Made by a program: the position numbers and the translations under genes
The notes under the pieces: generated by a model
What the model saw: the letters and a program-made list of their open reading frames with translations, nothing else
Told to the model about the DNA's origin: nothing
Database searches by the model: none
Shown here: in pieces, positions 1 through 37,658 of the stretch
Numbering within the stretch: position 1 is the stretch's first letter
Layout: every line of letters begins with the position of its first letter
Assembly: GCA_020845895.1 (NCBI GenBank)
Contig: JADLEX010000128.1
Location: 1 to 37,658, forward strand
Source of the DNA: Deltaproteobacteria bacterium
GTDB taxonomy: Bacteria > Lernaellota > Lernaellaia > JACKCT01
Direction of reading: 5' to 3'
DNA length: 37,658 nt

Positions 1-71
1 CCAGGAGACTGGCGAAGTCCCCGAATTCCCTCCCGAGGCTCGACTCGGCCGTCCTGTACGCCGCCAACTAA
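1..71 (+). CDS. C-terminal end of an unidentified protein (partial)
   Basis: Reading from base 3, an open frame enters from the left edge and stops at TAA 69-71, giving about 22 residues that end in AVLYAAN. Nearly all third positions in this frame are G or C, as in the sure genes of the window, while the competing frame starting at base 2 has a much more mixed third position. A strong terminator follows 56 bases later, which fits a gene ending here. The fragment is too short to assign a family or function. Confidence 0.45.
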   Translation, partial: RRLAKSPNSLPRLDSAVLYAAN

Positions 72-126
72 CAAATTCCGACTGACCGCAAGCCTCACCG
101 TGTCGAGTCAAAGGGCCAAAGACGAG

Positions 127-172
127 AGCCGGGGACACCCATCGCTACGCGCTGGGATGTCCCCGGCTTTTT
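127..172 (+). terminator. Rho-independent terminator
   Basis: An 11-bp perfect stem (127-137 AGCCGGGGACA pairing with 158-168) encloses a 20-base loop and is followed by a run of T at 168-172. It sits between the truncated upstream gene and the aminotransferase, so it most likely ends the upstream transcript. Confidence 0.85.
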
Positions 173-296
173 CCCACACATCGCGAGGCGCTCAAGTACG
201 AGTGACGCTCGCGGCGGTTCGGTGATGGGTGTTCTTGTGTCCCCCCGGATTTCCCTCTAAAAGGGCGGTCCGAATTCCATCCGACGGAGTGAATCG

Positions 297-1154
297 ATGC
301 CCGAGCTGGCGTACGTCAACGGAAAATACGGACCGATCGAGGAAGCCGTCGTCTCCATCGACGATCGGGGCTACCAGTTCGGCGACGGCGTTTACGAGGT
401 TCTCTACGTCTTCGGCGGTCGGCTGTTTCTTTTCGACGAACACCTCGTCCGCCTGAAAATGAGCCTGGACGGCATTGCCATTCGCGGCGTGGACATGGAC
501 GAGGTGCGCGCGGTCATGATTGAGATGGTGGCGCGCTCGGGATTCGATCGCGCGAAACTGTACTACTGCGTGACACGCGGAGTCGCGCCGCGCAATCATC
601 CGTATCCCGCCGGTGTGAAGCCGTCGATTCACGCCACGATCCGCCCGGTCACGCCGCCGCCCTCCGAAGAGATCGCCAAGGGCCTTCGCGCGGTGACCAT
701 CGCGGACTTTCGCTGGGGACGATGTGACCTCAAAACGCTCAACCTGCTCGGCAACGTGCTCGCTAAGCAGCAGGCGCTGGACAGCGGGTTCGATGAAGCG
801 ATTTTCTACGGCCCGGACGGCGTCGTGCGCGAGGCTACCGCGGCCAACGCCTTTGCGGTGGATGGCGGCGTCGTGTACACGTATCCCCTCGGTCCGCACA
901 TCCTGCCGGGCATCACGCGCGATCTGGTGATGAAACTCGGACGTGAAATCGGTGTCCCGATACGCGAAGAGGGTTTGACGCTCGACAAGTTCCGCCGCGC
1001 CGACGAGGTCTTTCTCACAGGCACGACGGCGGAGCTGATCGCGATCACGCAGCTCGACGGCGAAACCGTCGGATCGGGCGGCACGGGACCCGTCACCACG
1101 CGGCTGCGCGCCGCGTACGACCAGTACGTCGAATCGTTTCTCGCGTCCGCGTAG
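297..1154 (+). CDS. dat: D-amino-acid aminotransferase (PLP fold type IV)
   Basis: A cytoplasmic PLP enzyme of the class IV aminotransferase family, predicted to exchange the amino group between D-alanine and 2-oxoglutarate and so supply D-glutamate and other D-amino acids, for example for peptidoglycan. The 285-residue length is normal. The [13 protein letters not shown] block (residues 23-35, with Y33), the RxH pair R99/H101 after TRG, and the PLP lysine K146 in [15 protein letters not shown] match the Bacillus D-amino-acid transaminase pattern. That enzyme uses the Arg/His pair to hold the substrate carboxylate, which favours Dat over the branched-chain enzyme IlvE. ATG 297 has CGGAG at 285-289. 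The cyclophilin gene follows 32 bases after the stop and may be cotranscribed. IlvE or aminodeoxychorismate lyase activity cannot be fully excluded from sequence. Confidence 0.85.
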
Positions 1155-1186
1155 CGCGGGCGTCAGAATATCGCAGGAGGAGCAAG

Positions 1187-1792
1187 ATGAGTTTCCGATC
1201 CACTCTCGCGGCGTTCACCGCGCTGGTTCTGTTCGCGGCGGTCGCGGCGGGCCCGGCGTCCGCCGGACAACTGGGGAAGGGCATGTACGCAATCTTTCAC
1301 ACGACGCAGGGCGATTTCACGGTCAAGCTGTTTCCCGACAAGGCGCCGAAGACCGTGGAAAACTTCGTCGGTCTCGCCACCGGCACGAAGGAATACAAGG
1401 ACATCAAGACGGGCGCGGCGAAAAAGGGCAACTTCTATGACGGCCTGATCTTCCACCGGGTCATTCCCGACTTCATGATCCAGGGCGGCGATCCCGAGGG
1501 CACCGGCCGCGGCGGCCCGGGCTACAAGTTCGGCGACGAGTTCGATCCGTCGCTCAAGTTCGACAAGGTTGGCCTGCTCGCCATGGCAAACGCGGGGCCC
1601 GGCACCAACGGCAGCCAGTTCTTCGTCACCGTCAAGGCGACGCCGTGGCTGACCGGCAAGCACACGATCTTCGGCGAAGTGGTCGATGGCTACAACATTG
1701 TCGAGAAGGTCTCGAAGGTGCAAACCGGCGCGCAGGACCGGCCGGCGACACCCGTCGTCATCAACAAGCTGGAGATCAAAGAGGTCAAGTAA
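1187..1792 (+). CDS. Secreted cyclophilin-type peptidyl-prolyl cis-trans isomerase
   Basis: Catalyses cis-trans isomerisation of X-Pro bonds and is expected to help fold exported proteins. The N-terminus (residues 1-26: Arg4, a hydrophobic run, then PASA before Gly27) is a typical Sec signal peptide, which places the enzyme in the periplasm. The cyclophilin core begins near residue 34. Family motifs are present: [15 protein letters not shown] with the catalytic Arg, [19 protein letters not shown], and [12 protein letters not shown] near the C-terminus. The 201-residue length is typical of bacterial PpiA-like enzymes. An insert ([17 protein letters not shown]) between the first strands is common in deltaproteobacterial and eukaryote-like forms. 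The RBS GGAGG lies at about 1176-1180. A strong terminator follows the gene. Confidence 0.93.
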
Positions 1793-1814
1793 CCTCGCAT
1801 CCGACGTGAACTTG

Positions 1815-1842
1815 AAGGGCCGGGGGCGACTCCGGCCCTTTT
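1815..1842 (+). terminator. Rho-independent terminator after the cyclophilin gene
   Basis: A 9-bp perfect stem, AAGGGCCGG (1815-1823) with CCGGCCCTT (1832-1840), has an 8-base loop and runs into TTTT. It ends the dat-cyclophilin unit 22 bases after the stop codon. Confidence 0.85.
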
Positions 1843-1921
1843 GCGTATTCACCGTCGCCCGGAGCCATGGGTTTCGCTGAAAAATTCGGGAGATACGCCC
1901 GTTTCGGTTCCGAATTCGCGC

Positions 1922-1950
1922 TTGACACTCGAAAACCCGGGGCGTAACTT
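1922..1950 (+). promoter_or_regulatory. Sigma70-type promoter for the IHF-like gene
   Basis: A perfect -35 TTGACA (1922-1927), a 17-base spacer and a weak -10 TAACTT (1945-1950, 3 of 6). Transcription would start near 1957, about 30 bases before the ATG at 1987. The box lies between a strong terminator and the next gene, where a promoter is expected. An AT-rich TATCAT at 1955-1960 could be an alternative -10 but would be 27 bases from the -35. Confidence 0.55.
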
Positions 1951-1986
1951 CGAATATCATCACTTTCAGGTAGATTTTGGCCGGTC

Positions 1987-2367
1987 ATGAACAAGTCCGA
2001 GCTGATTGCGGCCTTGTCAACGGCGGACGGCGTTTCCGAGAAGAAGGCCGCGCAGGTGCTCGAGCTCATTCTCGACGAGATGACCGAGGCGCTCAAACGC
2101 GGCGAACGCATCGAGATCCGTGGATTCGGCTCACTCATCGTCAAGCAGTATCCGACCTATCAGGGCCGTAACCCTCGTTCACGGGAGACCATTACCGTCG
2201 AGGGTAAACGCCTGCCCCATTTCAAGGTCGGCAAGGAATTGCGCGCGCGAATTAACCGTCCGATTCGTTCCGAATCGGACGCGGAAGCCGTGACCAACCG
2301 GGCGACATCCTCATCGGCCATTCCTGATCCCCAACCTGGTTCGGGAGATCCGCCGGAGACCGACTGA
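1987..2367 (+). CDS. HU/IHF-family DNA-bending protein, IHF-beta-like, with an extra C-terminal tail
   Basis: A small nucleoid protein that bends DNA as a dimer. Residues 1-92 are a complete HU/IHF fold: MNKSELI start, the IRGFGSL turn, the beta-arm with GRNPRSRETI (the Asn-Pro of GRNPR intercalates between base pairs in this family), and FKVGKELRARIN in the last helix. The GRNPRxxE-like arm and RLPHFKVGKEL resemble IHF subunit beta more than HU. Usual length is 90-100 residues; here a Ser/Pro/Glu-rich tail of about 30 residues is added, without obvious fold. No good Shine-Dalgarno precedes ATG 1987, only AGGT around 1969. The gene stands alone between its promoter and the sucC promoter region. 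Confidence 0.9.
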   Translation: MNKSELIAALSTADGVSEKKAAQVLELILDEMTEALKRGERIEIRGFGSLIVKQYPTYQGRNPRSRETITVEGKRLPHFKVGKELRARINRPIRSESDAEAVTNRATSSSAIPDPQPGSGDPPETD

Positions 2368-2373
2368 CGAAAA

Positions 2374-2426
2374 TCCGCCGCGAACCCGGCGGAAATATTG
2401 AAAAATTCCCTGACCCGCCCTAAGCT
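2374..2426 (+). promoter_or_regulatory. Hairpin and candidate promoter upstream of sucC
   Basis: Just after the IHF-like stop there is a 7-bp inverted repeat, TCCGCCG (2374-2380) with CGGCGGA (2387-2393), not followed by a T run, so it is a poor terminator. It is followed by TTGAAA (2398-2403), a 17-base spacer and TAAGCT (2421-2426, 3 of 6), a plausible sigma70 promoter for sucCD with a start near 2433. Confidence 0.35.
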
Positions 2427-2468
2427 CCCGCGCACTTTACGGCTGTATCCGGTTTCCACAACGCACCA

Positions 2469-2494
2469 GGGTTGCACGATGGGGTTGCACGATG
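2469..2494 (+). repeat. Perfect 13-bp tandem duplication over the sucC start
   Basis: The 13-base unit GGGTTGCACGATG occurs twice head to tail (2469-2481 and 2482-2494). Each copy ends in an ATG. The second ATG (2492) starts sucC; the first (2479) opens a different frame that stops after eight codons (MGLHDEDS) inside sucC. Confidence 0.95.
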
Positions 2495-3664
2495 AAGATT
2501 CATGAATACCAGGCGAAGGAGCTGCTTCGCAGGCACGGAGTGCCCACTCCGGAGGGTCGGTATGTCGACCATCCAGCGGGCGCGTATCCGGCGGCGCGGC
2601 AATTGGGCGGCGATGTGTTCGTGGTCAAGGCGCAGATTCACGCCGGCGGCCGCGGCAAGGGCGGCGGCGTCAAGGTCGTCAAGTCGATCGACGAAGTCAC
2701 GACGGCGGCGGAGAAAATCTTCGGCATGACGCTCGTGACGCCGCAGACGGGCCCCGAGGGAAAGGTCGTCCATCGACTTCTGATCGAAAAGGGAATCGAC
2801 ATCGCCAAGGAGCTGTACTTCAGCATCCTCGTCGATCGCGAACGCCAGTGCCCCGTGCTCATGGCGAGCGTCGAAGGCGGCATGGATATCGAAGAGGTCG
2901 CCGCGAAAAACCCGGAGGCGATCGTCACGGTCGCGATCGATCCGCTCGTCGGTTGGTCGGGCTACGTGGGGCGCAAACTCGCTTACGGGCTCGGCCTCGC
3001 GGACGACGTGACGAAAAAGCTCGTGGCCTTCGCGGAAGCCGCCTACAAGGCGTTCGAGGGGCTCGACTGCTCGCTGCTCGAGGTCAATCCGCTCGTCGTG
3101 ACGAAGCAGAATGAGGTGCTCGCGCTCGATGCGAAGGTCACGTTCGACGACAACGCCCTCGGGCTGCACAAGGAATACGCGGCGCTGCGCGATTTCGAGG
3201 AAGAGGAACCGCTCGAAATTCTCGCCGACCGTTACGGCGTCGACTACGTGAAGATGGACGGCGGCATCGGCTGCCTCGTCAACGGCGCCGGGCTTGCGAT
3301 GGGGACGATGGACATCATCCTCAAGTGCGGCGGGCGGCCCGCGAACTTCCTCGACATCAAGGGCGGCGCGAATGTTCAGAACGTCATCCGCGCGTTCACG
3401 CTCCTGATGGCCGACACGAATGTGAAGGCCGTCCTCATCAACATCTTCGGCGGCATCGTCAAATGCGACATGGTCGCGAACGGCATCCTCGAGGCGATGA
3501 AGCATGTTCAGGTGAACGTGCCGGTGGTCGTGCGCCTGTCCGGAACGAACTCGGATCAGGCGAAAGAGATTCTGAAAAACGCCGACTTCCCGTTCATCAC
3601 CGCCGACAATCTGCTCGACGCTGCGCAAAGAGCCGTGAAGGCCGAGAAAGGAGCGCTGTCATGA
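2492..3664 (+). CDS. sucC: Succinyl-CoA synthetase (ADP-forming), beta subunit
   Basis: Beta subunit of the TCA-cycle enzyme that interconverts succinyl-CoA and succinate with substrate-level phosphorylation. It pairs with SucD, encoded directly downstream. The 390-residue length matches the family. The start [20 protein letters not shown] is the hallmark N-terminus; the ATP-grasp domain follows with [13 protein letters not shown], then LLEVNPLVV and [13 protein letters not shown] (metal and nucleotide binding). The C-terminal CoA-ligase domain has [11 protein letters not shown], the GGxAN-type motif [12 protein letters not shown], and [14 protein letters not shown] 2492 is fixed by this conserved start; GGGG at 2481-2484 is the only SD-like sequence. 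The sucD start codon overlaps the sucC stop (ATGA), indicating translational coupling. Confidence 0.98.
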
Positions 3665-4533
3665 GCGTTCTCGTCAACAAAAACAGCCGCATTGTCGTGC
3701 AGGGCCTCACCGGCAAGGAAGGCACGTTTCACGCGCGGCAATGCATCGCGTATGGGACGAACGTCGTCGCGGGCGTCACGCCGGGCAAAGGCGGCTCGGA
3801 TGTGGACGGTATCCCCGTCTTCAACACGGTCGCCGACGCGGTGAAGAAGACCGATGCGAATGTGGCGCTCATCTTCGTTCCGCCGTTCTTCGCGGCCGAC
3901 GCGATTCTCGAGGCGGCCGACGCGGGCGTTTCGCTCATCGTCACCATCACCGAGGGGATCCCCGTTCGCCACATGGTGCGCGCGATGGCGTCGCTGCGCG
4001 GACGCAACGTGCGCGTGATCGGTCCCAATTGCCCCGGCATCATTACCCCCGGCGAGGCGAAGGTCGGCATCATGCCGGGTCACATCCACATGCCGGGCAA
4101 AATCGGCGTCGTTTCGCGAAGCGGCACCCTCACGTATGAGGCGGTCGATCAGCTCACCGCGCTGGGGATCGGCCAGTCCACCTGTATCGGCATCGGCGGC
4201 GACCCCATCATCGGGACCAATTTCATCGACGCGCTGCGTCTTTTCCAGGACGACCCGGACACGGACGGCGTGGTGATGATCGGGGAAATCGGCGGCGCGG
4301 CGGAGGAAAACGCGGCGCAATTCGTCAAGGAATACGTGAAAAAGCCGATAGTATCCTTTATCGCGGGACTTTCGGCGCCTCCGGGCAAACGCATGGGCCA
4401 TGCCGGGGCGATCATTTCCGGCGGCAAGGGCGGCGCGCGCGAAAAGCTCAAGGCGCTCGAGTCGGCCGGCGTCCACGTGGTCGAGGATCCGAGTGCGATC
4501 GGCGTCACGATGAAAAAGGCGCTCGGTCTGTGA
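3661..4533 (+). CDS. sucD: Succinyl-CoA synthetase (ADP-forming), alpha subunit
   Basis: Alpha subunit of succinyl-CoA synthetase. It binds CoA in an N-terminal Rossmann domain (residues 1-120, [15 protein letters not shown]) and carries the phosphohistidine. The active-site His is H247 in [12 protein letters not shown]. Other family blocks are [10 protein letters not shown] (121-130), [10 protein letters not shown] (151-160) and [13 protein letters not shown] (178-190). The 290-residue length is normal. The frame is open further upstream inside sucC, but ATG 3661, overlapping the sucC TGA by ATGA, gives the standard N-terminus [15 protein letters not shown]. The stop codon TGA (4531-4533) doubles as the TG-A of an extended -10 element for the next gene. 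Confidence 0.98.
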
Positions 4534-4539
4534 TATACT
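4531..4539 (+). promoter_or_regulatory. Extended -10 promoter element for the AgmX/PglI-domain gene
   Basis: TGATATACT reads as an extended -10 (TG, one base, then TATACT, 5 of 6 to TATAAT) and physically includes the sucD stop codon. No convincing -35 lies upstream, which extended -10 promoters can do without. The predicted start near 4546 would leave a short leader carrying the TTTGGAG Shine-Dalgarno at about 4549-4555. Confidence 0.45.
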
Positions 4540-4564
4540 GGCCCGGAATTTGGAGCGTATGCCC

Positions 4565-5386
4565 ATGACGCAGCGGCATTCGACAATCTGGACGATGGCG
4601 GCGATTCTCGTCGCCGCCCTCGTTTTGCCGGCAATCGGCGGCGAGGTGTTCGGATCGTTCGGTTCCCGCTCCTGGGCGGGTCCGACGGTCGGACCGTCGA
4701 TCCCCACCACCTCGACCACGACGGTCTCGACGACCACGAGCGCGACGCCCACGACGACCATTCCGCCGGGCGAGGTGGAAACCATCGAGGTGATCGGCCT
4801 CGAAGTGACCGCCGAGGACACGCAGAAACTCAAAAAGCAGCTCGAAAACAGTGACATGAAGGTCGAAGCCGAGGTCCAGACTGAAAACAAGATCAAGGAC
4901 CAGCAGATCGACGTGGATCACGACTCCGGCTCCGGCGTCGCGGCGGTGACGACCTCGACAAAAGAAGGCGATGACCTGAAGTCCGGCAAAGTGGACGTGG
5001 ACATTTCCGAGGCGATCGGCACGCTCGGCGACGTCACCATCGGCGACAAAAAGGGTCATCGCATCATGTTCGGCGAGGTGATGGCCGATGACGGCGGCGG
5101 GCTGAACCAGAAGATGATCGTCAAGGTGATTCAGGCGAACCTGGGCGGAATCCGCAACTGCTACGAACGCGTGCTGAAGTTCGACGCCAATGTCCACGGT
5201 CGGTTCAATGTCGAAATCGGCGTTGCGGCCGACGGCGCCGTCAGCAACGTCAAGACGCTTGAAGACACCGTGCGCAACCGCGAACTCACCGAGTGCATGG
5301 TTGCGAAGATCCAGCGCTGGCGCTTTCCGGAGTCTCCGGAACCGTTCCAGTTCAGCTATCCGTTCAATTTCGTGCAGTCGTTCTGA
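4565..5386 (+). CDS. Membrane-anchored protein with AgmX/PglI (TonB-like) C-terminal domain
   Basis: A 273-residue envelope protein. From ATG 4565, residues 9-24 form a hydrophobic signal-anchor, followed by a Thr/Ser/Pro-rich linker (TTSTTTVSTTT type), then a polar, mostly acidic and lysine-rich middle. The last ~95 residues match the AgmX/PglI C-terminal domain: IRNCYERVLKFD, GRFNVEIGVAADGAVSNV, a second Cys in ELTECMVAKIQRWRFP, and final YPFNF. In Myxococcus this domain occurs in gliding-motility proteins (AgmX/GltJ), and it is common in deltaproteobacterial envelope proteins of unknown role. The two Cys may form a disulfide. An in-frame ATG at 4559 and TTG at 4550 are alternatives, but GGAG at 4552-4555 is correctly spaced only for 4565. 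No gliding genes are nearby, so the function is unknown. Confidence 0.8.
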   Translation: MTQRHSTIWTMAAILVAALVLPAIGGEVFGSFGSRSWAGPTVGPSIPTTSTTTVSTTTSATPTTTIPPGEVETIEVIGLEVTAEDTQKLKKQLENSDMKVEAEVQTENKIKDQQIDVDHDSGSGVAAVTTSTKEGDDLKSGKVDVDISEAIGTLGDVTIGDKKGHRIMFGEVMADDGGGLNQKMIVKVIQANLGGIRNCYERVLKFDANVHGRFNVEIGVAADGAVSNVKTLEDTVRNRELTECMVAKIQRWRFPESPEPFQFSYPFNFVQSF

Positions 5387-5398
5387 CGCGCGACGTTC

Positions 5399-6208
5399 TC
5401 AGCGCTCTTCCGGGGCAACATCCTGATAGGCGAAGGGCAAGGTCTCGGGTTTCAACCCCAGGACCTGCGTGATGAGCAGCCCTTCCTTGAGGGTCAGCGG
5501 CTCAAAGCACAGCCACGTTGCGACCGTCTTGACCGGAGGAGCCGGTGCCTGGGTCTCCGCGTCCGGCTCGCCTTTCTTCTTTGAAGCTCTCGGTGTCGGT
5601 TTGGCTGCCGGTGGCCACTCGGCCGGCGGCTTTTCGTAGGTGCGCACGATCATCGCGAGATCGCGGTGCGTCGTGAGAAAGACGCGTTCGATCTGCGTTG
5701 CAGACTGCGGATCCGTGAGTCGTTCGACGAAGCCTCTCATGGCCTGCGGAAAATTCACCGCCACGCGCACGTCGACGTTGTTCTCGATCAGCGATTGCCA
5801 CTGTTGTACCGGAATGGTGATGAACGGCGTCTTGTCCGACGCCGCTTCGCCCGCCACGGTGGCCCATGGATAGCCGACCTTGTGGAACGCATCGATCTGA
5901 TGGGGACCGGCCTGCGTCTCCCAGACGTCGAGGTAGCCGTCGCGGTCGAAGTCGCGTTCGGCGATCGTGCGGTTGTGCAATTCCAGTCGATTCTCGGCCT
6001 CGGTACGCTCGACCTCGAGCTTGAAAAAAATCGCGCCGACCAGAGCGGCGATCGAGAACAGGACGAAGAGACCCAGCGAGGTGTCCCGCGAACGCACCGC
6101 GGCCGCGTAGTGCCGCTCGCAGAAGTACCGCTCGTCCGTCGGAAAAAGGTGCAGCTTGCGTGTCGAGACCATGTCCGCGCGCGCGCCGCAGACCCGGCAA
6201 ACGGCCAT
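5399..6208 (-). CDS. Unknown membrane protein: N-terminal zinc-ribbon-like knuckle, one TM helix, EF-hand loop
   Basis: A 269-residue protein that I do not recognise. Visible parts: a Cys/His cluster C4-x2-C7 ... C30-x2-H33 that could bind zinc; one transmembrane helix at about 45-62; a short coiled segment; then a 12-residue loop at 86-97 (DFDRDGYLDVWE) with acidic residues at EF-hand positions 1, 3, 5, 9 and 12 and Gly at position 6. The rest is a soluble domain of about 120 residues, a Pro/Lys-rich low-complexity stretch (about 205-235) and a short conserved-looking end. The basic N-terminal side suggests the zinc knuckle is cytoplasmic and the EF-hand part periplasmic. ATG 6208 is preceded by GGAG with 7-base spacing. 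It converges on the AgmX/PglI-domain gene 12 bases away and is divergent from the GT-C-like gene. A TTGACA at 6273-6268 could be its -35. Confidence 0.75.
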   Translation of the reverse strand: MAVCRVCGARADMVSTRKLHLFPTDERYFCERHYAAAVRSRDTSLGLFVLFSIAALVGAIFFKLEVERTEAENRLELHNRTIAERDFDRDGYLDVWETQAGPHQIDAFHKVGYPWATVAGEAASDKTPFITIPVQQWQSLIENNVDVRVAVNFPQAMRGFVERLTDPQSATQIERVFLTTHRDLAMIVRTYEKPPAEWPPAAKPTPRASKKKGEPDAETQAPAPPVKTVATWLCFEPLTLKEGLLITQVLGLKPETLPFAYQDVAPEER

Positions 6209-6302
6209 GTTTTCACTCCAAACTCATCGTGCCGTGACCGCGCCAGATTCGTCGCGGTTCCATCGGGTGTCAAGTCGACGGGGGGTCTCGCAAACGTCGC
6301 TG

Positions 6303-6311
6303 TGATATGAT
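6303..6311 (+). promoter_or_regulatory. Extended -10 promoter, probably giving a leaderless mRNA
   Basis: TGATATGAT (TG, one base, TATGAT, 5 of 6) ends 8 bases before the ATG at 6320. A start 6-8 bases downstream of the -10 would leave 1-3 untranslated bases. No Shine-Dalgarno precedes the ATG, consistent with a leaderless transcript. Confidence 0.45.
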
Positions 6312-6319
6312 CGCACGGC

Positions 6320-7882
6320 ATGTCGCACCATCCTTCCAAACCTTCGGTGCTCGATCCCATGCTGGTGGTCGTCGCCATTGTCTCGGCGACTCTCATTTTT
6401 CCCTTCGCGTTCGCGCCGCTCACGCGTGAAGCATCGCTCACGGCGCTCAACGGATCGGCACTCGTTCGCGGTACCCACGACGTGTCGAATTGCGTCATGG
6501 ATGGAGAAGTCGGCGCCGCGCTCCTTGCGGCGGCGACGCTGACGTTCGGCCCGGAGCGACCGGCAGAAACGCTCGCCGCCGCGTTCGCGCTCTGGCACTG
6601 GATGACGTCGCTATTTCTCTATCTCGCGGCGCGAAAGGTCTTTTCGAAAGGGGGGGCGCTGGCGGCGTTGGTTTACGCCGCGACCATCGTCGCGGGAGGA
6701 GCGCGGAGCGTCTTTTCGCCCGTCGCACTTGCGGCGTTGCCCGTTGTGCTGGCGCTCGAATTCGCCGCCGCGGACCGCAAGGCCGCCCGCGTCGGATTCG
6801 GGTTCTTCGTCGGCGTGGGAATCGCATTTGCACGGGAAACGGTCGTCGTTGTCTCCGCGTACGCGTACGATCAATTTCGTAGAAACGCGGATCGACCAAA
6901 CGATGAACGAAACCGATTCGGGGCGTGGGAGCTCGCCGGCGTTCTCGCCGGCCTGTGCGCCGTGATCGCGTTGGCCGGCCAAGGCCGAGACACGTTCGAA
7001 GCGCTCCGGGCCATCGTCGCGGCGCATTCCCGCGCGGCGTTTGCTCCGTTCGACCGAATGTTGACATCGGCGCTCGTCCTCGTTGCGGTAGCGACGTGGA
7101 TCGCGCTCGGCGCGAAAACCGCCGCCGAAGCGTCGAGCAGGCGGCTCGTCGCGGGCGGCGCGATCGCGCTCTGGCTCGCGTCGTGTACACGTCCGCCGGT
7201 GGACCTCGCCGCTCTGTTGCCGCTCGCGGGGCTTGGCGCGCTCGCCGTCGCCGGCGCGTATTCCGCGCTGATGCGAACAGCCCCGTTTTCTCGTGCGACG
7301 CGCTGGTCCGCGCCACTCATTTGTGCGGGCATCCTGATCGCATCGCCATTACCGGGTGCAATCCGCTCGGTCGAATTCATCGGTCCGTACCTGCGCGGCG
7401 AGGATGTCGTCACGTATCACGGGCGTTTTTTCGAGCATGCAACAGACTTCGACGCAGCGCTCATGGTGGACGCCGCCAACTGGATCGCGGGTAACACGGG
7501 CGAGAACGACGTTGTCGCGGGTTGGGGTTCGGAGCCCGGCCTGTTCCTTTACTCCGAACGGGCCGCGATGTGCGGTTTCACGACCATCGTGCCGATTCTC
7601 GAGGGGAGGCCGGGCGAGGAAGGGCGGTTCGCGCGGTGCCTCGCCGACGAGCGTCCAAGGGTCATCGCGGCTGTGCGCAATCCGCGCAATTGGTCGGGCG
7701 GGTTCACGCTGTCGCGCGGTTACGGAATTTCTCAGCCGGAGGTGATTCGGAGCGTAATTCGAAAGGAATATCGCGGGGTGCAGCGGGTGGGCGGATTCGA
7801 CCTGTACCTGCGAAACGACCTCTCGCCGAAACACGTGCCGCTCGCGACGATCTACGAATTAAACGTTCCGCGAGAGCCGTGA
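6320..7882 (+). CDS. Polytopic membrane protein, GT-C (GT39/PMT_2-like) glycosyltransferase-like
   Basis: A 520-residue inner-membrane protein with about eight or more hydrophobic helices between residues 14 and 345 and a soluble C-terminal part of about 175 residues. The architecture (first helix, acidic loop with MDGEVGAALL, helical bundle, then a loop with VVAGWGSEPGLFLYSERA and a short beta-like tail) resembles the ArnT/PMT_2 family, which transfers sugars from polyprenyl-phosphate donors to lipids or proteins on the periplasmic side. Assignment rests on topology and the WGSEPGLFLYSxR-type loop, not on a clear catalytic Asp-Glu pair, so the substrate is unknown. The start ATG 6320 has no SD but an extended -10 close by. 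It converges on the ABC-F gene with only 6 bases between stops. A second GT-C-like gene lies at 9865-11697. Confidence 0.6.
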   Translation: MSHHPSKPSVLDPMLVVVAIVSATLIFPFAFAPLTREASLTALNGSALVRGTHDVSNCVMDGEVGAALLAAATLTFGPERPAETLAAAFALWHWMTSLFLYLAARKVFSKGGALAALVYAATIVAGGARSVFSPVALAALPVVLALEFAAADRKAARVGFGFFVGVGIAFARETVVVVSAYAYDQFRRNADRPNDERNRFGAWELAGVLAGLCAVIALAGQGRDTFEALRAIVAAHSRAAFAPFDRMLTSALVLVAVATWIALGAKTAAEASSRRLVAGGAIALWLASCTRPPVDLAALLPLAGLGALAVAGAYSALMRTAPFSRATRWSAPLICAGILIASPLPGAIRSVEFIGPYLRGEDVVTYHGRFFEHATDFDAALMVDAANWIAGNTGENDVVAGWGSEPGLFLYSERAAMCGFTTIVPILEGRPGEEGRFARCLADERPRVIAAVRNPRNWSGGFTLSRGYGISQPEVIRSVIRKEYRGVQRVGGFDLYLRNDLSPKHVPLATIYELNVPREP

Positions 7883-7888
7883 TTTCGA

Positions 7889-9864
<1,976 letters not shown>

Positions 9865-9868
<4 letters not shown>

Positions 9869-11697
9869 ATCGGGTTCGGTTCGAAGTGATACAGAAGAAA
9901 ATTTCCGTCTTGGGCGGCCAATTTGCCGAACTGGAGCAGAAATTCCACCAGGAGATTTCTGGCGGGACCGTCGAGCGCCTTGTCTAGCGCACGCACGTCG
10001 AAAAAGAAATACGTCCAACCGCGTTTTGCAAATGCATCGCGGACATCACCGGGGGATTTCGCGCCATCGAGGACCTGGCGAATCGTATGGTCCTCGAAGA
10101 TCGCATCGACATCGTGCGGCACGCGCAGCAGGTCGCGGAAGTTTCCGGTCATGGCGCACAACACGCGGTCGCCGCCGGTCGCTTGGGAGTTGAGGTGGAG
10201 ATAGATCTTCCAACCAGGGATGCGCCGCCCTTGATATTCGGCGGCCGCTTCGGAAGAAATCGAGGCGGCAAAGGGATTCAGGCGGGCGAACTCGCGCGCC
10301 GTGAGCGCCGCGTTGCCCAGCAGGGCGAGGACCGTCGCACCAGCGACGACCGCTTTCGCGCGGGCGCGCATGTCGATGAGGTCACGCAACCCCGAGGCCG
10401 CGACCGGTGCCAAGAGCGCGAGCACGGGCAAGGCAAATCGGGCCTGATGCGAGCCGAAGAGGTACGAACAACACGCCGCGAGCGCGACGACGCCGAATCC
10501 CGGCGTGTGGAACTTCGAACGACGGATCGCGGCAACAAGCGCGCCGACGAAAAGCAGCATTGCGGCGGGACCGATCACGCCGTCATACCAAGTCGAACCG
10601 AATCGTCCCGTGAGCGAGAGCCGAAAGGGCAGCGCCACGAGGCTGGGGATCGAGTAACCCGCGCCGTAGCCGTGCAGGAACATGTCAAAGGAGCGCGCGC
10701 GCTCGGCATCCCAACCTGGTCCGCCGAAGATTTCGTACGCGAAGGGAAACACCGGATTTCCGACGGACAGAGCGTTTCTGAGAAGGAACGGCGAAGCGCA
10801 TATCAGGGCACTGGAAGCATAGACGGCGAGGGCGCACGCAACTTCGCGCGGACGCTTGGACCGCGCGGTGAGCAGGATCGGCAGCGCGAGGAGCCCAACA
10901 TAGAGCAGCGCCGTGTATTTGATCGAAACGGCGAGACCGGCGAAAACGCCGGCGACCGCAAGGTCGCGTACGCGAGAGTTATCCGAGAAGGCGTCGATGA
11001 GCGACATCGCGGCGGCGAGCGCCATGCAGAGCGTGAGATCGACATAAGAGGTTCCGGCGAAGACGATGCCAACGGGGGCTGACGCGAACGACGCGGCGAC
11101 GATGAACGCGGGGAGGTCGCCCGCGCGGCTCCGGAGAACGTCGAAGAGCATCCACGCGGCGGCGACGCCGGTGAGCAGGTGGATTGTCGCGGGCGCACGT
11201 TCGCCGAGCAGGGCCATCGCGAGAGCGTGAACGATCTCGGCTCCCGCCGGGAAGAATCCGTAAACGTCGCCGACGGGGACGCCAAGCCCGCCCGAGTCGA
11301 GAATGCGCCGCGCAATCGGCAGGTGATAGACGAGCGCGTCGCGCGCGACGGGCGGCGCGGCCGCCATGAAGAGCGACGGCGCACACATCAGCGCGAGCGC
11401 GGCGGTCGCCCCGAGTTCGGTGCGCGAAACGTCTCCGAACACCCGGCGTCGTTGCGCCCACAGTGCCGTCAGCCCGCCGACACCGACCAGTTGAGCGATG
11501 ACCTTGGCCACGGGCCAGGTGAGCAGCCCCAAGGCGGCGACGAGCGTGCCGACGAAACTGAGCGCGGCGAACGCCAACGCGAAGTCGAGTCCCGCGCCGC
11601 CCGTGTCGATGCGCAACACCCGTCGCAGGGCGTGTCCCAACCCGACGAGCGACGCCATGGCGGCGAAGGCGAAGACGGTTTGCACGGCGAGCGGCAT
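9865..11697 (-). CDS. Polytopic membrane protein, GT-C glycosyltransferase-like
   Basis: A 610-residue protein with more than ten predicted hydrophobic helices over the first ~450 residues and a soluble C-terminal domain of about 150 residues. After a first set of helices comes the loop ARDALVYHLPIARRILDSGG followed by YGFFPAGAEIVHALA. This D-x-L-x-YHLP ... P-x-G-x-E pattern is typical of RgtA/B/C/D- and PMT_2-like GT-C enzymes that use lipid-linked sugars, with the Asp as likely catalytic base. The acceptor is unknown. GTAs, flippases or polymerases are not encoded nearby. Its start ATG 11697 lies 11 bases after the stop of the small helical gene and has no clear SD, suggesting reinitiation. 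The stop overlaps the ABC-F start by 4 bases. Confidence 0.65.
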
Positions 11698-11708
11698 GGC
11701 GGGGATGG

Positions 11709-12173
11709 CTATTCGACGTCGATGCGCGTGATCCGCTGGCGGCGTTGCTTCGCCGTGGCGGAGTCGTCGGACAGGGCGGCGAGTTCCGCCTGAAAGTATT
11801 TGATGAGCCCCTGAATCGCCTCGACCTTGGCGAGGTCGGCCTGCGAATCGGCTGACTTCACGACGCGCTTCGCCTCGCCGTCGAGGACGCCGATGAGCTG
11901 TTCGATCGCCACCCGCTTTGCCGCGACGAGTTGTTCCTCGGGCGCGGATTCGGGAACCAGCGTGATGAGAAAGTCGAGTGTCGCGACCATGATGCGCAGG
12001 ATGTGAAGCGGCAGGCCCAGCGCCTCGGTGCCGGTTTGTTCACCGAGACGCACGAAAACCGTCAGCGTTTCGCGCGCCGCGAGCAAAAATTCGCGCTCCG
12101 ACGTCTTGATATGCCCGCGCGCCTTGTCGAAGGCCGCAAGAAAATCCGTGAGACTTTGGATTTCGGCGGTCAC
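11709..12173 (-). CDS. Unknown small helical protein coupled to an ArsA-like ATPase
   Basis: A 154-residue protein without a recognised family. It is predicted to be almost entirely alpha-helical, with heptad-like leucines (FLLAARETLTVFVRL, LHILRIMVATLDFLITLV), no cysteine and no signal peptide. The segment at about 54-74 is the most hydrophobic and could be an amphipathic or membrane-associated helix. A basic stretch, AKQRRQRITRI, lies near the C-terminus. It starts at GTG 12173, which overlaps the TGA of the ArsA-like gene (GTGA), so the two are almost certainly translated together and may act together. A dedicated partner or adaptor of the ATPase is the best guess, but this is inference from gene order only. 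Confidence 0.75.
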   Translation of the reverse strand: MTAEIQSLTDFLAAFDKARGHIKTSEREFLLAARETLTVFVRLGEQTGTEALGLPLHILRIMVATLDFLITLVPESAPEEQLVAAKRVAIEQLIGVLDGEAKRVVKSADSQADLAKVEAIQGLIKYFQAELAALSDDSATAKQRRQRITRIDVE

Positions 12174-13360
12174 GCGTTTTTCTCGAAGGTGATGTGAAAG
12201 GCGGAGTTCTCGTATTTCGCGCGCGTCACGACATGGCCGATCAGCACGCGAGGCAAAATGATATGCCTCTGCAGATCGCCGACGCCGACAATCAGCTCAT
12301 CGTGTTTGGCCCAAAGCTGAATGTCTTTTCGCTCGACGCCGGGCAGATGCAGCGCCATTTGGTATCGCCCGTCCGCTCCATCGAGGGTGAACGGTTTGCC
12401 GCGCCACAACACCTCGTTGGGCGCATAGCCGTTGTAAGTCGCGGCCGCCATCTCCGCGAGCCGGTCGAGGCCGAGCATCTCCGTGGGATAGAGCGCCGTG
12501 GAGAGGATCGGCAGCGGCGCGAACGCCTGATGGATGCGCTCCACGTACTCCTTCTGCAACCGTATCCAGTCTTTGAAAAAGCCCTTTCCCGCGGACGCGG
12601 GCAGGATCCGGTTCGTCATCACCGCGTCGACGGGAAAGCCGAATAGCGACAGGTAGGTGTGCGCGCGCTGCGTCTCCTGAACGACGATCTTTTCGGGATT
12701 CGTGACCAGGCGGATCGACGCGCGGTCGGGATCGGTGAGCAGGTCACGCACTTTCATCACGCGCGCGTAGATGTTTTCGACGTTGGAGTAGACCTCCTTG
12801 TCGGGCATCGGCGCCTTGATGACGCGCTCGGCGATCGGTTTGATCGCCAGCGCGATGCGTTTTTCGATGTCGTAGAACTTCTCCATGTACCACTGGAGCA
12901 CGTCGGCGAGACCGAGGAGCTGAAGGGTCGATCCGGTCGGTGCGCAGTCGATGATCGCCACGTCGTATTCGCCGCTCTCCTCCAGGTCGAGCAGCTTGAT
13001 AAGCGCGAAAAGGTCCTCCATGCCGGGCACGACCGCCAGTTCCTCGGCCACCGGCTCCTGATAGCCGCGCGCGGCGAGGAACTGCGTGAGATACCGTTGA
13101 ATGCGCCCCCAGTGACGACGCAGTTCGACGTTGACGCTGACCTCCTGCGCGGTGAGGTTCGGCTCGATGGTCTTGGGTTCGCCGCCGATCGTCGTGTCGA
13201 GCACGTCGGCGAGCGAATGCGCCGCGTCGGTGGAGAGGACAATGGTGCGCAGCCCCCGCCGGGCGCACGCCACGGCCGTCGCGGCGGACAGGGTCGTCTT
13301 GCCGACTCCGCCCTTGCCGGTGAACAAAATGACGCGCATCGGCGTGGATGGGGTTGTCAT
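12170..13360 (-). CDS. ArsA/Get3-family ATPase with C-terminal HSP20-like domain
   Basis: A 396-residue SIMIBI-class ATPase related to the arsenite pump ATPase ArsA and the tail-anchored-protein targeting factor Get3. It has the deviant P-loop TGKGGVGKTT (residues 14-23, signature Lys16), switch I STDAAHSLADVLD and switch II DCAPTGSTLQLL. A helical insert with MEKFYDIEKRIAL may form the client- or partner-binding face. The Get3 zinc CxxC and ArsA metal cysteines are not evident, so arsenic transport is unlikely; no arsB or arsC is nearby. Residues from about 320 form an HSP20/alpha-crystallin-like beta domain (YQMALHLPGVERKDIQL, DELIVGVGDLQRHIILP), known fused to ArsA-type ATPases in other bacteria. 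ATG 13360 has no SD; an internal ATG at 13339 is an alternative. First gene of a minus-strand operon. Confidence 0.9.
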   Translation of the reverse strand: MTTPSTPMRVILFTGKGGVGKTTLSAATAVACARRGLRTIVLSTDAAHSLADVLDTTIGGEPKTIEPNLTAQEVSVNVELRRHWGRIQRYLTQFLAARGYQEPVAEELAVVPGMEDLFALIKLLDLEESGEYDVAIIDCAPTGSTLQLLGLADVLQWYMEKFYDIEKRIALAIKPIAERVIKAPMPDKEVYSNVENIYARVMKVRDLLTDPDRASIRLVTNPEKIVVQETQRAHTYLSLFGFPVDAVMTNRILPASAGKGFFKDWIRLQKEYVERIHQAFAPLPILSTALYPTEMLGLDRLAEMAAATYNGYAPNEVLWRGKPFTLDGADGRYQMALHLPGVERKDIQLWAKHDELIVGVGDLQRHIILPRVLIGHVVTRAKYENSAFHITFEKNA

Positions 13361-13369
13361 GGGGGGCGC

Positions 13370-13397
13370 ACATTAGCACCCCAATTGGCGATTTCAA
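13370..13397 (-). promoter_or_regulatory. Promoter of the ArsA-like operon, probably leaderless
   Basis: On the minus strand, TTGAAA (13397-13392, 5 of 6), a 16-base spacer and TAATGT (13375-13370, 3 of 6) lie 9 bases before the ATG at 13360. Transcription would start within 1-3 bases of the ATG, and no Shine-Dalgarno is present. Confidence 0.45.
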
Positions 13398-13427
13398 AGA
13401 GTTGTGCGGGTGAGCCGGACGACGGCG

Positions 13428-13455
13428 TAGACGAGTTCGCGCGAAGCCATATACT
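13428..13455 (+). promoter_or_regulatory. Sigma70-type promoter for moeA
   Basis: TAGACG (13428-13433, 4 of 6), a 16-base spacer and TATACT (13450-13455, 5 of 6). The start near 13462 would place the GAGAGG Shine-Dalgarno (13462-13467) at the very 5' end of the mRNA. It is back to back with the ArsA-operon promoter. Confidence 0.45.
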
Positions 13456-13472
13456 GCCCGCGAGAGGTTTGC

Positions 13473-14699
13473 ATGGCCGCTTTCAGCATTGAGGAAGCCA
13501 AACTCGCCGTCCTGGAAAACGTGAGCGCGATCGGGATCGAGACGGTCGACCTTGCTGCGGCGCTCGGCCGGGCGCTCGGCGCTCCGATCGTTTCGGATTG
13601 CCACGTCCCTCCGGCGGATAACGCGGGCATGGACGGCATCGCGGTGCGTTGGGAAGACACCCGCGACGCGTCGCCGGAGCGGCCCGTGCGGCTGCGGCTT
13701 TTGGGGACGATCGGGGCGGGGCAGGTGACGGACCTCGTCGTCACGGCGACCTGCGCCGCGAAGATCATGACCGGCGCGGCCGTGCCGCCCGGCGCGGACG
13801 CCGTGATTCCGGTCGAGGACGTGGAATACGAAGGAGCGCACGCGGTGGTGCGCCGGGGCGCGAGGCTTGGCGATCACGTGCGCCCGATGGGCGAAGACGT
13901 GAAGGCGGGGCAGCGCGTTTTCGACATCGGCGCGGAACTCACCTCCGCGCACATCGGCGTGCTCGCTTCGCTCGGCGTCGCCACGGTGCCGGTCGGCAAA
14001 CGGCCGCGCGTAGCGATCATCGCGACGGGGTCCGAGCTCGTGGCTGTGTCCCAGACGCCGGGGCGCGGCCAAATCCGCAACTCGAACAGCCCGGCGCTGG
14101 TCGCGGCGGCGATGGCTGCCGGTGCGATCGCCGAGGATCTGGGCCACGCGCCGGACGATTTGGCGAAGATCACGGAGCGCCTTCTCGGCGCGGTCGTGTC
14201 GCACGACATCGTCATCAGCTCGGGCGGCGTGTCGGTGGGGGAGTTCGATTTCGTCAAGAGCGCGATGAAGAACCTCGGCGTGGAACTTCGCTTCGACAAG
14301 GTCGCGCAAAAACCCGGCAAACCCATGTCGTACGGCCGCATCGGCGAACGCACGCACGTCTTCGGCCTGCCGGGAAATCCCGCGGCGGCGCTCGTGTGTT
14401 TTCACGTTTACCTCAAGCCTTTGATCCGACGATTGCAGGGATTTGCTGACATCGAGACGCCGATGGCGTGGGGCCGCCTCGTTGGGCGTTTGGCCTCGAA
14501 GGGCCGGCCGAGTTTCGCCCGCGTGATCCCCGAGGCGACGCCGGAAGGTTACCGGGTGCATCTCGCGGGTTCGCAGAGTTCGGGATTGCTGCTGCCGATG
14601 GCGCTCGGGCGCGCGCTGGCGCATTTCCCGGCGCGGGACGAACCATATGCCGACGGCGATCTCGTGCGCTTCCAATTTCTCGACGGAGGGGTGGGGTGA
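13473..14699 (+). CDS. moeA: Molybdopterin molybdotransferase
   Basis: Inserts molybdenum into adenylylated molybdopterin, the last common step of Moco synthesis, in the cytoplasm. The 408-residue protein has the full MoeA layout: N-terminal domain with the invariant [11 protein letters not shown] (49-59), the [20 protein letters not shown] block, the MoCF/MogA-like domain with [21 protein letters not shown] and [14 protein letters not shown], and a C-terminal beta domain. ATG 13473 follows GAGAGG with 5-base spacing. Its TGA overlaps the moaC GTG start. No mogA, moaA or molybdenum-enzyme gene is in view, so the rest of the pathway must be elsewhere. Confidence 0.97.
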
Positions 14700-15190
14700 C
14701 GGACGACGCGCGCTTCACGCATCTGGACGAACGCGGCGCGGCCCGAATGGTGGACGTGACCGGCAAGGGCGAGTCGGTGCGAACGGCCCGGGCGCGGGGC
14801 GAGATTGTGGTCGGTGCCGAGGCGTTCGCGCTGCTGCGCGACGGGCGCGTGCCCAAGGGCGACGTGCTGGCGGCGGCGCGCATCGCGGGGATCGGCGCGG
14901 CGAAACGCACGTGGGAACTCATCCCGCTGTGCCACCCCCTGCCGCTCGGCTCGGTCGAGATCGCATTTGCGCTCGACGACGCGCGTCACGCCGTCGAAAT
15001 CGACTCGTTCGTGAAACTCACCGGGCAAACCGGGGTGGAGATGGAAGCGCTGACGGCGGTCGCGATCGCGGCGCTCACGATCTACGACATGTGCAAGTCG
15101 GTCAGCAAGGCCATGACGATCGGCTCGATCCGGCTTGTCGAAAAGACAGGCGGAAAGAGCGGCGACTACCGCTCGGAGCAGACGCCATGA
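14696..15190 (+). CDS. moaC: Cyclic pyranopterin monophosphate synthase
   Basis: Converts the MoaA product 3',8-cyclo-7,8-dihydro-GTP to cyclic pyranopterin monophosphate, the first committed pterin of Moco synthesis. The 164-residue length is normal. Catalytic residues are in place: K54 in [13 protein letters not shown]80 in LIPLCHPL, D131 and K134 in [33 protein letters not shown] is the signature helix. The frame is open upstream inside moeA, but GTG 14696 overlapping the moeA TGA (GTGA) with GGAGGGG at 14685-14691 gives the standard N-terminus [16 protein letters not shown]. Its own stop overlaps the ATG of a 40-codon gene. Confidence 0.96.
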
Positions 15191-15309
15191 AGAAGTGGAT
15201 CGTCGATCTCTCGCGCGACACGATCTTCGGAACGGCGCTGTTTGTCGTGATCGTGATCCTCACGATCCTCTCGACCAAGACTGCGCAGTTTGTTTACGCG
15301 ATGTTCTGA
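15187..15309 (+). CDS. 40-residue single-pass membrane microprotein coupled to moaC
   Basis: ATG 15187 overlaps the moaC stop (ATGA) and opens 40 codons: basic-polar [11 protein letters not shown], a hydrophobic stretch [19 protein letters not shown] (about 11-29), and a short tail ending VYAMF. Third positions are nearly all G or C, as in neighbouring genes, and the coupling to moaC argues for translation. Lys2/Lys3 suggest the N-terminus is cytoplasmic. No family is recognised. It may be a membrane anchor or regulator, or simply belong to the operon without a Moco role. It ends 8 bases before the converging leuD stop. Confidence 0.65.
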
Positions 15310-15317
15310 AGGACGAG

Positions 15318-15842
15318 CTACGCGTCGCGCAGATTGTCCATGGCGCGCAGGCGCTCACGCGTGTAGGGCACGAGTCCGCCTGCCGCGAAGAGATGTGCCA
15401 TGAATTCGGGCATCGGCACGGCGTCGAACACCTTTCCCGACGTCGTCTTCACCTTTCCCGAACCCAAATCGACCTCGAGCATGTCGCCTTTTTCCACGGC
15501 GTCCACCGCCTCGGGGCAGATCACGACCGGCAGGCCGAGGTTCACCGCGTTGCGGTAGAAGATGCGCGCGAAGCTCTTGGCGACGATGCAGCCGACCTCG
15601 CAGCCCTGAATGGCGAGTGGGGCGTGTTCGCGGCTCGATCCGCAGCCGAAGTTTTCACCCGCGACGATGATGTCGCCCGGCTTCACGGACGTCGGAAAAT
15701 CGGGATCGGCGACCTCCAGACAATTCGCGCCGAGCACCTTCGCATCGATGCTCGTGAGATACCGCGCCGCGATGATGACGTCGGTGTCGATGTCACGGCC
15801 GAACTTCCAGACCTTGCCTTTGAACACGGTTTGCATCGTCAT
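15318..15842 (-). CDS. leuD: 3-isopropylmalate dehydratase (or related hydro-lyase), small subunit
   Basis: The swivel subunit that completes the active site of the LeuC aconitase-type hydro-lyase. 174 residues, the short archaeal/thermophile-type form. Motifs: VWKFGRDIDTDVIIAARYL near the N-terminus and GENFGCGSSREHAPLAIQGC, where GSSRE binds substrate. Two starts are close, ATG 15842 (MTMQTV) and ATG 15836 (MQTV); upstream TTGGACG suits either. It follows leuC by 39 bases on the same strand. Homoaconitase or citramalate-pathway specificity (dimethylmalate) cannot be separated by eye, but leucine synthesis is the commonest role. Confidence 0.9.
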   Translation of the reverse strand: MTMQTVFKGKVWKFGRDIDTDVIIAARYLTSIDAKVLGANCLEVADPDFPTSVKPGDIIVAGENFGCGSSREHAPLAIQGCEVGCIVAKSFARIFYRNAVNLGLPVVICPEAVDAVEKGDMLEVDLGSGKVKTTSGKVFDAVPMPEFMAHLFAAGGLVPYTRERLRAMDNLRDA

Positions 15843-15881
15843 TCGTCCAATGCACGGCGCGCCGCGCCGGTGAAAATTTCG

Positions 15882-17159
15882 TTACGCCACCTTGCGATTC
15901 GCGATGTCGGCCGGGTGCGTGATCCGCCCCGTGACCGCCGTCGCCGCCGCCACCGCGGGATTGGCGAGCCACACCTTGGCCTCGGGGTGCCCCATGCGTC
16001 CCACGTAATTGCGGTTCGTGGTGGAAAGGCACCGCTCGTCCTTGCCGAGTACGCCCATGTAGCCGCCCAGGCACGCGCCGCAACCCGGCGTCGAGACCAC
16101 GCACCCCGCTTCGGCGAAGGTTTGGAGCAATCCGTCGCGGTTGGCGCGGATCCAGACTTCCTGACTGCCGGGAACGACGATCGTGCGCACGGCCACCTCG
16201 TGCCCGCGCATGACCGACGCGGCGAGGGCGAGGTCCTCATAGCGCCCGTTCGTACAGCTTCCGATATAGACCTGATCGACTTCCTGCCCGGCGACCTGGC
16301 TGATCGGCCGCGTGTTGCTGGGCAGCATGGGGCAGGCCACGGTGGGCTCGAGCGCCGACACGTCGATGTCGATATTGCGTTTGTAGATCGCGTCGGCATC
16401 GGGCGTGAACACGCGGAACTCGCGTGTCTTTCGAGCCTCACAGTATGCCTGAATCTTCTCGTCGGCCTGCATCAGGCCGGCTTTCGCGCCGGATTCGATG
16501 GCCATATTGCTGATCGTGAGGCGTCCCTCGATCGAGAGCGCCGCAATCGTTTCGCCTTCCCACTGGAGCGCCTCGTAGAGCGCGCCGTCGTCGCCGATCC
16601 GGCCGATCAGGTGCAGCACGAGATCCTTGGCGCCCACGAAATCGCCGAACGACCCCGTGACGCGCACCCGGGTCGTTTCGGGCACACGCAGCCACACGTC
16701 GCCCGTGGCCATTGAGCAGCCCACGTCGGTGCTGCCGAAACCCGAGGCGAACGCGCCGAGCGCGCCGTAGGTGCAGGTATGCGAGTCGCCGCCGACGATC
16801 AGGTCGCCGGGCAGGGCGATGCCCTTTTCGGGTAGCACGACGTGCTCCACGCCGCCCTTGCCGATCTCGAAGTAGTGTTTGATCGCGTATTTCTTCGCGA
16901 AATCGCGCATCACCTTGGCCATCTCGGCGGAGGCGATGTCCTTGTTCGGCGTGAAATGGCTGGAGACGAGCGCCACACGCTCGCGGTCGAACACGTCTTT
17001 CGCGCCGAGCTGCTTTTCGAAGACGCGGATGGCGGCGGGGGCGGTCACGTCATTCGCCATGACGAGATCCACCTTGGCGGTGACGAATTCGCCCGGCGAC
17101 ACGCGATCGCGGCCGGCGTGGGCGGCGATGATTTTTTCGGCGAGGGTCATGCCCGGCAT
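15882..17159 (-). CDS. leuC: 3-isopropylmalate dehydratase (or related hydro-lyase), large subunit
   Basis: An aconitase-superfamily [4Fe-4S] enzyme that isomerises 2-isopropylmalate to 3-isopropylmalate in leucine synthesis, working with LeuD. The 425-residue form is the short type (LeuC2-like). Cluster ligands are C302 (GSCTNG), C360 and C363 (PGCGACLG); GGDSHTCTYGALG (123-135) and the TNRNYVGRMGHPEA block are conserved. ATG 17159 follows AAAGGAA with suitable spacing and gives MPGMTLAEKIIAAHAG, the usual start. The frame is open back to 17321, but that extension would run into the tRNA gene and is rejected. No leuA or leuB is in view. Confidence 0.93.
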   Translation of the reverse strand: MPGMTLAEKIIAAHAGRDRVSPGEFVTAKVDLVMANDVTAPAAIRVFEKQLGAKDVFDRERVALVSSHFTPNKDIASAEMAKVMRDFAKKYAIKHYFEIGKGGVEHVVLPEKGIALPGDLIVGGDSHTCTYGALGAFASGFGSTDVGCSMATGDVWLRVPETTRVRVTGSFGDFVGAKDLVLHLIGRIGDDGALYEALQWEGETIAALSIEGRLTISNMAIESGAKAGLMQADEKIQAYCEARKTREFRVFTPDADAIYKRNIDIDVSALEPTVACPMLPSNTRPISQVAGQEVDQVYIGSCTNGRYEDLALAASVMRGHEVAVRTIVVPGSQEVWIRANRDGLLQTFAEAGCVVSTPGCGACLGGYMGVLGKDERCLSTTNRNYVGRMGHPEAKVWLANPAVAAATAVTGRITHPADIANRKVA

Positions 17160-17172
17160 GGTGTTCCTTTCG

Positions 17173-17191
17173 GCGGGGGTGTCGCCCCCGC
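17173..17191 (-). promoter_or_regulatory. GC hairpin in the leuC leader
   Basis: A 7-bp perfect stem, GCGGGGG (17173-17179) with CCCCCGC (17185-17191), and a 5-base loop, lies a few bases upstream of the leuC Shine-Dalgarno AAAGGAA. It lacks a T tract, so it is not a terminator; it could affect mRNA stability or translation. No leader peptide with leucine codons was found. Confidence 0.4.
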
Positions 17192-17223
17192 GCTCTTGAA
17201 CCGTAACAGACTCGTCGGGGCCG

Positions 17224-17274
17224 AAAAAGGAATCCACGTCAGGCGCGGGTGCTTTCCGCGTCCGCCGTGGATTC
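17224..17274 (-). terminator. Rho-independent terminator of the tRNA gene
   Basis: On the minus strand, GAATCCACG (17274-17266) pairs with CGTGGATTC (17238-17230), 9 bp perfect with an internally structured loop, followed by C and TTTTT (17228-17224). It begins 15 bases after the tRNA end, so leuC further on probably needs its own promoter or readthrough. Confidence 0.75.
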
Positions 17275-17288
17275 GTTTTCGGGGGATG

Positions 17289-17362
17289 TGCCGGCTCAGG
17301 GAGTCGAACCCCGGACACCACGGTTATGAGCCGTGTGCTCTAACCACCTGAGCTAAGCCGGC
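17289..17362 (-). tRNA. tRNA-Met (anticodon CAU)
   Basis: 74 bases folding as a standard cloverleaf. Acceptor GCCGGCT (17362-17356) pairs with AGCCGGC (17296-17290); D arm GCTC...GAGC; anticodon stem ACGG/CCGT with loop CTCATAA, anticodon CAT; T arm with GTTCGACTC; discriminator A at 17289. CCA is not encoded. The overall sequence resembles elongator tRNA-Met. A CAU tRNA modified with lysidine to read AUA (Ile) is the main alternative; initiator tRNA is unlikely because the first pair is a normal G-C match. Confidence 0.93.
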
Positions 17363-17374
17363 CCGGCCGCGCGA

Positions 17375-17403
17375 AATATCTTGGAAATGCCGCGTGTTGT
17401 CAA
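17375..17403 (-). promoter_or_regulatory. Sigma70 promoter of the tRNA gene
   Basis: On the minus strand, a perfect TTGACA (17403-17398), a 17-base spacer and GATATT (17380-17375, 4 of 6). The predicted start near 17368 is 6 bases before the mature tRNA 5' end at 17362. Confidence 0.65.
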
Positions 17404-17524
17404 CTCGACACGAGCATTCGTCGGCGCGGGAGGCGACGGGTGATTCGGCGAGACGGGCGGGCGTTGCGCGTCGGGCGCGGCGATCATATTCTCCGCCGGT
17501 GACTACCCGAATTAGGAGGGTGTG

Positions 17525-18457
17525 ATGTCGAAGCGACCCGCTTTTGTGGTGTTGTGGATCCTGGTGGCGAGCGCGGGACTTCTTTTGGGCTGCGGCGACG
17601 AAAGCGATTTCGATGGGGACGGCGAGGATTGGGACTCGTGGGAGGAGGACCAGGCGATCGCGGCTTCATCCAGTCTTCGCGTTCTGAGCTGGAACCTGCG
17701 TCACGAAGGGTGGTCGGGCGAGACAAACTACGCGGCCGACGCCGCGCAGATATGGAACCAGTTCGGCGCGTCGGCGTCCTCGCCCAACGGGTGTGACCTC
17801 GTCTTCCTGCAGGAGGTCATGTATCCCGAGGCGGCCGAGGGCATCGCGGAGGAATTGGAAGCGCTCTCCGGCGTTACGTGGGTTGCCGAGGTGACGCCCG
17901 TGATCGGCCGGTCCACGTACAAGGAAGCCTATGCCGTGCTTTACCGCACCGACCGCGCGGACGTGGAGGATTGGTGGATCTGGAACGACGTGGGCGACAA
18001 GTTCGAGCGCGAGCCGATGATCGTGAAGGTCCGCGACGTGCGTAGCGGCGCGGACTACACGTTCATCAACTGGCACACGATTTTCGGATCGACCACGGAA
18101 CGCAAGGCGGAGGTCACGCAGATTTCCAAGGTCTTCGGTTCGGTGCAGGCCGCGGAATCCACGGATCAGGACGTGATTCTTCTCGGCGACCACAACGCGC
18201 CGGCCACGTCGAGCTGGTGGACGCCGTTCACGTCGTTGATCCCGACCGTCGGTTGGAAGATCAACGATCCGACGACGCTGAATTCCTCGGGCGCGTACGC
18301 CTCGGCCTACGACCATTTCTGGTTTCAGGCGTCCTATCTCACGGAGTTTTCCTCCGCCGGGCGCGACTACGTTGCGAACACGCAGAACTTTGTCACAAAC
18401 CTGTCCGACCACGTCCCGATCTGGATGAAACTCTACAGTACGGCGGATACGGACTGA
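17525..18457 (+). CDS. Lipoprotein of the endonuclease/exonuclease/phosphatase (DNase I-like) fold
   Basis: A 310-residue exported protein. Residues 1-23 are a lipoprotein signal with lipobox LLGC (lipidated Cys23), then an acidic linker (DESDFDGDGEDWDSWEEDQ). The EEP fold follows with its metal and catalytic motifs in order: LSWNLR (Asn), FLQEV (Glu), YAVLYR, INWHT (catalytic His), LLGDHNA (Asp/Asn) and the final SDHVPI (Asp-His). Such proteins cut DNA/RNA or remove phosphates from phospholipids (sphingomyelinase- and nocturnin-like relatives); the substrate cannot be told. Position +2 of the mature protein is Gly and +3 Asp, so outer-membrane sorting is plausible. ATG 17525 sits behind AGGAGGG (17514-17520); GTG 17522 is too close. 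It stands alone in its direction after the tRNA. Confidence 0.85.
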   Translation: MSKRPAFVVLWILVASAGLLLGCGDESDFDGDGEDWDSWEEDQAIAASSSLRVLSWNLRHEGWSGETNYAADAAQIWNQFGASASSPNGCDLVFLQEVMYPEAAEGIAEELEALSGVTWVAEVTPVIGRSTYKEAYAVLYRTDRADVEDWWIWNDVGDKFEREPMIVKVRDVRSGADYTFINWHTIFGSTTERKAEVTQISKVFGSVQAAESTDQDVILLGDHNAPATSSWWTPFTSLIPTVGWKINDPTTLNSSGAYASAYDHFWFQASYLTEFSSAGRDYVANTQNFVTNLSDHVPIWMKLYSTADTD

Positions 18458-18473
18458 TCGACGGCCGTCTCGC

Positions 18474-18502
18474 TCGACGCGGCGGCGGCGCGCGGCTACA
18501 TT
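18474..18502 (+). promoter_or_regulatory. Candidate promoter of the OppF/DppF-type ATPase gene, leaderless
   Basis: TCGACG (18474-18479, 4 of 6), a 17-base spacer and TACATT (18497-18502, 4 of 6). The ATG at 18509 lies at the expected transcription start, and no Shine-Dalgarno is seen. Confidence 0.35.
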
Positions 18503-18508
18503 CTCGGC

Positions 18509-19312
18509 ATGTCCGGCGAGCACGTGCTCCAGGTCCGAAATCTTCGCGTCGATTACCGGCGCGGGCGCGCGCTCACGCACGCGGTGCGCGGCGTCGATCT
18601 CGACATTTTTGCCGGCGAGTCGCTCGGCATCATCGGCGAGTCCGGCTGCGGTAAGAGTTCGCTCGGCAAATCGGTGTTGGGACTCGTCCCATCGACGGCG
18701 GACGACAGCCGGCTTTTCGGCGTCGCCACGAGCGGGCTTTCGCGCGACGGGTGGAATCGAGTGCGACGACGGGCGCAGATGGTCTTTCAGGACGTGGGCG
18801 GCGCGCTCTCGCCGCGCATGCGCGTCGGCGATGCCGTGACCGAAGGCCTCCTCGTCCACGGAATGATCGGCGGGCGTGAGGCGCGGCGCGAAAAGGCCGC
18901 CGAAGTGCTCAATCTTGTCGGGCTGGATGGAGGCGTCGCGCGCCGTTTTCCCCACGAATTGTCGGGCGGCCAGCGGCAGCGCGTGCTCATCGCCAGGGCC
19001 TTGTCGCTCGAACCCGAGTTCGTCGTCGCCGACGAGCCCATCGCCTCACTCGACGTGTCGGTCCAGACGCAGATCCTTGCACTCCTCGACGAAATTCGAC
19101 GCGCTCGATCATTCACGCTCATGTTCATCACGCACGATATCCGCGCCGTGAAGGCGCTGTGTTCGCGCGTTGCGGTCATGTATGACGGACGCATCGTCGA
19201 GCAAGGACCAACCGCCGAGGTGCTGCGAAATCCCGCGCACCCCTATACGCGTCTTCTCATCGATTCCGTGCCGTCGTTGGATTCCGTGGTCGAGAAAAGT
19301 CGAATATCGTAA
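18509..19312 (+). CDS. ABC transporter ATP-binding protein, OppF/DppF type (orphan)
   Basis: A 267-residue cytoplasmic ATPase of the peptide/nickel importer class. Walker A GESGCGKSS, Q-loop MVFQDVGGALSPRM, signature LSGGQRQR, Walker B FVVADEP followed by IASLDVSVQTQ, and H-loop ITHD are all intact. The C-terminal NPAHPYTRLLIDSVPSLD is the oligopeptide/dipeptide extension found in OppD/OppF and DppD/DppF. The normal partners (two permeases, a second ATPase, a binding protein) are not in the window, so the gene is orphaned. Unusually, the Walker A region lacks the long insert and the protein is shorter than typical OppF (about 320). No SD precedes ATG 18509. The next gene begins 27 bases downstream. 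Confidence 0.9.
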   Translation: MSGEHVLQVRNLRVDYRRGRALTHAVRGVDLDIFAGESLGIIGESGCGKSSLGKSVLGLVPSTADDSRLFGVATSGLSRDGWNRVRRRAQMVFQDVGGALSPRMRVGDAVTEGLLVHGMIGGREARREKAAEVLNLVGLDGGVARRFPHELSGGQRQRVLIARALSLEPEFVVADEPIASLDVSVQTQILALLDEIRRARSFTLMFITHDIRAVKALCSRVAVMYDGRIVEQGPTAEVLRNPAHPYTRLLIDSVPSLDSVVEKSRIS

Positions 19313-19339
19313 TTTGCCCACCAGAAATCGGGGGAAGCG

Positions 19340-20305
19340 TTGCGTACACGAACACTCGGCTGGACCGGCGAAAAACTGTCCGTCATCGGATTCGGTGCGT
19401 GGGCCATCGGCGGCGGCGGTTGGGAATTTGGCTGGGGGCCGCAGGACGACGCCGATTCGATCCGCGCGATCCATGTGGCGCTCGATATCGGCGTGAACTG
19501 GATCGACACGGCGGCGGTGTATGGCCTCGGGCGATCGGAACGCGTCGTGGCGAAGGCGCTCGAAGACCGCCGGGACCGCGTCTTCGTGGCGACCAAGTGT
19601 GCGCTCGTGTGGGACGATGCGGGGAAGATCTCGGGCCGTATCAAAGCCGAGTCGGTCCGGCGTGAGTGCGAGGATTCGCTGCGTCGCCTGAACACGGACG
19701 TCATCGACCTCTATCAGATCCACTGGCCGAATCCCGACAACGAGATCGAAGAAGGGTGGGGCGCGATTCAGGACCTCGTTCGCGAGGGCAAGGTCCGTTA
19801 CGCCGGCGTCTCGAATTTCTCGGTGGCGCAGATGGAGCGCGCCGGCGTCATTGCGCCCGTCGCGAGCCTGCAACCTCCCTACCATCTGTTGCGCCGGGAC
19901 GTGGAGGCCGAAATTCTGCCCTATTGCGGCGTGCAGAACATCGGCGTGGTCGCCTATTCGCCGCTCGCATCCGGGCTTCTGACCGGCAAATTCGACCGCT
20001 CGCGCATCGACGCGCTGCCCGATGAGGACTGGCGAAAACGATTCTCGGAAAACTACCGTGAGCCGAAGTTGACGCCGAATCTCACGTTTGTGGAAGATCT
20101 GCGCGCCATCGCGGCGGAACACGGGCGAAGCGTCGGGCAACTCGCCGCCGCGTGGGTGCTGCGCCGACCCGAAGTCACGTCGGCCATCGTTGGCGCGCGC
20201 AACGAGCGGCAGGTGGGTGAACTCTTCGCGGGATCGGACTGGGAGCTTCCCGCCGAGACCGTGGACCGAATCGAGGGGGCGTGGAAGACCCGTTTCGGCT
20301 CGTGA
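19340..20305 (+). CDS. Aldo/keto reductase
   Basis: A 321-residue NADPH-dependent (beta/alpha)8 oxidoreductase reducing an unknown aldehyde or ketone. The catalytic tetrad is complete: D56 and Y61 in WIDTAAVYGLGRSE, K86 in VATKC, H128 in YQIHWP. The cofactor-binding end AIVGARNERQVGE is also present. The start is TTG 19340, preceded by GGGGGAAG with about 5-base spacing; no ATG or GTG is available near the conserved RTRTLGWTGEKLSVIGFGAW start. It lies 27 bases after the orphan ABC ATPase and its stop is 7 bases from the converging CheA-like gene. Confidence 0.92.
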   Translation: MRTRTLGWTGEKLSVIGFGAWAIGGGGWEFGWGPQDDADSIRAIHVALDIGVNWIDTAAVYGLGRSERVVAKALEDRRDRVFVATKCALVWDDAGKISGRIKAESVRRECEDSLRRLNTDVIDLYQIHWPNPDNEIEEGWGAIQDLVREGKVRYAGVSNFSVAQMERAGVIAPVASLQPPYHLLRRDVEAEILPYCGVQNIGVVAYSPLASGLLTGKFDRSRIDALPDEDWRKRFSENYREPKLTPNLTFVEDLRAIAAEHGRSVGQLAAAWVLRRPEVTSAIVGARNERQVGELFAGSDWELPAETVDRIEGAWKTRFGS

Positions 20306-20312
20306 AACGTGG

Positions 20313-22091
20313 CTAGTTCGAAGAGCGCTTCAACGCGGGGACGACGAGGCGGAATGTGACCCCCCGGCCGGGCCGGTTGTCGATCTCGATCGATCCGCCG
20401 AGTTCTTCGAGCGAGCGAAGGACGACGTTCATCCCGACACCTCGGCCGGAGATTTCGTTCACCAACGCCGACGTCGTCAGGCGTGGGTGAAATACCAGCC
20501 GCCAGACGTCGTCATCGCTCATCGTGGCGTTCCGGGTTTCGTCGATGATGCCGAGAGCCAGCGCCTTTCCCGCGATTCGTTCGCGGTCGAGCCCGCGTCC
20601 GTCGTCGGCGACCTCGACGCACACCCGGGAATCCTCGCCCGCCGCCGAGATGCGGATACGACCTCGGGCCGGTTTTCCGGCCGCCTCGCGTTCGCCGGCA
20701 TCGGCCTCGATGCCGTGCGCGAGCGCGTTGTTGACCAGATGCACCAGCGCCGCGCCGAGCCGGTCCGCCAAGTGCCGCTCGATTTCCACGTCCTCGCCGC
20801 CGATCTCCACGTCGGCCTCGGTCTTCAGGTATTTCGACACATCATGAACGTAGCGCGGCATGTGATCGACGAGATCCCGGAAACGCACCGTGAGCAACCC
20901 GTTGATGCGCGTCTCGAGGTCGTCGATCAGGGCCGATGCCTTGGGCGCGGTGCCGTCACTCGATCTTGTCAGTTCGCGAATCCGGCGAATCGCGTCGAGA
21001 AGCTCCTCGATACGCGCCCGACGGACGGACAGATGCGTCGGCTGACCCTCGTCGAGCAGGTCGCGGATATCGGTCTGGCGACGTTGAACGTTCAGGGAGC
21101 GTTCGATGTCCGCGGGCGAGACCTTGCCGTCGTCCACGAGGATCTGGCCGAGTCGGCGTTGACGCCCGACCGCGTCGACCACGTCCTCGGCCTGGAGAAG
21201 CCCCTCTTCGACGAGAATCTCCCCCATCTTCTGGACGCGCGATCCGCGTGGGCCGAGCACCGCGGCGATCAGGTCGCGCATCGAGCGACGCACGTCGGTC
21301 TGAAACTGCGGCATCAGCGCGAGGCGCTCGTCGTCGAGAAAACGCGAGAGCGGCTCGAGGCTGACCACCGCGGTCATGACGCGCGGATTTGCGCCGTGCA
21401 GATCCTGCAGGTGCGCGAGACGCTGCCGAAAGCGCTTCGCGTCGGCGGCCGAAAGCGGGGCGTCCTTCATGCGACGTGCGAGCTGTTCCATCTCCTGCAA
21501 ATCGACGAACTCAGGCTGCGTCGCGAGCGAGTCGCCGGCCACGATCTGCGACCACCGCTCCTCGCGGTGCGCGCGTAGGCCTTCGCGCAGCGTTTCGAGC
21601 CGCTCAAACAGTTCGTGCACGTGCGGTGTTTCGAGAATCTCCGGGCTCGACGCGCTCTCCGCCTCGAGCATGTTGAGAATTTCGCGCAGCTCGTCGAATC
21701 GCGGCCGGCGGACGACGGCGATGCGTTTGGCGACGGCGTGATATCGTTGGTCGAAGTCGGTCATCATCGGGCGGCGGTCGATGCGATCCGCGTCGGGTTC
21801 GAGCTCGAGCGCCAGAACGTCGCGACCGAGCATCAGAAACGCGGCGACGTCGTCCGTGTAGTCGAGCCGGGAAGTCCGGAGCGCGTCGAGGATATTCTCG
21901 ACCTGATGTGCACGACGGCCGAGCGCGGGTTGATCGAAAAACCCCGCGCTTCCCTTGATCGAGTGGACCTCGCGGAAAATCTCGTCGAACCCGTCCTGCC
22001 GGTCCGTGGTATTGTCGAGTTCGAGCAGCCGCTTTTCCACGCGCGAGAGTGCGCGCCGGGCGTGGTCGATATAGTCTTCGGAAAGCGACAA
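20313..22091 (-). CDS. CheA-like histidine kinase with Hpt and repeat domain but no CheW (P5) domain
   Basis: A 592-residue soluble kinase. Order: Hpt/P1 domain (1-100) with phospho-His H43 in VHSIKGSAGFF; a helical middle (110-280); two tandem MshEN-like units at about 288-340 (MGEILVEEGLLQAEDVVDA and LGQILVDDGKVSPADIERS); a P3-like dimerisation helix pair (355-400); CheA-type ATP-binding domain with N box VHLVNNALAHGIE (450-462), G1 DDGRG (496-500), F box VFHPRLTTS and G2 SGRGVGMNVV (548-557). It ends at about 586, so the CheW-like P5 domain of true CheA is missing. No response regulator, CheW or receptor gene is nearby. The frame is open to 22790 across the SDR gene; TTG 22091 is the first plausible start ahead of the Hpt domain, with GGGG upstream. 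Confidence 0.85.
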   Translation of the reverse strand: MSLSEDYIDHARRALSRVEKRLLELDNTTDRQDGFDEIFREVHSIKGSAGFFDQPALGRRAHQVENILDALRTSRLDYTDDVAAFLMLGRDVLALELEPDADRIDRRPMMTDFDQRYHAVAKRIAVVRRPRFDELREILNMLEAESASSPEILETPHVHELFERLETLREGLRAHREERWSQIVAGDSLATQPEFVDLQEMEQLARRMKDAPLSAADAKRFRQRLAHLQDLHGANPRVMTAVVSLEPLSRFLDDERLALMPQFQTDVRRSMRDLIAAVLGPRGSRVQKMGEILVEEGLLQAEDVVDAVGRQRRLGQILVDDGKVSPADIERSLNVQRRQTDIRDLLDEGQPTHLSVRRARIEELLDAIRRIRELTRSSDGTAPKASALIDDLETRINGLLTVRFRDLVDHMPRYVHDVSKYLKTEADVEIGGEDVEIERHLADRLGAALVHLVNNALAHGIEADAGEREAAGKPARGRIRISAAGEDSRVCVEVADDGRGLDRERIAGKALALGIIDETRNATMSDDDVWRLVFHPRLTTSALVNEISGRGVGMNVVLRSLEELGGSIEIDNRPGRGVTFRLVVPALKRSSN

Positions 22092-22117
22092 GTGGGTGCC
22101 CCGATTCGAAGCGGCAT

Positions 22118-22146
22118 ATTCGACCCGGCCGCGGCCGCGGTCGAAT
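22118..22146. repeat. Inverted repeat in the CheA-like/SDR divergent region
   Basis: Arms ATTCGACC (22118-22125) and GGTCGAAT (22139-22146) flank a CGGCC/GCGGCC-rich centre that can also pair, giving a stable hairpin or a dimeric operator 27 bases upstream of the kinase TTG start. Function unknown. Confidence 0.4.
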
Positions 22147-22236
22147 TGCGCGGAAACTGGCGGTAGATATAGTGAGAATCCGCGCGAAATGGAAGCTGGA
22201 CGGGCCCCTGATCCGACGGAAAAATCGCGCGACGGG

Positions 22237-22252
22237 CTCGAAATATTTCGAG
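22237..22252. promoter_or_regulatory. 16-bp perfect palindrome upstream of the SDR gene
   Basis: CTCGAAATATTTCGAG is a perfect palindrome with an AT-rich centre in a GC-rich region, centred 25 bases before the SDR ATG and directly upstream of its Shine-Dalgarno. This is typical placement for a repressor operator, though the regulator is unknown. Confidence 0.4.
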
Positions 22253-22269
22253 AAGATTTGGGAGAATTG

Positions 22270-23130
22270 ATGGCCGGAGAGATCGGCGCGAAGGTTTTGC
22301 TCGTGACCGGCGCATCGTCGGGAATCGGGCGCGAAATCGTCCAGCGGTTCAGCGCCGGCGGCTGGCGCGTCTTCGCCACGATCCGAACGTCCGAAGACGC
22401 CGATTCGCTGGCGCGCCTGACTGGCGTGACACCCCTGATCTGCGATCTTTCAGCGCCCGGCGCCGCGGACACACTCATGGACGAATTCGCCTCGATTTCG
22501 TCCCGACTCGATCTGCTCGTGAACAACGCGGGGTTCGGCGTGCGTGGGGCCATCGAGGACCAGACCGACGCGGCGATCCGGGCGATGTTCGAGGTCAACG
22601 TCTTCGCCCCGACGGCGCTGGCGCGGCGCGCGGCGATGTTTCTACGGAACGGCGGCGGCGGGACGATCGTGAACATCAGCAGCGTCACCGGCGAACTGGC
22701 GTCGCCGCTCTCCGGCACATACGCCGCAACCAAGCACGCCCTCGAGGCGATCACCGACGCGCTGCGCATGGAATTGGAACGCGATGGCATCCACGTCGTC
22801 TCGATTCAGCCGGGTCCCGTGGCAACGCGCTTCATGGAACGCTCGTATCGCGACAGCGCGCCGTGGTTCGCCGCCTCGACACGTTACACGACCGACTATG
22901 CCCATGCACGTCGCGGTTGGGACCGGACGCACGCAAGCGCCATCCGGCCCGAAGTGATTGCCGATCTCGTGTGGCGGATCGCGCACGCACGTCGACCCGC
23001 GCCGCGCTACCGGCGTCATTTCCTCGCCCGCATCGCGCCGCATCTCGTCTACTGGATGCCCCGGCGTTGGCTCGACCGGTTGCTTCAGCGCTCGACGCAC
23101 CTTCTGCCGGGCCGACGCGAAAAGGGCTAA
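22270..23130 (+). CDS. Short-chain dehydrogenase/reductase
   Basis: A 286-residue classical SDR using NAD(P)H on an unknown alcohol or ketone. TGASSGIG (13-20) binds the cofactor; NNAG (85-88) and the tetrad N110, S138, Y151, K155 are complete. R38/T40 after the second strand (ATIRTSEDAD) suggests NADPH. IQPGPVATRF is the usual C-terminal substrate-loop entry, and the final ~60 residues are Arg-rich with HLVYWMPRRWLDRLL, resembling SDRs that act on membrane lipids. The frame is open further upstream, but ATG 22270 follows GGGAG with 5-base spacing and starts right before the first strand. Confidence 0.92.
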   Translation: MAGEIGAKVLLVTGASSGIGREIVQRFSAGGWRVFATIRTSEDADSLARLTGVTPLICDLSAPGAADTLMDEFASISSRLDLLVNNAGFGVRGAIEDQTDAAIRAMFEVNVFAPTALARRAAMFLRNGGGGTIVNISSVTGELASPLSGTYAATKHALEAITDALRMELERDGIHVVSIQPGPVATRFMERSYRDSAPWFAASTRYTTDYAHARRGWDRTHASAIRPEVIADLVWRIAHARRPAPRYRRHFLARIAPHLVYWMPRRWLDRLLQRSTHLLPGRREKG

Positions 23131-23217
23131 CGCCCGTCATAGCGCCGGCGATTCGCGATGTGCATGATACGCGGCCCGTGTAGGTTGCGCGTCCCCTGAA
23201 TCAGCCGGAAGGCGGAG

Positions 23218-25464
23218 ATGAACGTCACCAAAGAATCGACCTCGCGAATCGAAGATCCCCCGAGCGCGGATCCCATCGATCCCGCGCGCCGGAGCCATCT
23301 GATCACCGCGCTGACGGGGAAGGGATCGGACTACGAACCGCGCACGCACCATCTTCTGGACGACGGAACGCCACGATTCGTGAACCGGCTCATCGAGGAG
23401 ACGAGTCCCTACCTGCTCCAGCACGCGCACAACCCCGTGAACTGGTTCCCGTGGGGCGACGAGGCGTTTGAAACGGCGCGGCGACTCGGGCGGCCGGTGC
23501 TTCTGTCGATCGGATATTCCACGTGCCACTGGTGCCACGTCATGGAGGCCGAGTCGTTCGAGGACCTCGGCATCGCACGGTTCCTGAATCAGAACTACGT
23601 CGCCATCAAGGTGGACCGCGAGGAGCGCCCCGACGTGGACGCGATCTACATGAGCGCGGTGCAGATGCTCACGGGGCATGGCGGCTGGCCGATGACCGTA
23701 TGGCTGACGGCGGACCGCGCGCCGTTCTACGGCGGCACCTACTATCCGGCGCGCGACGGCGACCGCGGCGCGCCGATGGGCTTCTTGTCGATGCTCATGC
23801 GCCTGCGGCAGGTCTTCGACCGCGAACCGCAACGCATCGCGAAATCGGCGAAGGAGATCACCGACGCGATCCGCGGCCAGTTCGCAGCGCGGGCCGAGTC
23901 GGACATTCCCGGCCCGTCGGCTTTGCGCGACGCGATCGAGGAATTCGCGGCGGACTACGATCCGCGAGAGGGCGGCATCGACGGCGCGCCGAAGTTTCCG
24001 AGCAGTCTGCCGATCCGGCTGCTGCTGCGTTATCACCGGCGCACCGGCGACCGACGCTGCCTCGACATGGCGTCGAATACGCTCACGAAGATGGCGGCGG
24101 GAGGAATCTACGACCACGTGGCCGGCGGATTTCACCGCTACTCGACCGACCATCACTGGCTCGTGCCGCATTTCGAAAAGATGCTCTATGACAACGCCCT
24201 GCTGGTGCGCGCCTATCTCGACGGCTTCCTCGTGACGGGCGACGCCGATTTCGCCCGCGTGGCGCGCGAGACGCTCGATTACGTCCTGCGCGAGATGACG
24301 AGCCCCGAGGGGATGTTTTATTCCGCGACCGACGCCGACAGCCTCGGGCCGGACGGCCACATGGACGAGGGCTATTACTTCACGTGGACGTCGAACGAAA
24401 TCCGCGTGGCGCTAGGAGATGCCGACGCGGCGCTCGTGCTGGATCACTACAACGTGCGCGATCGTGGGAACTTCGAGGGGCGATCGATTCTGCATACGCC
24501 GATGCCCCTCGCGGTCGTGGCCGCGAGGCACCGTCTCGATGTCGAGGAGGCCCGGGGGCAGATCGACGGTGCGCGCGACATTCTGCGTCGGCGCCGCGAG
24601 GAACGCCCCAAGCCTCTTTGCGATACGAAGATTCAGACATCGTGGAACGCGCTCATGATTTCGGCTCTTGCGCACGGTGCGCGCGTCCTGGGCGATTCGC
24701 GTTACGCCGAAGCGGCCCGTCGAGCGGCGCACGAGCTGCTCGCATCCGTCCTCGTGGACGGGCGGCTACGTCACACCTTCAAGGACGGCGTGGCGCAGCA
24801 CGCGGGGTATCTCGACGATTACGCATTCCTGATCGGCGCGTTGCTGGACATCTTTGAAATGGACTTCGATCCGAAGGACCTTGCGTCAGCCAAACGCTTG
24901 CAGGGCACGCTCGACGCGCACTTCGCCGACGGTTCGGGCGGCTACTTCATGACCGCCGACGATCACGAAGAACTGCTCGCGCGGCAGAAGCCCATGTACG
25001 ACGGCGCGGAGCCGTGCGGAAACTCCGTGGCGGCCCTGAATTTGCTGCGGCTCGCCGCATACACGGGCGACGACGCATATCGCGTCCGCGCCGATGCGTG
25101 CCTGCGTGCATTCGGACAGGTGCTGACAAAACACCCTCGGGCGATGGCGGAGATGTTTTGCGCGCTCGACCTTTGCACCGATCGCGCGGCGGAGGTGGTG
25201 GTCGTTCGTGCCGAGGGGGACGGTGAGGACCCGCTGGTCGAGCGCTTGCGCCGGGTCTATCTGCCGAATGCGGCGATGATCGTGATGCGCGACGAGGCGC
25301 ACCAGCGGGCCCTTGCCGGTGCCTCACCGCTCGCGGCGAACAAGGTCCGCATCGGCGGACGCTCGACGGCGTACGTTTGCGAGCGCGGGATGTGTCTCGC
25401 GCCGACGACGGACCCGGAGGGATTCGAGCAGCAACTTCGCGAGGCCAAGCCGTATCCGTCGTGA
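23218..25464 (+). CDS. DUF255/YyaL-type protein: thioredoxin fold plus six-hairpin glycosidase-like domain
   Basis: A 748-residue cytoplasmic protein homologous to bacterial YyaL and human SSP411/SPATA20. The N-terminal domain (about 55-215) is a thioredoxin fold: [21 protein letters not shown], then C103-H-W-C106 in [14 protein letters not shown], then [12 protein letters not shown] and GGWPMTVWL. The remainder is an (alpha/alpha)6 barrel-like region with [28 protein letters not shown] and [17 protein letters not shown]. The biochemical role of the family is unsettled; redox function is inferred from CxxC. A polar N-terminal extension of about 50 residues is longer than usual. ATG 23218 has GGAAGG with 6-base spacing. 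A CDGSH iron-sulfur gene follows 69 bases later. Confidence 0.93.
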
Positions 25465-25533
25465 GATCGAGCGTGATTCGTTGTCAACGGCGGGGCCGAA
25501 CAGCTTCGCGAAACGTATTTACGGAGGTGCGTG

Positions 25534-25779
25534 ATGGGGATGCCGAAGGTGGCGGGCCGCCGGCCGGCGGTGACGGAACTCGACGCCGGATCGTACGCGT
25601 GGTGCGCGTGTGGGATGTCGGGGAATCAGCCGTTTTGCGACGGTTCGCATCGAGGATCGGGATTTCAGCCGATCCGCTTCAACATCGACGCGACGCAGAC
25701 CAAGGCGCTGTGCATGTGCAAGCGCAGCGAGAGCGCGCCGTATTGCGACGGCACGCACGCCACGGTGGACGACGAGTAG
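25534..25779 (+). CDS. Tandem CDGSH-type iron-sulfur protein
   Basis: An 81-residue protein with two CDGSH (mitoNEET-like) motifs, each binding a [2Fe-2S] cluster by three Cys and one His: C-A-C...PFCDGSH and C-M-C...PYCDGTH. Double-motif monomers are the bacterial relatives of mitochondrial MiNT (CISD3). They are thought to act in electron transfer or cluster handling. ATG 25534 follows GGAGG (25523-25527) with 6-base spacing; GTG 25531 is less well placed. It lies downstream of the CxxC thioredoxin-fold gene in the same direction and may share its transcript. Its stop is 6 bases from the converging next gene. Confidence 0.93.
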   Translation: MGMPKVAGRRPAVTELDAGSYAWCACGMSGNQPFCDGSHRGSGFQPIRFNIDATQTKALCMCKRSESAPYCDGTHATVDDE

Positions 25780-25785
25780 TCCGCG

Positions 25786-26601
25786 TCAGTCCTTGACGTT
25801 GCCGAGCGTGTCCTTGCCGCGGATGTGGCGGCCGATGCGCCGGAAGCGCTCGTTTTCCTCGGGCGTGAGCGGTCCTTCGTCCAATGCGGCGAGGGCCTCG
25901 CGCATCTGCTCCGCGTTCGACGGCCCCGTCATGCAGACGTTGAAGTCGGCGTTCGAGAGCACGAAGCGGTAGCAATCACGACCGCGCAGCGGCACTTCGC
26001 CCGGCGGCATCTTCGAGGGATTCAGCAGGTCGCGCCACCGCGTGGCCGTGTACGCGACCGTGCCGGGGCGCGTTTCCGCCGGGATGCGCGGAAAGATGTC
26101 CTTCTCCGCGCCGGTGTGCGCCGCGTTATAGCGGATGTGAAAGACCGAAAAGACGTCGTCCTTCTCAAAATCCACGAAGGCGGGCCGGTGATGAGACGAA
26201 ATCGCGACGTGGCGGCATAGGCCCCGGTCGCGCAGCGCCCGAGCGCCGTCCAGCACCTTGCGGCTCGGCATGCCGTTGAACCACCCGAGCAGCAACACGT
26301 CGGCGTAATCGAGACCGATCGCTTTGAGCCCGGCGGCGAAGGTCTTTTCGGTGATCGAAGGCCAGCGCGAATAGCTTTGCAGTACGACGGCGAGCTGGTC
26401 GCGTCGGCCCGATTTCACGATCTCACGGATCGCGCGCGTCATGCCCCCCGCACGCCGCGAACCGTGATACCAATAGTTGACGCCGCGCTCGAAGGCTTCG
26501 AGCAGCGCGTTGGTCGGCACGCCGTACCCGCCGGCCACGCCGAGCGGACTGACCGACAGCCCCGATCGCCCCAGAACCACCCTGTGCGCAAAACCCGCCA
26601 T
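25786..26601 (-). CDS. Aldo/keto-reductase-fold protein with degenerate active site
   Basis: A 271-residue (beta/alpha)8 protein of the aldo/keto reductase superfamily: LGRSGLSVSPLGVAGGYGV start, RGVNYWYHGSRR at the second strand, ADVLLLGWFNG at strand 4, CMTGPSNAEQMREALAAL at the phosphate-binding end. At the usual tetrad sites the Asp of the xxDTA motif is replaced within NYWYHGS, the strand-3 Lys by Gln in VVLQSYSR, and the strand-4 His by Trp in LLLGWF. Relatives with NYFYWGS-type sequences exist in deltaproteobacteria, so this is a divergent subfamily, not a pseudogene. A normal NADPH reductase reaction seems unlikely. ATG 26601 follows GGGAGGCGGAA; an earlier open frame to 26658 lacks an SD. 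Confidence 0.85.
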   Translation of the reverse strand: MAGFAHRVVLGRSGLSVSPLGVAGGYGVPTNALLEAFERGVNYWYHGSRRAGGMTRAIREIVKSGRRDQLAVVLQSYSRWPSITEKTFAAGLKAIGLDYADVLLLGWFNGMPSRKVLDGARALRDRGLCRHVAISSHHRPAFVDFEKDDVFSVFHIRYNAAHTGAEKDIFPRIPAETRPGTVAYTATRWRDLLNPSKMPPGEVPLRGRDCYRFVLSNADFNVCMTGPSNAEQMREALAALDEGPLTPEENERFRRIGRHIRGKDTLGNVKD

Positions 26602-26693
26602 TTCCGCCTCCCGCCGATTCGAATGAGAGTTGTTGCCGCCGCCCCCGATATCTACCATATTCCCGCCCCGACGCGCATGGTTTGGGAGGTCAC

Positions 26694-27731
26694 GTGAAAT
26701 ACAGCATCGAGGAACTCATCGCGCATTACGAGCAACTCGCGCCCGACGAGCGGGACCGGGTCCGTCTGGAGATCCTGCGGAAGTCGCGCGAAGACGACCG
26801 CCTGCGCCGCAAGATGATCGAACTCGAGGACCCCGGCCCCGCGACTCCGAAGCACGAATTCGATCCGCTGTCGGAAGATCTGGCCAAGTACGCGCGCGAC
26901 CTGCGCGACATGCTCCTGGCGTATATCCCCAAGGATCGCTACCGGCACGGCGACGAGGATCGCCTGACGCTCGTTCGCAAGGAAACGCTCCACGCGATGG
27001 AGCCGCTCGAATGGGTCCTCAAGCAGTATTTCCGCTACGAAGTGTTCGGCATCGAGAACATGCCGAAGCACGGCCGGGCGATGATCATCTCGAACCACGG
27101 TCTGCTGCCGCTCGACGGATGGTTCCTCTTCTACGAGGTTCTGCGCCATACCGGCCGCTGGGCCCGCGGACTGACCGACTGGCGCATCTACCAGTTCCCC
27201 TACCTGCGGCAGTTCTTCATGGACATGGGCATGGTGGTCGGCAGCCACGAAAACGGCGACCGGTTGCTCCAAAACGAGGAACTCATCTTCATCATGCCGG
27301 GCGGCGCGAAGGAGGCGTGGAAGTCCTCGCGTTATCGCTATCGTTTGCTGTGGAAGGGACGCCTCGGTTTCATCCGCATGGCTCTGCGCAACCGCTGCCC
27401 CATCATTCCGTCGGCCAACGTCGGCACGGACGACACCTACCGCATCTTCTTCGACGGCTACACCACGGCGTACAAGCTCCTGGGCAGCAAGAAAGCCCTG
27501 TTGCCGATCAGTCTGCCCATCGGCCTTGGCCTCCTGCCGCTCCCGGCCAAGATGACGCAGTACGTGGGCGAGCCGGTCCGCCTGCCGTACCCGCCCGAGG
27601 CGGCCGACGATCCCACCGTCGTGGAGGAGTGCCAGGAGATGGTGAAGTCGGCGGTCAACGACCTGATCGACCGTGGCTTGCGCGAGCGCGACGAGCGCAA
27701 ACTGTCGTTGCTCGGCGGCGGAAGACCGTAG
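26694..27731 (+). CDS. Lysophospholipid/diacylglycerol acyltransferase-like protein (DGAT2-like LPLAT)
   Basis: A 345-residue acyltransferase predicted to esterify a lipid or alcohol with an acyl-CoA or acyl-ACP at the membrane surface. A charged, helical N-terminal region (1-105, EELIAHYEQLAPDERDRV) precedes the LPLAT core: ISNHGLLPLDGW (H135, D141; one residue more between His and Asp than in the HX4D motif of PlsC), RWARGLTDWRIYQFP, and IMPGGAKEAWK (202-210), which matches the PGGxxE block of the MGAT/DGAT2-like group rather than the FPEG of PlsC. ANVG and YVGEPVRLP close the core. The start is GTG 26694 behind GGGAGG with 4-base spacing. It is divergent from the degenerate aldo/keto reductase. 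Confidence 0.85.
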   Translation: MKYSIEELIAHYEQLAPDERDRVRLEILRKSREDDRLRRKMIELEDPGPATPKHEFDPLSEDLAKYARDLRDMLLAYIPKDRYRHGDEDRLTLVRKETLHAMEPLEWVLKQYFRYEVFGIENMPKHGRAMIISNHGLLPLDGWFLFYEVLRHTGRWARGLTDWRIYQFPYLRQFFMDMGMVVGSHENGDRLLQNEELIFIMPGGAKEAWKSSRYRYRLLWKGRLGFIRMALRNRCPIIPSANVGTDDTYRIFFDGYTTAYKLLGSKKALLPISLPIGLGLLPLPAKMTQYVGEPVRLPYPPEAADDPTVVEECQEMVKSAVNDLIDRGLRERDERKLSLLGGGRP

Positions 27732-27856
27732 CCCTCCTCCTCGTGACCGCGATGATTTTTTCGTCCGGCGTGACCGTCGTCATGGCGCGTTGCGGCGCTC
27801 TTAGGCAAGGTCGGGCGCGAAACACAACGAGGGATTTGACCGGGGAGGCACGACCG

Positions 27857-28474
27857 ATGTTCCGATCGATCCGAATGCGAATCGTCCCGATCCTGCTGGC
27901 ATTTTCGACGAGTCTGTTCGCGTCCGCGCCCGCGTTGGCCGAAAGCGCCGCGGTGGGCAAGCCCGCACCCGACTTCGAACTCACCGATACGACCGGAAAG
28001 ACGCACAAACTCTCCGCGCTCAAGGGCAAGACGGTGGTTCTGGAATGGACGAATCCCGGCTGCCCCTTCGTGAAAAAGCATGTGAAGGGCGGCACGATGA
28101 ACAAGATTATGGCGGCGAACAGCGACGTGGTGTTTCTCGCGATCAACTCGACGAACAAGGGCCACCAGGACTACCTGACGCCCGCCGACTATCAGAAGTG
28201 GGCGAAGGAAAACAACATCACGCACCCGCAGCTTTACGATGCCGATGGCAAGGTCGGCACGGCGTACGGCGCGAAGACGACCCCCCACATGTACATCGTG
28301 GACAAGGGCGGAATGGTCGTTTACGCGGGCGCGATGGACGACAAAGCGATGCCGATGGGAGATCCCGCGAACGCCGAGAATTACGTCGCGGCGGCGCTCA
28401 AGGCGCTGGCGGCGGGGCAATCGCCGAACCCCGCGCAGACCAAGCCCTACGGATGCAGCGTGAAGTACGAGTGA
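27857..28474 (+). CDS. Secreted thioredoxin-like redoxin (AhpC/TSA-type)
   Basis: A 205-residue periplasmic redox protein. Residues 1-28 are a Sec signal peptide ending APALA. Then comes the AhpC/TSA fold: VGKPAPDFELTDTTGKTHKLSALKGK, active Cys69 in EWTNPGCPFVKKH (a single peroxidatic-type Cys, no CxxC), LAINSTNKG, and TTPHMYIVDKGGMVVYAG. A second Cys, C200, lies in the terminal YGCSVKYE and is conserved in this subfamily, so it is the likely resolving Cys. Its role is thiol peroxidase or oxidoreductase; the exact substrate is unknown. ATG 27857 follows GGGGAGG with 8-base spacing; the upstream frame is open but has no SD. A strong terminator follows. Confidence 0.9.
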   Translation: MFRSIRMRIVPILLAFSTSLFASAPALAESAAVGKPAPDFELTDTTGKTHKLSALKGKTVVLEWTNPGCPFVKKHVKGGTMNKIMAANSDVVFLAINSTNKGHQDYLTPADYQKWAKENNITHPQLYDADGKVGTAYGAKTTPHMYIVDKGGMVVYAGAMDDKAMPMGDPANAENYVAAALKALAAGQSPNPAQTKPYGCSVKYE

Positions 28475-28496
28475 GGTCGAACTGGCATTCACGACG

Positions 28497-28519
28497 CGGC
28501 CGGGTTCGCCCGGCCGTTT
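28497..28519 (+). terminator. Rho-independent terminator with TTCG tetraloop
   Basis: An 8-bp stem, CGGCCGGG (28497-28504) with CCCGGCCG (28509-28516), closed by the very stable TTCG loop, then TTTCTATTT. It ends the redoxin transcript and abuts the stop codon of the converging nitroreductase gene. Confidence 0.8.
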
Positions 28520-29137
28520 CTATTTGAACGTCTCGTAACAGACCACGCGTGCAAGTTCGTGGCGCGGCGGACGAGGCGGCTCGGCCTTGGCCCGCGTGCC
28601 GATCGCGATCAGAAACGAGATCACCCACGGCGCCGTGACGCCGATCATGTGCGTGAGCGCGGGCTTGTCGAAACCGATGATCGGGCAGGTGGCGAGGCCG
28701 AAGGCTTCGGCCGCGAGGAGAACGTGTGCCGCCGCGAAGGTCGAGTTGCGGATCGCGTATTCACGCCGCGCGAGATCGTCGGGATAGAGCTCGTCCACCG
28801 CACGCAGCGCGCGCTCGCGCCGCTCCGGCGTCCATTGGCCCGATTCGACGCGCCGCGCGAAGGCCTCGGGCGCGACCTCGGCGGGGCGTTCGTGCGCGCA
28901 CACCACGATGAGGGCGGACGAATCGGTGATCTGCGCCTGATCCTTGGCGATGGGCCGGATGCGCGCGCGCATCGACTCGTCCTCGATGACGAGGAGCTTC
29001 CACGGTTGCAGATTGAACGAGGACGGCGCGAGCACGGCCAGTCCGAACAGCTCGTCCAAAGTTCGCCGGTCGATTCGCAGACCAGGCACGAACGAGCGGC
29101 AGGAGCGCCGCGCGCGAATTGCTTCAAAAACATCCAC
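28520..29137 (-). CDS. Nitroreductase-family FMN oxidoreductase
   Basis: A 205-residue flavoenzyme of the NfsB/NfnB-like nitroreductase family, cytoplasmic, reducing nitro groups, quinones or unsaturated ketones with NAD(P)H. The N-terminal FMN-phosphate motif IRARRSCRSF (7-16), SSFNLQPWKLLVIED, HVLLAAEAFGLATCPIIGFD and the terminal basic-hydrophobic segment are all in family positions. The start is GTG 29137 behind GGAGGT with 5-base spacing; the nearby ATG at 29133 is in another frame. Natural substrate unknown. It faces away from the glycan region that begins with the GT2 gene. Confidence 0.9.
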   Translation of the reverse strand: MDVFEAIRARRSCRSFVPGLRIDRRTLDELFGLAVLAPSSFNLQPWKLLVIEDESMRARIRPIAKDQAQITDSSALIVVCAHERPAEVAPEAFARRVESGQWTPERRERALRAVDELYPDDLARREYAIRNSTFAAAHVLLAAEAFGLATCPIIGFDKPALTHMIGVTAPWVISFLIAIGTRAKAEPPRPPRHELARVVCYETFK

Positions 29138-29199
29138 GCAACACCTCCGCGAAGGTCGCGCGGAATGATCCGGTTCACGGGCATTGAGTCAAGTGAGGC

Positions 29200-30384
29200 A
29201 TGCCCCTAGACTTTGCGAAATTTCGGAGCGTTTCCTTGCGCATCGTCCCCCGATCGACGCACGCCGCCTTCATCATGCCGACGCGAAACCGCCGCGCGCG
29301 CGTGTTGGAGACGATTTCGCGCATCGCCGATACGCCGGGGCCGGACGTCGAGATCGTCGTCGCCGATAACGCCTCGACCGACGGATCGGCGGATGAGATC
29401 GAGCGCTGCTTTCCGGACGTCCCCGTGCTGCGCATGCCGACCAACAGGGAATCGGCCGCGCGAAACGACGCGGTAGGCGCGGCGAAGTCGCCGGTTGTTG
29501 TGATGCTCGACGACGACTCGTACCCGGAGCCCGGCGCGCTGGAACTCATGATCGACGCGCTCGCGGACGGACGCACCGGCATTGCGGCGGCGTGGGTGAA
29601 ACTGCCGGGCGACACGTGGGAAGAGGGCGGGGCACCGTGCGTTCACGTGGGCTGCGGCGCGGCGATACCGCGTGAACTCTTCCTGCGGCTCGGCGGTTAC
29701 CCGGAAATCTACGGCACCTATGTCGAGGAATATGACCTCGCGTTTCGCGTGCTCGCCGCGGGTTACGACGTGCGTTTCGTGGATGGGTGTGTGGTGCGCC
29801 ATGAGCCGCAGGCGAGGTCGAGTTTCGATTTCATGGTCGAGCGACTGACCGCGAACAACGTCTATTTGGGCTGGCGTTTCTTTCCGGAGAACGACGCACA
29901 TGCGTTCGAGGAATGGAACGTCTATCGTTACGGTGTTTTCGCGCGCGAGCGCGGCGCGCACGACGGCTACGCCCGCGCGATCGCGGCACTGGAGGAGAAA
30001 CGACGCGCGGGAAAGCGCGATCGTTTCGAACTATCGAACGACGTGCTCGACCGAGTGATGCCACGGCGCATCGCGGCCCGGGCATTCGAGCGCATGTCGG
30101 TGACGCGCCCGATTTCCTTTTTGCGCGCGGGCAAGGAGATCGACGCTCTGATCGCGGGCGCGCTCGACGTCGGACTGTCGATCGAGGCGATCTATGACGC
30201 CGGTCTTCTTGCCTCGGAGAGCCAGGTGTCGGCGATTCCGATCCGTCCTCTGTCAGGCGCGGGGACGCAATCGGGATCACTCGTCATCGGCGGCCTCTCG
30301 CCGGGATTCATCGCCAATACGCGGGCGTTGGCGCGCGAGCGCGGCCTCGGAGACGTTCTGGACCTGTGCGGGAGCGGCGCATGA
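29200..30384 (+). CDS. Family 2 glycosyltransferase with extra C-terminal region
   Basis: A 394-residue inverting GT-A enzyme that adds a sugar from a nucleotide donor. The GT2 core spans about 22-235: FIMPTRNRRARVLETI, VEIVVADNASTDGSADE, ESAARNDAVGAAKSPVVVMLDDDSYPEP with the DDD (DXD) metal site, and VEEYDLAFRVLAAGYDV as the ED-like acceptor-side motif. After this, about 150 residues of charged helical sequence end with GSLVIGGLSPGFIANTRALARE, which I do not recognise. Start uncertain: ATG 29200 has GAGG only one base upstream; TTG 29236 and ATG 29275 are alternatives just ahead of the first strand. Its stop overlaps the GT4 start (ATGA), so the two enzymes are coupled. Confidence 0.88.
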   Translation: MPLDFAKFRSVSLRIVPRSTHAAFIMPTRNRRARVLETISRIADTPGPDVEIVVADNASTDGSADEIERCFPDVPVLRMPTNRESAARNDAVGAAKSPVVVMLDDDSYPEPGALELMIDALADGRTGIAAAWVKLPGDTWEEGGAPCVHVGCGAAIPRELFLRLGGYPEIYGTYVEEYDLAFRVLAAGYDVRFVDGCVVRHEPQARSSFDFMVERLTANNVYLGWRFFPENDAHAFEEWNVYRYGVFARERGAHDGYARAIAALEEKRRAGKRDRFELSNDVLDRVMPRRIAARAFERMSVTRPISFLRAGKEIDALIAGALDVGLSIEAIYDAGLLASESQVSAIPIRPLSGAGTQSGSLVIGGLSPGFIANTRALARERGLGDVLDLCGSGA

Positions 30385-31502
30385 GAAACGCCCTCATCAT
30401 CACGGACGTGACCGCACCCGGCGGCGTGGATACGTATGTTGCCGATCTGTGCGTCGCGGCGCGCGAGCGCGGGTGGTCGCCGTGGCTGTTCATGGATGAT
30501 GGTGAAGGATCGGACGCACTGGCGAAACGCATCGAGGTTCTCGGCATTCCGCTGATGCGGCGCGGGCTCTATCATCGGGCGCATGACGAGTCCGCGCGTC
30601 GTGAATCGACGCGTGAGGCGCTCGCATGGGCGACGCCGCAGGTCGCGCATGCGGCGTGCGGCGCGCCGTGGACGACCGTGGTCCCGCGCGAGGTTGTGCT
30701 CGACGCGAATCTCCCGCTTGTGTTCGTCGAACAATACGTGGCCGAGGGATTCACGTTCGAACGTGAATTGCACGCGCGTATCCGCGCGCTCTACCGCCGC
30801 GCCGACGCCGTCATCGCCGTGAGCGAACACAACGCGGCGCTTCTGCGCGGTTACGGTTTCGACGCGACGGATCGCCTTCACGTGATCCCCAACAGCGTGT
30901 CGCCATTCGGCGGCGCGCCCATGACGCGCGGCGAGGCGATCATGCGATTCGGATTGCCGGAGAAGGAGCTTCATGCCGTGTGCGTTGCGCGTCTGCATCG
31001 GCAAAAGGGCATCGACGTGCTGATCGAAGCCCTCGCGAGGGTCGATCCTTCAGTACGCGCGAGACTTCACGTGACTGTGCTGGGCGACGGACCCGACCGC
31101 GACGCGCTCGTGGAGTTGGCGGCCGCGCGCGGCGTGGCGGATACCATTTCGTTCGCCGGTTGGTGTGACGATCCCCGAGCGGTGACGGGCGCGTTCGACC
31201 TGTTCGTGCTGCCCAGCCGTTCGGAGGGGCAGCCGTTCGCGCTGCTCGAGGCGATGTCGGACGGCGTGCCTGTGATCGCGTGCGCCGCGGGTGGCATCCC
31301 CGAAGCGCTGGATGAAGGGCGCGTAGGGACGCTCGTGCCCGTTGAGGACGTCACCGCGCTGGCGCGGATGATCGCCGCGTTCATCGCCGATCCCGGTCCC
31401 GCACGAGAACGCGCGCGGCTCGCCCAAGTCCACGTGCGCGAACGCTATAACGCGCGGATCAATCTGGGTCGGACAATCGATTTGTGGGATGCGGGGCGCT
31501 AA
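30381..31502 (+). CDS. Family 4 glycosyltransferase
   Basis: A 373-residue retaining GT-B glycosyltransferase. The N-terminal Rossmann domain begins NALIITDVTAPGGVDTYVADL; the hinge is near ADAVIAVSEHNAALL and HVIPNSVSPFG; the C-terminal nucleotide-sugar domain has VCVARLHRQKGIDVLIEAL, LGDGPDRDAL and the E-x7-E motif in PSRSEGQPFALLEAMSDGVPVIA. ATG 30381 overlaps the GT2 stop (ATGA) with GGAG 6 bases upstream. Its TAA stop (31500-31502) overlaps the stop of the converging rmlB by two bases. Acceptor and sugar unknown; surface polysaccharide or lipopolysaccharide synthesis is likely from the neighbouring dTDP-sugar genes. Confidence 0.93.
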   Translation: MRNALIITDVTAPGGVDTYVADLCVAARERGWSPWLFMDDGEGSDALAKRIEVLGIPLMRRGLYHRAHDESARRESTREALAWATPQVAHAACGAPWTTVVPREVVLDANLPLVFVEQYVAEGFTFERELHARIRALYRRADAVIAVSEHNAALLRGYGFDATDRLHVIPNSVSPFGGAPMTRGEAIMRFGLPEKELHAVCVARLHRQKGIDVLIEALARVDPSVRARLHVTVLGDGPDRDALVELAAARGVADTISFAGWCDDPRAVTGAFDLFVLPSRSEGQPFALLEAMSDGVPVIACAAGGIPEALDEGRVGTLVPVEDVTALARMIAAFIADPGPARERARLAQVHVRERYNARINLGRTIDLWDAGR

Positions 31503-32542
31503 CGGTCGCCGTACCAGCGGTCGTAGAACTCGCGATACTCGCCGGAGACGATCCGCCGCCACCACGCCTCGTTGGCGAGATACCAGTCGATCGTCTCGAC
31601 AATCCCGCGTTCGAACGTATATCGCGGCGTCCAGCCGAGCTCGCGCTCGATCTTCGACGCGTCCATCGCGTAGCGCCGGTCGTGGCCGGGGCGGTCCTTG
31701 ACGTGCGTGATGAGGGTGGCCGACGCGCCCCGCGGACGGCCGAGCCGGCCATCGACGGTCTCGATGATGATCTTCACGATGTCGATGTTCGCCCACTCGT
31801 TGTTGCCGCCGATGTTATAGACCTCTCCGGCGCGCCCGCGCGTCATGGCGGCCTCGATGGCGCGGCAGTGATCGGAGACGTGCAGCCAATCGCGGATCTG
31901 CATGCCGTCGCCGTACACGGGCAGCGGCTTGCCCTCGATGCAGTTCGCGATCATCAGCGGGATGAGTTTTTCGGGAAACTGATACGGGCCGTAATTATTG
32001 GAGCAGCGCGTGATGACAGTGTCGAGCCCGAAGGTGTGGTGGTACGCGTGGACGAGATGATCGGCCGACGCCTTCGACGCCGAGTAGGGGCTGCTGGGCA
32101 CGAGCGGCAGATCCTCGGTGAACTTGCCCGTCGCGCCGAGCGACCCGTACACCTCGTCGGTGCTGACTTGCACGTAGCGCATAACGCCGTGCGCCTTCGC
32201 GGCTTCGAGCACCTTCAGCGTGCCCATCACGTTGACGTCCACGAAGACCGCGGGACCGAGGATCGAGCGATCCACGTGGCTCTCTGCCGCGAAGTGGACG
32301 ACGTGCGTGAAGCGCTCTCGCGCAAACAGGTCCGCGAGCGCCGCGTCGTCGCGGATGTCGGCCTTCACGAACGCGTAGTGCTCGCCGGGCTCAATCCCCG
32401 CGAGGTTCTCCAGATTGCCCGCGTAGGTGAGGGCGTCGAGCGCCACGAGGCGCGCGTCGCGGTGCGTCTCTCGCATCTGGCGGACGAAGTTCGATCCGAT
32501 GAATCCGGCGGCGCCGGTGACGAGGACGTTCATCGTGGGCAC
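31499..32542 (-). CDS. rmlB: dTDP-glucose 4,6-dehydratase
   Basis: Makes dTDP-4-keto-6-deoxyglucose, the branch point for dTDP-rhamnose and other 6-deoxysugars. An extended SDR of 347 residues with GAAGFIGSNFV (10-20) for NAD, HFAAESHVDRSI, VSTDEVYG (catalytic Thr-Asp-Glu), YSASK (Tyr and Lys), and RCSNNYGPYQFPEKLIPLMI, all diagnostic of RmlB. The start is GTG 32542 with GGAG 6 bases upstream; ATG 32533, three codons in, is the alternative. It is the last of three same-strand genes rmlA, rmlC-like, rmlB separated by 11-13 bases. Confidence 0.96.
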   Translation of the reverse strand: MPTMNVLVTGAAGFIGSNFVRQMRETHRDARLVALDALTYAGNLENLAGIEPGEHYAFVKADIRDDAALADLFARERFTHVVHFAAESHVDRSILGPAVFVDVNVMGTLKVLEAAKAHGVMRYVQVSTDEVYGSLGATGKFTEDLPLVPSSPYSASKASADHLVHAYHHTFGLDTVITRCSNNYGPYQFPEKLIPLMIANCIEGKPLPVYGDGMQIRDWLHVSDHCRAIEAAMTRGRAGEVYNIGGNNEWANIDIVKIIIETVDGRLGRPRGASATLITHVKDRPGHDRRYAMDASKIERELGWTPRYTFERGIVETIDWYLANEAWWRRIVSGEYREFYDRWYGDR

Positions 32543-32555
32543 GTCGGTCTCCGTC

Positions 32556-33053
32556 TCAGCCGTCTTTGCGCGACCAATCGTAGGGAATGTTGTTGTCGTG
32601 CGGATGAACTCGGTACTCGTCGGGGTCGTCGTAGCGATAAGGCATCGTCGGGATATTGATGACGATGGCCTCGGTCTCGCCGATCGACTTGAACCCGTGC
32701 ATCACGCCGAGGGGGATCTTCACGAGGATCGGGTTGTGCTGCCCCATGAAAAACTCGTTGACCAGATTTGCGGTCGGGGACACCGGCCCCTCGTGGCCGT
32801 AGCCGAGCGCGGCGTCGCGCCCGTCCCAGAGCACGAGCTTCATCATGCCGGCCACCACGGCGAAGTGGTCCGTCTGCAACCGGTGGTAGTGCCAGCCCTT
32901 TACGACGCCGGGGTAGGCCGCCGTCATGTAGACCTGCCCGAATTTCTCGTACACCGCGTCGTCGCAGCGCAGGATCTCCATCAGCCGTCCGCGCTCGTCG
33001 GGAATCACGCGCAGCGGCTTGACCACCACGCCGTCGATCAGTTTCTGCGCCAC
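32556..33053 (-). CDS. dTDP-4-dehydrorhamnose 3,5-epimerase-like cupin
   Basis: A 165-residue RmlC-family cupin predicted to epimerise a dTDP-4-keto-6-deoxysugar. RVIPDERGRLMEILR is the typical RmlC N-terminal block; the catalytic His region reads GVVKGWHYHRLQTDHF (H55 and H57) where classic RmlC has RGLHYQ; PLGVMHGFKSIG follows. It is about 20 residues shorter than classic RmlC and lacks its usual C-terminal tail, so it may be a 3- or 5-only epimerase or act on a different ketosugar. The frame is open across rmlA, but GTG 33053 with GGGAG upstream gives the right start, 11 bases after the rmlA stop. Confidence 0.85.
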   Translation of the reverse strand: MAQKLIDGVVVKPLRVIPDERGRLMEILRCDDAVYEKFGQVYMTAAYPGVVKGWHYHRLQTDHFAVVAGMMKLVLWDGRDAALGYGHEGPVSPTANLVNEFFMGQHNPILVKIPLGVMHGFKSIGETEAIVINIPTMPYRYDDPDEYRVHPHDNNIPYDWSRKDG

Positions 33054-33064
33054 GTCCCGCTCCC

Positions 33065-33811
33065 TTACTCGGATTTTTCGAAGAGGTCGTCGAACGATTT
33101 CGACCACGCCAGTTCGGTGGCGTGCCGCCAGGATTCCAGCGTGCCCGCGTCGGTCCAGTACCCACCCAGGCGCACCGCCTTCATCTTGCCGATGCGCACG
33201 TAGTGGTTGTTGACGTCGGTGATCTCCAGTTCGCCGCGCTGCGACGGCTTCAGGTGCGGAATCACCTCGAAGACCGTGTGATCGTAGATGTAGAGCCCCG
33301 TCACCGCGAGGTTCGACTTCGGCGCGGAAGGCTTTTCCGCGATCGATAGCACGCGCCCCGTCTCGTCGAGCTCGGCGACGCCGAAGCGCTCCGGGTCGGG
33401 CACTTCCTTGAGGAAGATCATCGCGCCCGTCTCGCCCTGCGCGAGGTAGCCGTGGACGTGCGTAGCGACCGAATCCTCGAAGATGTTGTCGCCCAGATGC
33501 ACGGCGACGGACTGTCCCGCGGCGAAATCGCGCGCGAGCCCCAGCGCTTCGGCGATGCCGCCGGCGCGGTCCTGCACCTTGAAGGTGAAGTTCACGCCGA
33601 ACTGCCGCCCCGAGCCGAGCTGCTGCACCATGTGGCCCATGTGGTCGCGGCCCGTGACGACGAGAATGTCGCGCAGGCCCGCCCGTTTGAACTGGGCGAT
33701 CGCGTGATAAATCATCGGCACGCGGCCCACGGGCAACAGGTGTTTGTTGGTGATGTCGGTCAGCGGACGCATGCGCGTCGCCGTTCCGCCCGCAAGAATC
33801 ACCCCACGCAT
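33065..33811 (-). CDS. rmlA: Glucose-1-phosphate thymidylyltransferase-like sugar nucleotidyltransferase
   Basis: Activates a sugar 1-phosphate with dTTP to give dTDP-glucose, the substrate of RmlB. 248 residues, the short form. The nucleotide loop is LAGGTATRMRPLT (6-18), a variant of GGxGTRLxPLT, followed by KHLLPVGRVPMIYH, HLGDNIFED (metal-binding Asp), EKPSAPKSNLAVTGLYIYD and GELEITDVNNHYV. The last ~20 residues replace the allosteric tail of long RmlA. Adjacent rmlC-like and rmlB genes support dTDP rather than UDP chemistry. ATG 33811 has GGGAG with 6-base spacing. It is the first gene of the rml trio. Confidence 0.9.
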   Translation of the reverse strand: MRGVILAGGTATRMRPLTDITNKHLLPVGRVPMIYHAIAQFKRAGLRDILVVTGRDHMGHMVQQLGSGRQFGVNFTFKVQDRAGGIAEALGLARDFAAGQSVAVHLGDNIFEDSVATHVHGYLAQGETGAMIFLKEVPDPERFGVAELDETGRVLSIAEKPSAPKSNLAVTGLYIYDHTVFEVIPHLKPSQRGELEITDVNNHYVRIGKMKAVRLGGYWTDAGTLESWRHATELAWSKSFDDLFEKSE

Positions 33812-33872
33812 CGGTCACTCCCTCGGTCTTCTGACGCGATCATCGGCGTTCTAACACAGACGTCCGGCCCTG

Positions 33873-34976
33873 TCAGTCCAGAACCTCGGACGCCCAGTCG
33901 AGCGCCATCCGGCCGATCGCGGGCGACGCGGTCAGCCCCGGCGATTCGATGCCGATCATGTGCAGGATGCGCGGATCGTCCGACTGCGCCGCGATGTGAA
34001 AGTCGGGCGCGGGCTCGCCAGGACCGTGACGTTTGGGACGAATCCCCGACGGGCCCATACGCAGGTCGCCGCGTTCGATGGCCGGACACAGCCGGTGCGC
34101 TTCCGCAAAAAAGTCGTCCGGCGAACGGCGATTCGCTTCGTAGTCGGTCTTATCCTCAATGAAACGTGCGTCGGGCCCGAGCCAGAGTTCTCCGTCGACG
34201 GTTCGCGTCAGGTGGACGCCCAACCCCAGATGTCCGGGAACGGGATATACGAGGTTGGAAACGACATGCGCCTTTTTGGGAATGACCACGGCGTATTCGC
34301 CCCGGCACGGATGAATGCGATGACCGGCCTCGCCGCACATGGCCGCGACCTCGTCGGCGTAGAGCCCCGCCGCATTGACGACGACGCGGGCACGCACTCG
34401 GCCCCGCGTGGCCGTGGCGATCTCGATGCCCGCCGCGTCGCGCTCGACGCCGGTCACCTCCGCGTTCGCGAGCACGACGCCGCCCGCCGCGAGCAAGCGG
34501 GCTTCCAGGGCGCGCAGATACGCGCCGACGTTGAACACGCCCGTGCCCGGAGAATACAGCGCGGGCCGCGCGACGACGTGCGGCTCCAGCGCGCGGACCT
34601 GGGCCGGGTCGAGCAGGCGACGATCCGTCACGCCGTTTTGCAGGGCGTTTTCGCGTAGGCGCTCCAGCGTGGCGATTTCGGTGCCGTCCTGCGCCACGAT
34701 CAGCTTGCCGCCGATGCGGTGGGGGATTTCCCACTCGCGCAGGCGTGCGATCAGGCGGCGGCGGCCCTGCACGCACAGCCGCGCCTTCAGCGAGCCGTTG
34801 GGGTAGTAGATGCCCGCGTGGATGACGCCGCTGTTGTGCGTCGAGGTTTCTTCGCCGAGCCGCGCGTGGCGCTCGAATAAAACCACCGACCGGCCACGCT
34901 GCGCGAGATCGTACGCGCACGACAGCCCGACCACGCCGCCGCCGATCACCGCCACATCGATTTCGGGTTCGCGCAT
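33873..34976 (-). CDS. FAD-dependent oxidase, L-2-hydroxyglutarate oxidase-like (LhgO)
   Basis: A 367-residue DAO-family flavoprotein. The FAD dinucleotide fold is at the N-terminus (VAVIGGGVVGLSCAYDLAQRG, 8-28), then THNSGVIHAGIYYPNGSLKARLCVQG and GKLIVAQ, and LGVHLTRTVDGELWLGPDA and GIRPKRHGPGEPAPDFHI near the end. These blocks match LhgO/YgaF, which oxidises L-2-hydroxyglutarate to 2-oxoglutarate and passes electrons to the respiratory chain, clearing a side product of TCA-cycle enzymes. A glycerol-3-phosphate oxidase-like role is less likely. The frame is open to 35042; ATG 34976 begins just before the FAD strand and is preferred, with only a weak SD. It lies 61 bases after the divergent rmlA start, in the same direction. 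Confidence 0.88.
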   Translation of the reverse strand: MREPEIDVAVIGGGVVGLSCAYDLAQRGRSVVLFERHARLGEETSTHNSGVIHAGIYYPNGSLKARLCVQGRRRLIARLREWEIPHRIGGKLIVAQDGTEIATLERLRENALQNGVTDRRLLDPAQVRALEPHVVARPALYSPGTGVFNVGAYLRALEARLLAAGGVVLANAEVTGVERDAAGIEIATATRGRVRARVVVNAAGLYADEVAAMCGEAGHRIHPCRGEYAVVIPKKAHVVSNLVYPVPGHLGLGVHLTRTVDGELWLGPDARFIEDKTDYEANRRSPDDFFAEAHRLCPAIERGDLRMGPSGIRPKRHGPGEPAPDFHIAAQSDDPRILHMIGIESPGLTASPAIGRMALDWASEVLD

Positions 34977-35081
34977 GCGTCGTCCATCGGTTGTTTCCGC
35001 TCGTACTTTGCGCGCGCGGTGCGCGGGGGTCAACGAACTCAACTCTGTCGGCGGGCGGCGAAATGGGCTAAGACACGCGGG

Positions 35082-35969
35082 ATGAATGCGCCGATGCCCC
35101 CGACGTGCGTTTTGAGCCTGGATGTCGAGGAGTGGTATCAGGTCGAGAACCTGCGCCCGCTCTATCCTCCTTCGACATGGGCGACGCAGGAGTCACGCTG
35201 CGATCGCTCGACGCGGCTGTATTTGGACATTCTGCGCGAAGGCGGCGTCGCGGGCGGAACGCTTTTTGTTCTGGGAGAGGTGGCCCGCCGACTGCCCGCG
35301 ATGGTGCGGGAATTTTCCGACGCGGGTTTCGAAGTCGCCTCGCACGGCATGGATCACCGCTCGAACTTCGAGCTGACGCCCGACGAGATCGACGCGAACC
35401 TGCGCGACAGCAAGGCGCTGCTCGAAGACCTCGCGGGGCGCGAGGTGACGGGCTATCGCGCGCCGAGCTTCACGATCAGCCAGGCCATTCTGGAGCGCGT
35501 CGCGGAGGCGGGTTACCGCTACGATTCGAGCCTGAACGAGTTTTCGATGCACGACCGCTACGGGCGGCTCGACACCGAGCGCATGACGCGTCCCGCGCCC
35601 GGTGCGTATCGCGACGGTTCGACGGGGCTGCTGGAGTTTCCCGTGGCGACGCGGCGGGTCCTCGGGGGCACGGTCGCGTGGGGCGGGGGAGGGTACTTTC
35701 GGCTCTACCCGCCCGGCGTGTTCCTTTCGGGCGCGCGTCGCATCCTCGCCGATACGGGGCTTTTCGTTTTCTACCTGCACCCGTGGGAACTCGATCCCGA
35801 ACAACCCCGCGTGCGCGGCCTCGGCGCGTGGCGCGCGTTTCGTCACTACAACAACCTGACGAAAACCGCCGGCCGCCTGCGCGATTTCATCGCGGCGCTC
35901 AAGGCCGACGGTGTGCGTTTCGCATCGATGCGCGAGCTGTGCGGGGAGCTTTCGCCGACCCACGCATGA
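35082..35969 (+). CDS. Polysaccharide deacetylase (NodB homology, PEP-CTERM/XrtA-associated type)
   Basis: A 295-residue carbohydrate esterase family 4 enzyme that removes N-acetyl groups from glycans. Motifs: LSLDVEEWYQVEN (D14, metal-binding region), ASHGMDHRSN (His-x3-His), GYRAPSFTIS (motif 3 Arg-Pro), and FVFYLHPWELDPEQP (Leu-His of motif 5). The DVEEWYQ opening and the Trp/Tyr-rich C-terminal part resemble the DUF3473-containing deacetylases of exopolysaccharide loci. No signal peptide, so it probably acts on cytoplasmic or lipid-linked precursors. ATG 35082 has no SD but TAAGAC 7 bases upstream, possibly leaderless. A lipoprotein hydrolase follows 16 bases after the stop. Confidence 0.9.
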   Translation: MNAPMPPTCVLSLDVEEWYQVENLRPLYPPSTWATQESRCDRSTRLYLDILREGGVAGGTLFVLGEVARRLPAMVREFSDAGFEVASHGMDHRSNFELTPDEIDANLRDSKALLEDLAGREVTGYRAPSFTISQAILERVAEAGYRYDSSLNEFSMHDRYGRLDTERMTRPAPGAYRDGSTGLLEFPVATRRVLGGTVAWGGGGYFRLYPPGVFLSGARRILADTGLFVFYLHPWELDPEQPRVRGLGAWRAFRHYNNLTKTAGRLRDFIAALKADGVRFASMRELCGELSPTHA

Positions 35970-35985
35970 ATTTGGAGATGTCGTG

Positions 35986-36945
35986 ATGCGTCGAGTGCCG
36001 ATTCTTGTTTTCTCGTTGATTGGCTTTCTGAGTCTGGCCGCCTGCACCACCAAATACGTGCGCGACGACGCCGCGGCCGACGCCGCCCGGCGCATCGATC
36101 CCGAGTCGGTCTTCGGCTACGAGCGGGCGGACATCCACGCCGCCGTCGCGTTGATGGAAACCGCGCCCACACGCGAGCTGCGCCGGGTGAGTTTTCCCGG
36201 CTACGTGCGCGAGCCGAATATCGACGACACCGTGGTGCTGTGGTGGTACAAGCCGCCCGCGCCCCGGGGCACGATCATCCTGTTGCCGATTCTGGGCGGC
36301 GAATACGACGTGGAGAAGCTCTTCGCCGAATACTACGCGAAGCGCGGATTTCTCGTGCTGCGTTTCGAGCGCAAGAGTCGCGTGCTTAATCCCGAACTCG
36401 GTTTCGAACACACGCGCGCGGTGCTGCGCGCGACGGTCATCGACGTGCGTCGCGGCATCGACTGGTGGCTCGCGCAGCCCGAAGCCGACGACCAGCGGCT
36501 TGGCGTGTGCGGCATCTCGATGGGGGGCTTCCAGTCGAGCCTGCTCATGGCCGTCGAGCACCGCATCCGCGCCGGTGTCTTTTTGCTCAACGGCGGCGAC
36601 TTCGCCGGGCTGATTCTGGAGAGCGAAGAGGGCGAGGTCGTCGACTTCCGCAACGCCGTCGCGCGCCGCAACGGCTGGACCGGCGACGAGCTCGTGAGCC
36701 GCGCCCGGGCGATCCTTCACGACGTCGAGCCGCTCACCTACGCGCCGAACATCGACCCGCACCGCGTGCTGACGATGAATCCGCTCTTCGACCGCGTCGT
36801 GCCGTACAGCCACGCCACCGCGTGGTGGAACGCGGCGCACCGCCCCACGCGCATCACCGTACCGACGGGGCACTACTCGGCGATCCTCGTCGCCCCGCGC
36901 CTCATGCGGCAAAGCGCGGCGTTTTTCGCGGAAAGGTTCGAGTAG
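35986..36945 (+). CDS. Alpha/beta-hydrolase lipoprotein
   Basis: A 319-residue lipoprotein: residues 1-20 are a signal peptide with lipobox LAAC (lipidated Cys20). The alpha/beta-hydrolase core has the nucleophile elbow GISMGG (Ser178), an acid candidate D269 in NPLFDRVVPYSH and catalytic His296 in VPTGHYSAIL. The sequence before the core, VLWWYKPPAPRGTIILLPILGGEYDVEK, is the usual oxyanion-side strand. Substrate unknown; location next to the deacetylase suggests de-esterification of an envelope glycan or lipid. ATG 35986 follows TTTGGAG with 8-base spacing. The residue after Cys20 is Thr, consistent with outer-membrane sorting. Confidence 0.87.
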   Translation: MRRVPILVFSLIGFLSLAACTTKYVRDDAAADAARRIDPESVFGYERADIHAAVALMETAPTRELRRVSFPGYVREPNIDDTVVLWWYKPPAPRGTIILLPILGGEYDVEKLFAEYYAKRGFLVLRFERKSRVLNPELGFEHTRAVLRATVIDVRRGIDWWLAQPEADDQRLGVCGISMGGFQSSLLMAVEHRIRAGVFLLNGGDFAGLILESEEGEVVDFRNAVARRNGWTGDELVSRARAILHDVEPLTYAPNIDPHRVLTMNPLFDRVVPYSHATAWWNAAHRPTRITVPTGHYSAILVAPRLMRQSAAFFAERFE

Positions 36946-36954
36946 GGACGCGCT

Positions 36955-37500
36955 CTACGCCCGCGCCTTCTGATCCAGGTACTTCTCGACGCCGCGATTG
37001 AGCTCGTCGAAGTTGGGTTTCGTCAGACGCACCGCGAAGGCCTGAATCGTGGGGACGATCGATTTGAGCAGGATCTTGGGGACGATTTTGATCTTGTCCA
37101 TGTCGGTGTGAATCGTCCCGAACAGGCGGATGCGCGTGCGGGGTCCCTCGGCGACGAACGAGTTGCGCCCCGTGACGCGCACGGCATCGGAGAGCTCGGG
37201 CATCGTCAGGACGTAATCGACGTAGTGGTCGGGGTCGCGCCACGTGGCGGTATCGACCCACGAAAACAGATCCTTCGAGACGAGCTTCGCCGCCGGGCCG
37301 GGGAGCTTGGCCTTGGCGTGCCACCACAGCACGGTGTTCACGCCGCCGTCGAATTCCTCCCGCTTCTCCACGTCGATGCGTTCGATGTTCGGCAGCAGGT
37401 GGATCAGGTTCGGCACCTCGTTGCGATAGATCGGCCACGTGACGTCGAGCGGGAAACGCACGGTGTCGGTGAACTCGTAGTCGTGAACCACTTCGGCCAT
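36955..37500 (-). CDS. SRPBCC (START-like) domain protein
   Basis: A 181-residue cytoplasmic protein with the helix-grip pattern of the SRPBCC/polyketide-cyclase superfamily: an N-terminal strand with YEFTDTVRFPLDVTWPIY, a series of amphipathic strands, and a long C-terminal helix (LLKSIVPTIQAFAVRLTKPNFDELNRGVEKYL) that closes the ligand cavity. The family binds hydrophobic ligands (lipids, sterols, polyketides); no catalytic function can be read. ATG 37500 has AGGAGC with 6-base spacing. It starts 9 bases after the stop of the enolase-superfamily gene, so the two form an operon. Confidence 0.75.
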   Translation of the reverse strand: MAEVVHDYEFTDTVRFPLDVTWPIYRNEVPNLIHLLPNIERIDVEKREEFDGGVNTVLWWHAKAKLPGPAAKLVSKDLFSWVDTATWRDPDHYVDYVLTMPELSDAVRVTGRNSFVAEGPRTRIRLFGTIHTDMDKIKIVPKILLKSIVPTIQAFAVRLTKPNFDELNRGVEKYLDQKARA

Positions 37501-37509
37501 GAAAAGCTC

Positions 37510-37658
37510 CTATCCGCGCTTCTTCTTTCGGAGTTCGAGCGCGGTCTTGAGTCCCTTTTCGCGGATCGTTTTGATCGCGAGCCGGGCGGGGGTCATGACG
37601 TGAAAGCGTTTCGCGTACCGGCGCAGGCGATCTTCGTCGATCTCGATGCCGAGGCCCG
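37510..37658 (-). CDS. C-terminal end of an enolase-superfamily (mandelate racemase/muconate lactonizing-like) protein (partial)
   Basis: The last 48 codons of a gene whose start is beyond the right edge; it ends at TAG 37512-37510. The translation begins GLGIEIDEDRLRRYAKRF, matching the PGLGxExDED end of the last barrel segment in mandelate-racemase/muconate-cycloisomerase-type enzymes, and continues with a basic tail ending RKKKRG. The extra basic tail is unusual. Without the metal ligands, which lie outside the window, the reaction cannot be named. Confidence 0.6.
   Translation of the reverse strand, partial: GLGIEIDEDRLRRYAKRFHVMTPARLAIKTIREKGLKTALELRKKKRG

Follow-up and report, generated by a model that had tools for sequence, protein, structure and literature searches.

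A Get3-family ATPase with a C-terminal alpha-crystallin domain and its translationally coupled small helical protein look like a widespread two-part system

The window, by which we mean the whole 37,658-nucleotide stretch of DNA analysed here, belongs to a genome of 5.0 Mb that is 99.5% complete and whose closest relatives in public records (L105 and L106) carry the label FEN-1099 and are listed there as Deltaproteobacteria. On the reverse strand of the window, the stop codon of an ATPase gene overlaps the GTG start of a gene for a 154-residue protein by 4 nt (GTGA); the overlap of stop and GTG start had been described in the sequence-only reading of this DNA. The features of the two genes are collected in Table 1.

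Table 1. Coordinates of the ATPase gene, of the small partner gene and of their main features in the window.
Feature	Position	Strand	Remarks
Get3/ArsA-family ATPase with C-terminal alpha-crystallin (HSP20) domain	12170..13360	-	396 aa; PF02374 and PF17886; ATG start at 13360, alternative start M8 at 13339, as used by relatives
Alpha-crystallin domain of the ATPase	12173..12409	-	about residues 318-396; the partner tail is proposed to dock here
Small helical partner, long form, 154 aa	11709..12173	-	GTG start; GTGA overlap, translationally coupled
Approximate core helix of the partner, GHIKTSEREFLLAARE...	12030..12116	-	conserved H and E common to the short forms (alignments)
C-terminal tail of the partner, RITRIDVE	11712..11735	-	I/V-x-I/V motif, sHSP type

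Pfam bears out that the first gene encodes an ArsA/Get3-like ATPase with an HSP20 tail: PF02374 matches with 296.7 bits (2.5e-88) and PF17886 (ArsA_HSP20) with 69 bits (2.5e-19; cut-off 22.5) over residues 330-392. The motifs said to be complete were indeed read intact, with a Walker A of the deviant type in the P-loop (GKGGVGKT) and the switch motifs STDAAHS and DCAPTG. Within NCBIfam, the protein passes the GET3/ArsA/TRC40 subfamily model TIGR00345 (272 bits, cut-off 135) and reaches 167 bits for NF050088, the NosAFP/Get3d equivalog, which lies below the cut-off of 325; judged by these scores, it is a relative of NosAFP/Get3d that stands outside that orthologue group. When compared with the PDB sequences, archaeal Get3 (3ug6 and 3zq6) scored best, and Get3d (3igf and 8egk) aligned across the ATPase domain as well as the HSP20 domain. 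An orthologous alpha-crystallin domain (alphaCD) was modelled by AlphaFold as a seven-stranded sandwich that is matched by Get3d and sHSPs, and AlphaFold models of this domain from relatives retrieved 8egk, 3igf and 8elf with Foldseek.

Given that the Pfam family bears the name ArsA_ATPase, we considered whether the enzyme could be the ATPase of an arsenite pump, with an unrelated gene downstream. ArsA consists of two tandem halves, whereas the window protein has a single ATPase domain with one PF02374 match in its 396 aa, and its score for TIGR04291 (bacterial ArsA) is 91 bits against a cut-off of 650. Its only cysteines are Cys 32 and Cys 139, and in an alignment to 1f48 neither falls at the position of an ArsA cysteine that we take to bind arsenite; moreover, CxxC occurs in none of 81 ATPases (that of the window and 80 relatives). 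No match to ArsB (PF02040) or ArsD (PF06953) was found in the whole genome, and the gene pair is conserved across phyla. Since CxxC, a cysteine at an ArsA position and ArsB/ArsD are all missing, an arsenite role is not supported; we reject the ArsA identity on the domain count, the cysteines, the TIGR04291 score, the absence of ArsB/ArsD and the conservation of the pair, and leave it a minute probability. The sequence-only reading, which had seen no evident metal or zinc cysteines, had named conserved arsenite-binding cysteines and arsB linkage as what would speak against it, and neither appeared. Its preference for a targeting or chaperone role over arsenite transport likewise fits the sequence kinship to Get3 and Get3d, which would make such a role the likelier one.

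The 154-residue protein had been called all-helical, with a hydrophobic helix, and of no recognised family, and both statements have held. The window protein has no significant match in Pfam, NCBIfam or PDB, and the partner forms tested from other genomes, short and long, have none in Pfam or NCBIfam. The AlphaFold model of a 53-55%-identical orthologue is a confident helical bundle (helices with pLDDT >90), in which the hydrophobic stretch is predicted to form one of the bundle helices rather than an isolated membrane span.

The pair is not restricted to the window. A scan of genome contigs with the small protein of the window as a single query returned nothing. The partner lies beside the ATPase in 7 of 7 genomes of the window's class, a whole-genome search for partner homologues found them in all six other genomes of the class and in one distant genome, and a profile search reached further phyla. 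When we read downstream of the alphaCD-Get3 ATPases at about 120 loci, small proteins, diverged from one another, turned up in most lineages other than cyanobacteria. Beyond the window's class, the pair occurs in Aminicenantes, Acidobacteriota, Dormibacterota, Methylomirabilota, Rokubacteria, Chloroflexota, Caldisericota, Bacillota (Brevibacillus, Paenibacillus and Dethiobacter) and Archaeoglobales, and the linked genes often overlap by 4 nt or lie close together. In Archaeoglobales, and thus outside bacteria, L122 and L135 carry an alphaCD-Get3 ATPase with a tail-bearing partner. The proposal of a coupled two-part system is supported by the 4-nt overlap and by this recurrence across phyla, a breadth that the sequence-only reading had not seen. 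Open frames of 543 and 545 aa in G001 and G005, which seemed to contain the partner fused, proved to be out-of-frame open reading and not fusions.

The partner comes in two sizes. Short forms measure 63-95 aa and belong to Aminicenantes, Acidobacteriota, Dormibacterota, Bacillota, Methylomirabilota, Chloroflexota, Caldisericota and Archaeoglobales, whereas the long forms, found in the window's class and several other lineages, have about 116-163 aa. Common to both are a helix core, H-x-x-x-A-x-x-E, and an ending of the type (K/R)(I/V)x(I/V)(E/K). The H and E of the core are invariant in 22 aligned short forms, and the H is invariant in 8 aligned long forms; it should be noted that the H motif is missing from a few ATPase-linked proteins.

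In a tree of the 81 ATPases, many branches of which are weakly supported and a few long, the window groups with its class, which has the long form. Partner presence is clustered on this tree (10 changes, compared to a shuffled mean of 23), and the long form strongly so (4 changes versus 17 when shuffled). A linked partner is missing from a cyanobacterial clade, from part of Chloroflexota and from some genomes scattered over the tree. Among the loci examined, no partner was linked to the cyanobacterial and some of the Chloroflexota ATPases, indicating that the ATPase can work without one. At another locus lacking a linked partner (L094, genome G065), two alphaCD-Get3-like ATPase genes are found close to each other, the second being strongly diverged with a P-loop that looks altered; G206 is arranged similarly.

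The sequence-only reading had mentioned neither the tail nor its fit to the HSP20 domain, and the occurrence of the tail in linked and unlinked copies deserves a closer examination. For this, we built tail-blind profiles by trimming nine residues from the end of every row, and searched all loci, counting a match as linked if an alphaCD-Get3 ATPase lay no more than 400 nt away. I/V-x-I/V/L ends 48 of the 50 linked matches and none of the 12 unlinked ones, a contrast that is not fully independent since the seed rows of the profiles were all linked and tail-bearing, and that counts related lineages, which are not independent either. The two linked exceptions are L083, cut by the contig end, and L131, which runs past a VERIPV stretch; the 12 unlinked matches include at least one chance match (L034, a primase) and several other weak ones. 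As a background, the tail pattern was seen in 50 of 521 long ORFs. Overall, the tail goes with the alphaCD ATPase.

The tail-less H-x-x-x-A-x-x-E proteins adjoin ABC1/UbiB-type kinases (L196, L198 and L199), a flavodoxin-like gene (L194 and L195), an IclR-like regulator (L203 and L204) or other genes; those of L194-L199, L203 and L204 are found in genomes without the alphaCD ATPase. They look like a broader small-protein family without a name, and the core helix like a broader module. The sequence-only reading had asked whether the small protein always sits beside an ArsA-HSP20 ATPase: every I-x-I-tailed copy found does so, while the tail-less relatives of the core helix occupy other loci, for the most part in genomes that have no ATPase of this kind.

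Among ten genomes with an unlinked core protein, PF17886 matches were found in nine, with a frame of ATPase length in G189 only; the other PF17886 frames are shorter and mostly of sHSP size. As such sHSP-sized proteins would have grooves too, the tail might recruit separate sHSPs instead of the fused alphaCD, the partner then bridging the ATPase to a general sHSP pool. However, the core proteins of those same genomes are without the tail, which tracks the fused alphaCD ATPase and not free sHSPs, and we hold a link to the sHSP pool to be improbable.

Structure prediction gave mixed results on the docking of the tail. The ATPase and short partner of L110 were modelled as one chain, with stops read through (table 6), whereas for L105 the alphaCD and the long-form partner were joined directly, with the stop read as W (table 4). 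The L110 model has an overall pLDDT of 87.8 and a Get3 fold, with archaeal Get3 as the best PDB match and Get3d matched over a longer alignment. Its partner helix (pLDDT about 70) is followed by a disordered linker, and then by tail residues 461-466, which have a pLDDT of about 89 and are assigned as beta-strand. A strand needs a pairing partner, for which the alphaCD would be expected. The L105 model contains a confident helical bundle and an alphaCD that matches Get3d and sHSPs, and its tail is undocked with a pLDDT <50. Given that the tail is a confident strand in the short form and undocked in the long form, docking is something that we infer and do not read from the models.

In alpha-crystallin domains, beta4 and beta8 border the groove to which sHSP tails bind by their IXI motif (PMC3638394), and BAG3 binds HSP27 in trans via IPV motifs, mutation of which abolishes the binding (PMC8047445). 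For a co-translated partner with an IxI tail next to an ATPase with an alphaCD, the simplest reading is that of a docking adaptor. We therefore propose, with a probability of roughly 0.6, that the pair is a two-part ATP-dependent chaperone or targeting machine, in which the partner is a dedicated adaptor docked by its tail on the alphaCD. By homology, the Get3-fold ATPase would act as a dimer, its shape changing with ATP, and would hold hydrophobic clients. The partner would be anchored to the alphaCD by its C-terminal I-x-I/V tail, lying in the beta4/beta8 groove in trans like the tails of sHSPs and BAG3, and would present its helical part, an amphipathic helix in the short form and a bundle in the long one, by the client chamber or a membrane/lipid surface. 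Binding of a TA protein by Get3d even without its alphaCD (PMC10248533) counts against this proposal, as do the ATPases that have no linked partner and the undocked tail of the L105 model.

The helix itself raises a further possibility. It is amphipathic and about 25-31 residues long, and the hydrophobic chamber of Get3d, an active ATPase, has room for a helix some 22 residues long (PMC10248533), so that the partner could be a built-in lid or pseudo-client whose helix sits in the Get3 client chamber and regulates the ATPase or client release, the tail serving as a tether only. We consider this rather unlikely, albeit far from negligible: the helix of L110 is only moderately confident, the long form is predicted to be a self-contained bundle, and tail-less relatives of the helix exist where there is no such ATPase. 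Within the adaptor reading, it is our speculation that the helical part is a membrane or lipid tether rather than a lid on the client chamber; the lipid-related genes nearby (PlsC-like and PhaR-like ones, and ABC1 kinases next to tail-less copies) point rather to a membrane or lipid surface, although their occurrence is scattered.

The neighbourhood of the pair varies. The GT-C-like and ABC-F genes, placed in the same operon by the sequence-only reading, are real and also lie downstream of the pair in L105, a member of the same family; L065 has only the ABC-F gene there, and the other class members examined have neither, so their linkage is limited to the window's own family. An endonuclease/exonuclease/phosphatase-family gene lies at 17522-18457 of the window, and in L068, a relative from the class, the pair is immediately followed by another member of that family. 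A PlsC-like gene is found near the pair in L016, L026 and L031, and a gene resembling a regulator of PHB/PHA accumulation (PhaR-like, PF07879) adjoins the partner in L032. At L027/L209, a tail-less partner-like protein is followed, in L027, by a PHB/PHA-regulator-like gene and a different ArsA-like ATPase. As functional links, the GT-C, ABC-F, PlsC and PhaR neighbours were all discarded, none being conserved across the family.

Taken as a whole, the pair looks like a widespread, previously undescribed two-part chaperone or targeting system; in the literature, we found nothing on an operon pairing of ArsA-HSP20/Get3, nor on Rv3679 with Get3. Whether it forms a GET-like two-component system in many bacterial phyla and Archaeoglobales, with the IxI tail of the adaptor plugging into the ATPase-fused alphaCD, so that the adaptor would be the missing partner of alphaCD-Get3 and the reason for the alphaCD, is in our view an evenly balanced question.

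Several known systems share parts of this arrangement. Bacterial ArsA (TIGR04291) belongs to the same ATPase superfamily, but the window ATPase is not tandem, has no cysteines at the ArsA positions and comes without ArsB/ArsD. Archaeal Get3/TRC40 (3ug6, 3zq6) provides the best-scoring solved sequences, with common membership of TIGR00345, whereas the window ATPase has an extra alphaCD and a partner gene and lacks CxxC, which in canonical Get3/TRC40 forms a zinc site at the dimer interface. With the IXI motif of sHSPs and the IPV motif of BAG3 (PMC3638394, PMC8047445), the pair shares a short I/V-x-I/V ligand of an alphaCD, acting in trans for BAG3; here, in contrast, a dedicated partner from the same operon supplies the ligand and the alphaCD forms part of an ATPase, and it is docking in the groove that we infer.

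Another close system is Get3d (NosGet3d All4481 and AtGet3d; PMC10248533), which likewise combines a Get3 fold, a C-terminal alphaCD and the absence of CxxC. The window ATPase keeps the P-loop and switch motifs and falls short of NF050088 (167 versus 325), and it has a coupled small partner, unlike the cyanobacterial copies examined. Moreover, ATPases of its type occur in archaea and in lineages that are not known to be photosynthetic. Barlow et al. (2023) called the role of the alphaCD in Get3d unclear and expected new partners (PMC10248533). For Get3d-type alphaCD ATPases, the structure is known and the partner is not; a partner with an IxI tail makes the purpose of the alphaCD cheaply testable. 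If our proposal is correct, alphaCD-Get3 with its partner would extend beyond photosynthetic lineages and make up a chaperone or targeting system that is broadly spread among prokaryotes.
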